Source: Halorarum halophilum
Lineage (GTDB): Archaea; Halobacteriota; Halobacteria; Halobacteriales; Haloferacaceae
Reading direction: 5' to 3'
DNA: 64,000 bases
NCBI RefSeq assembly: GCF_013401515.1
Contig: NZ_CP058529.1
Span: forward strand, 3,162,001 to 3,226,000
The notes beneath the pieces are model-generated. The model was not told the DNA's origin, made no database searches, and saw only the letters and a program-made list of their open reading frames with translations. Positions 1-64,000 of the stretch are shown here, piece by piece (within the stretch, counting starts at the first letter, position 1; each line of letters opens with the position of its first letter). Made by a program: the position numbers and the translations under genes.

Positions 1-10
1 AGTGATACAC

Positions 11-370
11 ATGCCGATCGATATCGAGCAGTTCGAATCGAGTTCGGAGGACCGGCTCCAGGGGGGAGGTGAGACAAACGCGGAGCGCGTCATGCGCTTC
101 CTGGCTGCCCATCCGGACAAGGCGTTCACACAGAGCGAGATCCGGGACGCGACGGGCGTGAAAACTGGAAGCATCAGTGTCGTCCTCTCCCGCCTCGAGG
201 ACCGTGAGCTAGTCAGACATAAGGGCACGTACTGGGCACTCGGCGACGACGAAGACGTAGCAGCCTACACCAGTCTGCTGGAGAGCACTCGGGCGGCGAA
301 CGACCGCTTCGGTGAGGAAGACATGGACGAATGGCTGGAGCACGCTGTCGACGAGGAGGAGAGTGAATGA
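11..370 (+). CDS. winged-helix (MarR-like) DNA-binding protein, probable antitoxin/regulator of a PemK-type pair
   Basis: A 119-residue acidic protein. Residues about 25-80 read as a winged helix: a segment 'AHPDKAFTQSEIRDATG' (helix-turn-helix) is followed by 'GSISVVLSRLEDRELV' (recognition helix and wing). The ATG at 11 is preferred over the in-frame GTG at 2, which lies at the window edge. Its stop overlaps the ATG of a short ORF resembling the N-terminus of a PemK/MazF-like toxin (ATGA, 367-370), which suggests it is the antitoxin or autoregulator of that pair. The family is clear as a wHTH; the partner role is inferred from the overlap. Confidence 0.7.
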   Translation: MPIDIEQFESSSEDRLQGGGETNAERVMRFLAAHPDKAFTQSEIRDATGVKTGSISVVLSRLEDRELVRHKGTYWALGDDEDVAAYTSLLESTRAANDRFGEEDMDEWLEHAVDEEESE

Positions 371-435
371 GCTACATGCGAGGTGATGTCGTCTGGGAGA
401 CGGATCCGTTCACGTCGGATGCGAATCACCTCTGA
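367..435 (+). pseudogene. truncated PemK/MazF-like toxin (N-terminal fragment)
   Basis: A 22-codon ORF begins inside the stop of the wHTH gene (ATGA overlap). It encodes a start like 'MSYMRGDVVWETDPF', which matches how haloarchaeal PemK/MazF-type toxins begin (R-G-D-V-V-W followed by D-P-F). It then meets TGA at 433-435. I find no continuation of the toxin fold in any frame of the next 140 bases. It therefore looks like a toxin cut down to its first strand while its antitoxin-like partner stays open. The family call rests on a short motif and is moderate. Confidence 0.5.
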
Positions 436-578
436 ATGGGCTGTTCCAGCTGATCTCGACTGAATGGCCGATGTGAGAGCACTGCAAGGGCGTTTGGATT
501 GTGCGTGTCAGGGATGAATGACCACCATCCGTCATAGCTGGTAGAAACCGTTATCCAGTAGAAGACTCGACTATACGT

Positions 579-854
579 ATGGCGACGTCAGTCAAACTCG
601 ACGAGGCGACGAAATCGCGCCTCGAGCGACTGCAGGCAGAAATCCGGCTCGAAACGGGGAGGCGCGTCACCCAACAGGCCGTCCTCGAGCGGCTCGTCGA
701 CGAGGCGTACGCATCAAAGGAAGAGTTCATTGACTCGTTCCACGAGACGCGTGTCCCACTCGATGCGGATGCTCAGGAGGCGTTTCACGAGGGGACGGTT
801 GCCTCCGGACGACAGACCGACGAGGAGGATATCGACGAACTGCTCTACGGATGA
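579..854 (+). CDS. VapB-like antitoxin
   Basis: A 91-residue acidic protein beginning 'MATSVKLDEATKSRLERLQ', typical of a ribbon-helix-helix/VapB-like DNA-binding N-terminus. A helical, acidic C-terminal tail (residues 45-91) would wrap the toxin. It sits directly upstream of and overlaps a PIN-domain gene by four bases (ATGA at 851-854), the usual arrangement for translationally coupled VapBC pairs. The upstream TATA-like 'ACTATACGTA' lies immediately before the start, consistent with a leaderless or very short-leader transcript. The antitoxin binds its own promoter and neutralises the toxin in characterised family members. Confidence 0.75.
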   Translation: MATSVKLDEATKSRLERLQAEIRLETGRRVTQQAVLERLVDEAYASKEEFIDSFHETRVPLDADAQEAFHEGTVASGRQTDEEDIDELLYG

Positions 855-1288
855 GCGTCTTCATCGACACGGGGGTGTTCTACGCGCATCACGACAAGGA
901 TGCCTCACGTCACGACGAGGCCCATGCCTTCTTCGAGGCGATGCTGGATGGGGAGTTCGGCCAGCCTTTCACGAACGATTACGTCTTCGACGAGGTCGTA
1001 ACGCTTACTCAGCGGCGGACTAGGGACTTCGACGCAGCCCGCACGATCGCAGATCGCATCCGCGGGGTGGATCCCTTTCCCGACGTCGTCAGTCTGGAGT
1101 TCATCGACCAGCCGGTCTTCGAGTCCGCACTCGAGGTTTTCGAGACCTATGCGGATCACTCGTTGAGTTTCACCGATGCGGTTTCGGTATCACACTGTGA
1201 GCAGGCGTCCATCGACCAAATCGCGAGCTTCGACGATGATTTCGATGGCGTGTTTGAGCGCCTCGATCCGACTGCTGTCTCTGGATAG
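851..1288 (+). CDS. VapC-like PIN-domain ribonuclease toxin
   Basis: A 145-residue PIN-domain protein. The acidic active site is visible: D6 in 'VFIDTGVFYA', E48 in 'YVFDEVVTL', D109 in 'LSFTDAVSV' and the D128-D130 cluster in 'IASFDDDFD'. Family members are Mg2+-dependent endoribonucleases that stop translation by cutting tRNA or rRNA. All four acidic positions are retained and the length is full, so this copy looks active. It is coupled to the upstream antitoxin by an ATGA overlap. Confidence 0.88.
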   Translation: MSVFIDTGVFYAHHDKDASRHDEAHAFFEAMLDGEFGQPFTNDYVFDEVVTLTQRRTRDFDAARTIADRIRGVDPFPDVVSLEFIDQPVFESALEVFETYADHSLSFTDAVSVSHCEQASIDQIASFDDDFDGVFERLDPTAVSG

Positions 1289-1389
1289 CGGCTCATCGCA
1301 GCATCGAACCCGGGCTCATGGACAATCGCCCTGGGTGAACATTCGATCGGTGAGGGTGTGGACCGGGTGAAGAGCTAGCTGTACGAGGA

Positions 1390-1856
1390 GTGAATCAGTC
1401 TCGTCGACGGAGTGGGTCTGGCCCTGATGCTGAGCGAGTCGAATACTCTGAAGAGATCTCAGGTGATGACGCACATATCAGTATTCGCGTCCAGGATGTG
1501 CCAGTAGCGAACCTTTCGACGATCTCCCTTGAGGAACGGGATGGGCAGCTCGAATTCGAGGATCGAATTTTCGTTAATGAGTCAGCGGAACCCGCGTCAG
1601 AAACTGAGGCGGGTACATGTCAGGGTTGGTCGTGCAGTATACACTCATCATGCCGGCCGAAATCACGAGTTCGAACGCGGATGAGGTCGATGGAAACGAA
1701 GCGACCTGGCGGCGGACTAGGTCGGATGCGATGACGAACACGAGCGTTCAGGCTCAGAGCGATCCCCCCTCTGTTGCGTCTGGTGATGGATTTGGAGTAG
1801 GTACCGCGTTTGTTGCAGTCCTCGTTTCCATCACACTGCTCATCAGGCGATCATAG
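1390..1856 (+). pseudogene. frameshifted remnant of a PGF-CTERM-anchored surface protein
   Basis: Two overlapping frames make one broken protein. From the GTG at 1390 the first frame reads '...VANLSTISLEERDGQLEFEDRIFVNESAE', then degenerates near 1610-1640. The second frame (1617-1856) carries on with '...LVVQYTLIMPAEITSSNADEV' and ends 'GFGVGTAFVAVLVSITLLIRRS'-like, that is, a GFG motif, about 16 hydrophobic residues and Arg-Arg. That tail is the pattern of PGF-CTERM signals processed by archaeosortase A. The first frame has a stop at 1351-1353, so the N-terminus and signal peptide are also missing. Confidence 0.6.
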
Positions 1857-2162
1857 CGGAGTTGGAGCCTTTCCTGAAGCCACGTCGTCTGGTCCATCTA
1901 CGCTGATTTTGAACACGTTGTGTCTCGCGTGACCTCCCTTCGGAATCCTCGCTGTTCAGTGACTGCCCGCCCCGCTCGCCGCTGCCGCCCTCCGCGTCGC
2001 TCGCGACCATTCCGGGCGTGTGGGTGCTCTCGGCCCCGTCCGACAGAGGACTCGCGAAAGCAGCGGGTGAGGACAAGCAGCGGTATCCATCGTTTCGCCC
2101 GGCTCAGACCACTTGTCCACTGAAAACAAGACTGATATAATGGCTATTGTAACGTTCGGTAC
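1857..2162. other. intergenic region with a copy of a GC-rich dispersed repeat
   Basis: No convincing gene. Positions about 1971-2030 hold a GC-rich sequence (CTCGCCGCTGCCGCC followed by GCGTCGCTCGCGACC and ATTCCGGGC) that recurs at 4678-4735. The AT-rich stretch around 2120-2155 (GATATAATGG) could be the promoter of the downstream lipoprotein operon. Short ORFs on both strands here are artefacts of GC-rich sequence. Confidence 0.5.
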
Positions 2163-3338
2163 ATGCCCTCCATGACACGCCGTGGTGCCCTCGGCGTCTT
2201 AGCCGGCGCCGTCGGCGGCACCGCCGGCTGTGCCGGTCTCCGTGGTGAGGGATCGCCCCCGATCCAGCGGTCGTGGTATACGGGAATTCGCGACCCCTCG
2301 TCCGTCGCCACGACCGGCGCCGGTCATCTCATTGCCGGCTCGCACAGTCCCTTCCGGGATCGACCGATCGTCGCCGGCCTGGATATCCGGACCGGTGAGA
2401 CCACCTGGACGGTGACAGTCGCGAAAGGCGAAAAATCACCTATCGGCGTCGGTAACGGGCGGGCCTACGCCATCTCGAAGGCCGAAACGATGGTTGCCGT
2501 CGATGCGGCTATGGGTGACACCGTCTGGCAGCGCCCACTCGCGCCGATCGACGATGCCGATCCCGGGGTCGTCGAGTTTGCCCCGATTCCCCTCGATGAC
2601 CGCATCGTGGTCCCGATCTCCGGCACCGAGGATGACGTGCCAGACCGGTTGGTCGGAGTCGCCCGTGCAGACGGTGAGACGCTTTTTACCCACCCCTTGC
2701 CCGCGTCGCTGTCGGGTGCTCCCGGCGCGACGTCCGGTGGTGTTGTTGCACCCCTGGTCGACGGCCGTGTGCTCTTCCTCGACCGGACCGAGGCGGTGGA
2801 ATGGACTCGGGAAATCGGCGCTCCGCTGTCAGCGGTTGGAGCCGCTGATGGGACCGCATATCTCGGCGCCGCCACAGAGGAATTGCTGGCGCTAGACACC
2901 GCGACCGGAAGCGTCGCTTGGCGCGGCTCGCTGGCCAACACTGTGTTCGCACGACCGTTAGTGACCGAAGAGCGAGTGTACGTCGGCGGTGCTGACTACA
3001 CCCTCCGAGCATTCGACGTAGCCTCGGGTCAGCAGGTATGGCGCGATGACCTCGGGAACGCCGTGACCCACGGGCCGATGCAGGTCGGCGACCGCCTGGT
3101 GACGCTGGTCGGCGGAACCCACCGCATCCGTGGCCCAAGCGGCAGTATCCCGTTCAGCCCAACCGAGCTCTACATCCACGAACAGGACGGCACGCGTGTC
3201 CGGGCAGTCCCGCTCGATGGCAGACCCTTCGAGGACGGCGGCAGTGTCGAATGGGCACAGGCGGCCGGCGAGACCGTCTATCTGGGACACACGTTCGGCC
3301 TGACACGGATCGCTCCGGAGGCGATCACCGATGCGTGA
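2163..3338 (+). CDS. Tat-exported lipoprotein with PQQ-like beta-propeller
   Basis: 391 residues. The N-terminus has a twin-arginine motif (TRRGALGVLAG) and a lipobox ending T-A-G-C at about residue 23, so the protein is predicted to be Tat-exported and lipid-anchored outside the cell. The remainder is a beta-propeller of repeated 'W-x-x-x-L/G...V-Y-V-G...L-x-A-x-D-x-x-T/S-G' blades, for instance 'LLALDTATGSVAW' and 'LRAFDVASGQQVW', the PQQ/PQQ-like repeat signature. No catalytic residues for a quinoprotein dehydrogenase are evident, so a scaffolding or binding role is likely. It overlaps the next gene by eight bases and forms an operon with it. Confidence 0.8.
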   Translation: MPSMTRRGALGVLAGAVGGTAGCAGLRGEGSPPIQRSWYTGIRDPSSVATTGAGHLIAGSHSPFRDRPIVAGLDIRTGETTWTVTVAKGEKSPIGVGNGRAYAISKAETMVAVDAAMGDTVWQRPLAPIDDADPGVVEFAPIPLDDRIVVPISGTEDDVPDRLVGVARADGETLFTHPLPASLSGAPGATSGGVVAPLVDGRVLFLDRTEAVEWTREIGAPLSAVGAADGTAYLGAATEELLALDTATGSVAWRGSLANTVFARPLVTEERVYVGGADYTLRAFDVASGQQVWRDDLGNAVTHGPMQVGDRLVTLVGGTHRIRGPSGSIPFSPTELYIHEQDGTRVRAVPLDGRPFEDGGSVEWAQAAGETVYLGHTFGLTRIAPEAITDA

Positions 3339-4620
3339 ACCCGACTCGGCTGGCGATGCGCACGATTCGCCACGGTACGCGAGCGAGCGACAGGACAGCC
3401 GGAACTGGTCGCGCCGCCAGGCGCTCGCGTCGCTTGCATCGGCGGGGACGCTCGCGCTGGCCGGGTGCAGCCTGCAGTCGGTGACAGCCAGTGTGCAACC
3501 GCTCTGGAAGCGTGACTTCTCGGCCGCCGTGGCCGCAGGCCCACCAGCCGCGACTGACAAGCACGTCGTCGTCGGTGGGCAGGATAAGCGACTGCATGCG
3601 TTCACGGCGGACGGGGAGCGAGTCTTTACTGTCGAAACCGGTGGTCCAATCGAGGTACAACCAGCTGTCCCGGCATCGGGCGGACCGGTCCACGTCCACA
3701 GCACCGATGGAGACCTCTACACGGTCGGGTTATCGGGTACCGAGCTATGGCACGTGGAGGGGCAGTCCCGGAACAGATGGCTCGGTCGGCAGGGCTCGCT
3801 GCTGGTCGGAACCGATCCAGTCGGCGGTTCGGTCACCGGCTACGATGCGCGCGACGGCACACACCGCTTCCAGCGGTCAAGCCGAAGGTATCCGTACCCC
3901 ACGCTCAGTGAGTCGGCCTGTATCGTTCCCGTTACGAACTCGGACGGGGACAGGGAGCTGGTTACGCTTGCTCCGACGACTGGTGAGATGCTGTGGGAGT
4001 CGCCAGCTCGCGACGTCTATCCCCACGTCGTGGCAACCGGTGACCGGATCGTGACGCTTCGCAATTCCACCGTACGGATGCGCCGGGCCCGCGATGGGCA
4101 CGTCCTGTGGGAGGCCGCAGTGGCCGGCAAGGTGACCAGCCACTCTGGTCCGCCACTCTGGCTTGGCGAGCATGTCTACGTGCGGGCTGGCCGTGACGAT
4201 CGCCCGGACGAGTTCGTCGCCATCAACCGCAATGATGGATCCATTCAGTGGCGTCGGAGCGTCGGGTACGAACTCGAGACAGTGACGGCGACTCCAGAGG
4301 GTGTGTTCGTTGCCAGCTCAGTCGATGACCCTGACGGTGGTATCCTGGTCCGGCTGGACGCCTTCGCCCTCGATGGCACCCGGCGATGGCAGACGACGAC
4401 CGACATCGCGATCGGCGGGACAGTCGAGGCGTTGGGGCGTATCGATGAAGTCCTCGTTGTGGCCAGCGACCACGAACTCGCCGCCTACGATCCTGCCAGC
4501 GGGTCGCGTCGGTGGCAATACGATCCAGATTCCTACCGGATCGGCGTGGCAACGGCCGATGGTGCGTTGTACGTTTCCTACCGCGACACCGGTGGCCTGG
4601 CGCGACTCCCAACTAGTTGA
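3331..4620 (+). CDS. second Tat-exported lipoprotein with PQQ-like beta-propeller
   Basis: 429 residues. A 25-30 residue cytosolic lead is followed by the Tat motif 'SRRQALASLAS' and the lipobox 'LALAGC' (Cys about residue 46). Blades with the PQQ-like signature follow, such as 'VTGYDARDGTHRF', 'LVTLAPTTGEMLW', 'FVAINRNDGSIQW' and 'LAAYDPASGSRRW'. The start overlaps the previous gene (ATGCGTGA), so the two propellers are translated together and may act as a pair on the cell surface. No enzyme active site is visible. The function is unknown. Confidence 0.8.
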   Translation: MREPDSAGDAHDSPRYASERQDSRNWSRRQALASLASAGTLALAGCSLQSVTASVQPLWKRDFSAAVAAGPPAATDKHVVVGGQDKRLHAFTADGERVFTVETGGPIEVQPAVPASGGPVHVHSTDGDLYTVGLSGTELWHVEGQSRNRWLGRQGSLLVGTDPVGGSVTGYDARDGTHRFQRSSRRYPYPTLSESACIVPVTNSDGDRELVTLAPTTGEMLWESPARDVYPHVVATGDRIVTLRNSTVRMRRARDGHVLWEAAVAGKVTSHSGPPLWLGEHVYVRAGRDDRPDEFVAINRNDGSIQWRRSVGYELETVTATPEGVFVASSVDDPDGGILVRLDAFALDGTRRWQTTTDIAIGGTVEALGRIDEVLVVASDHELAAYDPASGSRRWQYDPDSYRIGVATADGALYVSYRDTGGLARLPTS

Positions 4621-5125
4621 CACGGCGGTATCGGCTCTCGTCGTTTATTCAGAAGACGAGTCGTTCTCGAACGGCCCGCACCGCTCGCCGCTGCCGCCCG
4701 CCGCGTCGCTCGCGACCGACCATTCCGGGCATGCGGGCGCTCTCCGCACTGCGAGCGCCCGGTCCGGGCATGTGCCCCCGGCGCCAGCACCAAGCGCGCG
4801 TTCGGTTGCGTCTCGCTCGCTCCTTGCGTCGCTCGCTCGACGGACGCGAAACCGGCTTGTGTGCTGGCCGCTCGCGCCGGGCGGCTCTCCGGGTCGCTCA
4901 CTTCGTTCGCGCCCCGTGCCTCACCTCGCTTCGCTCGGTGAGACGCCGCGCGGTGCTGGCTGGTCGGTCGCCATCGGCACGCGCCGCTCGCGCCCCAGGG
5001 GGCGCTCGCGAAGGCGCGAGCGGCGCGTGCAGACGAAGCTGTCGAGGTGTGAGTCCGTAGAAAACCGCGATTCAGGATCGCGGTTGTGTGGCGTCGTGAA
5101 ACGCCTTCAGAGTTGGTGAACTCCA
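4621..5125. other. 505-bp GC-rich non-coding spacer with dispersed repeat
   Basis: This stretch is extremely GC-rich with many overlapping pseudo-ORFs on both strands and no codon structure. Positions 4678-4745 repeat the sequence at about 1971-2030. Positions 4800-5010 carry short runs such as GCTCGCTCCTTGCGTCGCTCGCTCG and self-complementary GCGCTCGCG blocks. A perfect hairpin (5063-5085) lies at its right end. I see no protein or RNA gene that I can name. Confidence 0.6.
5063..5085 (+). promoter_or_regulatory. perfect 9-bp stem hairpin upstream of the RPA-like gene
   Basis: AACCGCGAT (5063-5071) and ATCGCGGTT (5077-5085) are perfectly complementary around a 5-nt loop TCAGG. The hairpin lies 41 bases before the ATG at 5126. 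It could be an operator palindrome or a leader hairpin. It lacks a following T-run, so it is a poor terminator candidate. Confidence 0.5.
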
Positions 5126-6004
5126 ATGTCTAGTGAGAACGCACTCGGTCAAGTAGTTTCGGTGGACGAACAGGGATTCGAGCAGGCCGGCGAGCCAGAT
5201 GTCGATGCGGATGGCTTTGAGGTCGTGGACGAGACGCCGCAGTTCAGGCCGACGGTCGAGCAGGAGATCCAGGCGAAGGTGGACGCGAACCACCCGAAAG
5301 CAGGGGTGCATGGGCTGACCCTCGAGGCCGAAGAGAAGCTGCGAGCGCGGGAGTGGGAGATCGAGCGGACGAACAGGCGGTTCGATGCACGGCAAGAGTC
5401 GAGCCGGGAGGCGCGGACGCGGCAGGCGGTTGCCCAGGGCAGTCGTGAGCGGCGGCGGACGTTCCAGAAGCGACGCGGGAGTGTCGACAAGTGGGCGCAC
5501 CCAGCGGAGGCGGACCCACGAGCGCAGTTGAGCCAGGCGGAGCTGGCGACGGTGAACGAGCAGGCGGCGCGCCTGGAGCGGAAGTTGGACGGCTGGACGA
5601 GCGCGGCGATCAGTCGGAAGCTGGCCGAGCGGGTTGCGGACGGGGCGTCGGTGATGAGTGCGGTCCTCGGAGTGTATGAGGCGTTGCAGCGGGCGCCTGG
5701 CCGGATGATTCCGATCGCGGTTCTCGAGGAGGTGCAACGACGCGAGGTGAGCATCGAGGGGACGGTGACGCAGTTGTGGGATCCGTCGAGTCTGGCGATT
5801 CAGCAGGCGGGGCTCATCGAGGATGAGTCAGGGCGAACGAAGGTGACGATCTGGCGGAAATCGGACCAGCCCTGGATTCGGGAGGGCGAACGCGTTCGGA
5901 TCCACGGGGCGGCACGGAACTGGTACCAAGGACGTGTCTCAGTGGCCGCGACTGGGTGGTCGACCATCCATTTCCCCGAGCGCGGGCGGTGGTGGGACGA
6001 GTAG
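5126..6004 (+). CDS. RPA-like OB-fold single-stranded DNA-binding protein, plasmid type
   Basis: 292 residues. The N-terminal half is charged and probably helical (Arg/Glu/Gln-rich, residues 60-130). The C-terminal part from about residue 205 has the OB-fold pattern of RPA proteins: 'VSIEGTVTQLWDP' (strand 1), 'AGLIEDESGRTKVTIWRKS' (strands 2-3) and 'GERVRIHGAARNWYQGRVSVA' (strands 4-5), ending in an aromatic-rich tail. Haloarchaeal plasmids commonly carry such proteins. The likely role is single-strand DNA protection during replication or repair. No zinc finger is present. The start is the first ATG after the hairpin. Confidence 0.72.
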   Translation: MSSENALGQVVSVDEQGFEQAGEPDVDADGFEVVDETPQFRPTVEQEIQAKVDANHPKAGVHGLTLEAEEKLRAREWEIERTNRRFDARQESSREARTRQAVAQGSRERRRTFQKRRGSVDKWAHPAEADPRAQLSQAELATVNEQAARLERKLDGWTSAAISRKLAERVADGASVMSAVLGVYEALQRAPGRMIPIAVLEEVQRREVSIEGTVTQLWDPSSLAIQQAGLIEDESGRTKVTIWRKSDQPWIREGERVRIHGAARNWYQGRVSVAATGWSTIHFPERGRWWDE

Positions 6005-6021
6005 CCGGTGAGCGCGGACTT

Positions 6022-6031
6022 CTTTTTTTTT
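6022..6031 (+). terminator. oligo-T terminator after the RPA-like gene
   Basis: A run of nine T residues (6023-6031) lies 18 bases past the RPA-like stop codon. Archaeal transcription commonly ends on U-rich tracts without a strong hairpin, so this is a likely terminator. Confidence 0.6.
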
Positions 6032-6175
6032 ACTGTGTGCCGGAACTGCCCAGGCCCCACCGCCCCACCCTCCGCTCCGTGCTCGCTTCGCTGCGCGCGC
6101 AGCCACGACCTTCGGAATATAACCATTTCGACAGGATGTAATTAATGGAGAGGCGCACTGCGCTCACGGCAAACA

Positions 6176-6271
6176 ATGAACGTACGCGTGACCGACTTTG
6201 AGTTCTACGAGTGGATTGAGCACGGCAATAAAGACGTGCTGTACTCCCTACCGGCGTACATGGAGGACTAA
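6176..6271 (+). CDS. 31-residue hypothetical peptide or gene fragment
   Basis: An ATG at 6176 opens a 31-codon ORF (TAA at 6269-6271) with haloarchaeal-style acidic composition (VTDFEFYEWIEHGNKDVLYS). It sits between the RPA-like terminator and the TIR gene. It may be a short peptide or the N-terminal stump of a deleted gene. I do not recognise a family. Confidence 0.3.
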   Translation: MNVRVTDFEFYEWIEHGNKDVLYSLPAYMED

Positions 6272-6340
6272 ATCGACCAGTATAGCCTCTTTGCAACTTT
6301 CCATACCTGGATTCACTTTCACCCCACCATACACGGATTT

Positions 6341-7132
6341 ATGTCAATCCATTGCTTCCCCCGGACTGTGAGCTGGGAGCAGCAATTCAACCGAGCACGC
6401 CAGGCAGGATACGGTAGCTCAATCACCGTCTGGAAGAACGATGTAGAAAACATTCCCTCTGATTTCACAAACTCGCTCGGGCTTCGGCTTGACGGCATCA
6501 ACGTGTATGAAGCGACGCGAGGGGGAGAGACTATCACGATTCGTGAACATCTGCTCACCTACACCGTTGAAGTCAGTCCCGTCGGGCAACCAACGTTCCT
6601 GGGTCAAAACTCCGCAAGCTCAAGGAACGGAAATGGCAATCCGTCACTCCGAGACGTAGCGATAGGTGGCAGCCTCTTCCTCGGTGGACTGTACCTTCTT
6701 GGAAAGGCCATAAGCGGCCCCCAGTCTCCAAAGAAGACCCACCGCATCTTCATCAGCCACTCGTGGCAGTACGAAGACCAATACCAGGAACTGACCCAAC
6801 AGCTTCAGCAGGAGGCAGGGTTTGAGTGGTACGACCACAGCGTCAGATCTGACGATCCGATCGATGCCCAACTTCCGAACCACCTTCGGAGCAAACTGCA
6901 AGACCAGATTCGATCCACCTCGGTCGTACTAATCTTGGCAGGGATGTACGTGGCTCGCAGTGAGTGGATCGCCGAGGAGGTGGAGATTGCTAGTGAGATG
7001 GGAAAGCCCATCATCGGCATCAAACCCCGTGGAAACACTCGGCTACCAAAGGCGGTGAGCGAGAACGCTGTGGAGGTTGTTAAGTTCGATGTGTGGGAAT
7101 TGATCGATGCGATCGAAAGGCACGCTTCATGA
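6341..7132 (+). CDS. membrane-anchored TIR-domain protein (MTH538/ThsB-like TIR)
   Basis: 263 residues. Residues 1-95 form an unrecognised beta-rich domain. Residues 105-124 (DVAIGGSLFLGGLYLLGKAI) are one membrane segment. Residues 133-258 are a TIR domain of the MTH538/DUF1863 kind: 'HRIFISHSWQYEDQYQEL', then 'WYDHSVRSDDPI', 'VVLILAGMYVARSEWIAEEV' and 'GKPIIGIKPRG'. S207-x-W209-x-x-x-E213 matches the position of the catalytic Glu in NAD-cleaving or cyclising TIR domains, so activity is plausible. Thoeris ThsB proteins share this TIR type and make NAD-derived signals on infection. It overlaps the next gene by ATGA and starts a low-GC three-gene cassette. No SIR2- or macro-type ThsA is nearby. 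Confidence 0.85.
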   Translation: MSIHCFPRTVSWEQQFNRARQAGYGSSITVWKNDVENIPSDFTNSLGLRLDGINVYEATRGGETITIREHLLTYTVEVSPVGQPTFLGQNSASSRNGNGNPSLRDVAIGGSLFLGGLYLLGKAISGPQSPKKTHRIFISHSWQYEDQYQELTQQLQQEAGFEWYDHSVRSDDPIDAQLPNHLRSKLQDQIRSTSVVLILAGMYVARSEWIAEEVEIASEMGKPIIGIKPRGNTRLPKAVSENAVEVVKFDVWELIDAIERHAS

Positions 7133-7629
7133 CCTGCGAGCGCGACGTGGAGACCGACGAGGAAGAACCGCAAGAGGCCAATGGTGGTTCCGCTGATCTT
7201 CTTGAGCTTTACACGACTTACGTCGAAACCACGGTCAACGTCAGCAACCGCCGGATGCGGAACAATCGCTTCTACGTCCTCCTCTTATCAGGTACCCTAG
7301 CGGTCATCTCGGTGTTGGCTGAGACGCAGATAATTGAAGCCACAGGGCTGCTTCTTGCCGGTCTTGTCGGGTTAGCTCTTTGCACGCTCTGGTATTTGAG
7401 TATCGTGTCATACAAGCAGCTCAATTCCGGGAAGTACGAGGTCATTGGCGAGATGGAGGAAGAGCTCCAGTTCAAGCCGTTTCGTAGAGAGTGGTCTGTT
7501 CTCCAAGAGGGGAAGAATCCGCGAACCTATATCACCCATACTTGGGTGGAACGGAAAGTGCCGCTTGTGCTCGCATTCCCGTACGTTCTCATCACGGGCT
7601 ATGCCCTCCTCCAATTATTCACGACGTAG
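7129..7629 (+). CDS. small three-TM membrane protein coupled to the TIR gene (RipA/SLATT-like appearance)
   Basis: 166 residues from the ATG at 7129, which overlaps the TIR stop (ATGA). An in-frame start at 7093 would overlap further and is less likely. Layout: an acidic cytosolic lead (1-22), a helix with 'YVETTVNVSNRRMRNNRF' (31-48), TM1 about 49-65, TM2 about 70-92 ('LWYLSIVSYKQLNSGKY' follows), a soluble loop 'FKPFRREWSVLQEGKNPRTY' and TM3 about 144-163. The R-x-x-N-N-R-F before TM1 and the W-x-x-x-x-x-S-Y-K-Q-L-N-S-x-K after TM2 recall small bacterial membrane proteins of the RipA/SLATT kind found next to immune sensors. That resemblance is from memory. It is a plausible membrane-disrupting effector. 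Confidence 0.65.
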   Translation: MTCERDVETDEEEPQEANGGSADLLELYTTYVETTVNVSNRRMRNNRFYVLLLSGTLAVISVLAETQIIEATGLLLAGLVGLALCTLWYLSIVSYKQLNSGKYEVIGEMEEELQFKPFRREWSVLQEGKNPRTYITHTWVERKVPLVLAFPYVLITGYALLQLFTT

Positions 7630-7713
7630 AGACAAACTGGTCAGTATCTATCTTAAGTAGGCTAATACCTAAGTGTCTCAACCACTTTCAGTAACATAAC
7701 AGTCGGGCCACGA

Positions 7714-9777
7714 ATGGAACAGGACTCACTTTCTAACCATGACTCATTGGCGCTTGCGAATGTCGAGCGCCCAGAAGTTGACCGTATCGCTAGCTCCGTT
7801 AGGGACGGGAACACGCTGACTCACGTGTTCGGTGAGGTCGGGACGATGAGCAACGACCTCCTTGAGCGCACAAAAACCACACTCGAAGAATGGAGTATCC
7901 GCAGCTTCCACGTCAGCGAACTCTATGACACCGACTACGTCATCCAGCAACTCGCCCTGGAACTTTACGACACGCTCCCGCGCCGGACGAGGCTCCTAAT
8001 TCAGGCCAAATCAGCAAGCCTCTCAACGCCAGTAGGTGGAGGTGGCCTCGGGACTGAAAATCCATTCAACCGTCCGATCGACTTGCTCCGCCGAGTCTCA
8101 GATCGAGTCTCTACTGAGACAGTCGTCTTCATTCACGACATCCATACACTTTCGGCGCCGCCTGCGGAGATTACAGCCGCCCTCCAGGAAATCAAGAGGA
8201 ATCTCTCTGACTCTGTCTCAATGGTGACGTCCGGTGAGTATCGGCTGAACGGAGTCCACAGCATCGAAGCAAGGCCATTACCAGAGGACACGTTTACGGA
8301 TGTCGTCACTACGCAGTGGCCGAAGGTGAATCTTGACCGAGCTGAGGAGATCTACGACGGGGTAGAGGGAATGCCTCTCTACCTCGGTCTTCTCCTCGAA
8401 GCCAATGGCTCCGATGATGACGTTGCCATCAGCAACGTTGCCGATGAAGCGACGGCCATTCTTGAGGACTACGTGGCCTCCTTGAGCATCAAGGAACAGG
8501 AGTTTCTGCGGACCACCTCTGTGTTGCTAGAGTTGGATGAACGGGTCTGCGCTCACCTCACTGGACTTTCCCGTCCCGAGGCAGCAGAACTACTTCGCGG
8601 ATTAGCCGATCAACTCGCCATCCGGAAGGTTGGCCGACGAGACGGCATTGCTCGCTATAAACTCCGAAGTGATCTTCAGGGCTACCTCTATACACACGCA
8701 GAGGCTGCAGAGGAGTCTCACCGAACGATGCTGGAGTACTATCTAGAGGAACTGTTTAAGGGAGAGTCCCAGAGTTTGCTCGGGCGGGCGTTGTATCCAG
8801 GACTGTTGTGTAGTCACCATCTCAAAGGGAGTGTTGGGGGAAATCTGACAGCGGGTACAATCAAAGCCGAACTCGACACACATAATCTCGATCTCGAAGA
8901 GAAGTTGGAGTTGTGTCTCACGTTCCTCCCTCACTTCTGCATCCTGGAGACGGACACAGAGGAGGTGCTCTTCGAGTTATTGGACGAAGTCCGCGAGGAG
9001 ATTGCCGATCGGTACCCGTCGGAGTTTGAGTTCAAGCAGATTATCGGGGTTGATGGATATCGAATTGGGTTTCGGTTGCTCGTTGCGAGAAATACGCCTG
9101 ATGATGAGCAAGCAACGCAACTCTATCAGCAGATGGCGACTCTCGCTGATGAGACATTAGAGTACATTGCAACTCATTCTGACGAAGCTGACGGTCTAGA
9201 GACATGGGTGCAAATGATTTGCTTGGCTTCCGCGTATGCGTATCAGAAGTGTGGAGAGCAGGAACTTGTCGAAACTCGGCTTGAACCGGTGTTCCAAAAA
9301 CTAGAGGCACTGGGTATCCCCCGGACGATGGTAATAGCCGTGTATCACCGAACAATGCGGTTCGCTGATCAGCTTGAATTCGATACAATCCTTGACGAAC
9401 TGTTGAGCTCAGAACTTGACGATACGTTCACTGCGATTGGTGAACGTCAATCAGCGAAGGAATATCTCTCCGAAGCAAGAGGGAAGATGGGGAACGCATT
9501 CAATGGTACGGGTGCCTCGCTGTATGAGGAGTTACAGAACTATCCGGCAGCGTTCACCCGATACATTGACGATATTACGTCGATAATTGATCCGACAGAC
9601 CTCCACGTTGAGCTGGAGGAATTCCCGGTGGATATTCAGCAGCACGGGTACCTCCTGTGTTCACTGGTGATTTCCGTTCTATACCAACTCACCTCAATGA
9701 CAGACTTGTACCAGCTCTGTTACTCTGAGCACGGCCTAAGAATCAGTTTCCCGCGGAAAGAGGAAGAAGCAGAATGA
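7714..9777 (+). CDS. STAND-like NTPase-fold protein with degenerate P-loop and helical C-terminal repeats
   Basis: 687 residues. The N-terminal 235 residues follow the STAND/NB-ARC order: 'THVFGEVGTMSND' (about 36-48) sits where Walker A should be but has no GK[ST]; 'TVVFIHDIH' (136-144) looks like Walker B; 'VSMVTSGEYR' resembles sensor 1; and 'EGMPLYLGLLLEA' (218-230) is the GxPLxL motif of NB-ARC/NACHT proteins. A winged helix (about 255-330) and a long helical, TPR-like region (about 350-670) follow. It starts 84 bases after the 3-TM gene in the same low-GC block. A sensor or adaptor that recognises phage protein through its C-terminal repeats is the obvious hypothesis. The exact family is not recognised. 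Confidence 0.75.
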   Translation: MEQDSLSNHDSLALANVERPEVDRIASSVRDGNTLTHVFGEVGTMSNDLLERTKTTLEEWSIRSFHVSELYDTDYVIQQLALELYDTLPRRTRLLIQAKSASLSTPVGGGGLGTENPFNRPIDLLRRVSDRVSTETVVFIHDIHTLSAPPAEITAALQEIKRNLSDSVSMVTSGEYRLNGVHSIEARPLPEDTFTDVVTTQWPKVNLDRAEEIYDGVEGMPLYLGLLLEANGSDDDVAISNVADEATAILEDYVASLSIKEQEFLRTTSVLLELDERVCAHLTGLSRPEAAELLRGLADQLAIRKVGRRDGIARYKLRSDLQGYLYTHAEAAEESHRTMLEYYLEELFKGESQSLLGRALYPGLLCSHHLKGSVGGNLTAGTIKAELDTHNLDLEEKLELCLTFLPHFCILETDTEEVLFELLDEVREEIADRYPSEFEFKQIIGVDGYRIGFRLLVARNTPDDEQATQLYQQMATLADETLEYIATHSDEADGLETWVQMICLASAYAYQKCGEQELVETRLEPVFQKLEALGIPRTMVIAVYHRTMRFADQLEFDTILDELLSSELDDTFTAIGERQSAKEYLSEARGKMGNAFNGTGASLYEELQNYPAAFTRYIDDITSIIDPTDLHVELEEFPVDIQQHGYLLCSLVISVLYQLTSMTDLYQLCYSEHGLRISFPRKEEEAE

Positions 9778-10056
9778 GTTGCAGTCACAACGAGCCGGAG
9801 AATGACTGAAGTATCCGTTGTCCAATGTCCGAAATCACGCTCACGTGAACGTGTTTCCCGCCTGCGGGGGGCTGTATGTCGCTGTCCATCGGGACTGCTC
9901 GGTCAATCGCCCCGTCCTGGAGGCCTGAATCGCCAGCACTCACACTCAATGCCGGAGTTGTTCAATCGGCTAAGTCTGAATCAACTGCTACGTAGACCTG
10001 CGTATCATTCGATGAAGAGCGTTTGGTCAGGGGAAGAAAGAGAAAGAACAGGACGG

Positions 10057-10485
10057 TTACCCATCAGCATCGGCGTCAGCATCCGCACCGTCAGCATCGG
10101 CGTCGGCATGAAGCCCATCTGAATCAGTGTCTCCATCATCACTGTCGGAATCGCTGTCCCCGCCATCGCTATCCGAGTCACTGTCCGAATCAATATCCGA
10201 GTTTGTTCCAGAATCACCCCGGACAGTTGGTGCCGTTGACGGGTCAGAAGACTTCCCAACGTCAGCGCCTAGACTGTAGAGGATGACGGGAGGACAAATG
10301 TATGTGGCAATCGCCAGCACCACAAAGAGTGGGTCAATGAAGATGAGCAGTCCGAATGCGGTGAGTGCCGCCGCTGAAGCAGCATGGATAGCGGAGTGAG
10401 TGTATTCTCGGTAATACTCCCAGAGACCTTGCAACCACTGTGCTGTTGCCGATACTGGTCCCTCCTCGATTGCTGATAAGGACAT
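10057..10485 (-). CDS. membrane protein with Asp/Ser- and Ala/Asp-repeat tail
   Basis: 142 residues from the ATG at 10485. An ATG at 10512 is possible, but the sequence MSLSAIEEG reads as the natural start. Residues 1-75 contain two hydrophobic helices ('AALTAFGLLIFIDPLFVVLAIATYI' region). The last 65 residues are low-complexity: D-S repeats, then (A-D)n with G. Such acidic repeats are frequent in exposed haloarchaeal tails. The DNA of the tail (10063-10205) is correspondingly repetitive. It is convergent with the STAND gene. No function is recognised. Confidence 0.6.
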   Translation of the reverse strand: MSLSAIEEGPVSATAQWLQGLWEYYREYTHSAIHAASAAALTAFGLLIFIDPLFVVLAIATYICPPVILYSLGADVGKSSDPSTAPTVRGDSGTNSDIDSDSDSDSDGGDSDSDSDDGDTDSDGLHADADADGADADADADG

Positions 10486-10730
10486 ATACAACAGTTTGAG
10501 ATGCACAGCCAAGAGTACCCACCTTACTTTCGATGATAGGTCTTCGCTCTATACTTGGCGTTACATCAGTCAGCCGGACAGGGGTCACTTCCGAGAATCA
10601 CGTATTCTCGGCAACCGACCGGCTCACGAGTGCCGTCGACGGCTCAATTCTTCACCTAATCGGCTCGATAGCGCCGGTGAGGAAAACCTATCATGCCGGA
10701 AAGGGTCGGCGTTCGCTGTAAACCGGAACC

Positions 10731-11357
10731 ATGCAAACGAGACCCTATCCAGAGAAGAACGGGTTGCGGATCTGGCTCGCCCGAAGCGAGCAGCGCGCCC
10801 TCCTGGAGGCCGTCGACGACGAACCCCGTCGACGGATCGCGCTCCAACTCGGACTCCATGGCCTCCGGACCGACGAAATCCTCCAGGTCGAACCGCGCCA
10901 CTTCCGCGAGCTCGCGAACGGCGCCGACGGACACGTACTCGCCGTCCCAGCCGGGAAGACCGGGAAACGGGAAGCCCATGGTCTCCAACAACCTCGTCGA
11001 GCGCGTGCGCTACCTGAAGAGCGCTGCGCGGATGCGCGCCGACGAACAAAATCGTCGACGTCTCGAAGCGCTCGGTAAGAATACTGGACCGCGGACGCGC
11101 GTGAGGTTCATGGTGGATGATACCCTTGAGGAGGACTTGGCGGGCGCGCTCGGAATGCACGACCTCCGTCGCACCTGGGCGACGGACAGCTACTACAGCC
11201 TCGCCTTCTCTGGCGTTCCGATCGCCGAGCAACTGGTGATGTCCTGGGGCGCCTGGGCTCAGACGTCGACGGGGCGCGAGACCTTCCGGCAAACTACCTC
11301 GGGCCGGTCCCCGACCACGCCCCGGCCCAGGCGTTCGACAACCTCCCGTTGGCGTAA
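10731..11357 (+). pseudogene. decayed tyrosine recombinase/integrase
   Basis: Three reading frames must be combined to rebuild the protein. Frame 1 (10731 to about 10970) gives 'LGLHGLRTDEILQVEPRHF', with the first catalytic Arg. A second frame gives 'NNLVERVRYLKSAARMRADE', a third gives 'KIVDVSKRSVRILDRGRA', then 'GMHDLRRTWATDSYYSLAF' carries the HxxR box. The original frame resumes with 'NYLGPVPDHAPAQAFDNLPLA' and TAA at 11355-11357, which holds the Tyr region. At least three frameshifts therefore exist, and the N-terminal SAM-like domain is absent or very short. It is the remnant of a site-specific recombinase, probably of the element that delivered the flanking low-GC genes. Confidence 0.75.
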
Positions 11358-11417
11358 CGATTCCACACTTCATAATTGCCGCAAAGCACTTTAGTTCATC
11401 GTATTACTCACGGTACA

Positions 11418-11669
11418 ATGGCAGTCCCAACGGATCGTCGGAAAGCGATGATAGCATTCCTCCTCTTCCTAGTTGTTATGGGTGCAGGAATCGGAACTTG
11501 GAATTCTCAGCAAATTAGTTCATGCCAAGAAGAGTTCGGGGAGGATCCCGAAGTAGTTGCAGAATGCAAAAGTTCACTGAGAGATATTGTTCGACTCGTT
11601 TCAATATCTCTTATAGGAATTAGTATCGTTGGATTGGGTGTAGTGCTTCTTAAAGAATCGATCAATTAA
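11418..11669 (+). CDS. 83-residue two-TM membrane protein
   Basis: From the ATG at 11418 (an earlier in-frame start at 11376 overlaps the end of the integrase remnant and is less likely). Two hydrophobic segments, about 10-30 (IAFLLFLVVMGAGIGTW) and 58-78 (LVSISLIGISIVGLGVVLL), flank a short loop with two Cys residues (SSCQEEF and AECKSS) that could form a disulphide. The local base composition is AT-rich compared with neighbours. No family is recognised. Confidence 0.55.
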   Translation: MAVPTDRRKAMIAFLLFLVVMGAGIGTWNSQQISSCQEEFGEDPEVVAECKSSLRDIVRLVSISLIGISIVGLGVVLLKESIN

Positions 11670-11903
11670 ACTAAGATTATAGTGTGTCAAACGTTCACTT
11701 GGCGGGAATCCCGAAATACACCACCATCGATTCTAGGTCACGAACTCCGAGGGATTGACCAAAATCACCATTTCAATTGAAACATGAACAGGAATTGCAA
11801 CAGCAAATACCTGCTGGCTCTTTCGATGATTTCGACCTGGGTGGTTTAGACAATTTCTCTGCTAGTTAGGCTTATTACATATTGTTCTGTGGATGGCCGT
11901 GTC

Positions 11904-13102
11904 ATGGCCACCACGCTCTCTGTCGAAGTCGATTCAACAGAAAACGAAGTCCAGATTCAGGAATTATCCATCCACGATGATGGACTCGTCTCGTTCCTCG
12001 ACGATATCGACGATGACCAGAAAGAGGACGCCGTTATCCGTGCGCTGAAGGTGGGGGCGGCAACGCTCCAACTCGCGGAGACGTCCAAGGACCTAGAATT
12101 CGTTAAACGCGAGTTCCACTCGATGCAGGAAGTCATCGAGGGCGAGATCGATGACGTGCAGGATGACCTTCAGGAGAAGTTCGGGGACGATGGCAAACTA
12201 GCCCGCATCTTAGATGGCCATCTCGGCGACGATGGCACACTTCGAGAACACATTGATGATGCCTTCGGCGAGGACGGTATCTTCAGTGAACGCCTCGATG
12301 AGGAGCTCGGGGAGGACGGCGAGCGGATCCAGCAAGCCCTCGATCCAGATACCGAAGGCACACCGACGTATCGATTGAAGCAGACATTGAAAAACGAGAT
12401 TCAGGATATTGAGGAGAAATTGACCAAGGAAGAGGCCCAAGCGGAGGTCAGACAGCGGACGACGCTGAAAGGCGACGACTTCGAGGATACTGTTGAGGGA
12501 CTCCTCGACGAACTCGTCTACCATACCTCCCATTCATACGAGTACACCGGTGACAGCGAAGGGGAGTTGACCGGACGTGACGTTGGCGACTTTGTACTCA
12601 CACTCGGCGATACGGGTCAGCGAATCGTCGTTGAAGCGAAAAGCGAGAAGGAATACTCCGTCCCCAGCATCAAGAGGAGATGGATGCGGCTATCGAGAAT
12701 CGGTCGGCCGACTACGGCATATTCGTGTCCGAGTGTGAAGAGTATCTGCCGAACAAGGTCGGGTATCTGCAGGAGTTCGACCGAGAATATCTCGCCGTGT
12801 CCATCAGCCAGGACGAAGAGGACGAGATCGACCCGCGACTCTTCCGGATTGGCTACAATTGGGCGAAGATGCGCGCTGCCCAGGCCGCGGTGGACACCGG
12901 GAGCCAAGTTGACCCAGAAGTAGTCCAGTCAAAGGTCGAGGAGGTCAGTGACAGCATCGAGCGGTTCCAGAGCGTGAAAAAGAAGTGTTCGAACATCCGG
13001 AAGAGTGCCACCGGCATCGAGGCTGACCTCGATGAAATTGCGGATACGGTAAATGGACATCTGAACGACGTTCGTGCGGAACTCAGTAAGGCTGACTCGT
13101 GA
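11904..13102 (+). pseudogene. frameshifted PD-(D/E)XK nuclease-like protein with four 14-residue repeats
   Basis: Frame 1 (ATG at 11904, or 11889) runs to about 12675 and frame 2 continues to 13102. Joining needs one inserted base near 12673-12682 (AAGAGGAG, expected AAGGAGGAG). The rebuilt protein, about 400 residues, has an acidic coiled-coil N-terminus and four perfect-length 14-residue tandem repeats (12180-12347), each beginning [FL]-G-[DE]-D-G. A nuclease-like core follows: 'GDDFEDTVEGLLDEL...GDFVLTLG...IVVEAKSE', matching the D...E-x-K pattern of RmuC/restriction-like folds. The rest is helical. A single-base lesion could be a recent mutation or a sequencing error. Confidence 0.65.
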
Positions 13103-13259
13103 GTGACAGTCTAGCTGGAGCGATTTCTCTTCGGCAATAGTGTCGTTGGTGCTGTCCCGATGATGGTTATCGTGTATCTTGATTCTCCGGTAGCTCCCGT
13201 TGAGGATGATAACCCTTCAGCCAGTCACAGCTGCTCTCAGAGGTAATGGGGCGTACAAA

Positions 13260-13287
13260 GTTTTTCGCCCCCAATGGGTGCGGGGCG
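13260..13287 (+). promoter_or_regulatory. conserved hairpin leader element, copy 1 (upstream of SWIM-like gene)
   Basis: A T-run (13261-13265) is followed by CGCCCC (13266-13271), a 10-nt loop CAATGGGTGC and GGGGCG (13282-13287). The same architecture (T-run, 5-6 bp stem, 10-nt loop ending GGRTGC) precedes the TFB gene and the ardC remnant in this window. It ends 25 bases before the ATG at 13313. Confidence 0.65.
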
Positions 13288-13312
13288 ACCTAGTCGCCCT
13301 CGCTGACCGTCA

Positions 13313-13825
13313 ATGGCAGCCCATCCACTTGCTCGACTAGATGTATCGACGCGCGTCCTGAAACGCGCCCAGTACGAGGCGTTCGAGTTCGAGTTTCACG
13401 ACGGCGCACTCCTCGTCCGGAACGGCAGCCATCCGGATCCCGAGAACCACGAGTACGAGGTCACCGTGACGGATGGGGTTCCCACTCACTGCGAGTACCC
13501 CGCTGACGAGAACTACGAGGGCGCCTGCAAACACCGCGTCGCAGTTGCAATCAGAACGCCTGTTCTCGAGGCAGCGGTCCACACTCAACTTGCCGCGGAC
13601 GGCTCTGGGTCATCCAACCAGCCGCTCTCCGAGGAGCAGTATCTTGCGGAGAAGGACACAGAACACCCTGTAGACACCGGTGATGAGCCCGTCGACTCTG
13701 ATGAGGACGCTCGTGACGACACTGACGAAGGGGAGGAGTATCCATGCGAATGTGACGATCTATCTAACGACTTCCCGTGCTGGAATTGCGTCCTCGCAGG
13801 CCGTCGTTCCCTTCCTGACGCGTAG
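13313..13825 (+). CDS. SWIM-like zinc-finger protein
   Basis: 170 residues. Residues 20-80 match the small haloarchaeal SWIM proteins: 'EAFEFEFHDGALLVRNGSH', then 'HCEYPADENYEGACKHRVAVAI'. The SWIM consensus is CxC...CxH. Here C60, C72 and H74 are present, but the expected second Cys is Y62, so zinc binding may be impaired or completed elsewhere. The tail has a second possible metal cluster, 'YPCECDDLSNDFPCWNC'. SWIM domains bind DNA or protein and occur with recombination factors. It lies upstream of TFB and shares the hairpin leader with it. Confidence 0.72.
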   Translation: MAAHPLARLDVSTRVLKRAQYEAFEFEFHDGALLVRNGSHPDPENHEYEVTVTDGVPTHCEYPADENYEGACKHRVAVAIRTPVLEAAVHTQLAADGSGSSNQPLSEEQYLAEKDTEHPVDTGDEPVDSDEDARDDTDEGEEYPCECDDLSNDFPCWNCVLAGRRSLPDA

Positions 13826-13833
13826 CACAGCGA

Positions 13834-13862
13834 GTTTTGTTGGCCCCTAAAGGGTGCGGGGC
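13834..13862 (+). promoter_or_regulatory. conserved hairpin leader element, copy 2 (upstream of TFB)
   Basis: GTTTTGTTG is followed by GCCCC (13843-13847), a 10-nt loop TAAAGGGTGC and GGGGC (13858-13862). The element ends 27 bases before the ATG at 13890, a spacing similar to copy 1. Confidence 0.65.
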
Positions 13863-13889
13863 AGTCCAAATCGCCTCGCGTGATTGACG

Positions 13890-14810
13890 ATGTCACTGAG
13901 AGACGTCTACGAAACGGGATTCGACGAACAGACCGACAGAACGCTCTCGGCGGACTGCCCGGAGTGCGACGGACGCGTCATCGTGGACGCAGGCGAGCGG
14001 CGGTGTGACGATTGCGGACTCGTCATCACCGAGCAGCGACTCGACCGCGGACCGGAGTGGCGCTCGTTCGAGGGGGACGACGACAACCCGAGCCGGGTAG
14101 GTGCTCCACTGACCGCTGTAAGACACGATCGCGGCCTCTCGACCGAGATCGGGCAGCAGCGAGACGGGACGGGGTCACCGATTTCTGGTCGGAAGCAGGT
14201 CCAACTGGGCCGGCTGCGTCGCGAACATAACCGAGGCCGATTCAGATCGAAGGCCGAGCAGAATCTCGCACACGCCTGCTCTGAGCTTCACCGGATGACG
14301 AGCGCACTTGACCTACCCAAGACGGTGGCCGAACGTGCGGCGGCGATCTACCGTGAGGCAATGGAGGAGAATCTCATCCGCGGGCGGGCGATCGAGACGA
14401 TTGCGGCAGGGAGCCTCTACGGAGCGTGTCGGTGCGACGGCGTCACCCGAACGCTCGGTGAGATCGCCGACGTGGCGCAGTGCGATGAGTCCAAGGTCAA
14501 ACTCGGCTACCGGGTGCTGAACGTAGAACTAGGGCTGGAGACGGGGGTGCGTCGTCCTCGAGACCTCATTCCCCGTCTCGTCTCCGCCGTAAATGCCTTC
14601 GGCGATGTCGAACGTCGGGCGCGTGACCTCGTTGAGTACGCGGAGGAAGCCGGACTGGCGAACGGCCGAAATCCGAACGGGGTTGCGGCGGCCTGTATCT
14701 ACCTGGCCGGCCAGGAAGTCGGTGAACACATTACACAGACCGAACTCGCTGACGTGGCTGACGTGACGCCGCTCACGATTCGGAAGCGCTATCGAGAACT
14801 CAGAGAGTGA
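13890..14810 (+). CDS. tfb: transcription initiation factor TFB (TFIIB homologue)
   Basis: 306 residues from the ATG at 13890; a TTG six bases earlier is unnecessary. An N-terminal zinc ribbon uses C23, C26, C39 and C42. A B-reader/linker region follows (about 55-105, including 'RVGAPLTAVRHDRGLSTEI' and 'QLGRLRREHNRGRFRSKAEQNL'). Two cyclin-fold repeats finish the protein (about 110-200 and 210-300, the second with 'GRNPNGVAAACIYLA'). TFB bridges TBP-TATA/BRE DNA and RNA polymerase. Haloarchaea carry several TFB paralogues that rewire gene sets. This one, in an accessory region and under a shared leader element, is probably a specialised copy. Confidence 0.93.
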   Translation: MSLRDVYETGFDEQTDRTLSADCPECDGRVIVDAGERRCDDCGLVITEQRLDRGPEWRSFEGDDDNPSRVGAPLTAVRHDRGLSTEIGQQRDGTGSPISGRKQVQLGRLRREHNRGRFRSKAEQNLAHACSELHRMTSALDLPKTVAERAAAIYREAMEENLIRGRAIETIAAGSLYGACRCDGVTRTLGEIADVAQCDESKVKLGYRVLNVELGLETGVRRPRDLIPRLVSAVNAFGDVERRARDLVEYAEEAGLANGRNPNGVAAACIYLAGQEVGEHITQTELADVADVTPLTIRKRYRELRE

Positions 14811-15404
14811 CGGTGGAATCGGAGTAATTGAGTAAATGGACTGAAATGAGGTACGTTATTTCTGCGACCTATCCCTCATTTGTTATCGGTATATAAAAAG
14901 AGGAAATAGTATTATGCACCAACCGTCTAACTATCAAAATAGTAAGGTAGTATGATAAAATACCGAAACAACATTCCATCTATCTTATTGATATCAATAC
15001 TTCTGGTTCCGATTCTCGTAGGGGCGGTTCATCGTGTGGCTAGGGTCAGTATGAAATGTCGGTGATTAGTGTATGCTTCAGTAATACCTACTCACGATGC
15101 ATAAATGCGCTCTCTCTATCCTAATTCTATATATATAAATTCTAAATATATCATACCTGGTCTTAAGCTTCATTCACGGGGTATTGCGAATCGGAAAACA
15201 GAAAAATATCAATATCAAATCTATATACTGCAGACGGTATTAAGGCTCACTCTCAGCGAAAGCTGTAGCTCATAAAATTCCTTGGTGGCGCCCTCAGGGG
15301 CGAGTGGGGCTAATGTGAGTAGGAGCACGTCATGTGTAATATAATTGGAAGCTTGGCACTAACAGGTGTGCAACTTCAGGAGGGAATTTCGATGACGTCC
15401 GATG
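14811..15404. other. AT-rich intergenic region
   Basis: About 590 bp, strongly AT-rich between 14870 and 15240 (several TATATA-like runs), unlike the surrounding 60%+ GC sequence. It contains one tiny ORF (14952-15065) and a short inverted repeat CGCCC-TCAG-GGGCG (15289-15302). It could hold promoters, a replication-origin-like unwinding element, or decayed DNA. I see no ORB-type repeats that would establish an origin. Confidence 0.4.
14952..15065 (+). CDS. 37-residue single-TM peptide (tentative)
   Basis: An ATG at 14952 opens 37 codons with one strongly hydrophobic segment ('IPSILLISILLVPILVGAV') followed by basic residues (HRVARVSMKCR). It lies in the AT-rich intergenic region. Its shape, a hydrophobic helix with basic flanks, resembles small membrane peptides, but chance cannot be excluded in AT-rich DNA. 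Confidence 0.2.
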   Translation: MIKYRNNIPSILLISILLVPILVGAVHRVARVSMKCR

Positions 15405-15839
15405 TTACGTCGTTTCTTGATCGACGTCAGTAACGACTGGACACGAAGCGTTAAGCAATATCGACTGTGCGACGCTGCCAAACAGCGCTTTACCTGTGCG
15501 GGATCGTTTTCGAGGCCCGACGATGATGTATCGAGCGTCCTGTTCCTCTGCGTATCTCGTCACCTCCTCAGCGGCATCGCCAACGAGTCCCACCGCCTCG
15601 TATGGAACATCAAGGTCGGTTGCAGCCTCGGCAGCTGTTTCGGCCGCGACCGCACGAATCTGATCCATATCCAGCGGCTCTTCGGACTGTGCGCCTGAAA
15701 TCCCCAAGTCGAGAAACTCAGATCGCGTCAGCGCATACACTACGTGGACGGTATCGTCAAACGCCTTGGCAAGCGTTTCTGCTTCTCGAATAACCCGGGT
15801 GGACCGATCGGAATGATCCACTGCGGCGACGATTGCCAT
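15405..15839 (-). CDS. universal stress protein UspA family
   Basis: About 144 residues from the ATG at 15839. Longer in-frame starts up to 15929 add a sequence without Usp similarity. The Usp fold is clear: 'IVAAVDHSDRSTRVIREAETLA' (strand 1 and helix 1), 'VHVVYALT', 'VGLVGDAAEEVTRYAEEQDARYIIVGPRKRSRTGKALFGSVAQSILLNASCPVVTD'. The final segment contains the G-x2-G-x9-G-S nucleotide-binding pattern (here VGPRKRS...LFGSVAQSIL), so it is of the ATP-binding type. Such proteins usually modulate stress responses or bind transporters. It stands next to a secondary transporter locus. Confidence 0.87.
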   Translation of the reverse strand: MAIVAAVDHSDRSTRVIREAETLAKAFDDTVHVVYALTRSEFLDLGISGAQSEEPLDMDQIRAVAAETAAEAATDLDVPYEAVGLVGDAAEEVTRYAEEQDARYIIVGPRKRSRTGKALFGSVAQSILLNASCPVVTDVDQETT

Positions 15840-16301
15840 ATCCATGAATTCTCTATCCTGTTTCATTAGAGTGTCGGTCTCCGCAAAATACCCATCATGG
15901 AACCGACGAGCAATGGTTCCAGCGCTCACGGTTCAACAATGTTGTATTCACATGGGGAAGAGAGCCGATTGGATTACAAAACTACACATGTAATTCCTAG
16001 AATTTGGCCGCTGATCGAACTCCTGAGTTCCAATACTATTGAAAACAGCGCAAAACGTCGCTCTCAAGAGGCACTTCGACGAGGTTCCTCCAAGGCCGCC
16101 TCGTACTTATGGAATCGATCAACCGATCCACTCATGTGAGTTATAGTGTGAATACGGGGTACGGCCCCGCAGACGACTGACTTCTCATCAGGCGAGGCGT
16201 ACTACCGATAGCTCTGCAGAGATCATCGTTACAACTCTATCGAAAACTAAGCAAACGGCGCTCGAGTACGGCTGTTCTAAGGGAACGGGGGCGGGGTCGT
16301 C
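15840..16301. other. intergenic region with no convincing gene
   Basis: 462 bp between the UspA start and the TctA stop. A plus-strand 80-codon ORF (15897-16139) lacks codon bias and family resemblance. It probably holds the UspA promoter and the TctAB terminator. Confidence 0.4.
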
Positions 16302-17786
16302 CTAAGCCCGAAGGGCCCGTGCCGTCGGCAGAAGTATCGTCACAACGCTCAGGAGGAGGATGACCAGTGCGAGGGGGCTGGTGAGGAATACGTCGGGTGA
16401 GCCTCCTGAGAGGGCCAGCGACCGACGTAGATTCACCTCTGCGATCGGGGCGAGGATCAATCCGAGAACCATGGGCGCTAATGGGTACCCACGGAGACGC
16501 ATCGCGTATCCGAGTAACCCTGCACCGAGCATCACCCACGCATCGAAGAGATTCCCACGAAGGGCGATCGCGCCGATGACACAGAGCAGCAGGATGATCG
16601 GCCAGAGGAACTGCTTCGGGATATTGATCAACCGCGCCCAGTAGTTGGCCCCAAGTAGCCCTACCAGCAGGATAAACACGTAGATCATAAAGAACCCGAC
16701 AAAGATCGTGTAGAGGAGTTCAGGTTCGTCCTGGTACAGGCCTGGTCCTGGGTTCACGTCGTGCACTAACAGCGCACCGATGAGGATTGCCGAGACGGAG
16801 TCACCAGGAATGCCGAGCGTCAACGTCGGGATTAGCGCGCCACCGGTGCTCGCGTTATTGCCGGACTCGGCTGCGGCGACGCCTCGAACGTTTCCGTCCC
16901 CGAACGACGGGACCGCATCCTTGATCCACCGTGTCGCTTCGTTGTATGTGATGAACGCTGCAATATCACCACCTGCGCCGGGAATCGCTCCGATGAGCGC
17001 TCCGAGAATTCCCGACCCAGTACTCACGGGCGCGATTGCCCGTAAATCCGACAACGACGGGAACAGACCCGTGATCTCTTGGTCAATCGTCTCTTGATCC
17101 TCGTCGATTCCGCCAGCGTATTTCCGAAGTCCCTCGGCGATTCCGAACAGTCCGATCATTACGGCGATGAACTCCACTCCGGTGAGTAGTTCGGGGGTGT
17201 TGAACGTGAACCGGTGATACCCCATGATCGGATCGATTCCGACGGTCGCAACTAACATTCCGAGCAGGCCGGAGATCATCCCCTTAGTGAGCGAATCTCC
17301 GCTCACACTGGCGATGATCGTCAGCCCGAAGATTGCGAGCGCGAAGAACTCCGGCGACCGGAAGTTCAGTGCCGCGTTTGCAATCACGGGTGAGAAGAAC
17401 ATCAACGCGATGACGCTTATCACGCCCCCGATGAACGAGGCGACCGTGCTGACCCGGATTGCGCGTCCAGCATCACCGTTCTGTGACAGCGGATATCCAT
17501 CGAAGATCGTAGCCGCCGCCGAAGGGGTTCCGGGCGTGCGAATCAGGATTGCTGGGATCGACCCTGCGTAGACCGCCCCTCCGTAGATACCCAGTAGCAG
17601 CATCATCCCGTTCGCCGGTTCCATTGTGAACGTGAATGAGAGCAACACGGCAATGGTCATCGTCGCCGTCATTCCGGGGATCGACCCCATGAGAATCCCC
17701 AGAAGGATTCCGATGAACATCAACCCGATAACGACGGGGTCCAGCACGTTGACGAATCCTTGTGCAATATACTCCAGTACCATCAA
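16302..17786 (-). CDS. tctA: tripartite tricarboxylate transporter large permease, TctA family
   Basis: 494 residues with 11-12 hydrophobic segments. The N-terminal signature 'IGILLGILMGSIPGMTATMTIAVLL' and the mid-protein repeat 'LIGAIPGAGGDIAAFITYNEA' are the two G-x-x-P-G-motif segments of TctA. It works with TctB and an external binding protein (TctC) to import a carboxylate using the ion gradient. Its start overlaps the tctB stop by four bases (17783-17786, ATGA), so the two are translationally coupled. Confidence 0.93.
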   Translation of the reverse strand: MMVLEYIAQGFVNVLDPVVIGLMFIGILLGILMGSIPGMTATMTIAVLLSFTFTMEPANGMMLLLGIYGGAVYAGSIPAILIRTPGTPSAAATIFDGYPLSQNGDAGRAIRVSTVASFIGGVISVIALMFFSPVIANAALNFRSPEFFALAIFGLTIIASVSGDSLTKGMISGLLGMLVATVGIDPIMGYHRFTFNTPELLTGVEFIAVMIGLFGIAEGLRKYAGGIDEDQETIDQEITGLFPSLSDLRAIAPVSTGSGILGALIGAIPGAGGDIAAFITYNEATRWIKDAVPSFGDGNVRGVAAAESGNNASTGGALIPTLTLGIPGDSVSAILIGALLVHDVNPGPGLYQDEPELLYTIFVGFFMIYVFILLVGLLGANYWARLINIPKQFLWPIILLLCVIGAIALRGNLFDAWVMLGAGLLGYAMRLRGYPLAPMVLGLILAPIAEVNLRRSLALSGGSPDVFLTSPLALVILLLSVVTILLPTARALRA

Positions 17787-18298
17787 AACACCACCCCCAG
17801 CGGAATCTGGGGAAGCAGCCTGGAGACGGGGATGATTCCCTCGGGCAGTCGCACCAGGAAGATGCGGCCGAAGATATAGAAGAGCAGGATGGGCACGCCG
17901 ATCGAGAGAGCAACGAGGAACGGCGTTGAGCGGATTTGTGAGTAATAGAGCAACGCGGGCAGGAACAGCATCGAGCCAACCAAAAACCCGGTTATCGGCA
18001 TTAGCACGACGTATGCCACGAGGAGGATGAGCACGATAACCGGTGGTCCATAGTTGAAGTCAGCCGTCTCAAGTTCGGTTTCCGTTCCGCTCAGGATCTC
18101 GGCAACCCCGAATACGATAATCCCGGCGGAGATGAGAATCGGGAAGAACCCGGGACCGACCAATCCCTGATCGGGGAATCTGCTCGCAGCAAAGATGACT
18201 ACGAACGAGAAGAGTACGAATCCCACGGTAAGGGGGTTCGACGAGAGTGCACTTGCGGAGGTTCGGTCAACCACCTCAACTATCCGTTGTTTAATCAT
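17783..18298 (-). CDS. tctB: tripartite tricarboxylate transporter small permease, TctB family
   Basis: 171 residues, four hydrophobic helices, including 'PLTVGFVLFSFVVIFAASRFPDQGL' and 'GFFPILISAGIIVFGVAEIL', the arrangement of TctB small permeases. It is the first gene of the tctBA operon. The 198-bp gap to the divergent MBL gene would contain both promoters. Confidence 0.85.
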   Translation of the reverse strand: MIKQRIVEVVDRTSASALSSNPLTVGFVLFSFVVIFAASRFPDQGLVGPGFFPILISAGIIVFGVAEILSGTETELETADFNYGPPVIVLILLVAYVVLMPITGFLVGSMLFLPALLYYSQIRSTPFLVALSIGVPILLFYIFGRIFLVRLPEGIIPVSRLLPQIPLGVVF

Positions 18299-18496
18299 GA
18301 GTATCCCACGCTCGTGTCACGAACTCACGGAAGATGACTGTATAAATGTACTGGTACTGCCGCCTATGGACGGTTTCGGCCACATTCTCCCCAACCATTG
18401 CCACCACTGAACTACAACCGACCCAACCAGTTAACGAATTGATTCTTCGTGCAAGCAGTTGCCCCATCGCTAGCCTTATTAGGATAATATCACTAC

Positions 18497-19183
18497 ATGC
18501 ATTCGTATATGGGTCTCAGTAGCGTACTCGAGGGAATCGACCAGATACAGTTCGAGCACGTACGCGTGTTCGTGTTGAAGGATGTGCCAGAGGAAGGGCA
18601 GATTACACTCGTCGACACGGCGTTCGATGAGAACGGCGAGGAGCTCGTCGAAACGCTACGATCAGAGTACGGAACCGTCGATCGGGTAATCCTCACACAC
18701 GGAGATCACGGCCATCACGGGGGTCTCGCCCATGTCGTGGAGGCATTCTCGCCCGAACTCCTGATGCCGGCGGACGAGACGAAACTCTACACCCACCTCG
18801 AAGAGGAGGGGATCGACATCGAACCTGACGTCGCCTACGAAGACAATGATGTGCTCGAGGGGAATATCCGTGTTATCCAGGTTCCCGGACACACGGAAGC
18901 GACCTCCGCCCTGCTCCTCGAGGATCGAGACATCCTCATTTCAGGTGACTCGCTGGATGGTGCTGACCGCGGCGGGCTGCCGGCTGGGTATCTGCTCCCC
19001 CCGCCGGCGCTGTTCAACGACAACCACGAGGATGCTGAACTCAATCTCTACAACCTGCTGAAGTACGATTTCGACACCCTGCTGGTCTTTCACGGTTCCC
19101 ACGTGTTCGAGGATCCGAAGGGGAAACTCGACAACTTCCTCGCCGAGCGCGAATGGAACGAGTGGGATCCTCGGACGGACTGA
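18497..19183 (+). CDS. metallo-beta-lactamase-fold hydrolase
   Basis: 228 residues. The metal-binding motif appears as 'THGDHGHHGGL' (HxDHxxH-type, about residues 69-77). A further His is in 'QVPGHTEATSALLL', the Asp in 'LISGDSLDGAD', and a His in 'LLVFHGSHVF'. Members hydrolyse thioesters, lactones or glutathione adducts. Its position among TctABC, RraA and dehydrogenase genes suggests it could open a lactone or thioester intermediate of the same catabolic route. The substrate is not determinable from sequence. Confidence 0.85.
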   Translation: MHSYMGLSSVLEGIDQIQFEHVRVFVLKDVPEEGQITLVDTAFDENGEELVETLRSEYGTVDRVILTHGDHGHHGGLAHVVEAFSPELLMPADETKLYTHLEEEGIDIEPDVAYEDNDVLEGNIRVIQVPGHTEATSALLLEDRDILISGDSLDGADRGGLPAGYLLPPPALFNDNHEDAELNLYNLLKYDFDTLLVFHGSHVFEDPKGKLDNFLAEREWNEWDPRTD

Positions 19184-19504
19184 TTCGGTAGTTTCCATAG
19201 AACGTGCTGGCGGCCTGAATTCCGTCATTATCTTCCGCCTGCCGTAGTCGAACTGTTCTCAACGCGTCCCCGCTCCTTCGTAGCGGGTAGTCTTGAAGGG
19301 GGAGTCGGCACGCTTCGAACCCCCTGTAGTTCCGGGTGCGTTAACAGTCATGGCGCCAGTGGTAACCTGCTACCAAGTACGGGATAGTGTCCTCGGAAAT
19401 CGTCCAGATCAGAACCGTTCTCCCTGGCAATTCCACGCAGAGAAGCACAAGACGGCCCTGGTCGATTTTCTTGGCACGCTGCATATCGCCGGGAAGAATG
19501 TGCG
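19184..19504. other. 321-bp intergenic region
   Basis: This lies between convergent genes (MBL plus strand, dehydrogenase minus strand). It contains only low-quality ORFs. I recognise no repeat or RNA gene in it. Confidence 0.4.
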
Positions 19505-20548
19505 TTACTCGCGCAGGACCGAGACGTCGAAGACGGGTTTGCAGGTGTCGCCAGCCAGGAATGATTTGAACGCCTCATCGGCCTCAAGCAGGCTGAATCG
19601 ATCGTCGAGGAACGTCTCGTGGTCGACGTCTCCCGAGGCAATTAGACGGAACGCGCGGACGAAGTCTTGGTACATTGCGCTGTAGGTGCACTGGATGTCG
19701 ACCTCCGCCCGGACCAAGGGGGTATAGGACATCGTCGTCTCGCCGGGCTGGCCCACAAGTACGATCTGGCCGCCCTTCCGAACTTCCTCGGCGGCCATCG
19801 ACAGTCCGGAGGGATGGCCAGTCGTATCGAAGACAACGTCGTACCCGATCCCGTCGGTGTACTCCGCTCGGTACGACTCAAGGTCCGTCTCCTCGATGTT
19901 AATCGCGGGGAACCCGAGTTCCTCTGCAAGTGGGAGTCTGTAGCGGGTGTCCGGATTGATACCAGCAACAGTGACCTCCGCACCCTGTGCGTCTGCGACC
20001 TGGGCGGTGAGCAAACCGATCGGACCGGGTCCTGCGACGAGAACGTTGTCGCCCGCACCGACGCGCGAGTTCTCGATGACTGCACGGGTACTGACCGCGG
20101 TTGGCTCCGCAAGCGCGGCGTGTTGCGGCTCAACGTCGTCCGGGACCAATTGAAGCGACGTTTCGGGCGCGATGATGTAGCCCGCATACGCGCCATCGTG
20201 GTCGATTCCGGTGAGTTCGGTGTTCTTACAGATGTTCTCCATCCCAATCTGGCACTGGTAACAGTCGCCGCAGCCGTGGATCGGGCGTTCGACGACTCGC
20301 TCACCGGGGGAGAATTGCGTGACGTCGTCACCGACTTCGACGACTTTCCCCGTGTATTCGTGACCGATGATTGTTGGGGGATTCATCCGCTCGAACGCGG
20401 GCTTGAATTCATATATCCCGGCGTCACTCCCGCAGAGCCCAGCGTAGTCCACCGCGATCAACAACTCGTTCGACGCCGGTTTGGGCGTCGGGACGTCGAT
20501 GAGTTCCATACTTCCTGACTCGCGGCTGGTCTTTGCTAGCCCGCGCAT
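19505..20548 (-). CDS. zinc-dependent medium-chain dehydrogenase (alcohol/polyol dehydrogenase family)
   Basis: 347 residues. The catalytic zinc site is seen in 'GLCGSDAGIYEF' (Cys) and 'IIGHEYTGKVVEVG' (His-Glu). The structural zinc loop has four Cys residues: 'GCGDCYQCQIGMENIC'. The Rossmann motif 'VLVAGPGPIGLLTAQVADAQGA' binds NAD(P). This matches the sorbitol/threonine/galactonate-type MDR subgroup. The direction is divergent from tctC, and it probably oxidises the imported compound or a derivative. Confidence 0.88.
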   Translation of the reverse strand: MRGLAKTSRESGSMELIDVPTPKPASNELLIAVDYAGLCGSDAGIYEFKPAFERMNPPTIIGHEYTGKVVEVGDDVTQFSPGERVVERPIHGCGDCYQCQIGMENICKNTELTGIDHDGAYAGYIIAPETSLQLVPDDVEPQHAALAEPTAVSTRAVIENSRVGAGDNVLVAGPGPIGLLTAQVADAQGAEVTVAGINPDTRYRLPLAEELGFPAINIEETDLESYRAEYTDGIGYDVVFDTTGHPSGLSMAAEEVRKGGQIVLVGQPGETTMSYTPLVRAEVDIQCTYSAMYQDFVRAFRLIASGDVDHETFLDDRFSLLEADEAFKSFLAGDTCKPVFDVSVLRE

Positions 20549-20789
20549 ACAGGAGAAACAAGATTCACGTATTATAACGTTCCGGCATCAGGACAGCCGT
20601 TTACACACAAAGGTCGGTCACCCGGTTGAGGGTGCATGAACCAAGTTCCGACTCCCTACCTCGCTGAACGCGGTCCGAACCACCAGACAGCGGTGCAGAT
20701 GAGGAGTAAGAAAGTCCCCCTTCGGTCACGGTATCAACTTCTATTCATGAGTAAGGTTTAATATACATGGTCTAAAATGGGGGACTGGT

Positions 20790-21788
20790 ATGGTAGCAGA
20801 TGACGGCGGTCAGAGCGCACTGAACAGACGAAACTTTGTAAAGACGGTCGGAACCGCAGGCCTCGTGTCAACGGCGGGGTGTCTCGACCAGCTCAGTGGG
20901 GAACAATCGTGGCCAGCGCGTCCCGTCGAAATCATCGCGCCGTGGTCGGCAGGTGGCGGTGCCGATCGAACCAGCCGCGCTGTCGCCGACGCGGCCGAGA
21001 ATCACACTGAGGTCTCGTGGAACGTCAGTAACCAGACCGGCGGCTCGGGCTCCGTTGGGATGAACGCCGCTGCCAACGCCGAACCTGACGGACACACACT
21101 CGGTTGCACTGCGCCCGAAATCGCTCTGTTCGAGCACCTCGGGATCGCTGATCTCAGCCCCGACGACATCACGCCGATTATGCAGTACACGGAGTTCCCG
21201 GCAGCGCTCATCGTCCACCAGGACTCCGAGTTCGGGTCAGTTGACGACTGGCGATCCTACGGTCAGAACAATACAGTTCAGATGGCGAACTCGGGATTCG
21301 GATCCTCATGGCACATGGCCGCGGCGGGTATCGCCAGCGAGGCGGGTATCCAGGTCGAACACATCTCCTACGAGGGTGCAGCCCCCGCGATGACTGCCGT
21401 CGCCAATGGCGAGGTCGACTGTACCGCGGTTGGGGCAGCCGAAGCGGCACCCCAGGTTCGAGACGGCAATCTGAAGGCCCTTGGTGTCGCGTTCAATAAG
21501 CAAGTCGACGCACTCCCCGACACGCCGACGCTGGCGGACGAAGGGCTCGACATCGAAATCGGCTCCTGGCTGGCACACTTTGCTCCGGCAGACATCTCCG
21601 ATGATGTCAAGCAAAATCTCGTTGACGTGTACAGTTCGGTGTACGAAGACGATAGCTTCGTGCAGTTCATGGAGAACAACGATTTCATCCGCGTTCAGCG
21701 AAGCGGTGACGAACTCACGCAGTTCCTCAACGACCAGTACGAGTTCTACGGCCAACTCGTCAACGAACTGGGCATCGAGAAGCAGTAA
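20790..21788 (+). CDS. tctC: tripartite tricarboxylate transporter substrate-binding lipoprotein, TctC/Bug family
   Basis: 332 residues. The N-terminus carries a Tat motif (NRRNFVKTVG) and lipobox 'STAGC', so it is exported folded and lipid-anchored. The Bug fold is marked by 'WPARPVEIIAPWSAGGGADRTSRAVAD', 'GSGSVGMNAAANAEPDGHTLG', 'FGSSWHMAAAGIASEAGIQVEHISYEGAAPAMTAVANGEVD'-type segments. The Tct binding protein delivers a carboxylate to TctAB, which is encoded 3 kb upstream. Together they make a complete tripartite carrier. It is followed by an RraA-like gene in the same direction. Confidence 0.9.
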   Translation: MVADDGGQSALNRRNFVKTVGTAGLVSTAGCLDQLSGEQSWPARPVEIIAPWSAGGGADRTSRAVADAAENHTEVSWNVSNQTGGSGSVGMNAAANAEPDGHTLGCTAPEIALFEHLGIADLSPDDITPIMQYTEFPAALIVHQDSEFGSVDDWRSYGQNNTVQMANSGFGSSWHMAAAGIASEAGIQVEHISYEGAAPAMTAVANGEVDCTAVGAAEAAPQVRDGNLKALGVAFNKQVDALPDTPTLADEGLDIEIGSWLAHFAPADISDDVKQNLVDVYSSVYEDDSFVQFMENNDFIRVQRSGDELTQFLNDQYEFYGQLVNELGIEKQ

Positions 21789-22079
21789 GCGTCCGCGTTC
21801 GATCGGTCCGATTCGTTTTCACACTGCTTTCGAGGGGAGTCAGCACCATTATCAACCGAACAATCCAGAGAGGTTCTGACTTGACTGTCAGTCTAGCGTT
21901 CGACGAGATCGAAGATGTTTGCCCGTATTCGGAGTATCTGCGGGTAACGGAGACGCTGCGTGTTCGAGTATCGCCGTCTCTTCAGAAGCGTGCCGTCGAC
22001 TGGTTTTCGAACCGGGATGAGGTGCGTCACCCTGGCCATCACCGGTGGATTTATTGATGCTGTTTCCATCGGCGAACGT

Positions 22080-22769
22080 ATGCACACGGTCGAACCGAAT
22101 ATCGAGCGGCAGGACCGCGATCTCGTCGAATCATTCGAGGAGATTCCGAGTACGATCGTCTCTGATGTGACCGGCAATATCGGGCTCACCATGGATTCAG
22201 GGATTCGACCTGCATTCGACGGGGTCGAGATGGCCGGCTCCGCGGTCACGGTCAAAGCGGCCCCGGGCGATAACCTGATCATCCACAAGGCGATCACGAT
22301 GGCCGAACCTGGGGACGTACTGGTCATCGATTGTGATGGCTACACGGATACCGGGCATATCGGAGAGCTCATGAGTCGGTCTTGCCAGGCGAACGGGCTT
22401 TCGGGGCTCATCATCGACGGTGCGTACCGTGACAGCCGCGATATCGCCGAGATGGAGTTCCCGGTGTATGGTCGGGGTGTGAACCCCCAGGGACCCCTCA
22501 AGCAGGATCCAGGATCGATTAACGTCACGATCTCCTGCGGTGGCGTGAGCGTCGATCCCGGCGATATCGTCGTCGGCGACGACGACGGAGTGGCTGTCAT
22601 CCCTGGCCACGGCGCGGAAAAAGTCCTCGAACTTGCTCACCAGAAACTCGCTGCCGAGGATACGACTCGTGAGGAGGTCGAAGCGGGGGAATACCTCTAC
22701 GAGCTCAACGGCTACGACCAACTGTTTGAGGGGATGGAGGTCGTTGGCCCCGAGGACTCGATCCAGTAG
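22080..22769 (+). CDS. RraA-like protein (4-hydroxy-4-methyl-2-oxoglutarate/oxaloacetate aldolase family)
   Basis: 229 residues from the ATG at 22080. An upstream in-frame start at 21960 gives non-homologous residues. Motifs: 'IPSTIVSDVTGN', 'VTVKAAPGDNLIIHKAI', 'GDVLVIDCDG', 'GLIIDGAYRDSRDI', 'FPVYGRGVNPQGP', 'VDPGDIVVGDDDGVAVIP'. The last contains the G-D-x-x-x-x-D-x-D-G metal-binding motif of RraA/HMG aldolases, and 'IIDGAYRDS' holds the catalytic Arg/Asp. Active members cleave C4-substituted 2-oxo-dicarboxylates to pyruvate; others decarboxylate oxaloacetate. It is coupled to tctC and followed by IclR, supporting a catabolic role. Confidence 0.85.
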   Translation: MHTVEPNIERQDRDLVESFEEIPSTIVSDVTGNIGLTMDSGIRPAFDGVEMAGSAVTVKAAPGDNLIIHKAITMAEPGDVLVIDCDGYTDTGHIGELMSRSCQANGLSGLIIDGAYRDSRDIAEMEFPVYGRGVNPQGPLKQDPGSINVTISCGGVSVDPGDIVVGDDDGVAVIPGHGAEKVLELAHQKLAAEDTTREEVEAGEYLYELNGYDQLFEGMEVVGPEDSIQ

Positions 22770-22953
22770 CTGACAGAGTTCGAGCGGTCGAAGCGATTCT
22801 AGACGAATTGATTGGCGGAAAGACCTCGTTCCACGGTTCTCCCCAGGCCCATAGCGTCGGCACTCTCGGGGAATAGAGTAACTACTCACGTCTGATTTCA
22901 ATATTGTTGCAATCCCTCGACGGGCTTAAGAGGACGTAACAAAATCACTTTGC

Positions 22954-23730
22954 ATGGCAGATTCGGACGAATCGGGCGGACGGGGGCTGAAGAGCGTGGA
23001 ACGATCCTTTGAGATCATCGAATACCTCCGCCAAGTCGACAGTTCGACGCTCTCAGAGACGGCCGAGGACCTCGATCTCGCAGTGAGTACGGCGCACATC
23101 TACCTCACGACCCTCCTCAAAACTGGCTATATCGTCAAGGAGGGCAACGAATACCGGTGCAGCTTCGAGTTCCTTCAGACAGGCGGCGAACGTCGGGACG
23201 AGATGGCCTTGTACCAGGCGGCCAAACCGCAGCTCGACGAATTGCAGGAGGAGACCGGGGAACACACCAACGTCACTGTCGAGGAACGCGGTTACTCGGT
23301 ACAGCTCTACAAATCCCAGAGTCCGAAGTCGATCGACGATGACGCATCGCTCGGCGATCATTTTTACCTTCACCTAACCGCGACTGGTAAAGCGATTCTC
23401 TCGAAGTTCTCCGAGGAGCGTGTAACCGAGATCATCGATAGACGCGGGCTGCCGGCGCTGACTGATGACACCATCACCGACGAGGATGTCCTCCGCGAGG
23501 AACTGAAGGAGATTCGGGAGAGGGGCTATTCGATTAATCAGGGAGAGCATTTCCCTGGTGTCTGTGCCATCGGTACGGCGATCGTCTCCGAACCTGACGG
23601 AGCCCTCGGCGCAATAAGTATCAGCGGTCCCCTCAGCCGAATCACGCCTGAGCGAATCGAAGAGGAGCTCGCCCCGGCGCTGCTCAACACGAAGAACATT
23701 ATCGAGCTGAAAATCCGTCAGTACGAGTAG
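22954..23730 (+). CDS. IclR-family transcriptional regulator
   Basis: 258 residues. An N-terminal winged helix (residues 10-75, 'GLKSVERSFEIIEYLRQVD', 'LSETAEDLDLAVSTAHIYLTTLLKTGYI') is followed by the IclR effector domain ('LHLTATGKAILSKFSEE', 'GYSINQGEHFPGVCAIGTAIVS', 'LGAISISGPLSRI'). IclR proteins sense carboxylates or sugar acids and control adjacent catabolic genes, so this one is the probable regulator of tctC-rraA and neighbours. Palindromic CAATATTG (22898-22905) lies upstream, and a related ACAATA...TATTGT repeat (24704-24723) lies before the epimerase gene. Either could be an operator. Confidence 0.9.
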   Translation: MADSDESGGRGLKSVERSFEIIEYLRQVDSSTLSETAEDLDLAVSTAHIYLTTLLKTGYIVKEGNEYRCSFEFLQTGGERRDEMALYQAAKPQLDELQEETGEHTNVTVEERGYSVQLYKSQSPKSIDDDASLGDHFYLHLTATGKAILSKFSEERVTEIIDRRGLPALTDDTITDEDVLREELKEIRERGYSINQGEHFPGVCAIGTAIVSEPDGALGAISISGPLSRITPERIEEELAPALLNTKNIIELKIRQYE

Positions 23731-23787
23731 TTGAAGGCAGTCGGTCCTTAACCGACTCCGCCCGGGATTCAGCTCAGTTCGTACCGT

Positions 23788-24684
23788 TTACTTCGGGGGG
23801 CTTTCCCACTCGGATCCGTTATCCTGTGGCTCGTAGCCGAGCACAGCCTTCGCGTGCTCGATATCGAACCACCGAGCGTCGTTCCCACTGACCGCGTAGA
23901 AGGTGTCGTACGTGACGTCCTCGTCCTCGAGACAGCACTCCAAAAGGTTCGCAAAGTCGCGCTGGGATGTCCAGGATGCCTTTAGGCGCTTCTCCATTTC
24001 CTCATACTCTTGACTACCACGCTCCCACGAACCGGTCTGCGACTGGTCCCACACCTCGTCGTCGTCGACTTTGTACTCCTCACCACGGTCGACGCCGCGC
24101 TCGGCATCGCCGTACGGGTGATCGTACTCTTTCGTCCGCACGCTGGAGATACGAAGCGAGTAGACCTGATGGGGTGCACCGTCGCGACGAGCATGCGTCT
24201 GACCGATGTGCTCGCCGAACATCTTCGTGGCACCGTAGTAACCGTCGGGCTTCGGGAGCGTCTTGTGGGTGAGTCGAAGCGGTTCGTACTCGCTCGGATA
24301 ATCCTCCTCGTAGAGTTCTGGGGCGTGTTCCTCCTCGTACAACCCCATGATGCGCTGGGAGGACGCGAAGATGAGTTTCCCGACGTCGGCCTCCTTCATT
24401 GCTTTGAGGACGTTGTATGTGCCGACGATATTCGGCTCGATGACGTCCTCGAAGTCCGCACCTGCGTCGGATTGTGCAGCGAGGTGGATCACCGCGTCCT
24501 GCCCGTCGAAAGCTGGCCGGATCGCCTCGTAGTCGGTGATGTCCGCGACGTGCGTGTCGTATTCCGGATGGTCGTTCCGGTCCAGATACGTGAAGTCGTA
24601 CCGTTTCTTCTCAGCCAGGTAGTTGAGAATCGCTTCCCCGGCCTCGCCGAACGGACCCGTCACAAGAACGTTTTGCGCTGCCAT
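23788..24684 (-). CDS. NAD-dependent epimerase/dehydratase, uronate-dehydrogenase-like
   Basis: 298 residues from the ATG at 24684 (an upstream ATG at 24705 adds seven unconserved residues). Extended SDR features: 'VLVTGPFGEAGEAILNYL' (nucleotide-binding G-x-x-G-x-x-G), 'ADITDYEAIRPAFDGQDAVIHLAAQ', 'NIVGTYNVLKAMKEADVGKLIFASS' and the catalytic Y-x-x-x-K in 'YYGATKMFGE'. The order 'HLAAQ...NIVGTYNV...FASS' and short size fit uronate dehydrogenases that oxidise hexuronates to aldarolactones, which would pair well with the MBL hydrolase. The substrate assignment is inference. Confidence 0.8.
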   Translation of the reverse strand: MAAQNVLVTGPFGEAGEAILNYLAEKKRYDFTYLDRNDHPEYDTHVADITDYEAIRPAFDGQDAVIHLAAQSDAGADFEDVIEPNIVGTYNVLKAMKEADVGKLIFASSQRIMGLYEEEHAPELYEEDYPSEYEPLRLTHKTLPKPDGYYGATKMFGEHIGQTHARRDGAPHQVYSLRISSVRTKEYDHPYGDAERGVDRGEEYKVDDDEVWDQSQTGSWERGSQEYEEMEKRLKASWTSQRDFANLLECCLEDEDVTYDTFYAVSGNDARWFDIEHAKAVLGYEPQDNGSEWESPPK

Positions 24685-25069
24685 CGATGAGACAAATTCG
24701 AACACAATAGTATATAATATTGTCCATTGAGGGCGGGGCTGCCGGAAGTACGACCGCTTCCCACCGACACTCGAAATTTCAAAACTGTTGAACTCGATGG
24801 AGGTCGATCTGCCTCAGTTGGTTACAGTTATACAATTGTAATGGCCTGGGGAAACGGTGGGCGTGTAGTACCGAATCGAACGGGAAACCGCCATTCAACA
24901 TAGTGGAAATCGACGGTTGGTGGAAATCCGAGACAGACGACCAGCAACTCTTCGGCGAATGGGTTGGGATCGTCGAACTGTGAACTAAGCGAACTCGAAA
25001 TGGGGAACCGGGTCAAACTGGACTGAAAGTCCGTCTCGACCCGCATTTCTCCCCGTTCGCGGATCGATA
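24685..25069. other. 385-bp intergenic region
   Basis: It holds the promoter of the epimerase gene, including the interrupted palindrome ACAATA-(8)-TATTGT at 24704-24723 across an AT-rich TATATAA stretch. Otherwise I see no gene; a 72-codon minus-strand ORF (24828-25046) lacks support. Confidence 0.4.
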
Positions 25070-26023
25070 TTACGGCGCCTCGAGCCGTGTCACGTCGACG
25101 AGAATGGCAGTGGCGATCTCATGGCCTGTAGCACCTGCCCCGGTCACGTGTGTTTGTCCTGCATGTTCCGTCTCCAGTTGGATGACGGTTCGTGCACCGG
25201 AGACCGCGAGCGCACTGTTTTCGGAGACGAGCCTCGGTGCCACACGCACGTCGTCTTCACTGATCTCACCGATGAGGCGTACTGTTCGTCCATCGTCCTT
25301 AGCGAGATCGAGTGCACTCCCCGGAATCTCCTTGATGCCTTCAACGTGGACATCATCGATCGTGAACTCGCGTTCCGACTGCGTAAGAACGTTGGCGAGG
25401 ATACTACACGTGAGTGCAGCATCAGTCCCCTCGACGTCGAACGTTGGATCGACTTCGGCAACACCGAGATCTTGTGCCTCCGCGAGAACATGTTCGTATC
25501 CGAGACCCTCAGCTGTCATCCGGGAGAGGATGAAGTTAGCGAGGCTATTGAAGACGCCGCGGACTCGCGTAACGTGATCCGGTCCGAGGTCTGATATCGT
25601 AGAGAGTACCGGCATTGGCCCACCGACCGTCGCCTCGAAGCGAATCTCTCCATCGCTTTCGGCTTCTAACGCTCGGACGTCTCGATACCGTTGTGCCATT
25701 GGCCCTTTATTTCCAAGGACGACGTGGCAATCCCGTTCGAGGGCTCCCTTGACGTGGCTAAACGCCGGTTCTGCATCACCGATCGTAATGGGGGTCGCCT
25801 CGATTAATGCATCGTAAGATGCGTCGATTGCGGAGTCAGAGGGCTCATCCCCGACGACTCCGTCATTCTTCTTCCTCTCGAGGACCGCCTCCACGTCGAT
25901 TCCATTGGCATCAGTTGTTGCACTCTTCGAATCGGCGATAGCAGTTACCGTGTGACCGTATTCTTCGGCGAGCTCCGCGACGGAGGACCCGACTACCCCC
26001 GCCCCTAAGATTCCGATCCTCAT
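25070..26023 (-). CDS. hom: homoserine dehydrogenase-like protein
   Basis: 317 residues. The Rossmann start is 'RIGILGAGVVGSSVAELAEEYG'. The family core follows: 'ALIEATPITIGDAEPAFSHVKGALERDCHVVLGNKGPMA', 'FEATVGGPMPVLSTI', 'VRGVFNSLANFILSRM' and 'AEAQDLGVAEVDPTFDVEGTDAALTCSILAN', which matches the catalytic E-x-D...D-v-x-G-x-D-a pattern. The enzyme reduces aspartate semialdehyde to homoserine. It overlaps by one base the stop of the upstream ACT-domain gene (TAATG), implying joint translation. No C-terminal ACT is fused, so the separate ACT protein may supply allostery. Confidence 0.85.
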   Translation of the reverse strand: MRIGILGAGVVGSSVAELAEEYGHTVTAIADSKSATTDANGIDVEAVLERKKNDGVVGDEPSDSAIDASYDALIEATPITIGDAEPAFSHVKGALERDCHVVLGNKGPMAQRYRDVRALEAESDGEIRFEATVGGPMPVLSTISDLGPDHVTRVRGVFNSLANFILSRMTAEGLGYEHVLAEAQDLGVAEVDPTFDVEGTDAALTCSILANVLTQSEREFTIDDVHVEGIKEIPGSALDLAKDDGRTVRLIGEISEDDVRVAPRLVSENSALAVSGARTVIQLETEHAGQTHVTGAGATGHEIATAILVDVTRLEAP

Positions 26024-26556
26024 TATGCTTCTCCGCCAAGCGCGAGTGGCTCGATGATCTGAATATCTTTCTGTTCCATTATTTGTCTGATTTCTTCTAT
26101 TGTATTTTCTGCCTCACCGACGGCTGTACCGAGTCGAAGACGGGCGCTCGAGACGTCTTGTGTACCCTCGGGAGAGGAGAGTGAAAATGCCGTTATCGAG
26201 CTATTTGTTCGCTCGCGAATTTGCGTCAGCGTGTCCGAAATACCAGTATCAACAAGGTGACCAAAGAGGAGTAATGTAATCGATTCGCTATATCGTTCTG
26301 TCCCCGCTTGAACGACGTTAATATCTGCTTCCCGTAATGAAGTGACGATCGCGTCGAACTGCTCTGAGGTTGCCTCGACGTCAACTTCCACCGGAATGTG
26401 ACCGAGTGGCGTAATGTTCCCTCGCTCATGGAATATCGATTGCAGGTTCCCACGATTCTCCGAGATTGGTTGGAGGGCCCTCAGTAGTTCACCTGGTTCG
26501 TCAACGAGCTCAAGTCGGATCGTTCTGACCTGAGCCTCACTATCGACACCTGCCAT
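26023..26556 (-). CDS. ACT-domain amino-acid-binding protein
   Basis: 177 residues from the ATG at 26556 (an in-frame start at 26604 adds 16 residues). Residues 9-75 form an ACT domain ('VRTIRLELVDEPGELLRALQPISENRGNLQSIFHERG'), and the rest a second, divergent regulatory segment. ACT proteins sense amino acids, and this one is translationally coupled to homoserine dehydrogenase. That points to feedback control of the aspartate branch by threonine or a related amino acid. It is the first gene of the two-gene operon. Confidence 0.8.
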   Translation of the reverse strand: MAGVDSEAQVRTIRLELVDEPGELLRALQPISENRGNLQSIFHERGNITPLGHIPVEVDVEATSEQFDAIVTSLREADINVVQAGTERYSESITLLLFGHLVDTGISDTLTQIRERTNSSITAFSLSSPEGTQDVSSARLRLGTAVGEAENTIEEIRQIMEQKDIQIIEPLALGGEA

Positions 26557-26816
26557 TGATGCCTCTTTCCAAACCAACGATTGTGTACTCTCTGGTCGTT
26601 GCATAAACTGCCATCTCTGGTGAGGGGCCAGGGGTTAACTACGCCTACTCCCAGTTTCAATTCTCACCTTCGATTCAACCGAAACAGATGCAAAATGGGG
26701 ACTTGCGATCGATAGAAACCGCTCTTAAGGCGGCCTCTTCGGTGTTCGAACTGTATTTCACAAGCCTTCCTCATCGGCGACTAACGTTTTTATCCATGTA
26801 GTCAGAATCATCCTCT

Positions 26817-27545
26817 ATGGATTTCAGCGAACTCGTCCTCGTCGCACTCGTGGATGAGTTGTCAGAGGAACAGGAGGCGCGACCATACGCTGACGCCATT
26901 GAGTACAACGTACGTGGATCTAGTACCAATCTTGAATCGTTGGAAGAGTATCAGGGCGAACTTCCCATCATTGTAACGAGTGGGATAGCTGGTGCAACCA
27001 GAGAGGACAATCCTACGACGGATCTCGAGGCACTGCGTGCAGCGACAACCCATGATTCAGTCGAAGGAATGCTCATTGACTATGATACAGCTCGGGAGAA
27101 TGAACAGGAAGTTGAACGGTTGAGCAATGCGGATGTTGATCTCATCATCTTCTATCACAACTCCTCAGAGACTCCAAGTTCTGAGAAACTACTGTCAATA
27201 GTGGAAGATGCCGCCAAATACGGTGACGTTGTCAAGATCGCAACGATGGCTGAGACTCCAGCGGATACGGTGTCACTCTTGTCGGCTATCATGAATGCTA
27301 CATCTGAGGGTATTACTGTTGGCGGTGTGGGAATGGGTGAAGTGGGACGCCACACAAGAGTCGTTGCCCCTGGCTATGGTTCGAAATTAGCGTTTGCTCC
27401 GCTTCGTTCGGACGCAGACAATGCTGCCCCTGGTCAGTTTGGCTTGAAGGAACTCGCCGGACTCGTTGAACAAGTAGACGAAGTGGATCCGGATATGTCT
27501 CTTCACGAATCTATCACCAATCCACATATCCTCTCCGAAGAATAG
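26817..27545 (+). CDS. type I 3-dehydroquinate dehydratase-like protein (paralogue 1)
   Basis: 242 residues, lower GC than neighbours. The AroD catalytic His (H114 in 'IIFYHNSSETP') and Schiff-base Lys (K140 in 'VVKIATMAETPAD') are present, and the C-terminal 'MGEVGRHTRVVAPGYGSKLAFAPL' and 'APGQFGLKEL' match the family. The substrate-binding E-x-R-x-D motif, however, is E29-Y-N-V-R here rather than E-[FW]-R-x-D. The reaction in true AroD is dehydration of 3-dehydroquinate to 3-dehydroshikimate. The altered motif suggests an altered substrate. It is convergent with a second paralogue. Confidence 0.8.
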   Translation: MDFSELVLVALVDELSEEQEARPYADAIEYNVRGSSTNLESLEEYQGELPIIVTSGIAGATREDNPTTDLEALRAATTHDSVEGMLIDYDTARENEQEVERLSNADVDLIIFYHNSSETPSSEKLLSIVEDAAKYGDVVKIATMAETPADTVSLLSAIMNATSEGITVGGVGMGEVGRHTRVVAPGYGSKLAFAPLRSDADNAAPGQFGLKELAGLVEQVDEVDPDMSLHESITNPHILSEE

Positions 27546-27629
27546 ATACGTCGGCGACTGCTTTCTGTAGAACAGTTTAGAACAGCTATTTCAGGTTTGG
27601 ATCTTCAGAGTTGAAGATACTCTCATCTA

Positions 27630-28352
27630 CTACACCTGGGCGATGTCCTCGCTTACGCCAGTGAACTGAGAAAGCTCACCATCGGTCTCCTTGAGCGTCT
27701 CAATCATAGACGACAGCTGATGAATTGGGATCTGTCCGGGGGCGTACTCGTTCTCGTCCGACTCTAACGGTGCATATCCTAGCTTGGAGCCATAGAGCGG
27801 TGCGATGACTCGAGTGTGGCTTCCAACCTCTCCCATGGAGATGCCAGCGACTCGCATCCCATCCCTCGTTGTGTCGTTCACAGCCTGAATCATTCGTAGT
27901 GAGTCAGAGTGGTTTTGGGCATACGTTGCTACTTTTGCTATATCGCCGTAACGTGCACATTGGCTAAAAATCGCTTTGAGCGTCTCCAGATCGGGGGTTT
28001 CCTCGAACGCGTGGAAGGAAATTATGATTTCGACGTCGTTCTCGCGAAATTCCGGGAGAACCCAATCCGTTCCTCGTGCCGTCTCCAGTTCGATGTCGAC
28101 CATCTCAACCGCATCGAACTTGGAGGCCGCGAAGAGACAATCCAACCGTCCAGTATCATATGCCTGTCCACCGAACCACTTGCCCCTGTTCGTGGCGATG
28201 ATCGGAAGTTTCCCGTCGTAGTTTGTGAGTTGAGTAAGTGGATCCTCTGCTTTGTCCATTCGGAACTCGATGATATCCGCTACATCCCTCACGTGTTTTT
28301 CCTGAGTGAGGTCGTTTGTTGTTGCAGCGAGGGCGAACCGATCCTGTCTCAT
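27630..28352 (-). CDS. aroD: type I 3-dehydroquinate dehydratase-like protein (paralogue 2)
   Basis: 240 residues. The motif residues line up one-for-one with paralogue 1: E29-F-R31-M-D33 (canonical), H114 in 'ISFHAFEETPD', K140 in 'IAKVATYAQ', then 'MGEVGSHTRVIAPLYGSKLGYAPL' and 'APGQIPIHQL'. All catalytic positions of type I dehydroquinase are kept, so this is the better candidate for real AroD activity. It could serve the shikimate pathway or quinate/shikimate catabolism. It converges on paralogue 1 with an 84-bp gap. Confidence 0.85.
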   Translation of the reverse strand: MRQDRFALAATTNDLTQEKHVRDVADIIEFRMDKAEDPLTQLTNYDGKLPIIATNRGKWFGGQAYDTGRLDCLFAASKFDAVEMVDIELETARGTDWVLPEFRENDVEIIISFHAFEETPDLETLKAIFSQCARYGDIAKVATYAQNHSDSLRMIQAVNDTTRDGMRVAGISMGEVGSHTRVIAPLYGSKLGYAPLESDENEYAPGQIPIHQLSSMIETLKETDGELSQFTGVSEDIAQV

Positions 28353-28586
28353 GGCGGGGTCTATCCGCTGCCAGCATAAAAAGGTTCGATTCTCTCAGCT
28401 CGGCAGCAAGTTCGTTGTACACCAGCTGAATACCTCTTCGCGTTGCTGGAATCTACGGGTAGAGAAGTGATAGTCATATCCCATATTCCGGCCATGGGCT
28501 GCTGTGACTCGTATATGAGTTAATATCGTTGGTTGTCTGAATCTACTCGCGACGAGTAAATCACGTGTTATAACGTCGTCGCCTGC

Positions 28587-28703
28587 ATGGATGTCGACCT
28601 ACCGTTGGAGGTAGACGACCACCCGCTGGAGTCGCTCATCGAGGCTGGCGAGATCGAACCGACGGTGCCCGACGATCGGCCGCCGCACCCATCGGAGGGG
28701 TAG
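28587..28703 (+). CDS. 38-residue acidic hypothetical peptide
   Basis: ATG at 28587, TAG at 28701-28703. The sequence is acidic and Pro-rich (VDLPLEVDDHPLESLIEAGE, then PTVPDDRPPHPSEG), like the tails of haloarchaeal antitoxin-type proteins. No partner toxin follows. It may be a remnant; its reality is uncertain. Confidence 0.3.
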   Translation: MDVDLPLEVDDHPLESLIEAGEIEPTVPDDRPPHPSEG

Positions 28704-28769
28704 ACGACCTCTCGAGTTGAAGTCTCGATGGTCAAGTGAAACCAGTCATGAGGGCAGTGTCCTCACTGT

Positions 28770-31016
28770 TCAACTATAGGATTGAATCGAAGCAGTTGTC
28801 GTTCTTGTAAGGTAATCCTTGATACCCAATTCTCGGTATCCCATCGGGGACAGGATCCCCAGAGCAGCACGGATGCACTGCTCACGGTACCAGTCAGCAT
28901 CGTAGTCGTCGACATGCTCGTGGTCGAGTCGCACCCGTTCGGTTCCACGGCGATCAGCGTCGACGACGACGTACTCGATCCGTTGGCCTGGTGAAAGCGG
29001 GGTCCCATGGCGCTTCGCCCGCTGGAGGGCACAGACGGTGAGCGTTTCCTGCGTGTACTCCTCGACGTGTTTCGAGACTTGCTGTTGAACCGTAAGCAGA
29101 TCGACGGCAACGTCACCGTCAGCAAGTTTGTCGAGCCGCGCGGCCAGCACGTCGAGAGCGACCTCCGGATCACGCGTTCGGTCGAACGTCGCGATCAACT
29201 CCCGCTGAACCTGGGCGACGAACGGTGGCGTATCGTGCTGGCGGCATTCGATACCCCGAACCTTCACCGCGTCACCCAGTCCGTTGGCTGGGTTGGATGG
29301 GAGCGCCTCACCTCGACGCTTCCCGAAGTACTTTGTGAGCGCGCCGGCGTTGGACTCCCGGAGGGGACAGAACGCGACCCAGTCGAACGCCGCCTCGTAC
29401 TCCAACTCTATGTCCACCTTCGCACTGACCTCGGCGGCGATCTCTTCGAGTGGCCGACGATCCGTTTCAGACACGCCCTCGGCTGGCGTCACCCAGATGG
29501 AGTCGACGATCCCGTGGAGGACGCGCCATCCACCAGCCTCGAGGGCGTCCTTCGCGTCGAGGACGATCTCCCGGGCGTAGGCGTTGATCGTCTCGTGGCA
29601 CTCGATGCGGCCGTACTTCGCGTTCGCGTGGCCCTGATAGCCGAAACACGAGACAAGAATCCACTTGATGGCCGACGAGCGATTCTCGAGTCGCACTCGT
29701 TCGTCCAGGTCGTCGGTTCGTTCCATGGCCGCCTTCATCGCGTCGCGATCATCGATGAGTGGGCCGAGGATGTCCCCCAGATAGCCCTCATTCTTGCAGA
29801 TAGCGTATCCCAGCTCGGGGACGACATCACGGGCCGTCTCCTCGTCACAACAGCCACACCGGACGGTCTCGGGCGAGACGTTGTACTCCCGAATGATGTT
29901 GGGGTACATGCTCGAGAAGTCGAGTTCGTGGACGTCCTCGTGGACCCCCACCTCGGGCGCGAGCGTCGCACCACCACGGTCGGCTGCGTCCAGTGTGGAC
30001 ATCCGTTTCACGAACTCCGGTCGCCACGGACGCCACGGGACGAGCACTCCCTGGGATCGAGCAGCGCGAATCTGCATCGCCGTGAGAACGCGTCCGATCG
30101 ATGCCCATGAGAGTTCCTGGAGGGGGAGCCCCGCCCGCTCGACGAGATCGAGACAGCCAGCGAGCCCGCCTTGCGACCAGAAGAACGTGTTGGAGCGGTC
30201 GATAAGCACCCGACCCGGGACGTTATAGCGGGCGGGCGAGTGACTGATTCGCCCGTAAGTCTGGTAGGTCGAGGCACCGGCGAGCGTCTCCCACCCTGGC
30301 TTCCGACCTAGGGTGAACTCATCGAGTCCGTACGTGTCGGCTGCCTCGAACAGGACTGAAACCACTTCCGCGGTGTCCATGACGAGCACGTCCGGATCCT
30401 GTTCGTCGACGAGTGCCCCAACGGCCTCGACCACTGCACGCGGATGTGACCCGACGCGTTCACCCTCGACCTGCAGTTGCGGGAGTGCGTCGACACCGTG
30501 CCCGATTTCGTGAGCGGGGAAGCCGAGATGAAGGGTTCGAAGCTCACGACGACTGGTGTCCGGGCCGGCTGGTGTCCCCGTCTCGAGCGCGTAGCGAAAC
30601 TGGCGAGAGAGGTCGACGTTGTAGCACGTCACCGCGTCGGGGTCGCCGAACTGCTGGGCGCGGTTTGCAACCGACGACACGGCGTCGATCGTGTGAACGT
30701 CGATACGAAGGAGGGGCCGTTCCTCTGTGCGCCACGACTGCCGCCAGTCTTCGACGGCTGTCGACGCGACAGCCTCGTGGGTCGCCAGCCACTCGCGGAG
30801 ATCCTCCAGGTCCTCGGTTAACGTCGTCCGGTCACTGCTGCCGGTCGGGGTCCGTCCTCCTGACTGCCCATACAGGTCCGAGACGCAATCGCCGAGATAC
30901 AGCGTCGGCTGATACTCCCTGTTCGTCGCTGTAGTCACGCCGTCATCCGTCACGTGCCACTCGCGGATGCCCCCACCGTCGAGGTAATCAGCGGTCAGCA
31001 TGCTCGGATTCGGCAT
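28770..31016 (-). CDS. family B DNA polymerase of accessory (PolB-like) type
   Basis: 748 residues. Motif A is intact: 'LDFSSMYPNIIREYN' with D366. Motif B is 'SSAIKWILVSCFGYQGHANAKYG'. Motif C, normally Y-G-D-T-D-S, reads H-G-I503-V504-D505-S, so the first acidic residue is lost while the metal-binding second Asp is kept. I cannot find a proofreading DxE box in the N-terminal region ('LLRIDVHTIDA' is the nearest). The polymerase is thus probably active but without 3'-5' exonuclease. It overlaps the upstream small gene by 29 bases and belongs to the operon with the RecA-like gene. Confidence 0.88.
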   Translation of the reverse strand: MPNPSMLTADYLDGGGIREWHVTDDGVTTATNREYQPTLYLGDCVSDLYGQSGGRTPTGSSDRTTLTEDLEDLREWLATHEAVASTAVEDWRQSWRTEERPLLRIDVHTIDAVSSVANRAQQFGDPDAVTCYNVDLSRQFRYALETGTPAGPDTSRRELRTLHLGFPAHEIGHGVDALPQLQVEGERVGSHPRAVVEAVGALVDEQDPDVLVMDTAEVVSVLFEAADTYGLDEFTLGRKPGWETLAGASTYQTYGRISHSPARYNVPGRVLIDRSNTFFWSQGGLAGCLDLVERAGLPLQELSWASIGRVLTAMQIRAARSQGVLVPWRPWRPEFVKRMSTLDAADRGGATLAPEVGVHEDVHELDFSSMYPNIIREYNVSPETVRCGCCDEETARDVVPELGYAICKNEGYLGDILGPLIDDRDAMKAAMERTDDLDERVRLENRSSAIKWILVSCFGYQGHANAKYGRIECHETINAYAREIVLDAKDALEAGGWRVLHGIVDSIWVTPAEGVSETDRRPLEEIAAEVSAKVDIELEYEAAFDWVAFCPLRESNAGALTKYFGKRRGEALPSNPANGLGDAVKVRGIECRQHDTPPFVAQVQRELIATFDRTRDPEVALDVLAARLDKLADGDVAVDLLTVQQQVSKHVEEYTQETLTVCALQRAKRHGTPLSPGQRIEYVVVDADRRGTERVRLDHEHVDDYDADWYREQCIRAALGILSPMGYRELGIKDYLTRTTTASIQSYS

Positions 31017-31278
31017 CGTTCAGGTCGGCTTCGAGCGCGTCGACCCGCTCGTCGAGGTCGTCGAGGCGACGTTCCTGTTCGAGATCGATCGAGATGAGCA
31101 TGGGGGCGAGTCGGTCCTCGTAATTCAGAATCCCACCTGCGTCGGCGTGCTCGCGTACGTATTCGAACAGGCGGTCGAACCGAGGTTGATCCCGTCGTCG
31201 GAGCGTCCGTCTGAACGCCTGCCAGCGCTCTTCGACTGTGCGAACGAGATCGCGAAACGTCGGGTTCGTCCGCCCCAT
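30988..31278 (-). CDS. small coiled-coil protein between RecA-like and PolB genes
   Basis: 96 residues from the ATG at 31278, which lies one base after the RecA-like stop; a longer in-frame start at 31353 would overlap that gene heavily. It begins 'MGRTNPTFRDLVRTVEERW', has Arg-rich 'FRRTLRRRDQPRFDRLFEYVREHADAGG' and ends in a coiled coil ('LEQERRLDDLDERVDALEADLND'). It overlaps the polB start by 29 bases. The fixed position suggests a polymerase-associated subunit. The family is known to me only as an uncharacterised haloarchaeal protein. Confidence 0.75.
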   Translation of the reverse strand: MGRTNPTFRDLVRTVEERWQAFRRTLRRRDQPRFDRLFEYVREHADAGGILNYEDRLAPMLISIDLEQERRLDDLDERVDALEADLNDAESEHADR

Positions 31279-31279
31279 C

Positions 31280-31975
31280 TCACAGTCCCCCCGAGCCATC
31301 CACGGCGCTCGCTGGCGTCGCAGGTGCCACGGGCTCGTCGACGCGCTGTGCACGATGTTCGAGCACTTCTCGCCAGAATGCGAGGGTCGTCTGGACCCAG
31401 CCGTTCTCCTGCGGGTAGACGAGTGTCTCGTGGCCGTCGCCCATGAAGCGCGGACCGAACCGGGTGTTAGTACACTCGAGTTCGCGATGCGCAGCGTTCC
31501 CGATCACCTCGGAGATGCCGTCGGTGTGCGTCCGGGTGAGGAGTACAGGAATGTCCCGCGTCCGGCTAACGCCAGCGAGGGTTGCGAGCCGCCGCACGAG
31601 GAGCTCCTTCGCCTGCCACTCAGGGATATCGTCCGTCCGGTAGAGCCCATCCACTGCGGGGGCGACGATGAGCGACGTGGACTCGTCGACGAGTGTGGGA
31701 AGGCGGTCCAAGAGCGCGGCGTGCTGCCACGGAGTGTGCCCGCGGGCGAGGCGAACCCGGTCGAGGTAGCCACGATGCGGCGCGAGTTCCCGGAACGTCG
31801 TCGTTCGAGCGTGCCCGAGGGCGTCGATCCAGACGGCGTTGCCATCGGTGCCAAGCAGTTCGTCGACGACGAGTGCGTGAAGCGGTTCCAGGCCGAGTTC
31901 ACCCTCGATATCCAGCAGTAAGACTCCCGGATCGAGTGTCGGGAGATCGATGGATGTTTGACGTCTGGTGTGCAT
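31280..31975 (-). CDS. RecA/RadB-like protein without Walker A, polymerase-associated
   Basis: 231 residues from the ATG at 31975; the in-frame upstream extension to 32158 has no similarity and runs through the promoter region. The fold looks RecA/RadB-like: 'GVLLLDIEGELGLEPLHALVVDEL', 'GNAVWIDALGHARTTTFREL' (strand carrying a Walker B-like Asp) and 'SLIVAPAVDGLYR' followed by 'RDIPVLLTRTHTDG'. No GxxGxGK[ST] motif exists. Bacterial ImuA is likewise a RecA-like protein of similar size without ATPase motifs and works with an error-prone polymerase. The operon with PolB supports an accessory role. The comparison is inference. Confidence 0.7.
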   Translation of the reverse strand: MHTRRQTSIDLPTLDPGVLLLDIEGELGLEPLHALVVDELLGTDGNAVWIDALGHARTTTFRELAPHRGYLDRVRLARGHTPWQHAALLDRLPTLVDESTSLIVAPAVDGLYRTDDIPEWQAKELLVRRLATLAGVSRTRDIPVLLTRTHTDGISEVIGNAAHRELECTNTRFGPRFMGDGHETLVYPQENGWVQTTLAFWREVLEHRAQRVDEPVAPATPASAVDGSGGL

Positions 31976-32285
31976 ACCAACCAATCCTGTCCATGACCGC
32001 TTGTACGTCAGCCATGGAAGGTCGGTGGAAGTGAAAGTACCCAGACACCCCGGAGTCAATCTGCGTCTCGGGTACTGGTATGGCGCTGCAGTCGGTGGAA
32101 TCTCTAGTGGAAACGGTGGGGAGAAATTTGGCAAATATCGCGAGTGGAAGTAGACCACTCCGGCAGGTCTCGATACGCACGGCTGTCCTGACTCGCTTAC
32201 GGACGCTGTTGCCGGAATGTCTGATTCGGCAACCGATCATTCAGTGCATTCGCGACCGATACAACTGTGGTTCGCCCGATTCGAG
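31976..32285. other. 310-bp intergenic region upstream of the RecA-like/PolB operon
   Basis: It should contain the promoter of the minus-strand RecA-like/PolB operon and the end of the SRAP gene. There is an interrupted inverted repeat around GAGTGGAAGTAGACCACTC (32141-32159; GAGTGG/CCACTC). No gene is supported. Confidence 0.4.
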
Positions 32286-32984
32286 TTACCCCCCGAACTC
32301 ACCGAGCCCGGACTGCTCCCCGATGTCGATTTCGTCGAGTAGCTCCGCGGAGTCGTTCCCTGGGCTGTTCACTCGTTTGGAGACGGGGTAGGCGTGAAGC
32401 TTATCGCTCGGGTACGGCTTCAGCACCGACTGCAACTCATCTTTGGATCCACCGGAGAGCCACGTCTCCTCGTGCTGTTGTTCGAGGATAACCGGCATCC
32501 GATCGTGGATTGGTTCGACCACCTCGTTTGCCTCGGTGGTGAGGATGGTGCAGGTGACGCGTGGATCGCCCTCTGCGGACGTCCACGTCTCCCATAATCC
32601 TGCGTACGCGTAGGGTGAGCGGTCGGGGCGCTCAATCCGATACGGTTGCTTCGACCCACGCGTTCCTTTCCACTCGTAGAAGCCGTCGGCGGGGAGGAGA
32701 CAGCGGCGCTGTTCGAAGGCTTCGCGGAACATCGACTTCTCGGCGACCGTCTCCGAGCGGGCGTTGATTGGCCGGGGAACATCCTCGGGGTCGTCTGCCC
32801 ATTGTGGCAGGAAGCCCCATTCCAAAAGGTCGAACTCCTGGGGGGCGTCGTTCTGAACGGCGAGCAACTCGTCCCGCGGGGCGATGTTGTATCGCGGTCG
32901 GATGGTGACGTCCTCGGCGGGCGTCGCGTCGAAGCGCTCCATCAGGACCGCTGGGTCGATTGCTAATGACGTGCGGCCGCACAT
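32286..32984 (-). CDS. SRAP-domain protein (YedK/HMCES family, abasic-site protein crosslinker)
   Basis: 232 residues. All SRAP residues are present: C2 (M-C-G-R), exposed after Met removal; N74 in 'RPINARSET'; E104 in 'DGFYEW'; and H160 in 'PIHDRMPVIL'. HMCES/YedK uses Cys2 to form a thiazolidine crosslink with abasic sites in single-stranded DNA and shields them from error-prone bypass. The gene lies upstream of the RecA-like/PolB operon on the same strand. In bacteria SRAP genes are often neighbours of SOS translesion polymerases and ImuA. Confidence 0.93.
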   Translation of the reverse strand: MCGRTSLAIDPAVLMERFDATPAEDVTIRPRYNIAPRDELLAVQNDAPQEFDLLEWGFLPQWADDPEDVPRPINARSETVAEKSMFREAFEQRRCLLPADGFYEWKGTRGSKQPYRIERPDRSPYAYAGLWETWTSAEGDPRVTCTILTTEANEVVEPIHDRMPVILEQQHEETWLSGGSKDELQSVLKPYPSDKLHAYPVSKRVNSPGNDSAELLDEIDIGEQSGLGEFGG

Positions 32985-33251
32985 ACGAGAGAGGTCGACG
33001 CAGACGATGTTAGGTGTAGCGTCGGTAGGCTTGGGGGATGGAGATTTCTACGGTCAGAGGAAGCAGTTTCTGGAACGACTATCAATCCTTCCGGGATCTG
33101 GAAAAAGCCGTTTGCTGATACAGAGCGTGTATCTTGCACGCCAGATTGCTCTGACACCGACAATACTGAGAATAATCACGGTATGTGTGCAGTAGACGGT
33201 CGTCGTTCGTTTCAGGCTGTCAACGACAAAACAGTCGCTCAGTAGAACCTG

Positions 33252-33389
33252 CTAATGAATTAGCTCAAATTCGAGGATGTGCTTCTCACCGTACGTTGCT
33301 CGGTGTTCTTCTTGGAACTCGAGCATGGCGTCTTCCCCCGCAATCTCGCACTCGAGAGCACATTCTGAACAAGTAACTGCGTAGGTCAT
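33252..33389 (-). CDS. small protein with CxxC and His, possible zinc-finger
   Basis: 45 residues from the ATG at 33389 (a start at 33437 would add 16). It contains 'VTCSECALECEI' and 'EEHRATYGEKHILEFEL', that is, three Cys and two His residues, suggesting a metal-binding microprotein of the kind abundant in haloarchaea. It stands alone between the SRAP gene and a dispersed repeat. The function is unknown. Confidence 0.5.
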   Translation of the reverse strand: MTYAVTCSECALECEIAGEDAMLEFQEEHRATYGEKHILEFELIH

Positions 33390-33515
33390 GGGACCCAAGT
33401 GGGTCCTTCGAGTGACCGTGCCTACTTTAAATTCCACCTTTCAGTAGCGAACAGTATTTAAGAGGGTGTAAGCGGTATATAGCGCTTCATTCAACCGCGC
33501 ATCGCTCCCGCCCCC

Positions 33516-33610
33516 GTGTCCGATACGCTCCTTGTATTTAGCATACTCTTGACGATCTACTCAACATCTGTCAAAAGGAGCATGCTGACTATAGAGGGTG
33601 TATGCAGCAG
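33516..33610 (+). repeat. dispersed repeat, copy A
   Basis: Shares GTGTCCGATACG and TGTATTTAGCATAC with copy C (49900) and the longer block GATCTACTCAACATCTGTCA plus GGAGCATGCTGACTATAGAG and GGTG with copy B (49131). The near-identity over about 65 bases in non-coding DNA indicates a small mobile or MITE-like sequence, or ends of a lost insertion sequence. Confidence 0.7.
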
Positions 33611-33658
33611 TCGACAACTCCAGGGACTGTCGTTATCAGTTGCTCGGTGGTCGAATAA

Positions 33659-34857
33659 CTAGCCCACTGAATCACCTGGCCGAACCAGAGCGGTCACCAG
33701 CATTCCGAGAAGTGAAACGACTGCTGCGGTCGCATACATTAGCTCGAATCCGACGTGATTTCCAAGGACACCGAACCCGATCACCCCCACACCAATCCCG
33801 ATGTCCATCCCGATGAGGACGGTTGCGGTCGCGCTTCCATTCTGGGTGTCCCGTGTGGCAACAATGGCGACCCTCTGTAGGAGTGGGAAAACGAGTGCAA
33901 ACCCGGCCCCGAACAGCCCGGCACCTGCGAGCAACCCGAGTGGGTGCCCAGAGACGACAAGGAGGCGAGGAGCGAGCGCGAGAAGTACCAGCCCAGCGGC
34001 TTGACAGATGAACGACGCCGAGAGTACGACCGGTACCGACCCTGGAAGTTGGCCCCGGACTGCGCGTGCGAGGATAATCGCCCCGCCCATCGCCGTGAAA
34101 AAGAACCCCGAGTTTCCGAGGCCGACGGTGGGGGTATAGAGCGGGATGAGTGCGTCGATGGCGCCGACAGGAACACTCGCGAGTGCGACCAGTAATGCGG
34201 CCGGCAACGCTTCCGGCGCATAGAACTCACCGGTACTGGTTGCGGGCGGTGTTGTCTCCTCAAGCGCGACCAGCGGGCCCAACACGAGAAGCGCAAGCAG
34301 TGCTGCGAAAGCAAATTGCGTCGGAAAATCCGTACTGGTGCGCTATCCAGAGTCCGGCCGGTGGAAGCACCATCAGCGCGATGTTCGGGACAATACCGAA
34401 ATACGCGAACCCCTCGGACTGGCGGGCGTCCGGTACCACGTCGGCAGCAATCGTCGGTGTCGCGGTACTGCTGGCGCCCTAGGTGAGCCCGTGGAGTACC
34501 CGCAGCCCGATTGCGACCCAGATGACGGTCGCCCACGCGAACGAGAGAGTCGCACCTGCGAGTGCGATGGCAGCGATGGCTTGGACACCCCGGCGACCAA
34601 CCCGATCGAGTAGCCATCCAGCGACTGGTCGCGCGACAACGGCTGCGAACGTGAACGCGCCAAAGGCAGCGCCAATGAGCGACTCGCTGTGCGTTAGCGA
34701 CTCCAGATAGACGGCGAAAATCGGGTGAACCGCTGCATAGCTGCTGTACGCGAGCAACTGCGCCCCGCAAACGAGGAGGAACGAGCGCGTCCACAGCGGC
34801 GGCTCCTCGTCGGTGACGATATGCGTTCTGGAGCCGCCGTGTGACCGCGCCGATCAT
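33659..34857 (-). pseudogene. broken MFS transporter, probable siderophore exporter
   Basis: An MFS protein in pieces. From the ATG at 34857 the frame starts 'MIGAVTRRLQ', shifts near 34815 to 'PPLWTRSFLLVCGAQLLAYSSYAAVHPIF', runs through 'RPVAGWLLDRVGRRG' (the MFS motif A) and meets an in-frame TAG at 34479-34481. It continues 'GASSTATPTIAADVVPDARQSEGFAYFGI', shifts again near 34310-34335 to 'TQFAFAALLALLVLGP' and ends at 33659. At least two frameshifts and one stop make it non-functional as read. It sits three bases after the last siderophore gene, where siderophore exporters normally lie. Confidence 0.75.
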
Positions 34858-34860
34858 CCC

Positions 34861-36699
34861 TTAGTCGTCAGCGGGACTCGGTTGTTCAGCAGCATCCGGT
34901 GCGTCGTCAGCGACCACGTGAAGTGGATTCGTCACCGTGCCGTGTTCGGAAGCGTGGGGACGACCAGGCGCGTCGTCGTAGCCGTAGTCGAAGATGCGGT
35001 TTCGGTTGAGACTGAGCTTCATGAACTCCGGCTGGAGCAGGTCGAACAGTTCGAACCGCTCCTCCAGTTCGGGGAACGCCGCCTGATAGTCGAGAATCGT
35101 CTCACGTGCATGTGTCCAGAATTGCTCTTCAGGGTAGTCCTCGTGTTCTTCGAGGAGGTCCGCGACATACCGAAGGACACAGACGAATAGTCCACAGAAG
35201 ATGAACTGGCAAAGCCCCTCCGGTGGCTCCTTTCGGAGCACGTCGTGAATCTCATCGGGAAGTGCTTCCAGCTCGGAGAGTGGCTGATCACTCACGTTCA
35301 CGTCGTCGACGAAGTCCTTGACGGCCAGGCGGGACGGAGCGCCATCTTCGACGGCGAGAATCGTGTTCTGCCCGTGCGGGGAGAAAACCGTCCCGTACTG
35401 GTAGAGGAAGTGGAGGAGGGGCGGCAGTACCGTGTCGAAGAATTCCGCGAGCCACTCATCGAGTGTGAGGCCCGACTGCTCGACGAGCTGAGAGATGTAG
35501 GGTTCGCCATCGCTGTCGACGTGCATCAGCGACGAGAGCGTGATAGCTTCCTCATCCTCCTCAAGGAAGGTGTATATGGACTCACGCCAGATTGCCCCCA
35601 GCAGTTCGTGATACTGGTAGGGCGACCCGTCGATGTCGGTGAAATCAGCGTGGTCGTAGTTGACACCAGCGATCTCCCCTGGGAGGATGAGTCCCTGTTC
35701 TTGGAGGAATTCGTCCTGTTCGTAGATGCCTTTGATGTACTCGGTGACGGTCGGGGCGAGTTCGGTCCGCTCGCCGGGGAGCCCCCGCCAGACCAGCGTG
35801 TTGAGAATCCGCATCGGGACTTTCACGTGGTGTTTCTCTTCGTTATCGACGTTGACGAAGGTGCGAACCGACTGCTGTGGCAGGTATTCGTCAGGGCCCT
35901 CGCCGAGTGGGACGATATCGTCCGCGGCGATGTGGTCGGGGAACAGCGGGACGATGCTGTTCTCCCACTGCCAGTCGTGGACAGGCATGAAGTAGTAGGC
36001 GTCCGAGTCGAGATTCTTGGATGCGAGCCGGTCAATGAACTCGTCATAATACTCGCCCAGTTCGCACTGCACGAGCGAATCGTGGTCGACCTGCTCGGTC
36101 CCGACGAACGTCGAGTTCTCCTTGCGAACGGCGACCCACGAGAGCGTCACCGACTCCTTGCGCTCGGGCGCGTACTGCTTGTAGTCGTCATAGCCCCAGC
36201 CGAGCCGGCCCTTGTTGTAGGTGATCCAGGGATGACCTTCCATCTCGCCTTCGAGATGGGCGTAATCGAGGTCCAAGGGGTCGAACTCATCGCGGTCCCG
36301 CCTGCGCGCCTCGATATGAGCATCGGCGAGTAGCGTTCGCTTGTACTCGCGAACGAGGTTCCCTTCAGTGAGTCCGTCAAGGTCGGTCGTCTCACCGAGG
36401 TCGCGCAATAGCTGAAGGGGGTCGCCGATGGACGTCCACGTTCCATCCGTGTTGCGTTCGACGGTGTCGCCGTGGACGTACAGGCTTTCCATCAGCCGCT
36501 CGGTCGCCTCGAAGCGATAGCTCGTATCTCCGAGTTCGAAGCGGTAACTCGCGCTGCCATCGCCTGCTTCGACCTTCCGGGGTGTGATAATCTCCTCGTA
36601 GGCGAACTCTTCGAGCATCTTCGTCAGGAGACGGCGTTCGACGGTCTCCCAGATCTCAGCGTCCAGTGCGTCCTGCAGGGTGGTGTCGTTCGGATTCAT
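34861..36699 (-). CDS. iucC: IucA/IucC-family NIS siderophore synthetase (second copy, last biosynthetic gene)
   Basis: 612 residues. NIS synthetase motifs: 'GHPWITYNKGRLGWG' (ATP-phosphate-binding H-P...K-x-R-x-G pattern), 'SPHGQNTILAV' (HxQN) and 'RLAVKDFVDD' (K-D-x-x-D metal site). NIS enzymes adenylate a carboxylate of citrate and couple it to an amine or hydroxylamine. With the upstream synthetase it would add the second hydroxamate arm. It starts two bases after the N-hydroxylase stop. Confidence 0.9.
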   Translation of the reverse strand: MNPNDTTLQDALDAEIWETVERRLLTKMLEEFAYEEIITPRKVEAGDGSASYRFELGDTSYRFEATERLMESLYVHGDTVERNTDGTWTSIGDPLQLLRDLGETTDLDGLTEGNLVREYKRTLLADAHIEARRRDRDEFDPLDLDYAHLEGEMEGHPWITYNKGRLGWGYDDYKQYAPERKESVTLSWVAVRKENSTFVGTEQVDHDSLVQCELGEYYDEFIDRLASKNLDSDAYYFMPVHDWQWENSIVPLFPDHIAADDIVPLGEGPDEYLPQQSVRTFVNVDNEEKHHVKVPMRILNTLVWRGLPGERTELAPTVTEYIKGIYEQDEFLQEQGLILPGEIAGVNYDHADFTDIDGSPYQYHELLGAIWRESIYTFLEEDEEAITLSSLMHVDSDGEPYISQLVEQSGLTLDEWLAEFFDTVLPPLLHFLYQYGTVFSPHGQNTILAVEDGAPSRLAVKDFVDDVNVSDQPLSELEALPDEIHDVLRKEPPEGLCQFIFCGLFVCVLRYVADLLEEHEDYPEEQFWTHARETILDYQAAFPELEERFELFDLLQPEFMKLSLNRNRIFDYGYDDAPGRPHASEHGTVTNPLHVVADDAPDAAEQPSPADD

Positions 36700-36701
36700 G
36701 G

Positions 36702-38066
36702 TTAGTCGTTCTGCGGCAGTGGTTCGCTCCCGCGTTCGCGGGAGGTGCCGGGCGCGTGTTCGACGAACTGGTCGAGCGAGAAGTCCTGATAGACCGTGTC
36801 GGTGTCATCGGGGTAGGCCTCGCGGCCGACGAGTCGATTGACGAATTTCGTGTTGCGATAGCAGCCGAGACCGAGGTCAGGCACGCCGACGCCGTGGGTG
36901 TGGAGTTCGGCGTTCTGGAGGAAGACGTCACCCCCGACAGCGATATCGAGACGGTGGTCCTCAGTCACTTCGAACCGGCCCTTGTCGTCCCAGTTGATCG
37001 CGTCTTCGAGCGGTTCGAGGAAGCCGGGGATGGGCCGTTCATAGCCGGTCCCGAGGATGACGACCTCGCTTTCGTGGACGAACGACTCCTCGGTCTGCCA
37101 CTGGTGACAGTCGAGTGCGTAGGCTTCGCCCACGGACTCGATGTCCTGCACGTCGGTCATCGCGAAGAGTCCCACGTCGGGGTCGTGATCGCCGATGGAA
37201 CGGCGATAGAGCAGGTCGTAGATCTCCGCGCTCGTGTCCGGGTCGACGCCCTTGTAGAGTAGGTCCTGGTTCGGAATGAGGTCATCTTTGACTTCCTGAG
37301 GAAGGTCGTAGACGTACTGCTCGTATTCGGGAGTGAAATGCTGGAGTCCCAGCTTCGAGTACTCCATCGGGAAGAAGCCGTCCGAGCGCGTCAGCCAATC
37401 GAGCCGATAGTCGTTGGCTTTCTGGCGCTGAAGCAGGTCCTGGAACACCTCCGCAGCGCTCTGTCCGGACCCGACGACGGTGACTGAATCGGCCGTCAGC
37501 ACACGTTCGCGGTTGTAGCGGTACCGGGCGGTGTGAACGACGTCTTCCTCGGGATGGCCCTGGAGCTGCTCTGGAATCTGTGGTCTGGAACCGATGCCCA
37601 GCGCAAGGTGCTCGCCGCGGTACTCGAAGCGTTCACCAGTCTCGGGATTCCGCGCGGCGACGACGTAGTGTTCGCATTCGTCGTCCCAGCAGACACCAGT
37701 GACCTCGCGACTGAACCGGCAGCTATCAAGGTTCTCGGCGACCCATTGCAGGTAGTCGTTGTACTCGCGGCGGGGAACCTGGAACGTCTCATAGAAGTAG
37801 AACTCGTAGATGCGGCCCGTCTCCCGCAGGTAGTTGAGATAGCTGTGGGGATTCGTCGGGTCCGCGAGCGTGACCAGGTCTGCGAGGAACGGGACTTCGA
37901 GCGTCGTTCCGTCGAGGAGCATTCCCTCGTGCCAGTGGAACTCGGCATCGCGTTCGAGAAAGGCGGCGTCGACGTCTTCTTCGACACCATCGAGCATGGC
38001 TGCGAGGCCGAGGTTGAACGGACCGAGGCCGACGCCGACGACGTCGTGGATGTTCTGTTCAGTCAT
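36702..38066 (-). CDS. iucD: L-lysine/ornithine/diamine N-hydroxylase, IucD family
   Basis: 454 residues. FAD site 'GVGLGPFNLGLAAML' and NADPH site 'VVGSGQSAAEVF'; the 'DPTNPHSYLNYL' and 'EYNDYLQWVAENL' segments are typical of the family, and 'ATGY'-like motif is 'LGTGYERP'. The enzyme hydroxylates the free amine of lysine, ornithine or 1,3-diaminopropane. Given dat and ddc in the operon, 1,3-diaminopropane is the likely substrate. It overlaps the acetyltransferase stop by eight bases. Confidence 0.92.
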   Translation of the reverse strand: MTEQNIHDVVGVGLGPFNLGLAAMLDGVEEDVDAAFLERDAEFHWHEGMLLDGTTLEVPFLADLVTLADPTNPHSYLNYLRETGRIYEFYFYETFQVPRREYNDYLQWVAENLDSCRFSREVTGVCWDDECEHYVVAARNPETGERFEYRGEHLALGIGSRPQIPEQLQGHPEEDVVHTARYRYNRERVLTADSVTVVGSGQSAAEVFQDLLQRQKANDYRLDWLTRSDGFFPMEYSKLGLQHFTPEYEQYVYDLPQEVKDDLIPNQDLLYKGVDPDTSAEIYDLLYRRSIGDHDPDVGLFAMTDVQDIESVGEAYALDCHQWQTEESFVHESEVVILGTGYERPIPGFLEPLEDAINWDDKGRFEVTEDHRLDIAVGGDVFLQNAELHTHGVGVPDLGLGCYRNTKFVNRLVGREAYPDDTDTVYQDFSLDQFVEHAPGTSRERGSEPLPQND

Positions 38067-38697
38067 CCACGCTCACCTCCTGGCTCGGTGCAGCAGTGGC
38101 GTCGGCGAGCACGTCAGTTTCGAACCGCTCGCGCTCACAGACCATCAGCAGGGCGTCCTTCTCGGACTCCTCGAAGTAGAATTCCTTGCGAGGTTCGAAC
38201 CCACACTGCTCGAACACGTGGATGACGCGCTCGTTGCGGGCGTCCGGTTCCGCGATTATCCGCTCTGTCTCGGGATGACGGAACTGCATCGCGACCACAG
38301 CTCGCATCAGCGGGAGCGCGTAGCCGTGGCCCAGATATTTCTCGGGGCCGATGAGCAGGTGGACGCCTTGGTCGGTCGGCTCGGCGTCGTAGTGGTTCGC
38401 TACGTCGTCCTCGGCCGCCCAGTAGCACTCCCAGTAGCTCATCGGGACATGGTCCAGACACCCGATGTAGGGCGTCAGGTAATCGTCGTCGAGCTTTTCC
38501 GCCAACCGGTCGCGGAACGCCGGCAGGGGCAGGTCGAGCTGCCAGTAGGGTTTCACGTGGTCGCTCCCGAGCCAGGCGTGGAGCCGGCCGAGGTCACGTT
38601 CGAGAGACGCTTGTCGGAGCGAGATCGTCTGCTCGATACTCCTGTTGTAGGTCTGGTAGTCGTAGTCCATTGCGATGGTGGCGTCAGGTCCTGTCAT
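38059..38697 (-). CDS. iucB: GNAT N-acetyltransferase of siderophore assembly (IucB/RhbD-like)
   Basis: 212 residues from the ATG at 38697, which overlaps the upstream synthetase stop (ATGA at 38694-38697). GNAT signature: 'IGPEKYLGHGYALPLMRAVVAMQF' (R/Q-x-x-G-x-G/A loop) and 'ETERIIAEPDARNERVIHVFEQCGF'. In aerobactin and rhizobactin 1021 pathways such a protein acetylates the N-hydroxylated amine to form a hydroxamate. That role fits here between N-hydroxylase and NIS synthetase genes. Confidence 0.88.
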   Translation of the reverse strand: MTGPDATIAMDYDYQTYNRSIEQTISLRQASLERDLGRLHAWLGSDHVKPYWQLDLPLPAFRDRLAEKLDDDYLTPYIGCLDHVPMSYWECYWAAEDDVANHYDAEPTDQGVHLLIGPEKYLGHGYALPLMRAVVAMQFRHPETERIIAEPDARNERVIHVFEQCGFEPRKEFYFEESEKDALLMVCERERFETDVLADATAAPSQEVSVDD

Positions 38698-40517
38698 GTG
38701 TCGAGTTCGGTCACGAGCGGGTTCTTCACGGACGTGTAGACGGACTGGTTCTCGAGGTCGTTCTCCAGTTCGTCCAGTCCCCGGAAGCGCGTCAGCAGAT
38801 TGGCCTTGCAGGGGACGGTGGGCGATTCTAGCAGCGGCGTGAGAAAGTCCGACGAGGGTCGGCCGTAACGCTCGCGAGCGCGTTCGAGTTCCTCCCGGAG
38901 GAGCGCCAGCAGGCGGCGCTCCGGGACCAGGCCTGCGCTCCCGAACGCGTTGATGACGTCGAGTGCGTTGTTCAGGATGACGTAGTAGCGCAGTCGCTCG
39001 TCGGCGATGGCGTCTGCACAGACGGTGTCGGCCCGCACGCCGACGCCGGGCAGGTAGTCGTCGACATCGGGGTACAGCGACTCGGGGAAGTAGAAGCCCT
39101 GGTTGTCGCGGTAGCGGAACTCGCTCGGATAGCCGTCCTCGTCGAGCGTGAGCACCGAGTTCTGCTGGTGGGCTTCCACGCCAACGCCCTGGACGAGATA
39201 GAGCCACAGCACCGGCCGGATCGCGGTTTCGAGATAGCGATGGAACCAGTCTTCGCTGACCGCCTGGGTTTCGCGCCCCTCGCGTTCGGCGATGGCGGTG
39301 ACGATACGACCGAGACGCGACTGGCCCGCGATTGCGTCCTGACAGAGCGAGACCAGCGGTGTGGAGCGCTCGGCCAACTCACCACGGAACGGATTGCTCC
39401 GAAGGACCGTCTCCAGCCCCGACTCCCGCTCCTCGCCGATATCGAGGGCGAGGAAGGCGGGGTCACGGACGATGTCGAAGTTCGGGAACGTCTTGGCGAG
39501 TTCGTCACCGAACGCGGTGTCGAGCAGTTCCGCGACGGCCACACCGCGCTCCAGTTCGGGGCGCTTGTTCGTCCGGACGGAGTTCGTGATTTTCACGTTG
39601 AGCGACGACTTCACCATGAACGGCACGTCAGGGCTGTAGAGCGTCCGGACGGAGGTGGTTGGATAGAATTCCCGTCCGGTAGCGCCGAGGTGTTCGAGGC
39701 CGTCGCCGAGGTATCGCTGGACGTGTGGCTGATCGAGGAGATACGCCGCCTGCCACGGATGGACGGGTAGGAGCACGTCCTCGCTGTCGACGTGGTCGGC
39801 GACGAAGGGGTCGGGGACCTCGGGGTCGTCTCGCAGGGCGTCTTTCACCCACGTCGCGGCCTGCTGGTCGTCTGCCGAACTCGCAGCGACTAGGTCGGGG
39901 TCGGCACGGAAGTAATGGAGCGAAAACGACCCCTGAAGTTCCGGAGCGTACGTGTCCCGGTTCCGGGGGGCGATGCCCTGTCGGCTCTTGGGCGTGGGGT
40001 GTCGGTGATGGCCGAAGATGAGGGCTTGCTCGGCGTCGCGGAACGACAGCTGCTCGGCGTAGAGCCGTTCCTCGTCGCCCACCCGATTCGCGACGAACGA
40101 TTCGACGTTCCGCTTGCTCCGGAGCACGCGCTCCAGCAGTTCGTCCGGAACGGACTCGCCATCACGTGCGCGTGAGAGGTCTTTGATAACGAACGAGGCG
40201 AGTGTCGCGGCGTCGATGGGATTGATCGCGCCATCGGGGAGCCGATACCGCACCGGCGTGTCGAACAGATGTCGCTCGGTCGGCGAGTGATAGTCGAGGG
40301 GTGCCAGTAGGTCGATGCCCTGGGCAGGGAGTTGCTTTTGGAGCAATCCATCCGGTCCGGGGTCGACCCCGGCCATAGGCTCATCGTGGACCTCGTAGTC
40401 ACCGGTCTCACGGAGGTAGCAGTTGAGGAACGCATGAACGGTGGCGTCGTCGGCACGGCTGGCAGGGTCGATATCCCGGCTCGAACGGTGGTCGAAATCG
40501 AGGCTCATTTCGCTCAT
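38694..40517 (-). CDS. iucA: IucA/IucC-family NIS siderophore synthetase (first copy)
   Basis: 607 residues. Motifs 'GHHRHPTPKSRQGI', 'VEAHQQNSVLTL' (H-x-Q-N) and 'FRYRDNQGF' are those of NIS synthetases; the D-N-Q instead of K-D-F shows a different subclass from the second copy. It probably condenses citrate with the first N-acetyl-N-hydroxy-diaminopropane arm. It overlaps the decarboxylase stop (ATGA, 40514-40517) and the acetyltransferase start, so translation is tightly coupled through the operon. Confidence 0.9.
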   Translation of the reverse strand: MSEMSLDFDHRSSRDIDPASRADDATVHAFLNCYLRETGDYEVHDEPMAGVDPGPDGLLQKQLPAQGIDLLAPLDYHSPTERHLFDTPVRYRLPDGAINPIDAATLASFVIKDLSRARDGESVPDELLERVLRSKRNVESFVANRVGDEERLYAEQLSFRDAEQALIFGHHRHPTPKSRQGIAPRNRDTYAPELQGSFSLHYFRADPDLVAASSADDQQAATWVKDALRDDPEVPDPFVADHVDSEDVLLPVHPWQAAYLLDQPHVQRYLGDGLEHLGATGREFYPTTSVRTLYSPDVPFMVKSSLNVKITNSVRTNKRPELERGVAVAELLDTAFGDELAKTFPNFDIVRDPAFLALDIGEERESGLETVLRSNPFRGELAERSTPLVSLCQDAIAGQSRLGRIVTAIAEREGRETQAVSEDWFHRYLETAIRPVLWLYLVQGVGVEAHQQNSVLTLDEDGYPSEFRYRDNQGFYFPESLYPDVDDYLPGVGVRADTVCADAIADERLRYYVILNNALDVINAFGSAGLVPERRLLALLREELERARERYGRPSSDFLTPLLESPTVPCKANLLTRFRGLDELENDLENQSVYTSVKNPLVTELDT

Positions 40518-42001
40518 GCGACCACCCCCATTTCCTGGGTGACTGCCATCCCACAGTCACGGACGATATCTAGCATTGTGGCGACGTCATCAAGCGTGGC
40601 AGTCGGGTTCAGCAGCGTGAACTTCAGACTCGTCACGCCTGCAACCTCCGTTCTGGCGACGATGGCGCGACCATCCTGAAGCAACTGCTCCCGAATCTCG
40701 GCATTCAACCGACTCACCGTGCGGTCGCTCATCCCTGTGTGCGGCCGATAGCGGAAGACGACCGCGTTCAGGGTCGGCTCGTGTAACAGCTCGAAATCCT
40801 CGGCATCCCTGATGAGCGATGCCGCACCATCAGCCAGTGCGAGGGTGCTATCGACGAGCTCTGCGACTCCTTCACGGCCGAGCGCACGGAAGGCGACGTA
40901 GGGTTTCAGCGCATCGAACCGGCGTGTCGTCTGCACGGATTTCGCGACGAGGTTCGGAACCCCCGCCTCGTCGTGTGCCTCCGGGTTGAGATAGGCCGCG
41001 TTGCGCGCCATCCACTCGAAGTCCGCACCCTCGCGGAGCAGGAAGGCGCCGCAACTGATGGGCTGGTAGAACAGTTTGTGGAAATCCACGGCAATGGAGT
41101 CAGCCCGCGCAATGCCAGATAGCAGGCTATCGTAGTCGTCGGAAAGTGCGAGTGCACCGCCGTATGCGGCGTCGACGTGGAACCAGAGATCGTGTTCGAC
41201 AGCCCGGTCGGCAAGTGCATCGAGGGGGTCGATGCTGCCGAAATCGGTGGTTCCGGCGGTTCCAACGAGTGCGAAGGGCTCCACGCCGTTGGTTTCGAGC
41301 CCGGCCAGCACCGCGTCGAGCGCGTCCGGGTCTATCTGGCGTTTCTCGTCGGTAGGGACTGTGACGACGGCGTCCTCGCCGAGTCCGAGGTGATGTGCTG
41401 CCTGTTTACCCGTAAAATGGGCTTCCTCGGAACAGAGGATGCGAAGCGATTCAGCCTCGGGCGGAAGCCCACTCGTTTGCACGTCGCGGCCGAACTGCTG
41501 ACTGCAGTATTTGTCGCGGGCGAGCAGGAGGGCCTGGAAGTTCGACTGCGTTCCACCGCTCGTGAAGACGCCATCTGCGGCGTCCGGAAGGTCGAACAGT
41601 TCGCAGAGTGCGCCGATGACCTCCTGTTCGAGGACGGTGGCGGCGGGTGCCTGGTCGAAGGAATCGAGCGACTGGTTCGCCGCGGTGAGCATCGCTTCCG
41701 CGGCGAGTCCAGGAATCATCGGCGGACACTGGAGATGCGCTGCACACCGTGAGTGCGAGGTTCCGACCGAGTGGGGGAGCACCTTCGTTGCAACCTCGTC
41801 GATAGCAGTGTCGAGATCTGTCCCGGTTTCAGGGATAACTGGCTCCTCGAACTGCTCGGCGAGCGCGTCGGGGGACCGCCCCGAATACGGTTCCTCGGTG
41901 TGTGCGAAGCTATCCACAACCGCATTGGCGGCCTGCTGCATGGCCTCGCGGTAGGCGACGTTCCCTGTCTCAGAGCCGAGGAACAGTTCGTCTGCGCTCA
42001 T
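40514..42001 (-). CDS. ddc: L-2,4-diaminobutyrate decarboxylase (PLP-dependent group II decarboxylase)
   Basis: 495 residues from the ATG at 42001, overlapping the transaminase stop (ATGA). PLP site: 'SIAVDFHKLFYQPISCGAFLLRE' with the Schiff-base Lys in D-F-H-K, 'FHVDAAYGGALAL' and 'TSGGTQSNFQALLLARD'. It converts L-2,4-diaminobutyrate to 1,3-diaminopropane, the diamine of schizokinen and rhizobactin 1021. The upstream in-frame extension to 42172 belongs to the other gene. Confidence 0.92.
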   Translation of the reverse strand: MSADELFLGSETGNVAYREAMQQAANAVVDSFAHTEEPYSGRSPDALAEQFEEPVIPETGTDLDTAIDEVATKVLPHSVGTSHSRCAAHLQCPPMIPGLAAEAMLTAANQSLDSFDQAPAATVLEQEVIGALCELFDLPDAADGVFTSGGTQSNFQALLLARDKYCSQQFGRDVQTSGLPPEAESLRILCSEEAHFTGKQAAHHLGLGEDAVVTVPTDEKRQIDPDALDAVLAGLETNGVEPFALVGTAGTTDFGSIDPLDALADRAVEHDLWFHVDAAYGGALALSDDYDSLLSGIARADSIAVDFHKLFYQPISCGAFLLREGADFEWMARNAAYLNPEAHDEAGVPNLVAKSVQTTRRFDALKPYVAFRALGREGVAELVDSTLALADGAASLIRDAEDFELLHEPTLNAVVFRYRPHTGMSDRTVSRLNAEIREQLLQDGRAIVARTEVAGVTSLKFTLLNPTATLDDVATMLDIVRDCGMAVTQEMGVVA

Positions 42002-43371
42002 GGGGCCACCTCCGCCGGTTCTTTCTCGGCGTTCGCGACGGCAGCAACCGCTTCCTCGAAGATGGTGGCGATATCGTCGATCTGTGTCTTCGATACGATC
42101 AGTGGTGGTAGGAACCGGGCAGTCGCGCTTTCGCGGCCACCGAGTTCGATGATGAGCCCCCGGTCGAAGCACTCGGCCTGCACCGCCTCCGCGAAGTCAC
42201 TGTCGGGGGCGTGGGGGCCCGCGCCTTGCCAGTCGACATCGGGGTCGACGAACTCGACACCTAACATCAGGCCACGACCCCGAACGTCGCCGACTGCACT
42301 GAAACGCTCAGCCATGGTTTCGAGATGGTCACGGAGGCGTCCACCTACGTCGGCGGCGTGGTCGTCAAGGTCGTGTTCGAGCACGTAGTCGATGGTCGCT
42401 TCGCCGGCCGCCATCGCGAGCTGGTTGCCACGGAAGGTCCCTGCGTGAGCGCCAGGCTCCCAGACGTCGAGCTCCTTGTCGTACACCACGACGGCGAGCG
42501 GGAGGCCACCGCCAATCGCCTTCGAGAGCGTGAGGACGTCAGGTGTGATTCCCGCGTGCTCGAACGCATAGGTCTCCCCCGTCCGACCGAGCCCCGCCTG
42601 AATCTCATCCAGTATCAAGGGAATGTCGCGCTCGCGCGTGATGCGACGCATCTCCTGGAGCCAGCCGTCCGGCGCAGGAATCGCACCACCTTCTCCCTGC
42701 ACGGGTTCGAGAATCATCCCAGCTGGGTCGGTAATACCGCCTTTTTCGTCGTCGAGGAGGTTCTCCACGTAGTTGCTCCCGATTCGCTGACCGTCCTCGC
42801 CACCGACACCGAACGGACACCGGTAGTCGTACGGGAAGGGAAGATGGTGGACGTCGTTCATCAGCCCCGAAATGGGCTCTTTGGCATCGGTGTCACCCAT
42901 CAACGAGAGGGCGCCGCTCGTCATTCCGTGATACGCGCCTTGGAATCCCAGGATGCTCCGGTTGCCAGTCGCAGTTTTGACGAGTTTCAGCGCTGCCTCG
43001 ACGGCATCGGTTCCAGCCGGGCTACAGAACTGTATTTTCGCTCGCTCACTGAATTCGTCAGGGAGGCTTTCGAATAGCGAGTCGATGAAGCGCTCTTTCG
43101 CAGGCGTGGAGAGATCGAGCGTATGGAGCGGTCGCCCGGTATCGAGCGCCTGCTCCATTGCCTCGACCACGAGCGGGTGATTGTGCCCCAGTGCAAGCGT
43201 CCCTGCCCCTGCGAGACAATCGTAGTATTCATTCCCGTCCATGTCCGTGACGGTGACTCCCTTCGCATCGCGGATGGCCAACGGAAAATGTCGCGGATAC
43301 GTTCGCGCATTCGACTCCCGACTGGCCTGCTGGGAGAGTATGGCGCCGTTCCCCTGATCGAGATAGCTCAT
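41998..43371 (-). CDS. dat: diaminobutyrate-2-oxoglutarate transaminase
   Basis: 457 residues, class III aminotransferase. 'FCSPAGTDAVEAALKLVKTATGN', 'FQGAYHGMTSGALSLMG', 'LILDEIQAGLGRTG' (PLP-binding D-E-x-Q) and 'TLSKAIGGGLPLAVVVYD' (Schiff-base Lys in S-K) are seen. It makes L-2,4-diaminobutyrate from aspartate semialdehyde and glutamate. It is the first gene of the siderophore operon; two DtxR/Idr-like palindromes lie 77 and 113 bases before its ATG. Paired with ddc as in other diaminopropane pathways. Confidence 0.92.
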   Translation of the reverse strand: MSYLDQGNGAILSQQASRESNARTYPRHFPLAIRDAKGVTVTDMDGNEYYDCLAGAGTLALGHNHPLVVEAMEQALDTGRPLHTLDLSTPAKERFIDSLFESLPDEFSERAKIQFCSPAGTDAVEAALKLVKTATGNRSILGFQGAYHGMTSGALSLMGDTDAKEPISGLMNDVHHLPFPYDYRCPFGVGGEDGQRIGSNYVENLLDDEKGGITDPAGMILEPVQGEGGAIPAPDGWLQEMRRITRERDIPLILDEIQAGLGRTGETYAFEHAGITPDVLTLSKAIGGGLPLAVVVYDKELDVWEPGAHAGTFRGNQLAMAAGEATIDYVLEHDLDDHAADVGGRLRDHLETMAERFSAVGDVRGRGLMLGVEFVDPDVDWQGAGPHAPDSDFAEAVQAECFDRGLIIELGGRESATARFLPPLIVSKTQIDDIATIFEEAVAAVANAEKEPAEVAP

Positions 43372-43447
43372 CGTACGCCACCTCCACGACAGCTCAGAAC
43401 CGACGTATGGAGTGCCCGTACTCGCGTCCTTGGTTGCTGCATGCGTG

Positions 43448-43465
43448 TTTTAGGCTCACCTAAAA
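43448..43465 (-). promoter_or_regulatory. DtxR/Idr-like iron box 1
   Basis: The sequence TTTTAGGCTCACCTAAAA is a perfect 7-bp inverted repeat (TTTTAGG / CCTAAAA) with a 4-bp centre, matching the TTAGG...CCTAA core of DtxR/IdeR-type sites. It lies upstream of dat, so iron-loaded repressor would shut the siderophore operon. Confidence 0.8.
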
Positions 43466-43483
43466 CATCATAAATCCCTCGGA

Positions 43484-43501
43484 TTTTAGGCCGTCCTAAA
43501 A
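43484..43501 (-). promoter_or_regulatory. DtxR/Idr-like iron box 2
   Basis: TTTTAGGCCGTCCTAAAA repeats the perfect 7-4-7 palindrome of box 1, 36 bases further from dat (centre to centre 36 bp), which is an integral number of helical turns approximately (3.4). Tandem boxes suggest cooperative repression. Confidence 0.8.
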
Positions 43502-43585
43502 CAACTCGCCGCCCGTCTCCCAACGGAAGTTGGTCGGGGCAGAAGTACTCCGCTCGAGGGGGGAAGGGTGGACGCTTTGGCTATT

Positions 43586-43603
43586 TCTTAGGCCAACCTA
43601 AAA
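43586..43603 (+). promoter_or_regulatory. DtxR/Idr-like iron box 3, facing the amphi-Trp gene
   Basis: TCTTAGGCCAACCTAAAA has the same 7-4-7 layout with one mismatch in the left arm. It lies 44 bases before the ATG at 43648 and about 80 bp from box 2, so it probably controls the divergent gene. Confidence 0.7.
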
Positions 43604-43647
43604 GAATGTTGGAAACCATAACTGACCGGGCGTGTAGCAGATGGTGT

Positions 43648-43887
43648 ATGTCCGGGGAAGTCCTATTCAAATCCGAAAGCGGCCAGAGCAGAGAAGAAAT
43701 CGCATTGTACCTCCACGCCGTGGCCGAAAAGCTCGAACGGGGAGACGCAATTACGCTCACATCTGGATCCGAGTCCGTGACGATGGAGCCGCCAGCTCGT
43801 CCGGCGTTCGAGGACAAAGCCGAACTCGAGTGGGATGAGAACAGTGGGAACGGGGGCGAACGCACTGGCCAGTTAGAAATCGAGTGA
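43648..43887 (+). CDS. amphi-Trp domain-containing protein
   Basis: 79 residues from the ATG at 43648; an in-frame ATG at 43606 would sit on the iron box and is rejected. The start 'MSGEVLFKSESGQSREEIALYLHAVAEKLERGDAITL' is the amphi-Trp domain (a short amphipathic helix-beta domain), ending 'FEDKAELEWDEN'. It is transcribed away from the siderophore operon with iron box 3 in its promoter, implying iron control. Biochemical function is not known. Confidence 0.75.
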   Translation: MSGEVLFKSESGQSREEIALYLHAVAEKLERGDAITLTSGSESVTMEPPARPAFEDKAELEWDENSGNGGERTGQLEIE

Positions 43888-43988
43888 CCGGTACAGAATT
43901 TGACCCCGGAACTGAACGCACTGCGATTCCTGGTGAGGGAGGGTGCAAGCCGGAGGCTGCCGGTCTAGCAGCCCCTTGAGCACACCGA

Positions 43989-44867
43989 TCAACCGTTCCG
44001 AATTGGTTCTCTAACCGTAATAACGGGAACCGGTGCGGACCTGACGGTTTTCTCGGCCACACTCCCGAGTAGGACTCGGTCGGCGCCGCGTCGGCCACTG
44101 GTACCCATGACAATGGCGTGGATTTCATTCGTCTCAATACTTTCTCTGATTACCTTCGCAGGTGATCCGTGTTCGACGTGCGTTTGGACGTGTGCCAGTT
44201 CGTACTCGTGGGCTTTCGCGACCACGTCGACGACAGCCTCAGATGCCGGGTGCTCAAGTTCGTCCGCAGAGAGTCCAGAGCGAACGTCAGGACCCAGCGA
44301 TGTATCATCCACGACAGAAATAATGTGGACAGTGGCGTCGAGGGCCGCCGCCAGCGCCAGACCATGACTGGCGGCAGTGGTCGAAGCAGGGCTCCCATCG
44401 GTCGGGATGAGAATGTTCTCGTACGGGAACGTCAGCTGCTCACCAGATCGAATTTGAGCGGTTAGAACAGGGACATCGGACAAGCGCACCACTTTCTCCG
44501 TGACACTCCCGAGGAGATAGCGTGAGATGCCGGTCCGGCCGTGAGTGGGTAAGACGATCAGGTCATAGTCGTAGCGCTCGGCGTAGTCAACGATCGTCGG
44601 CGCCGGATTGCCCTGAACGACGTCGGTTCCGTGCTCGACACCGAGCGTTTCGAGCGTGCCCGCGACGTCCGCAACGATCGTCTCTCCCTCCTGTTCCAGT
44701 GCGTCAACGACGGTCCCGTCGACAACAGTGACGCTGTCCCGAGTCGTATCGGCGACGAACACCACCTTGATCGTCGCCTCAGTCCACTGCGCGAGCTCGG
44801 CTGCGTGATGGACGATTTTGGCTGCGTGTTCGCTGCCGTCAACCGGGAGAAGAATCGAATCGTACAT
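43989..44867 (-). CDS. tandem universal stress protein (two UspA domains)
   Basis: 292 residues. Domain 1 (1-140) starts 'ILLPVDGSEHAAKIVHHAAELA' and has 'LPTHGRTGISRYLLGSVTEKVVRLSDVPVL'; domain 2 (150-290) starts 'ILIPTDGSPASTTAASHGLALA' and has 'GTSGRRGADRVLLGSVAEKTVRSAPVPVI'. Both carry the G-x2-G-x9-G-S ATP-binding pattern. It is divergent from the SLC13/RCK permease with a 98-bp gap, and Usp proteins often associate with such transporters. Confidence 0.9.
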   Translation of the reverse strand: MYDSILLPVDGSEHAAKIVHHAAELAQWTEATIKVVFVADTTRDSVTVVDGTVVDALEQEGETIVADVAGTLETLGVEHGTDVVQGNPAPTIVDYAERYDYDLIVLPTHGRTGISRYLLGSVTEKVVRLSDVPVLTAQIRSGEQLTFPYENILIPTDGSPASTTAASHGLALAAALDATVHIISVVDDTSLGPDVRSGLSADELEHPASEAVVDVVAKAHEYELAHVQTHVEHGSPAKVIRESIETNEIHAIVMGTSGRRGADRVLLGSVAEKTVRSAPVPVITVREPIRNG

Positions 44868-44965
44868 GTCACTACCGGCAGCTTCGGCGAACAGTCACAA
44901 AGCAGTTCCCACGGTACGTACCTCGCCGGTGGTGGGCAACATAGCCGTGAGAACCGAATCACTAT

Positions 44966-46999
44966 GTGGGCCCCACTGTGAACCCATACATAGTTGATTC
45001 GGTGACGAAGGTACTACACGAACTCGCACTGGCGACGCCGGCACTCCTCCAGCAACTCCCAGTGGAGCTGCCGGTCTCTCTCGACGTGTTCGTCGTGCTT
45101 GCCGTCGTCGGTGTCGCGCTCGTCCTGTTCGTCCTCCAGCCTGTCTCGATCGATACGACCGCTATCGCGCTGATGGTCGCGCTCATCCTCCTCAGTCCGT
45201 GGACTGGCGTCTCCCCAGAGGAAGGCGTCTCCGGCTTCTCGAATCCGGCGACACTCACTGTGCTGGCGATGTTCATCCTCAGTGAAGGCATTCGACAGAC
45301 TGGCGTCATCCAGATCCTCACGCAGAAAATGGAGTCGTTCGCGGGTGACAGCGAATCACGACAACTCCTCGCAACGGTCGGTCTGTCTGGACCCTCCGCG
45401 GGCTTCGTCAACAATACGCCCATCGTCGCAGTACTGATCCCAGCCGTCACGAACCTCGCCAGGAAGACCGGGACCTCGCCGTCGAAGCTGCTGATTCCTC
45501 TCTCGTTCGCCTCGATGCTCGGCGGGACGCTCACCGTCATTGGGACGTCGACAAACCTGCTCGCGAGCGATATCTGGGCGCAGATCGGTCCGACCGGCGA
45601 GCCGTTCTCACTGTTCGAGTTCACACAACTGGGGGCCGTCGTCCTGGCTGTCGGTATCGTCTATCTGCTGACCGTCGGGCGATACCTCACGCCCGCCCGG
45701 ATCACCGCCGAGGGATCTCCCACAGACCAGTTTGGGATGGCCGACTACCTGACCGACGTCGTCGTGCACGAGGACTCTAACCTCGTCGGGTCACAGGTGC
45801 GTGAGCTGCGGCGCGGGGGCCTCGATCTGGACGTGTTTCAGATCGTGCGCAACGGCCGCAGCATCGTCCGCGGCCTCCCGAGCGAGCGGATCCGCGCCGG
45901 CGATGTCCTCTCGGTGAGAGCGAGCCAGGAGACGCTCGAACAGGTCATCGAGGACGAGCACCTCGTCCTCCTGCCAGAACTCCTCGACGCCGCAGCCGAC
46001 GAGGACGAACCCTTCCCCGATGGCTTTGTGCCGGCACACCACGCGTGGAACCAGCCGCCGGCAACAGCCGACGCCACCCCGTCGGCTGATGAGAACGAGG
46101 AAAAAGACGGCGGGGACGGAAACGCGGACGCGGATGATGCCAAGGCGGAGACCTCGCTCACGGAGGTCGTGTTGCTCCCTGGGTCGTGGTCGAACAGACG
46201 AGATGGCGTCGCCGGCTTCGAGCGTGAATTCGACGCGACAGTCCTCGCAATCCGCCGGGGCAACGAGGTAATTCGTCAGCGCCTCCGGGACGTCGACCTG
46301 CAGGCTGGGGACGTGTTGCTCGTGCAGACGAGTGCGGACGTCCTGGAACGGCTTCGGGTCGACACCAACGTCGTCGTCTCTAGCGACGAGCGCTGGGAGG
46401 AGTTCGACCGGACGCAGATCCCCATCGCGCTGGGCATCGTCGCCGGCGTCGTCGGGCTGGCCGCGCTCGAGTACCTCCCTATCATGGTTAGCGCCCTCGC
46501 CGGTGTCGTGGCGATGCTGTTCTCGGGCATCCTCCGCCCCGCAGACGCCTACGACGCCGTCGACTGGGACGTCATCTTCCTGCTCGCCGGCGTTATCCCG
46601 TTGGGTATCGCGTTCGAGGCGTCCGGGACCGCGGACCTGATTGCGACAGGCATCGTCGCCGGGAGCGCCGTGCTGCCACCAATCGCGATGCTCGCGACGT
46701 TCTATCTCGGCACCGCAATCATCACGGAGATGGTGAGCAACAACGCCAGCGTCGTGTTGATGCTGCCCATCGCCGTCGAGGTCGCGGGGCAACTCGGTGT
46801 CAACCCCTTCGCGTTCGCGCTCGCAGTGACGTTTGCCGCCAGCACGCCGCTACTCAGCCCGGTCGGCTACCAAACGAACCTCATGGTGTATGGCCCGGGC
46901 GGCTACAAGTTCACCGACTTCGCGCGCGTCGGTGCCCCGCTCCAGCTCATCCTGACCGTCGTCACGACGGCCGGCATCGCGTACTTTTGGGGACTGTGA
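44966..46999 (+). CDS. SLC13-family permease with two TrkA-C (RCK-type) domains
   Basis: 677 residues. The membrane part occurs in two blocks of hydrophobic helices (residues 25-240 and 480-675) with 'GFVNNTPIVAVLIPAV' and 'EMVSNNASVVLMLPIAVEV', the two conserved S/T-N-N-[TA]-[PS] motifs of the DASS/SLC13 family. Between them are two TrkA_C-like soluble domains (residues about 250-330 and 400-460) separated by an acidic linker (DENEEKDGGDGNADADDAKAE). It probably imports a small anion (sulfate, phosphate or dicarboxylate) under nucleotide control. Confidence 0.85.
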   Translation: MGPTVNPYIVDSVTKVLHELALATPALLQQLPVELPVSLDVFVVLAVVGVALVLFVLQPVSIDTTAIALMVALILLSPWTGVSPEEGVSGFSNPATLTVLAMFILSEGIRQTGVIQILTQKMESFAGDSESRQLLATVGLSGPSAGFVNNTPIVAVLIPAVTNLARKTGTSPSKLLIPLSFASMLGGTLTVIGTSTNLLASDIWAQIGPTGEPFSLFEFTQLGAVVLAVGIVYLLTVGRYLTPARITAEGSPTDQFGMADYLTDVVVHEDSNLVGSQVRELRRGGLDLDVFQIVRNGRSIVRGLPSERIRAGDVLSVRASQETLEQVIEDEHLVLLPELLDAAADEDEPFPDGFVPAHHAWNQPPATADATPSADENEEKDGGDGNADADDAKAETSLTEVVLLPGSWSNRRDGVAGFEREFDATVLAIRRGNEVIRQRLRDVDLQAGDVLLVQTSADVLERLRVDTNVVVSSDERWEEFDRTQIPIALGIVAGVVGLAALEYLPIMVSALAGVVAMLFSGILRPADAYDAVDWDVIFLLAGVIPLGIAFEASGTADLIATGIVAGSAVLPPIAMLATFYLGTAIITEMVSNNASVVLMLPIAVEVAGQLGVNPFAFALAVTFAASTPLLSPVGYQTNLMVYGPGGYKFTDFARVGAPLQLILTVVTTAGIAYFWGL

Positions 47000-47083
47000 C
47001 CCGACAGATGTTCGACTGCGTCGTGCGCTATGGCGGCGCGCAGGAGCCGCCCCCTACAAGAGCCTATACGCCAATACTGGTGT

Positions 47084-48424
47084 ATGGTTGAGTTGATCTC
47101 TATCGGTGGGCTGTTCCTCGCCTTCTTCCTCGTCATTATGAACGGAGTATTCGTGGCCGCTGAGTTCGCATTTGTGAAAATCCGGCCGACCCGGGTGAAC
47201 GCGCTCGTTGACCGCGGGAAACCCGGTGCAGGACTTGTACAGGACGCCATCGAGAACCTCGATGGCTATCTGGCAGTCAGTCAGCTCGGGATTACGCTCT
47301 CCTCACTCGGCCTCGGGTGGATCGGTGAGCCGGCTGTCGCAGCACTCATCGAACCCATCCTCGGGCAACTGCTGCCTGCAGGAGTTATTCATCTTGTGGC
47401 ATTCGCTCTGGGATTCGGCTTCATCACGTTCCTCCACGTCGTCTTCGGTGAATTGGCACCGAAGACGTTCGCCATCCAAGAGGCCGAACGGGTGGCGCTC
47501 CTCGTTGCGCCGCTCATGAAAATATTTTACCACCTATTCCTGCCCGGTCTCATAGTCTTCAACGGCACCGCCAACTACTTCACTAGCCTCGTCGGCGTGT
47601 CGCCAGCGTCCGAAAGCGAAGAAACCCATTCCGAGGAGGAGATTCTGATGATCCTCACGCGCTCGGAAGAAACGGGACACGTCGACCTCGACGAGGTCGA
47701 GATGATTGAGAGCGTCTTCGAACTCGGCGACACGCTCGCCCGGGAGATCATGGTGCCACGTCCCGATGTAGAAACCGTGTCCGCCTCGATGGCGCTTTCA
47801 GAACTTCGTGCGGTTGCCGCCAGCGGGACCTACACTCGCTATATCGTCCTCGACGAAGACGGGGACCAGCCAGTTGGCTTCGTCCACGCAAAGGATATCC
47901 TTCAGGCGAGCGAAACCGAAGCAAATCACGACTCAATCACTGCACGTGACCTCGCACGAGAGGTCCTGGTAGTCCCGGAGACGCGACGGATTGACGCAAT
48001 TCTCGCAGAGTTCCAGACACACGGTGGTGGACAGATCGCGGTTGTCATCGACGAATGGGGCGTTTTCGAGGGGATCGTAACCATCGAGGACGTCCTCGAG
48101 GAGATCGTCGGCGACATTCAAGACGAATTTGACACAGCACTGCAGGGCCCTACTATCGAGCACCGAGACGACGGAACGTACATCGTCGACGGCGGCGTCC
48201 CAGTCCAAGACGTGAACGAACGGCTCGGCGCTACGTTCGAGACCGACGAGGTCGAAACGATCGGTGGATTCGTCTTTAGTCAGCTCGGTCGAGAACCCGA
48301 TGTCGGTGACCAGATCGAGCAGCAGGGATATGTCCTTCGCGTAGACGCTATCGACAACGCGCGAATCGAACGCCTCGTGATCCAGCCACCTGAGACCTCT
48401 CAGACAGAGACTACTGGGGAATAA
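47084..48424 (+). CDS. CNNM/CorC-HlyC family membrane protein (DUF21-CBS-CorC_C)
   Basis: 446 residues from the ATG at 47084; an in-frame upstream start at 47030 adds poorly conserved residues. DUF21/CNNM domain (1-190, 'ISIGGLFLAFFLVIMNGVFVAAEFAFVKIR', 'LDGYLAVSQLGITLSSLGLGWIGEPA'), two CBS domains (about 210-330, 'REIMVPRPDVETV' and 'GGQIAVVIDEWGVFEGIVTIEDVLEEIVGDIQDEFD') and a CorC_HlyC domain (about 345-430). Members export or regulate Mg2+/Co2+. It follows the SLC13 gene by 84 bases. Confidence 0.9.
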   Translation: MVELISIGGLFLAFFLVIMNGVFVAAEFAFVKIRPTRVNALVDRGKPGAGLVQDAIENLDGYLAVSQLGITLSSLGLGWIGEPAVAALIEPILGQLLPAGVIHLVAFALGFGFITFLHVVFGELAPKTFAIQEAERVALLVAPLMKIFYHLFLPGLIVFNGTANYFTSLVGVSPASESEETHSEEEILMILTRSEETGHVDLDEVEMIESVFELGDTLAREIMVPRPDVETVSASMALSELRAVAASGTYTRYIVLDEDGDQPVGFVHAKDILQASETEANHDSITARDLAREVLVVPETRRIDAILAEFQTHGGGQIAVVIDEWGVFEGIVTIEDVLEEIVGDIQDEFDTALQGPTIEHRDDGTYIVDGGVPVQDVNERLGATFETDEVETIGGFVFSQLGREPDVGDQIEQQGYVLRVDAIDNARIERLVIQPPETSQTETTGE

Positions 48425-48769
48425 TCGGCTCGCAAACGGTGGTATTTGTGTCGGGGACAAGGGAGTGGCCCAGCTCGACCGGATCTGTCCAACAATGAGC
48501 CTCGAAATACTCGACCGACACAATGAGGAACTATTCAATTCCTCCGGTAGCCGGTTTGTGGACACGAGGTGTTCAGCCACATCCCCTTCGAGGGGGTGTT
48601 CTGCAGGAACTGCGTGCTAAATCCGACTCGGCCCACCTCCTACACCTGCTGAGTAAGGCGTGTTCGATACAGTATCTCAGCAGTAAAGGGAGCAGCAGCG
48701 CCCCCTGGGAGTGAACCCGCAACCGTCTTTGGCGCAACTACTTTTCGGTGCGGCACCTTACGGTTCCTT
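48425..48769. other. 345-bp intergenic region with an inverted repeat
   Basis: It contains CTGCTGAG (48646-48653) and CTCAGCAG (48676-48683), a perfect 8-bp inverted repeat around 22 bases, and a CCCCTTCGAGGGG hairpin near 48580-48595. I see no gene with codon bias. The inverted repeat may be an operator or an insertion-sequence scar. Confidence 0.4.
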
Positions 48770-49048
48770 ATGGACCGTTCCGACTCCTACCGACGTGAGG
48801 TCACCTCGAAGGTCGAATCAGGTTGGCGGATCGAGGAGGAGACTCAGGACCGAGTCACGCTCGTGCGGCGTGAGTTCGGTGATCCAGGGATTCACCTCAT
48901 CATCGCCATCTTGACGATTTGGTGGGCGATGGGCGTCCCGAACCTGCTATACGCCGCATACCGGTACTTCACCGGCAGTCAGCGCACCATCGTATGGAAG
49001 GACCGGGCCGAAGCCGACGTTGACGAACTCGCGACGAGCACGGAGTAA
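48770..49048 (+). CDS. small membrane protein with one or two TM segments
   Basis: 92 residues. A charged lead with 'VTSKVESGWRIEEETQDRVTLVRREFG' (about residues 10-37), then a long hydrophobic segment 'IHLIIAILTIWWAMGVPNLLYAAYRYFTG' (about 40-68), then a charged end. This form occurs in haloarchaeal small membrane proteins of unknown role. A start at 48711 in another frame is unrelated. Confidence 0.65.
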   Translation: MDRSDSYRREVTSKVESGWRIEEETQDRVTLVRREFGDPGIHLIIAILTIWWAMGVPNLLYAAYRYFTGSQRTIVWKDRAEADVDELATSTE

Positions 49049-49130
49049 TCCGTTATCGACGCCGCTGGAACGCGCGTTCCAGACAGTGAGCTGGCTTCAC
49101 ACCGTTGTCGTCCCTACTTCTCGTTGCTGC

Positions 49131-49220
49131 AGACGCGCCCTGTATTCAGCATACACTTAACGATCTACTCAACATCTGTCAACAGGAGCATGCTGACTAT
49201 AGAGGGTGAATTCAGCAGCG
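49131..49220 (+). repeat. dispersed repeat, copy B
   Basis: It begins GACGCGCCCTGTATTCAGCA (as copy C) and continues with GATCTACTCAACATCTGTCA, AGGAGCATGCTGACTATAGA and GGGTG, matching copy A. It ends with GAATTCAGCAGCGC, echoing the start. About 90 bases. Confidence 0.7.
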
Positions 49221-49305
49221 CACCGCCGATATTTTCGGTGAGTGGATGCTGAAACTGCCGCTAAGAGGAACCTGCTAACTTACCGTCGAACCGCTACTTG
49301 TTTCC

Positions 49306-49776
49306 TTATGGCTTAGCCATTGGCTCTCCGCCCTGATTTATGTTGCCCGACACGTCGCCGTTGCCCCCGACGGCAACTTCGAACTGACTCGGACCGTCCT
49401 TCATTCGAGAATTGAACGACATCACTTCGTGATTGCCATGACGAACTGAGGCCGCTGTCAGACTGTATACACCCGCACCGGTCTCCAAGTCCCGAACTAC
49501 CGTAGTGGGTTCGCCGTCGGCAGGTGCGTTTACGGTAGTCCAGATAGGACGCTCGGTATGACGTTCTGGTGGCCCATACACCAGCGTTAACCGTATTTGC
49601 TCAGTTGCTCCAGTATCGCTACGTACGATAATCCGTTCAAGGGGAGATTCCGAGGCGGGTGCTGTCTCGGTGTCGTCATCAGAATAGCTGAATGAACACC
49701 CTGCCAGAGCGGTCAGTGTTGCTACTCCCCCAGTGAGGAGACTCCTCCGTGCGATGGTCGGGGACCAATCGGCCAT
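49306..49776 (-). CDS. Tat-type lipoprotein of unknown function
   Basis: 156 residues. Tat motif 'ARRSLLTGGVATL' and lipobox 'LAGC' (Cys about residue 27), then an acidic linker (SDDDTETAPASES) and a beta-rich domain ('IIVRSDTGATEQIRLTLVYGPPERHTERP', 'VVRDLETGAGVYSLTAASVRHG'). It is surface-anchored, with a role unknown. The gene lies between repeat copies B and C, and thus may have moved with them. Confidence 0.7.
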   Translation of the reverse strand: MADWSPTIARRSLLTGGVATLTALAGCSFSYSDDDTETAPASESPLERIIVRSDTGATEQIRLTLVYGPPERHTERPIWTTVNAPADGEPTTVVRDLETGAGVYSLTAASVRHGNHEVMSFNSRMKDGPSQFEVAVGGNGDVSGNINQGGEPMAKP

Positions 49777-49899
49777 AGTCTTGACAAACTTTTCTCTAAA
49801 TTAAACATACCGTTGTGAGGCTGTTTCTTTTTCCGTACTGAGCGATTAGTACCTCACCTGTTCTTAGCGATACAATCGACTGTCACTTCGGACTGCCCT

Positions 49900-49932
49900 C
49901 GTGTCCGATACGCGCCCTGTATTCAGCATAAC
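49900..49932 (+). repeat. dispersed repeat, copy C (partial)
   Basis: Matches the first part of copies A and B: GTGTCCGATACGCGCCCTGT and ATTCAGCATA, then diverges. Confidence 0.6.
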
Positions 49933-50093
49933 TCGACGAATATCATCCGGATCTGATAGAAATACTGCTGATCAGTTTGCAGACCTTCTTAGAGCCTGTT
50001 CCAGCTCTGATGCTGTAATTCAAACAAATAGCCGACGTTACAGCTCGGATACTCAGTAACAGGTCAAACAGTCCCTCTCTGTCGTCGTGAAAC

Positions 50094-50126
50094 GCTGTTT
50101 TTCCGCTCCTGAAGGATGCGGAGCGA
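50094..50126 (+). promoter_or_regulatory. conserved hairpin leader element, copy 3 (upstream of ardC remnant)
   Basis: T-run, then CGCTCC (50104-50109), loop TGAAGGATGC, then GGAGCG (50120-50125). Compared with copies 1 and 2, a C-G pair is replaced by T-A, a compensatory change that keeps the stem. It ends 8 bases from the ATG at 50133, nearer than in the other copies. Confidence 0.65.
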
Positions 50127-50132
50127 TTCAAC

Positions 50133-51072
50133 ATGACCACTGATGCCAGTAATCAGGTTGGGCTAGATACCCAGTCCCAAGTGGCGTTCGAGAATCCGGA
50201 CGACCGAGACGACGAGATGCACAGAACGACCGAAGCGTGGGCTCACGACCTCGTCGAGGGCGTCACCGAGGCAGCCAAAAGTGAGGAGTTCCAGGAGTGG
50301 CTCAACGTCCAGACTCGGTTTCACGACTACTCGCATCGAAACACGCTCCTCATCGCACTCCAGTGTCCCCAGGCGACCCACGTGGCAGGAGAAGTTCGAT
50401 CGCCATGTGAAAGCGGGGGAGTCGGCGATCTGGATCTGGGCGCCGATCATCACCAGCAAGTGCCCAAACTGCGGGAATTCTCCGTCGTATCACGAGGCGG
50501 CAGACTGCACGTACGATGAAACGGACCCCGACGACTGGAGCGAGGGGCTCGTCGAGTTCCGACCTGTTCCCGTGTTCGACATTTCCCAAACGGAGGGAGA
50601 GCCACTTCCGAAGCTGGACACGGCTGCAACGGGTGACGCTAGCCAGTTGGTCCCTGCCCTTCTCGATACGGCCGCCGAACTCGCAGCCGACGTCGAAATC
50701 GTCTCCTCCGAGTCGTGGTCGCACGGAACAGCGAAGGGCTTCTGTCGTCACCCGAGCGATGGCGAGGAACGACCGCGTATCGAAGTAAAAGATCGGGAGA
50801 ACCGGGCGGACCTCGCAGTGACGCTCGTCCACGAGTTCGCCCACGCCCGATTGCACGTTGGCGTTGAGGACCACACGGAGCGATCCAAACGGGAGGTCGA
50901 AGCCGAGGCGGTTGCTGCGATCGTGGGTCGATACTTCGGGCTCGATACGAGCGGGTCGGCATACTACCTTGCCGCGTGGCAGGGGGACGAAGCCGATGAC
51001 ATTCTCGATCGGCTCGACCGAATCAGTAGCACGGCGGGCGAACTCATCGAGGTGGTCGAGCAATACGCGTAA
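50133..51072 (+). pseudogene. ArdC-like antirestriction/ImmA-IrrE metallopeptidase, frameshifted
   Basis: N-terminal frame (50133 to about 50390): 'AAKSEEFQEWLNVQTRFHDYSHRNTLLIALQCPQATHVAG', the ArdC N-terminal ssDNA-binding domain. It then shifts to a frame with 'QEKFDRHVKAGESAIWIWAPIITSKCPNCG', a zinc-cluster region and the metalloprotease motif H-E-F-A-H in 'ALTLVHEFAHARLHVG'-like sequence (HExxH). The canonical G-Y-N-T-W segment at the join is missing. ArdC proteins protect plasmids from restriction during transfer. The two halves are otherwise full length. Confidence 0.8.
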
Positions 51073-51204
51073 GCAGTATTCTTCCGTCCAACGCACGTAC
51101 TCTATTCGTCCTCACTCGGAGGGAAGGGCGAGCTCGCAGAATCGTACCAGCCATGATCTGCTCGGGACGCTTCGGGGGATCTTCGCGGAACTGTCCGTGA
51201 GAAG

Positions 51205-51472
51205 GGTTTTGCCCTCCCGAGGAACGGAGACCGTATGCTCCAGTCGAGGAGTTCTCTCCCTCGCACTCGTTCTCATCGTAACGCTGAGTGGGTGTACAGC
51301 CAGTCCTGGCGGTCCGTCTGTCCCGTCCGTCGATGGACAGACAGCTGGTTCCACCTCCTCTCCCGCTTCAGCTGACTCACCGACGAATGAACAGACATCA
51401 ACCGCACCATCCGCAAATGGAACGCTCGAAGTTCACTTCATCAACGTCGGGCAGGGCGCGACGTCCTTCTGA
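51205..51472 (+). pseudogene. N-terminal fragment of a ComEC-like lipoprotein/MBL gene
   Basis: A lipoprotein-type start ('VLSLALVLIVTLSGC', lipobox L-S-G-C), a Ser/Thr/Pro-rich linker and then 'TLEVHFINVGQGA' is the beginning of ComEC/Rec2-type metallo-beta-lactamase domains. Translation then falls into TGA at 51470-51472, exactly where a ParA-like sequence begins in another frame. The MBL active site is missing. The start codon is uncertain (TTG or GTG near 51205-51235). Confidence 0.55.
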
Positions 51473-52066
51473 TCGACATGGACACGCAGAACGGGAGTCT
51501 CATCTACTTCTTCGCCCCCGACTACGATCGTGGCGATCCAGAGGTACACAATCTCGTCCGCCATCAGGTTGGCCGAAAGGTGACTTCCGGGACTTCACAT
51601 ATGAAGTAGAGGACGGCATCGACCTCATTCCGTCAAATAGCATGTCAAAATACGCTCACTAGTTCCTGTTCAACGAGAAAACGCAGGCAGAGAAACTGGG
51701 GGAATCCTACAGCATGTACCATTAGCTCCATCGCGTCCTGCGTGAGGCGACCGTCTGTGATCTCTACGGCGTCCTCATCGTCGATTCGGCCGGGAAAGCT
51801 GGCCCAATTCTCTACAACGCGCTGGTCGCCGTCCGTAACGTCGTCGTACCGTTCAAGGCAACCGCAAAGGGGCAGGAGTAGGTGAACGAAGGGCGCGAGC
51901 AGGTTCCGTATTTTCTCCGGGAGGAGCTTATCAATGCAGAAGATGAACTCCAGGATACGCTCGAAACCCTCCCCGGGGAGGACGTGTATAAATCCGATTA
52001 TCCGGAGGCTGCAATGGTCGTCGCTCAGTGCAAACCGGAACTCACTGCGGAGGTCCTCCGCGAGTG
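51466..52066 (+). pseudogene. decayed ParA-family plasmid-partition ATPase
   Basis: Pieces in several frames rebuild a ParA sequence: 'RDVLLIDMDTQNGSLIYFFAPDYDRGDPEVHNLVRHQVG', then 'KGDFRDFTYEVEDGIDLIPSNSMSK', then 'NEKTQAEKLGESYSMYH', 'LHRVLREATVCDLYGVLIVDSAGKAGPILYNALVAVRNVVVPFKATAKGQE' and 'VNEGREQVPYFLREELI'. The Walker A part is missing and several frameshifts or stops are visible (51606, 51660, 51723, 51879). The first Walker A' and partition function are therefore lost. It indicates past plasmid DNA. Confidence 0.7.
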
Positions 52067-52159
52067 AGGGTATGACCTCGACAAGAGGTTATGACAAAAA
52101 TCACTCACACACGGACTAACATCAAGTAGTAAACAATTTGGAGATGGCCTTCTCACTCG

Positions 52160-52558
52160 TTAGTCGCCAGCGTCAACTGGCCCCTTGTACTTCGATTTCA
52201 TCTTCTCCCCCTCATGCCACTGGTAGTAGTAGCGGTTGTCGTTGATGTTCTTCTCGACGATGTTCGCTTTCGCAGGGACACCTTCTGGACGATCACTGTT
52301 GTCGGTGCGACCTTCACGAACGACGTCTTCCTCCTCCTTCACCACTTCAGCGTGGACTTCCTTCCATGACGCGAACTTCTTAGAGTGGGTAGCGGTTTGG
52401 CAGAGAGTTTGAGGATCCTGTCGATTTAACGCATCAACGACATGCTGCGGGAGGTCATCCGAAGCTTCCGGTGCCGTGTCCGTTACTATCTTAACCAACA
52501 ATTGAATATCCTGAACTGTAAACAGGTAGGTTAAGATCAGATAGTTGAGGAGGATCAC
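52160..52558 (-). CDS. hypothetical protein, C-terminus DUF6788-like
   Basis: 132 residues. Short hydrophobic N-terminus, then charged helices ('SWKEVHAEVVKEEEDVVREGR') and a C-terminal segment 'NRYYYQWHEGEKMKSKYKGPV', the Y-Y-Y-x-x-x-x-E-G-x-x-x-S-K-Y-x-G pattern I know from small haloarchaeal DUF6788-type proteins. The gene is in the decaying region, so it may be a fragment. Confidence 0.45.
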   Translation of the reverse strand: MILLNYLILTYLFTVQDIQLLVKIVTDTAPEASDDLPQHVVDALNRQDPQTLCQTATHSKKFASWKEVHAEVVKEEEDVVREGRTDNSDRPEGVPAKANIVEKNINDNRYYYQWHEGEKMKSKYKGPVDAGD

Positions 52559-52775
52559 TTGGGATTGATTCGCTCCTTGACGCTAGGCTTCGTGGTTCTA
52601 GCGGGCTGTTCTCGGCGTCCGCTCGTCTTCTCTTCAACAGTAAAAGTACACGCGCTGCGCCTCCCCGGCTGTAACTTCGTCGGTGCCATTTGGTCTAGCG
52701 CAAGTTTCAACGATCGGTCTTGCCGGAGGGGATTGTGAATGCCGTGAGGAGCGTCGATTGGTTCAGTTCAGGAAG

Positions 52776-53984
52776 TCAGTGTTCGGTCTCATCCCCGAGA
52801 TGCGACCGGAGCACGTCAGCATCTTTGTTGCCAGCGCCAGTATTTAGGATAATGACTGTATCATCTGGGCCAAACTCTCCTCTCTCAGCTAATTCGAAGG
52901 CCCCACTGACGGCGGCAGCACAGGTTGGCGCTAGTTCTAGGCCTTCGCAGGCTGCGATTTCGAGTGCAGCATCAAGGATTGCTTCATCGGGTGTCGCAAC
53001 AGCACCTCCGTTACTCTCACGGAGCGCGTCCAGAATCAACGAGCTTGCACCTGGGTCAGGGATCGCGATTCCACCACAGATGGTATCGACAGTAGTCCAC
53101 GGCACATGTGTATCTTCACCAGCGTCCCATGCCTCGACAATTGGTGCACACCCGGACGACTGTGCGGCGTACATACCGGGTAACTCATCGACCAACCCAA
53201 GCTCGCGAAGTTCCTTTGCCGCCTTATGCATGCCAACGAGGCCGACTCCGCCTCCCGTCGGATAGACAACGGCATCAGGAACGTCCCAATCCAGTTGTTC
53301 GATTACTTCTAATGCCATCGTCTTTTTTCCCTCATGACGATACGGGGTGACAAACGTTTGGACGGGATACCAGTCTTCTGTCCGCAGACTGTCTTCTAAA
53401 GCACTGCCAGCATCCCCGATCTGTGAATCGCCTCCAATTGGCGCCGTAACTGTCAGTTTGCCATTGTGCACCTCGACCATGGCCTTTTGAACGAATCCTG
53501 AACGCTCAGGGAGGAAGACGTTTGAATCCAGCCCCGCTTTTGCAGCGTAGGCCGAAGCCGCTTGGCCAGCGTTACCGGCAGAAGCCAGCGCGATTTCATC
53601 CGAACCATGTTCGACTGCTGCAGTCACGGCGGCGCTCTGCCCTCGGTCTTTAAAGGTTCCTGTTGGATTACGCCCTTCATCTTTCACGTAGACGTTTCCG
53701 ACACCCATCTGTTCGGCGAGGTCCGGACACTCAACCAATGCGGTAGCCCCTTCGTCAAGTGTAATAGCAGATTCCGCCGGAAACGGGAGGAGTTCCTCGT
53801 ACCGCCACATCGAGTCGAACCGTCGGTTGGCAAGGTCCTCTCGCGTTATCTCAATTGAATCATAATCATAGGCTGGGTCCAGAATCCCGTTGCAGTCCGG
53901 GCAGCGGTGGGTTGCCGTTTCAGCGTCGAACAAAGTACCGCAGTCTACACACTCTACGCCTAGAAATGCCTCTGTCGTCTCCAT
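52776..53984 (-). CDS. thrC: threonine synthase
   Basis: 402 residues. N-terminal zinc-ribbon-like 'ECVDCGTLFDAETATHRCPDCNG', then the PLP fold with the Schiff-base Lys K112 in 'NPTGTFKDRGQS', 'ALASAGNAGQAASAYAAKAGL' and 'VVYPTGGGVGLVGMHKA' (PLP phosphate loop G-G-G). It converts O-phosphohomoserine to threonine. Homoserine dehydrogenase with an ACT partner lies 27 kb away in the window. Haloarchaea often have several ThrC-like proteins; a Thr/other-substrate distinction is not decidable here. Confidence 0.88.
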   Translation of the reverse strand: METTEAFLGVECVDCGTLFDAETATHRCPDCNGILDPAYDYDSIEITREDLANRRFDSMWRYEELLPFPAESAITLDEGATALVECPDLAEQMGVGNVYVKDEGRNPTGTFKDRGQSAAVTAAVEHGSDEIALASAGNAGQAASAYAAKAGLDSNVFLPERSGFVQKAMVEVHNGKLTVTAPIGGDSQIGDAGSALEDSLRTEDWYPVQTFVTPYRHEGKKTMALEVIEQLDWDVPDAVVYPTGGGVGLVGMHKAAKELRELGLVDELPGMYAAQSSGCAPIVEAWDAGEDTHVPWTTVDTICGGIAIPDPGASSLILDALRESNGGAVATPDEAILDAALEIAACEGLELAPTCAAAVSGAFELAERGEFGPDDTVIILNTGAGNKDADVLRSHLGDETEH

Positions 53985-54056
53985 AAAAATCTACCATGAG
54001 AAGCGGTCATAAGGAAGTATGTGCTGCGGCAAGATATCTCAATACAACACTCCGTT

Positions 54057-57000
54057 TTAGTCGAGGACGGCGGCGAGCGCTTCGACGGGGTGAGGCGGCT
54101 CCACTTCGCCGGCGACATCCTCGAGTTGCGAGCGGCAGGATTCGCCTGGTGCGACCACCATCCCGTCCGGGGCTTCGGCGACCTGATCGCTGAGGATGCC
54201 GCCGATGGCGCGGCTAAGCGAGTCATGTTCGGCCTCGTAGCCGAACGTACCTGCCATCCCGCAGCAGCCTGAATCAAGCGGGCTGACATCGTATCCAGCC
54301 CGTCGGAGGACACCAACCGCGTGGTGGTCTTTCTTCGTGGACTTCTGGTGGCAGTGACCATGATAGACCAGCTGTTCGGAGGACGTGGGGGACGTCCAGT
54401 CTATGGCATCATCAAGCTGGAACATATCGAGGTATTCACATACACCGTAGGCGTTGCTCGCGAGTGAGTCCGCCGCACCGCCGAGTAGGTCACAGTAATC
54501 CGATTGGAACATCACAGCGTCGGAAGGTTCCACAAGCACGACGTCCCAGCCGTCGGCGATCCGCGGGTCGAGCGCTTCGACGTTCGCAGCGGCGGTCGTA
54601 CGGGACTGGTCGAGAAACCCCTTTGAGTGGGCGGGCCGCCCCGAGTCGGTGCGCTCGGCGAGATCGATGTGGACGCCCGCAGCCTCTAGGACTCGGACCG
54701 CATCCTTCCCAATGGCCGGGTTCACGTAGTTCGTGAACGTGTCGGGGAACAGCAACGCCTTCCTGGCGGCGTCTGTCTCTGAGACGCGGGGGCCGCGCGT
54801 GGCCCACCAGTCCTGCAGCGTATCGCGCTCAAACGTCGGCAGGTCGCGGGTACGGCTGATACCGACAGTAGCTTCCATGAGTCGGCGACTACCTGGAATG
54901 CTGGTGAGCCAATTAGAAAGCGGCGCAGTCGCGCTCCCGAGTGCAGCGAAGGTATCTACGTTTGCGAAGAGACGGTCGCGGAGACCGGAGCCATGGCGCT
55001 CGTGGTACTCGTGGGTCACTTCGGCCTTCAATTTCGCCATGTCGACCTCGCTGGGACAGTCATGTGAACAGCCCTTGCAGCCGACACAAAGGTCCAGTAC
55101 CTCGTGCATGAACTCGACGTCGAACGCCTCGCCCTCGGGAAGGTCGCCGCTCATTGCTTGCCGGAGCATGTTCGCCCGGCCACGCGTCGATAGCACCTCC
55201 TCGTTGGCCGCGCGATAGGTTGGGCACATCATGCCCCCAGTGGTATCTTGCTTACCACGACAGCCACCACAACCATGACATAGTTCTGCCATTCCCCGGA
55301 ACCCGTTCTCGTTGTCCCACTCGAGGACGGGGTCGAAGCCGGCGTCGAACTCGTAGTCGGGGTCGAACCGGAGGTTCTCGGTCATGTCCACATCGCCACA
55401 GACGTGCCCGGGGTTGAACAGCCAGTCCGGGTCGAACGCGGTCTTGAGCGACCGGAAGGTCTCCCAGAGGCCGTCGCCGTACAGCTTCCGGTTCCACTGG
55501 GTGCGCGCCCGACCGTCGCCATGTTCGCCCGACACCGACCCGCCGTACTCGACGATGAGGTCCGTGACCGCGTCTGCAATCGACTCCATCGCCTCAACTT
55601 CGAGAGGCTCCTTGGTGTTGATCAGTGGGCGGACGTGGAGGACGCCGGGGCCGGCATGCCCGTAGAAGGATGCGAACGTGTCGTGCTCAGCGAGAATCTC
55701 CCGGAAGCTCTGGACATACTCGGTCAAGTGCTCGGGCGGTACGGCGCAGTCCTCGATGAACGAGATGTGTTTTGCATCTGAGGTCCGTCCAAGGAGGATG
55801 GGCATCGCCGCTTTCCGGAGCTTCCAGAAGGACGCCCGATCTGCGTCGTTGTGTGCCTCGAGCGCTGCGAACGCGGAAGTATTGTACTCACCGCTGCCAG
55901 CCTTTGAAATACGGTCGTCGATCAGGTCGGCGACTTTCTGTTCGCCCTCTGCGTTGGTCTCGGCGTAGAACTCGACCAGCAGTGCAGCCTCAGTTCCATC
56001 GGGGAGCATCCCCGCGACCTCCGCGAACTCGGCGGTGTCGCGAGCTAGGTCGAGGAGTACATCGTCGATGAGTTCGACCGCGGACGCGTCGTGCTCAAGG
56101 ACGTGTGGCATGTCCTCCATCGCCGCATCGACGCTCCGGTAGGTCAGGAACGCGAGCGACGTCGTCTCCGGCACCGGTTCGAGCGAGACCTCAGCCTCGG
56201 TGACGACCGCGAGGGTCCCCTCGCTGCCGGCCAGCAGTCGAGCGAGATTAACCGAGCCCTCCGCAGCTTCCTCGATCAATACGTTAAGATTGTACCCCGA
56301 GACGTTCCGCTTCATGGCGGGGTACGCCTCCTCGACGGCTTCGGCGTCTTCGTCAACGATGCGCGCGATTTCGGCGTGGATGCGACCTCTGAGGTCGCCG
56401 GTGGGGTCTGCGCGCTCGCGGAGTTCAGTCAGGGTGACCTCGCCGAACGTCGCCACAGTACCGTCCGCGAGGACGACCTCGCAGGACTCGACGTACGCAT
56501 CGGTCTTCCCGTACTTCAGCGAGTGGGCACCCGTCGAGTTGTTGCCGATGGCGCCGCCAATCACACTGCGATTTCCGGCGGCCGGGTCAGGCGCGAACTT
56601 CAGTCCGAACGGCTCTAGATCCGCGTTGACGTCAGCGAGCACTGCGCCGGCCTGAACGCGTGCCCGGCGGGCGTCAGAATCGATCTCGATCACGCCGTCC
56701 ATGTGCCGTGCAAGATCGAGGACGACCGCCTCGTTGACGGCCTGGCCGGCGAGGCTGGTTCCACCCCCGCGCGGGAGCACCGGGACCTTCCGCTCCGCAC
56801 AGTACTCGACGGTCGCACTCACGTCGGCGGTGTCATGCGGGAAGACGACGCCGACCGGCGTCACCTCGTACGCACTCGCGTCGGTCGCGTACAACTGTCG
56901 TGTGTACTCGTCGAACCGGACCTCGCCGTCGACGAGTCCCTCGAGATCAGAGACGAGTGCAGGCCGCTCGACGGACTTGCCGCTGTAGTCGTAGTTCGCG

Positions 57001-57065
57001 CGTGGGTCGGTCGCCGGATCGTCGTGCTCCTGGTCGATTGTGGAGTCTCGTTCGCTTGCCGTCAC
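54057..57065 (-). CDS. FAD-binding/Fe-S oxidoreductase (GlcD-GlpC fusion, D-2-hydroxyacid dehydrogenase type)
   Basis: 1002 residues. N-terminal FAD-binding domain ('VPVLPRGGGTSLAGQAVNEAVVLDL' and 'NRSVIGGAIGNNSTGAHSLKYGKTDAYV'), FAD-oxidase C domain (about 290-540, 'GHAGPGVLHVRPLINT' and 'SGEHGDGRARTQWN'), two 4Fe-4S clusters ('LCHGCGGC' and 'CVGCKGCSHDCPSEVD'), then CCG domains with 'YHGHCHQ' and 'DSGCCGMAG'. Family members oxidise D-lactate, glycolate or D-2-hydroxyglutarate with electrons to quinone. It is divergent from the xylose-dehydrogenase-like gene and may serve the same pathway, for example through glycolate or 2-hydroxyglutarate. Confidence 0.9.
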   Translation of the reverse strand: MTASERDSTIDQEHDDPATDPRANYDYSGKSVERPALVSDLEGLVDGEVRFDEYTRQLYATDASAYEVTPVGVVFPHDTADVSATVEYCAERKVPVLPRGGGTSLAGQAVNEAVVLDLARHMDGVIEIDSDARRARVQAGAVLADVNADLEPFGLKFAPDPAAGNRSVIGGAIGNNSTGAHSLKYGKTDAYVESCEVVLADGTVATFGEVTLTELRERADPTGDLRGRIHAEIARIVDEDAEAVEEAYPAMKRNVSGYNLNVLIEEAAEGSVNLARLLAGSEGTLAVVTEAEVSLEPVPETTSLAFLTYRSVDAAMEDMPHVLEHDASAVELIDDVLLDLARDTAEFAEVAGMLPDGTEAALLVEFYAETNAEGEQKVADLIDDRISKAGSGEYNTSAFAALEAHNDADRASFWKLRKAAMPILLGRTSDAKHISFIEDCAVPPEHLTEYVQSFREILAEHDTFASFYGHAGPGVLHVRPLINTKEPLEVEAMESIADAVTDLIVEYGGSVSGEHGDGRARTQWNRKLYGDGLWETFRSLKTAFDPDWLFNPGHVCGDVDMTENLRFDPDYEFDAGFDPVLEWDNENGFRGMAELCHGCGGCRGKQDTTGGMMCPTYRAANEEVLSTRGRANMLRQAMSGDLPEGEAFDVEFMHEVLDLCVGCKGCSHDCPSEVDMAKLKAEVTHEYHERHGSGLRDRLFANVDTFAALGSATAPLSNWLTSIPGSRRLMEATVGISRTRDLPTFERDTLQDWWATRGPRVSETDAARKALLFPDTFTNYVNPAIGKDAVRVLEAAGVHIDLAERTDSGRPAHSKGFLDQSRTTAAANVEALDPRIADGWDVVLVEPSDAVMFQSDYCDLLGGAADSLASNAYGVCEYLDMFQLDDAIDWTSPTSSEQLVYHGHCHQKSTKKDHHAVGVLRRAGYDVSPLDSGCCGMAGTFGYEAEHDSLSRAIGGILSDQVAEAPDGMVVAPGESCRSQLEDVAGEVEPPHPVEALAAVLD

Positions 57066-57246
57066 GTGTCTCTCCTTTGTTCCGTTGTAGAACGGTGATA
57101 CGCCTCACAGTGGTAAAAGGTTCGACCGTACGTCGACCTCGATATCGACTCTGCAACACCGTGTACCGAAACCACAACGCCCACAGCGGACTACCATCAG
57201 GAGTATCGCACGAGGCTTTAAGCCGAAGAGCGCGGAGGAATTTGAC

Positions 57247-58335
57247 ATGGACCTGGACGATATTCTTGGCGATAGCTGTGCGCGTGACTGGCAAACCATC
57301 GATCCCACCGCTGTGAGCCCCGTTCGGTTCGCCGTCATCGGGCTCGGCTGGTTCACTCGTGGACGAGCGTTACCCGCGCTCGAAGCGAGCGACGTCTGCG
57401 AACCGACGGTACTCGTCAGCAGCACCGCGGAAAAAGCCAAGACCGTCAGTGCCGAAACCGCTGGTGAACAGACGGGAATCGACTACGACGCCTTCCATGA
57501 TGGCTCGGCGGCGGCGGAATACGATGCGGTCTACATCTGTACACCCAACGCGTTGCATCTACCCTACGTTGAGACGGCCGCGGAGTTGGGCAAGCACGTT
57601 CTCTGTGAGAAGCCGATGGAGCGCGATAGTGACCGAGCGCGCCAACTGGTTGAGACGTGCGAGGCAGCAGGGATCGAATGCATGATCGCCTATCGAATGC
57701 AGACGGAACCCGCCGTCCGCCGAGCCCGCGAGATCGTCGCTGAGGGCTACGTCGGCGAACCAATGGCGGTGAACGGCGACATGTCCCAGCGATTGCTCGA
57801 CCGTGTGAATCCCGACCCTGACCAGTGGCGCCTCGACGAGGAACTGGCCGGCGGCGGCGCACTGTTCGATATTGGCATCTACCCGCTCAATACCGCTCGC
57901 TTCCTGCTCGATGCCGATCCCGTGGAGGTCACCGGAAAGGTGTCGAGTTCGCACGATGCCTTCGACGAGGTCGACGAGACGGTTTCGTTCAGTGTGGAGT
58001 TCCCTGACGGCGTCTTCGGCTCGTGTTATGCGAGTCACAATGCACGCCAGTCGAGCGGGATTACGCTCACCGGAACCGAGGGGCAGGTCAGGATCGAACC
58101 GGCCTTCTTCCAGGACCAGACACGGAAGCTCCACATCTCACGGGGCGACGGTTGGGCGTCAGTCAGGCTGACGAAGGTTGACCAGATGCTCGAAGAATTC
58201 GACTACTTCGCTGACCGCATCAGCGGTGACGCGCCAATGGAACCCGATGCGGCACACGGCTTAGTCGACATGCACGTCATGGAGGCCATTTACGAGGGCG
58301 CAGAAGGTAGGGCGTGGGTCGACGTCAGTCGGTAA
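57247..58335 (+). CDS. Gfo/Idh/MocA oxidoreductase, D-xylose 1-dehydrogenase-like
   Basis: 362 residues. Rossmann 'RFAVIGLGWFTRGRALPALEAS', the 'YICTPNALHLPYVETAAELGKHVLCEKPM' motif (E-K-P catalytic Lys), and C-terminal alpha/beta domain with 'GGGALFDIGIYPLNTARFLL' (catalytic D...Y/H). The haloarchaeal-specific lead (residues 1-27) and sequence fit the NADP+ xylose dehydrogenase (XacA-type) starting the oxidative pentose pathway. It lies next to an alpha-xylosidase-like enzyme. Glucose-fructose oxidoreductase and related sugars are alternatives. Confidence 0.85.
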   Translation: MDLDDILGDSCARDWQTIDPTAVSPVRFAVIGLGWFTRGRALPALEASDVCEPTVLVSSTAEKAKTVSAETAGEQTGIDYDAFHDGSAAAEYDAVYICTPNALHLPYVETAAELGKHVLCEKPMERDSDRARQLVETCEAAGIECMIAYRMQTEPAVRRAREIVAEGYVGEPMAVNGDMSQRLLDRVNPDPDQWRLDEELAGGGALFDIGIYPLNTARFLLDADPVEVTGKVSSSHDAFDEVDETVSFSVEFPDGVFGSCYASHNARQSSGITLTGTEGQVRIEPAFFQDQTRKLHISRGDGWASVRLTKVDQMLEEFDYFADRISGDAPMEPDAAHGLVDMHVMEAIYEGAEGRAWVDVSR

Positions 58336-58367
58336 CGGTCTCGTCCTCTATCAACGACACCGGTTTT

Positions 58368-60779
58368 TCACGCCAGATCGACGGTGAGGGTCTCCCGAGA
58401 TTCGTCGTAAGACCACGATCCCGGGGTCGGGGTCCCGTCGACCCGTTCAACTCTGTCGCCGTCGAGGGTGACCGTCTCGGGTGGCGACTCGATATCGGTC
58501 ACCTCCGCGACGAACAGGTCGGAGCGACCGTCATCACCGACGTGCAGAGCGAGCGATTCCTCGTCGAGTGTCACCTCGATGTTGACGAGCGCATTGGCAT
58601 CTTCGTCGTAGAATTCAGCTGCCGTCGCGACGCTGCCGTGGCCATCCGGCGTGATTCGAAGGGTGACCGACTCCGGCGTCCCCTCTTGGACCGTCTGGGT
58701 TGCCTCACCTATCGGGATGACGCTGTTCGCCCGAATGAACACGGGCATCTCGTCCAGGTCGGTCTCCAGGTGCAGCGTCTGGCCGCCCATGTGGTACTCC
58801 CCGGACCAGTAGTCGACCCAGTCGTCACCCTCCGGAAGGTACACTGACACCTGGCCGGATGTCTCGAAGACGGGCGCGACCAAGAGTGAGTCACCCAGCA
58901 GGTACTGAAGTTCGATATCATAGGTCCGGGGGTCGTCTTGGTACTCCAGTACGAGCGGTCGTACCACTGGCAGGCCGGTGTGCGTGGCCTCCTCGGCGAC
59001 GGTATAGAGGTACGGCAGTAACTGGTAGCGTAGTTCAGCATACTTCTTGAAGATGCGCACAGCCTCCTCGCCGAAGGCCCAGGGCTCTCGCGGCGTCGTG
59101 CCGTGACAACGTGCATGGCTGGAAAGAAGGCCGAACTGGACCCACCTAATGTACACCTCGTCGTCTGGTGTCCCTCTGAAACCACCAATGTCGTGGCTCC
59201 AGAACGGGAAGCCCGACATCGACATACCGAGGCCGCCACGGAGGGCTGACGCCATCCCGTGGAAAGAAGTCTGAGCGTCGCCGCCCCAGTACATCGGGAA
59301 CCGCTGACTGCCAGTCCACGCCGACCGACCCCAGACGAGGGCGTCCTTCTCGCCGTTTACGTCCTTGACGGCCTCGTAAACTGTTCTATTATAGAGGAAG
59401 GGGTAGTAGTTGTGAACCGTCTTCCCGGTCAGACCGTTGTCGAACACGGCGTCCTCAGGAATCGCTTCGCCATAGTCTGTCTTGAACACGTCAACGCCCA
59501 TTTCGAGGAGTCTTCGGTGTTTCTCCTGCCACCAGTCAATGGCGCCCGGGTCGGTGAAGTCGACGATCGCGCCGGCGTAGTCGCCCTGGCAGAGGTCGTC
59601 CATTACGTAGGGTTTCCCGGTCGAGTCCTCAACGAAGTATTCGTTCTCGACCCCCGTCGTGAACGCCTCGGACCCTACCGGCACGTACGGATGTTCCCAC
59701 AGCGAGAGGTGAAACTCCTGCTCGTCCAGCCAGTCGATCATCCCTTCGGGATCGGGGAACTGCTCGGTATCCCACTGAAGATCCGTCGAGCGGAACTCCC
59801 GCATCCAGAAGGGATCGAGGTGGATTACGTCACAGGGGATTTTCTCATCGCGCAGGCGGGTGGCGATGTCTTCGAGGTGGTCCCGGGACTCGTAGCCGAG
59901 CCGGGACATCCAGACGCCGAAGCTCCACTTTGGCGGGCGTGGGGACCGGCCACTGAACGCTGTGTACTCCTCAATAATATCGGCGAACGAGGGTCCATCG
60001 AAGAAGACGAACGAGAAGGTGTCGTCAGCCACGTCGATGGTAGCGCTCGCCGACGAGGTAGCGCCCAAATCGTACTCGACGCGAGCAGTTGTGTCGACCA
60101 GGAACCCGAAGCCATGCGAGGAGAGATGGAAAGGAACGTTCTTGTAAGACTTCTCCGTCTCGGTTCCCATCGGTTCGACAGTCCAAGAGGTGAGCTTCTG
60201 GCCTCGCTTGTCGAAGTTCGTAAACTTCTCGCCGAAGCCATAGAAGTGTTCGTCCGGGCCGAGCGCGAATGTGGTCCCAGTCCGTTCGACGCGGCGAGGG
60301 CCGTGGTTCTTGATCTCCTCGGCGAAGCTGAGTGGTTCGATACGGCGTTCGCCGCGAACGTCAACGTCACCGCGTTGCTCCTCGAGCAGGACGGTTCCGT
60401 CTCGGCGTTCGACGGCAAAGGTCCACTTCGTAAGGCCGACGATCACCCGAAGGTCAGTAGACTCGACGACGAGCGCGTCGTCCTCTTCGGTGACCTCGAC
60501 TTCGACGTCGGTTGTGATGGCCGACGCGTCCAAGTCAGTGAGCGATTCGGTCGCGCCGGCCTCGGGGTTCGCCGTGAACTCGAATCGGAACGTCGAGGGG
60601 TTGTAGAACATCAGCGAGATGGGAAATCGGCGGTCGACGGGTACGTCACCGGTTCGCTGGGTCTCCTCGCGGTACTTGAAATCAGCACCGACGAACGATT
60701 CATCGGTCTGGCAGTGTAGCGTCACGCCTCGGTCGTCAGTCTCGTAGCTGTCGACAGTCGCGACTGTACTCCGTTGCAT
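58368..60779 (-). CDS. glycoside hydrolase family 31, alpha-xylosidase-like
   Basis: 803 residues from the ATG at 60779; the ATG at 60824 would add 15 residues. GH31 layout: N-terminal beta-sandwich, (beta/alpha)8 barrel from about 280, C-terminal beta domains. Nucleophile D435 in 'VFKTDYGEAIP' and acid/base D530 in 'FWSHDIGGF'. 'DNGLTGKTVHNYYPFLYNRTVYEAVKD' and 'SAWTGSQRFPMYWGGDAQTSFHGMASALRGGLGMSMSGF' resemble the YicI alpha-xylosidase branch, not the alpha-glucosidase branch. It has no signal peptide, so it acts inside the cell on imported xylosides. It is convergent with the xylose-dehydrogenase-like gene, separated by 32 bp. Confidence 0.88.
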   Translation of the reverse strand: MQRSTVATVDSYETDDRGVTLHCQTDESFVGADFKYREETQRTGDVPVDRRFPISLMFYNPSTFRFEFTANPEAGATESLTDLDASAITTDVEVEVTEEDDALVVESTDLRVIVGLTKWTFAVERRDGTVLLEEQRGDVDVRGERRIEPLSFAEEIKNHGPRRVERTGTTFALGPDEHFYGFGEKFTNFDKRGQKLTSWTVEPMGTETEKSYKNVPFHLSSHGFGFLVDTTARVEYDLGATSSASATIDVADDTFSFVFFDGPSFADIIEEYTAFSGRSPRPPKWSFGVWMSRLGYESRDHLEDIATRLRDEKIPCDVIHLDPFWMREFRSTDLQWDTEQFPDPEGMIDWLDEQEFHLSLWEHPYVPVGSEAFTTGVENEYFVEDSTGKPYVMDDLCQGDYAGAIVDFTDPGAIDWWQEKHRRLLEMGVDVFKTDYGEAIPEDAVFDNGLTGKTVHNYYPFLYNRTVYEAVKDVNGEKDALVWGRSAWTGSQRFPMYWGGDAQTSFHGMASALRGGLGMSMSGFPFWSHDIGGFRGTPDDEVYIRWVQFGLLSSHARCHGTTPREPWAFGEEAVRIFKKYAELRYQLLPYLYTVAEEATHTGLPVVRPLVLEYQDDPRTYDIELQYLLGDSLLVAPVFETSGQVSVYLPEGDDWVDYWSGEYHMGGQTLHLETDLDEMPVFIRANSVIPIGEATQTVQEGTPESVTLRITPDGHGSVATAAEFYDEDANALVNIEVTLDEESLALHVGDDGRSDLFVAEVTDIESPPETVTLDGDRVERVDGTPTPGSWSYDESRETLTVDLA

Positions 60780-60874
60780 ACAGCCCCCAGACTCAGGAGG
60801 ACGTAATAGCTTTTGGTTGTCCAACTTCTACATCGCGCGACGCTGCAAATTGCTAGCAACCGCGGATAGCCAAC

Positions 60875-62353
60875 TCAGAGATCAGTGAAGCCCTGGTGGA
60901 AGCCGACTAGCTTCGTCCGGGAGAAGTGTTCGACAGCGTACTTGATTCCCTCCTTGCCGACGCCTGAATCCTTGAACCCTCCGTAGGGCATATGGTCGGC
61001 ACGGAAGCCGCTGACTGTGTTGATGTTGACGCCGCCAGCGTCGATAGCGTCCGCTGCACGCTTGGCGCGGTCGATGTCCTGTGTGAACAGGCCCGCCTCG
61101 AGGCCGTACTCTGTATTGTTCGCCTCGTCGATGGCCTCATCGAAGTCTGCGACCGCAATAACAGGGACCAGCGGGCCAAACGTCTCTTCCTTTGCGGCGG
61201 GCATTTCTGGCGTCACGCCGGAGAGGACAGTCGGCTCGAAGATGCGCTCGCCAAGGTCACTCCCGTAGCGACCCCCGTACTCCACGGTTGCACCCTGCTC
61301 AACAGTCTGCTCGAACAGATTAACGACGGTTTTGAATTGGTCGTCGTCAACCATAGAGGCGATGTCCGTCTCGTCATCGAACGGGTCACCGATCGTAAGC
61401 GACGCTGCGGCGTCAACCAACGCGTCGATTAGTTCGTCTTCGATGTCCTCGTGGACGAGTACCCGTTCGACGCTGTTACACACTTGGCCAGCATTCGAGC
61501 ACGCACCCCCGACGACCTGTGTCGCGGCCTGCTCGATATCCGTGTCTGACCAGACGATAGTCGGATCGTTTCCGCCGAGTTCAAGCGTGAGTTCCTTCAT
61601 CCCGCTATTGTCCGCGAGGTATTTCCCAACGGCGGTCGATCCAGTGAAGGAGATAGCCTCCACTGCCTCGTGAGCCAGGATAGCGTCCCCCACGGTAGAT
61701 CCGCTTCCGGTGACCACGTTCACCAGCCCATCGGGTGCGCCAATGAGGTCGGTGGCTTCGTCAAGGCACTCGAACAACACGATTGACGAGAGGGGCGTGT
61801 TCGTCGCAGGCTTGCCGACAACGGCGTTTCCGGCTGCGAGAGCGGGCCCGACCTTGTGAACCATCAGGTTCAGCGGGAAGTTGAACGGCGTAATGGCCGC
61901 GACGACGCCTAGCGGTTCACGCTGGGTGAAGCAGTGGTCCTTCGCAAACCCCTTCTGGGCGTCCATTGGGACGTACTCGCCGAACATCCGCTTAGCTTCC
62001 TCCGCTGAGAGGCGAAGTGTCTGGACGGCACGATCGACCTCGGTCTTTGACTCGCCGATAGGTTTGCCCTGCTCGCTGGTGATGATGCGGGCGACCTCGT
62101 CGGCCCGGGACTCCAGTTTCTCGGCGGTCGTCATTAGCAGTTCGTAGCGCTCGTAGGCTGAGAGCGTCGAAGCTTCCTGGGCGCGAGCGGCGGCCTCAAT
62201 GGCCTCGTTCACCTGCTCCGTCCCAGCCATCGGAATTGAACCCACGTGCTCGCCGTCATAGGGATGTACCACGTCCGTCCGTTCGTCTGCGCTGACCCAT
62301 TCGCCACCGACGAGCATGTCCTTGTCTAAGCTACTCGCTGTTTCAAGACTCAT
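60875..62353 (-). CDS. aldehyde dehydrogenase (alpha-ketoglutarate-semialdehyde dehydrogenase candidate)
   Basis: 492 residues. ALDH signature 'VTGSGSTVGDAIL', catalytic Glu in 'MKELTLELGGNDPTIVW' and Cys in 'GACSNAGQVCNSVERVLV'. Motifs 'PFNFPLNLMVHKVGPALAAGNAVVGKPA' bind NAD(P). In the Weimberg route the enzyme oxidises 2-oxoglutarate semialdehyde to 2-oxoglutarate (XacF in Haloferax). The neighbouring DapA-like gene and xylose dehydrogenase support this, but succinate-semialdehyde or lactaldehyde dehydrogenase is possible. Confidence 0.85.
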   Translation of the reverse strand: MSLETASSLDKDMLVGGEWVSADERTDVVHPYDGEHVGSIPMAGTEQVNEAIEAAARAQEASTLSAYERYELLMTTAEKLESRADEVARIITSEQGKPIGESKTEVDRAVQTLRLSAEEAKRMFGEYVPMDAQKGFAKDHCFTQREPLGVVAAITPFNFPLNLMVHKVGPALAAGNAVVGKPATNTPLSSIVLFECLDEATDLIGAPDGLVNVVTGSGSTVGDAILAHEAVEAISFTGSTAVGKYLADNSGMKELTLELGGNDPTIVWSDTDIEQAATQVVGGACSNAGQVCNSVERVLVHEDIEDELIDALVDAAASLTIGDPFDDETDIASMVDDDQFKTVVNLFEQTVEQGATVEYGGRYGSDLGERIFEPTVLSGVTPEMPAAKEETFGPLVPVIAVADFDEAIDEANNTEYGLEAGLFTQDIDRAKRAADAIDAGGVNINTVSGFRADHMPYGGFKDSGVGKEGIKYAVEHFSRTKLVGFHQGFTDL

Positions 62354-62532
62354 ACAGGGATGGAGTCTCAGCGCGAAATTAAGTGTTGCCCCGATAGGCG
62401 GCGGAGATTAAACAGAGCATCGTTCGCCGGGCCGCCGTCGCAGCGGATTCGATCCGCGAGGACCCGACCGCTCTCTTCGTCGATGTCGCTGGCATCCCAA
62501 ATTATAAACTAACGGTCGACTAGTCCAGCATC

Positions 62533-63441
62533 ATGCACCTATCGGGGACTGTCGTTCCCATGGCTGCGCCTATCCACAGGCGCGGCGGGGACATCGACGT
62601 ACCTACCCTCGAGGACTTCACGGAATCCTTAGTCAATGCGGGGGTACACGGTCTCTTCCCCGGAAGTTCGATTGGCGAATTTCCGAGCCTGACCCGCGAG
62701 CAGAACCATCAGATCATCGAGATTGTCGCAGAGACCGCTGCTGATGACACGGACGTACTTGCCGGCTGCTGTGACACAAGTGTTGACGGCGTCATCGACA
62801 ACGTTCGCGCCGCGGACGCTGCCGGCGCGGATGCAGCTGTCGTCGTCACCCCCTACTACCTCAATACGACACAGAATGGACTGTACCGCTTTTTCACCAG
62901 CGTCGCCGACCGTACGACGCTGCCGGTCCTCGTCTACAACATCCCCTCGCTGACCGGCAACCACGTCGAGGTCGAGACGATCACCAAACTGGCCGCTCAT
63001 GACGACATCGTGGGGGTGAAAGACACCTCCGGCGACCTTACCTACCACCACCGTGTCATTGAGGAGACACCTGACTCCTTCGCAGTCTTCCAGGGTGCGA
63101 CCGAACTAGCTGTCGCTTCACTCGACTTGGGTGCGTCCGGCATCATCGCCGGCCCCGCGAATATCTTCCCCGAGGCGCTTGCACGGCTCTACGAAGCTCA
63201 CCAGTCTCACGATCACGACGAAGTCCGGCGTCTGATGAACCAGGTCGTCGTTCCCCTCGTCACCGCTACGAGTGACGTTCCGACCGCCGCGGGGATCAAG
63301 CACCTTGTCGGGCGAAGCGGACTCGATGTTGGCGAACCGCTCGCTCCACTTCCAAAGCTCGACGATGATGAACGCGACCGGCTCGACCAAACCTATGAAC
63401 GCATCGTCGAACGTCTCGAAACGTCTACTGCCGAACAGTAA
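62533..63441 (+). CDS. DapA-family aldolase/dehydratase (2-keto-3-deoxy-pentonate dehydratase or KDG aldolase candidate)
   Basis: 302 residues, full-length DHDPS-fold (class I aldolase). 'GLFPGSSIGEFPSLTREQN' (substrate binding), 'VVTPYYLNTTQNGLYRFF' (catalytic Tyr), 'VYNIPSLTGNHV' and the Schiff-base Lys in 'IVGVKDTSGDLTYH'. DapA homologues include dehydratases that make 2-oxoglutarate semialdehyde from 2-keto-3-deoxy-pentonate, the step just before the ALDH above, as well as 2-keto-3-deoxygluconate aldolases. The position next to ALDH and the pentose enzymes favours a sugar-acid role over lysine synthesis. Confidence 0.85.
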   Translation: MHLSGTVVPMAAPIHRRGGDIDVPTLEDFTESLVNAGVHGLFPGSSIGEFPSLTREQNHQIIEIVAETAADDTDVLAGCCDTSVDGVIDNVRAADAAGADAAVVVTPYYLNTTQNGLYRFFTSVADRTTLPVLVYNIPSLTGNHVEVETITKLAAHDDIVGVKDTSGDLTYHHRVIEETPDSFAVFQGATELAVASLDLGASGIIAGPANIFPEALARLYEAHQSHDHDEVRRLMNQVVVPLVTATSDVPTAAGIKHLVGRSGLDVGEPLAPLPKLDDDERDRLDQTYERIVERLETSTAEQ

Positions 63442-63623
63442 TACCACCACCCGACGATACGATTCGTCCCGAGTCAGCTTTCTCCGCCCCGAACTTTCCG
63501 AACCCTGAGTGACGTCGTCCATTCGTATTGCGCTCGGCACAGATTTGCTAACCTGCTTGAGCACTCAACGTCGACGTCAGCAAAAGGGTGGAACGCCTCG
63601 GTCACACAGCGAGTGCGACGAGA

Positions 63624-64000
63624 TTAGGCGTTGTTGATCTCCTGGTCGATCCGGCTCTGTGCATCGTTGAGCGCCTTTTTGGGTGTCTTGTCCTGGACGA
63701 GCGCTTTGTTGCACTCCGTGTAGACGATCTCGGAGAACGTTGAATAATCCGGCGTCGCCGGCCGGGCGCTCGTTTGCTGGAGCGCCTCCGCGAAGGTCTC
63801 GAGAAGGGGCGCCTGCTCGAAGTATTCCTCGGTGTAGAGGTCCTTTCGAACTGGCAACCTGCTGTGTTCGAGTGCGAGCGTTTCTTGGGCCTCTTTCGTC
63901 GCCACAAACTGGGCGAACTGCTGGGCTGCTTCCTTGTTCTCGGAAAACTTGTTGACGAAGATACTCCAGCCACCAAGACAGGAGTTCGGCGCGTCCGGGT
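63624..64000 (-). CDS. ABC transporter sugar-binding protein, C-terminal part (cut by window end)
   Basis: The open frame runs to the window edge with no start, so the gene continues beyond 64000. The visible about 125 residues read 'GGWSIFVNKFSENKEAAQQFAQFVATKEAQETLALEHSRLPVRKDLYT...', the C-terminal lobe of extracellular solute-binding family 1 proteins, with the 'FV-x-x-x-x-Q-x-x-L-A-x-x-x-x-x-x-P-x-R' pattern. It is probably the sugar importer of the pentose/xyloside locus. The substrate is inferred from neighbours only. Confidence 0.8.
   Translation of the reverse strand, partial: PDAPNSCLGGWSIFVNKFSENKEAAQQFAQFVATKEAQETLALEHSRLPVRKDLYTEEYFEQAPLLETFAEALQQTSARPATPDYSTFSEIVYTECNKALVQDKTPKKALNDAQSRIDQEINNA

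Follow-up and report, generated by a model that had tools for sequence, protein, structure and literature searches.

Gene Organization of the Locus

The 64,000-nucleotide stretch of Halorarum halophilum DNA analyzed here (the window) carries a set of four genes on its minus strand between positions 28770 and 32984, which encode a SRAP protein, a RadA-like protein devoid of a Walker A motif (iRadA), a small helical protein (PPB2), and a family B DNA polymerase (PolB2). Domain matches and coordinates confirm the original prediction of four genes on one strand in this interval. The features are as follows.

28770..31016, minus strand: PolB2, family B DNA polymerase, 748 residues (PF00136, E 1.6e-27; NCBIfam NF004418, E 5e-279)
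30988..31278, minus strand: PPB2 (arCOG07300-type), helical protein of 96 residues with an N-terminal MGRT arm (from sequence and relatives; family in PMC11791011)
31280..31975, minus strand: iRadA, degenerate RadA/Rad51-like protein with no Walker A, 231 residues from the ATG (from profile, fold, and locus comparison)
32025..32036, minus strand: UV box TTTCACTTCCAC, which probably controls the operon promoter (motif originally reported in PMC2556686)
32286..32984, minus strand: SRAP (YedK/HMCES-like), 232 residues, complete active site (PF02586, E 6.5e-76), judged to lie outside the operon

The tight packing that had been predicted for three of the genes is found in iRadA, PPB2, and PolB2: a single nucleotide separates the iRadA stop codon from the PPB2 ATG, and PPB2 shares 29 nt with PolB2. 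SRAP lies ~310 bp from iRadA, across a gap that contains the conserved promoter element. An alternative GTG start for iRadA at 32158 is less likely, as both the alignment and the position of the promoter favor the ATG at 31975. A chance arrangement is excluded because the order iRadA–PPB2–PolB2 on one strand is kept in 92 of 92 complete loci (window counted); the PPB2–PolB2 interval is compact in 54 of these and contains additional DNA in 38.

Neither DUF72 nor LexA was seen beside the operon among the genes scanned. Two convergent type I 3-dehydroquinase-like genes lie next to each other at 26817–28352 (Pfam match for the copy at 27630–28352, the other recognized by eye). At 33659–34830 (minus strand), a siderophore cluster ends in an MFS transporter gene that an in-frame stop and a change of frame appear to have disrupted.

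The PolB2 Polymerase

Motif A of PolB2 reads DFSSMYPNII, motif B KWILVSCFGYQG, and motif C HGIVDSIWV, with IVD in place of DTD and the first Asp of the DxD thereby lost. The pattern is uniform across the 96 PolB2 proteins compared, with the motif A Asp and the second motif C Asp each kept in 96/96 and the first motif C Asp replaced in all of them, by Ile in 94 and by Leu in 2. No exonuclease domain was recognized by Pfam in the window protein at E values up to 1, PF00136 being the sole match, and the PDB alignment of the protein begins at residue 290; judging from its sequence, the proofreading exonuclease domain is probably inactive. With an unrecognized exonuclease domain and an altered motif C, this PolB is not a proofreading replicase, the case that would have counted against the original reading. 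At the other end of the protein, the C-terminus TASIQSYS resembles a clamp-binding tail. The motif xx[LIVM]xx[FYW] ends 95 of 96 PolB2 proteins versus 25% of internal segments, which is compatible with, and only suggestive of, a weak clamp-binding tail.

A PolB2 complex devoid of catalytic activity, with a structural or regulatory part in replication instead, was proposed in 2008 (PMC2527604), and the universal absence of the first motif C Asp and the unrecognized exonuclease domain lend this some weight. The invariance of the two remaining Asp residues argues against it, as does Sulfolobus PolB2, which carries Ile-Ile-Asp and yet polymerizes DNA and serves as an extender (PMC11791011, PMC8764526), and we hold a dead complex to be very unlikely. 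Sulfolobus PolB2 has been described as a damage-induced extender polymerase (PMC8764526, PMC7390963) and is the only PolB2 for which extension from lesions and mismatches has been shown (PMC8764526).

iRadA and PPB2

A profile search of the PDB with iRadA returned RadA (E 6e-13). The AlphaFold model (pLDDT 87, pTM 0.84) likewise gave RadA as the top Foldseek match (E 5e-12, TM 0.61), with RadA, DMC1, and RAD51 as the nearest solved folds, and the Walker A pattern is missing from 92 of 93 iRadA proteins. The predicted RecA-like protein without Walker A is thus borne out by profile and fold, and by descent it is a degenerate archaeal RadA/Rad51. The likeness to bacterial ImuA that had been proposed for it holds for the mode of action but not for descent, since the protein is of archaeal RadA/Rad51 origin. 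PPB2 begins with MGRTNPTF, and the pattern xGRT is kept in 89 of 92 PPB2 proteins.

A Haloarchaeal Copy of the PolB2 Mutasome

Together, the genes at 28770–31975 are a haloarchaeal copy of the known PolB2 mutasome (PolB2, PPB2, and iRadA), described in 2008, 2014, and 2025 (Rogozin et al. 2008, PMC2527604; Makarova et al. 2014, PMC4104785; Timinskas et al. 2025, PMC11791011). The original idea of a lesion-bypass or damage-tolerance module was therefore right but not new. The locus shares with the described system its three proteins and their order iRadA–PPB2–PolB2, the MGRT arm, the missing first Asp of DxD, the presumably dead exonuclease, and the Walker-less RadA; it differs in being a haloarchaeal copy with a UV-box promoter and a co-oriented SRAP gene just upstream. 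With the ImuA–ImuB–DnaE2 mutasome of bacteria it has in common a polymerase and an ATPase-dead RecA-family partner, at times with SRAP close by, whereas its polymerase belongs to family B, its RecA-family partner descends from archaeal RadA, and no ImuB or DnaE2 adjoins it. No C-family or Y-family polymerase gene was found among the adjacent genes scanned.

The 4.28-Mb genome from which the window is taken has a second complete PolB2 operon at 246 kb of contig C1 (G000:C1:245850-248960; L002, L117), with the order iRadA–PPB2–PolB2 and a PolB2 that is 49% identical to that of the window; no SRAP gene was seen close by. A third PolB2 copy is dead: decayed pieces of PolB2 and iRadA are found at G000:C3:64000-83900 (L120), a contig of 187 kb, and a broken piece of SRAP lies ~13 kb from them. 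In a survey of the family covering 147 genomes, PolB2 is present in 109 and SRAP in 143.

Relationship of SRAP to the Operon

The SRAP active-site set C2, N74, E104, and H160 is present in full, as seen in the sequence and in alignments to 2f20/6kcq, which upholds the original prediction of a complete active site. The same set is found in YedK and HMCES; what differs is that SRAP proteins of the archaeal family of the window fall into three clades, as seen in a tree of 40 proteins, and that the clade of the window copy is known, in this sample, only from its genus. Besides the window copy, this clade has two members, neither of them linked to polB2: another SRAP of the window genome (83% identical) and one from a congener.

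The four-gene unit of the original prediction is not supported here. Of 96 PolB2 loci, 18 have a SRAP gene no farther than about 8–10 kb away, namely the window and 17 others, and those 17 all belong to one different PolB2 clade, are situated mostly on secondary contigs, and are all divergent in orientation. Within the PolB2 clade of the window, SRAP is found at the operon in 0 of 20 relatives, so that only the window genome has the linkage, and the predicted conservation of gene order stands for the three downstream genes but fails for SRAP. Synteny with the closest operon (L042) spans only 28807–32063, with SRAP matched by a solitary gene at another place. The conserved promoter of the operon also lies downstream of SRAP, and the UV box is absent from all SRAP promoters tested. 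We reject a four-gene operon on the basis of synteny, the SRAP tree, and promoter position, and judge that SRAP lies outside the operon and that three genes, not four, form the PolB2 unit.

SRAP could still be a true fourth subunit of the mutasome or a co-regulated gene, capping abasic sites while PolB2 extends past them. The 18 linked loci out of 96 greatly exceed the roughly 0.6% expected by chance (a simple estimate of our own that takes one to two SRAP genes per 3.5-Mb genome), and SRAP shares the strand of the operon in the window. An earlier study, moreover, described SRAP as enriched near polB2 (PMC11791011), which makes a loose association in function plausible. Against actual membership stand the unlinked relatives, both of the operon and of the window SRAP itself, the short reach of the L042 synteny, the 310-bp gap with a conserved promoter in between, the SRAP promoters that have no box, and the divergent orientation at the other 17 loci. 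We therefore regard a fourth subunit as unlikely.

A Conserved UV Box Upstream of iRadA

The UV box TTTCACTTCCAC at 32025–32036 (minus strand) lies 61 nt upstream of the iRadA ATG, within the SRAP–iRadA gap, and matches an 11-bp motif found upstream of UV-B-induced Halobacterium genes, including radA1 and top6B (PMC2556686). Like the motif described there, TTTCACTTTCA (Boubriak et al. 2008), it is a hexamer direct repeat upstream of the TATA position, at a comparable distance from the start codon (~50–60 nt in the published motif, -61 in the window), and it is shared with radA and top6B; the window copy differs by one T-to-C change in the second repeat. The TATA region of the window, GACGTACAAG, looks weaker than the CCTTTTA of its relatives.

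Among operons chosen only by a PolB2 identity of at least 59% to that of the window, the box is present at 11–12 of 12 matches in 21 of 21, which, as operons within one clade, are not independent observations. Its position is -60 to -67 in 20 of them and -91 in one, where the start codon call is doubtful. Four further operons (L115–L117 and L063) joined the box group after the motif was seen and are excluded from the 21; one of these (L117), the second operon of the window genome, has the 10/12 match TTTCACTTCCGT at -61. Random 150-bp segments reach 11 matches in 0.3% of cases, and the box columns have a mean information content of 1.69 bits versus 0.31 for the left flank.

The box was found in 0 of 65 other PolB2 operons. 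A box universal to PolB2 operons is thereby ruled out, and its absence from most other haloarchaeal PolB2 operons means that it is not a universal PolB2 control. On the PolB2 tree, two changes suffice to explain its distribution over one clade plus L063, and it also occurs in PolB2 operons of three other families (L263, L264, and L266). Non-box PolB2 operons (L062, L064–L067, L070, L076, L099–L111, and L270–L297) have another conserved element, CGGAANNTTYCGGAA or TGAAACGCGGAAGCG, at ~-60 of iRadA, about the distance of the UV box, with a putative likeness to origin boxes.

The UV Box at Other Genes

Within the order, radA has the box at -59 to -62 in 29 of 30 genomes (at least 10/12 matches) and RPA has it at -91 to -99 in 27 of 30; in one genome it precedes top6B. 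In the window genome, a promoter scan by pattern search only gave five exact sites: at the polB2 operon, at radA, at RPA, at a 148-residue ORF, and at one place without a clear gene. A reversed-pattern control also gave five, so the box sequence alone is no predictor of function, and the notion that it marks a large regulon in this genome was rejected. Over 40 genomes, the exact sites number 218 versus 93 for the control, a 2.3-fold excess (table sums).

We infer that the box may mediate damage induction of the window operon. The box at -61 might instead be a basal promoter feature inherited within the clade, with no damage-specific role, as its near confinement to one PolB2 clade plus L063 and a count in the window genome no higher than control would suggest. 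Against this, the box recurs at a fixed distance in the unrelated radA and RPA promoters, at top6B, and in PolB2 operons of three other families, it exceeds the control across 40 genomes, and the Halobacterium genes that bear it are UV-B induced (PMC2556686). We leave the basal feature a small but appreciable chance.

The polB2 operon has no mention in the UV-B motif study (PMC2556686), promoters have none in the 2025 mutasome paper (PMC11791011), and a full-text search returned the motif in no further archaeal paper among the matches listed. The link between the box and polB2 therefore appears to be new within the open literature searched.

Model for the PolB2 Operon and Its Regulation

The explanation that we consider highly probable is that of a PolB2 mutasome that is damage-inducible through the box, with SRAP separate from it. 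Our direct observations are the gene content and order, the motif losses, the RadA fold of iRadA, and a conserved unit with a conserved promoter box. For the activities of the proteins and the complex that they would form, we draw on the literature on relatives. UV or other DNA damage would switch on the operon through the TTTCACTTCCAC box at -61, jointly with radA and RPA. PolB2, a polymerase without exonuclease, would extend primers that are mispaired or end at a lesion; PPB2 would be its helical partner, a trimer with an MGRT arm that reaches into the active site; and iRadA, an ATPase-dead RadA paralogue, would dock the polymerase. At stalled forks, the assembled complex would continue synthesis beyond lesions, perhaps tethered to PCNA through the C-terminal motif of PolB2. 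SRAP would be a separately transcribed abasic-site protector, situated beside the operon by happenstance or recent landing; the three-gene PolB2 unit is in this way set apart from a mere neighbor.

To our knowledge, no regulator of the SOS type has been described from haloarchaea. A fixed-distance box common to radA, RPA, and a translesion-polymerase operon points to a candidate haloarchaeal damage regulon in genetically tractable hosts. Through the shared box, its regulator could be sought directly, either by DNA affinity or in box-reporter screens. We see roughly even chances that the TTYCACTTYCAC box marks out an SOS-like haloarchaeal regulon in which radA, RPA, top6B, a Cdc6-like ATPase, and the PolB2 operon of one clade answer to a single putative regulator, which may be of the Orc1/Cdc6 type, as it is in Sulfolobus.

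Several further sites were recorded. A Cdc6/Orc1-like ATPase gene in one genome (L313, G153:C1:184430-185470) has the box at -57 and is followed ~1 kb downstream, in the same orientation, by a PolB2 operon. The 148-residue ORF of the window genome (L162:1577-2020), which has no Pfam match and begins 76 nt downstream of the start of its exact box, is a candidate new damage-response gene. In three different genomes (L304, L310, and L314), an exact box precedes a gene of the PALP type (threonine dehydratase-like) by 130–178 nt; the Pfam PALP and ACT domains behind this call were checked in L304 alone.
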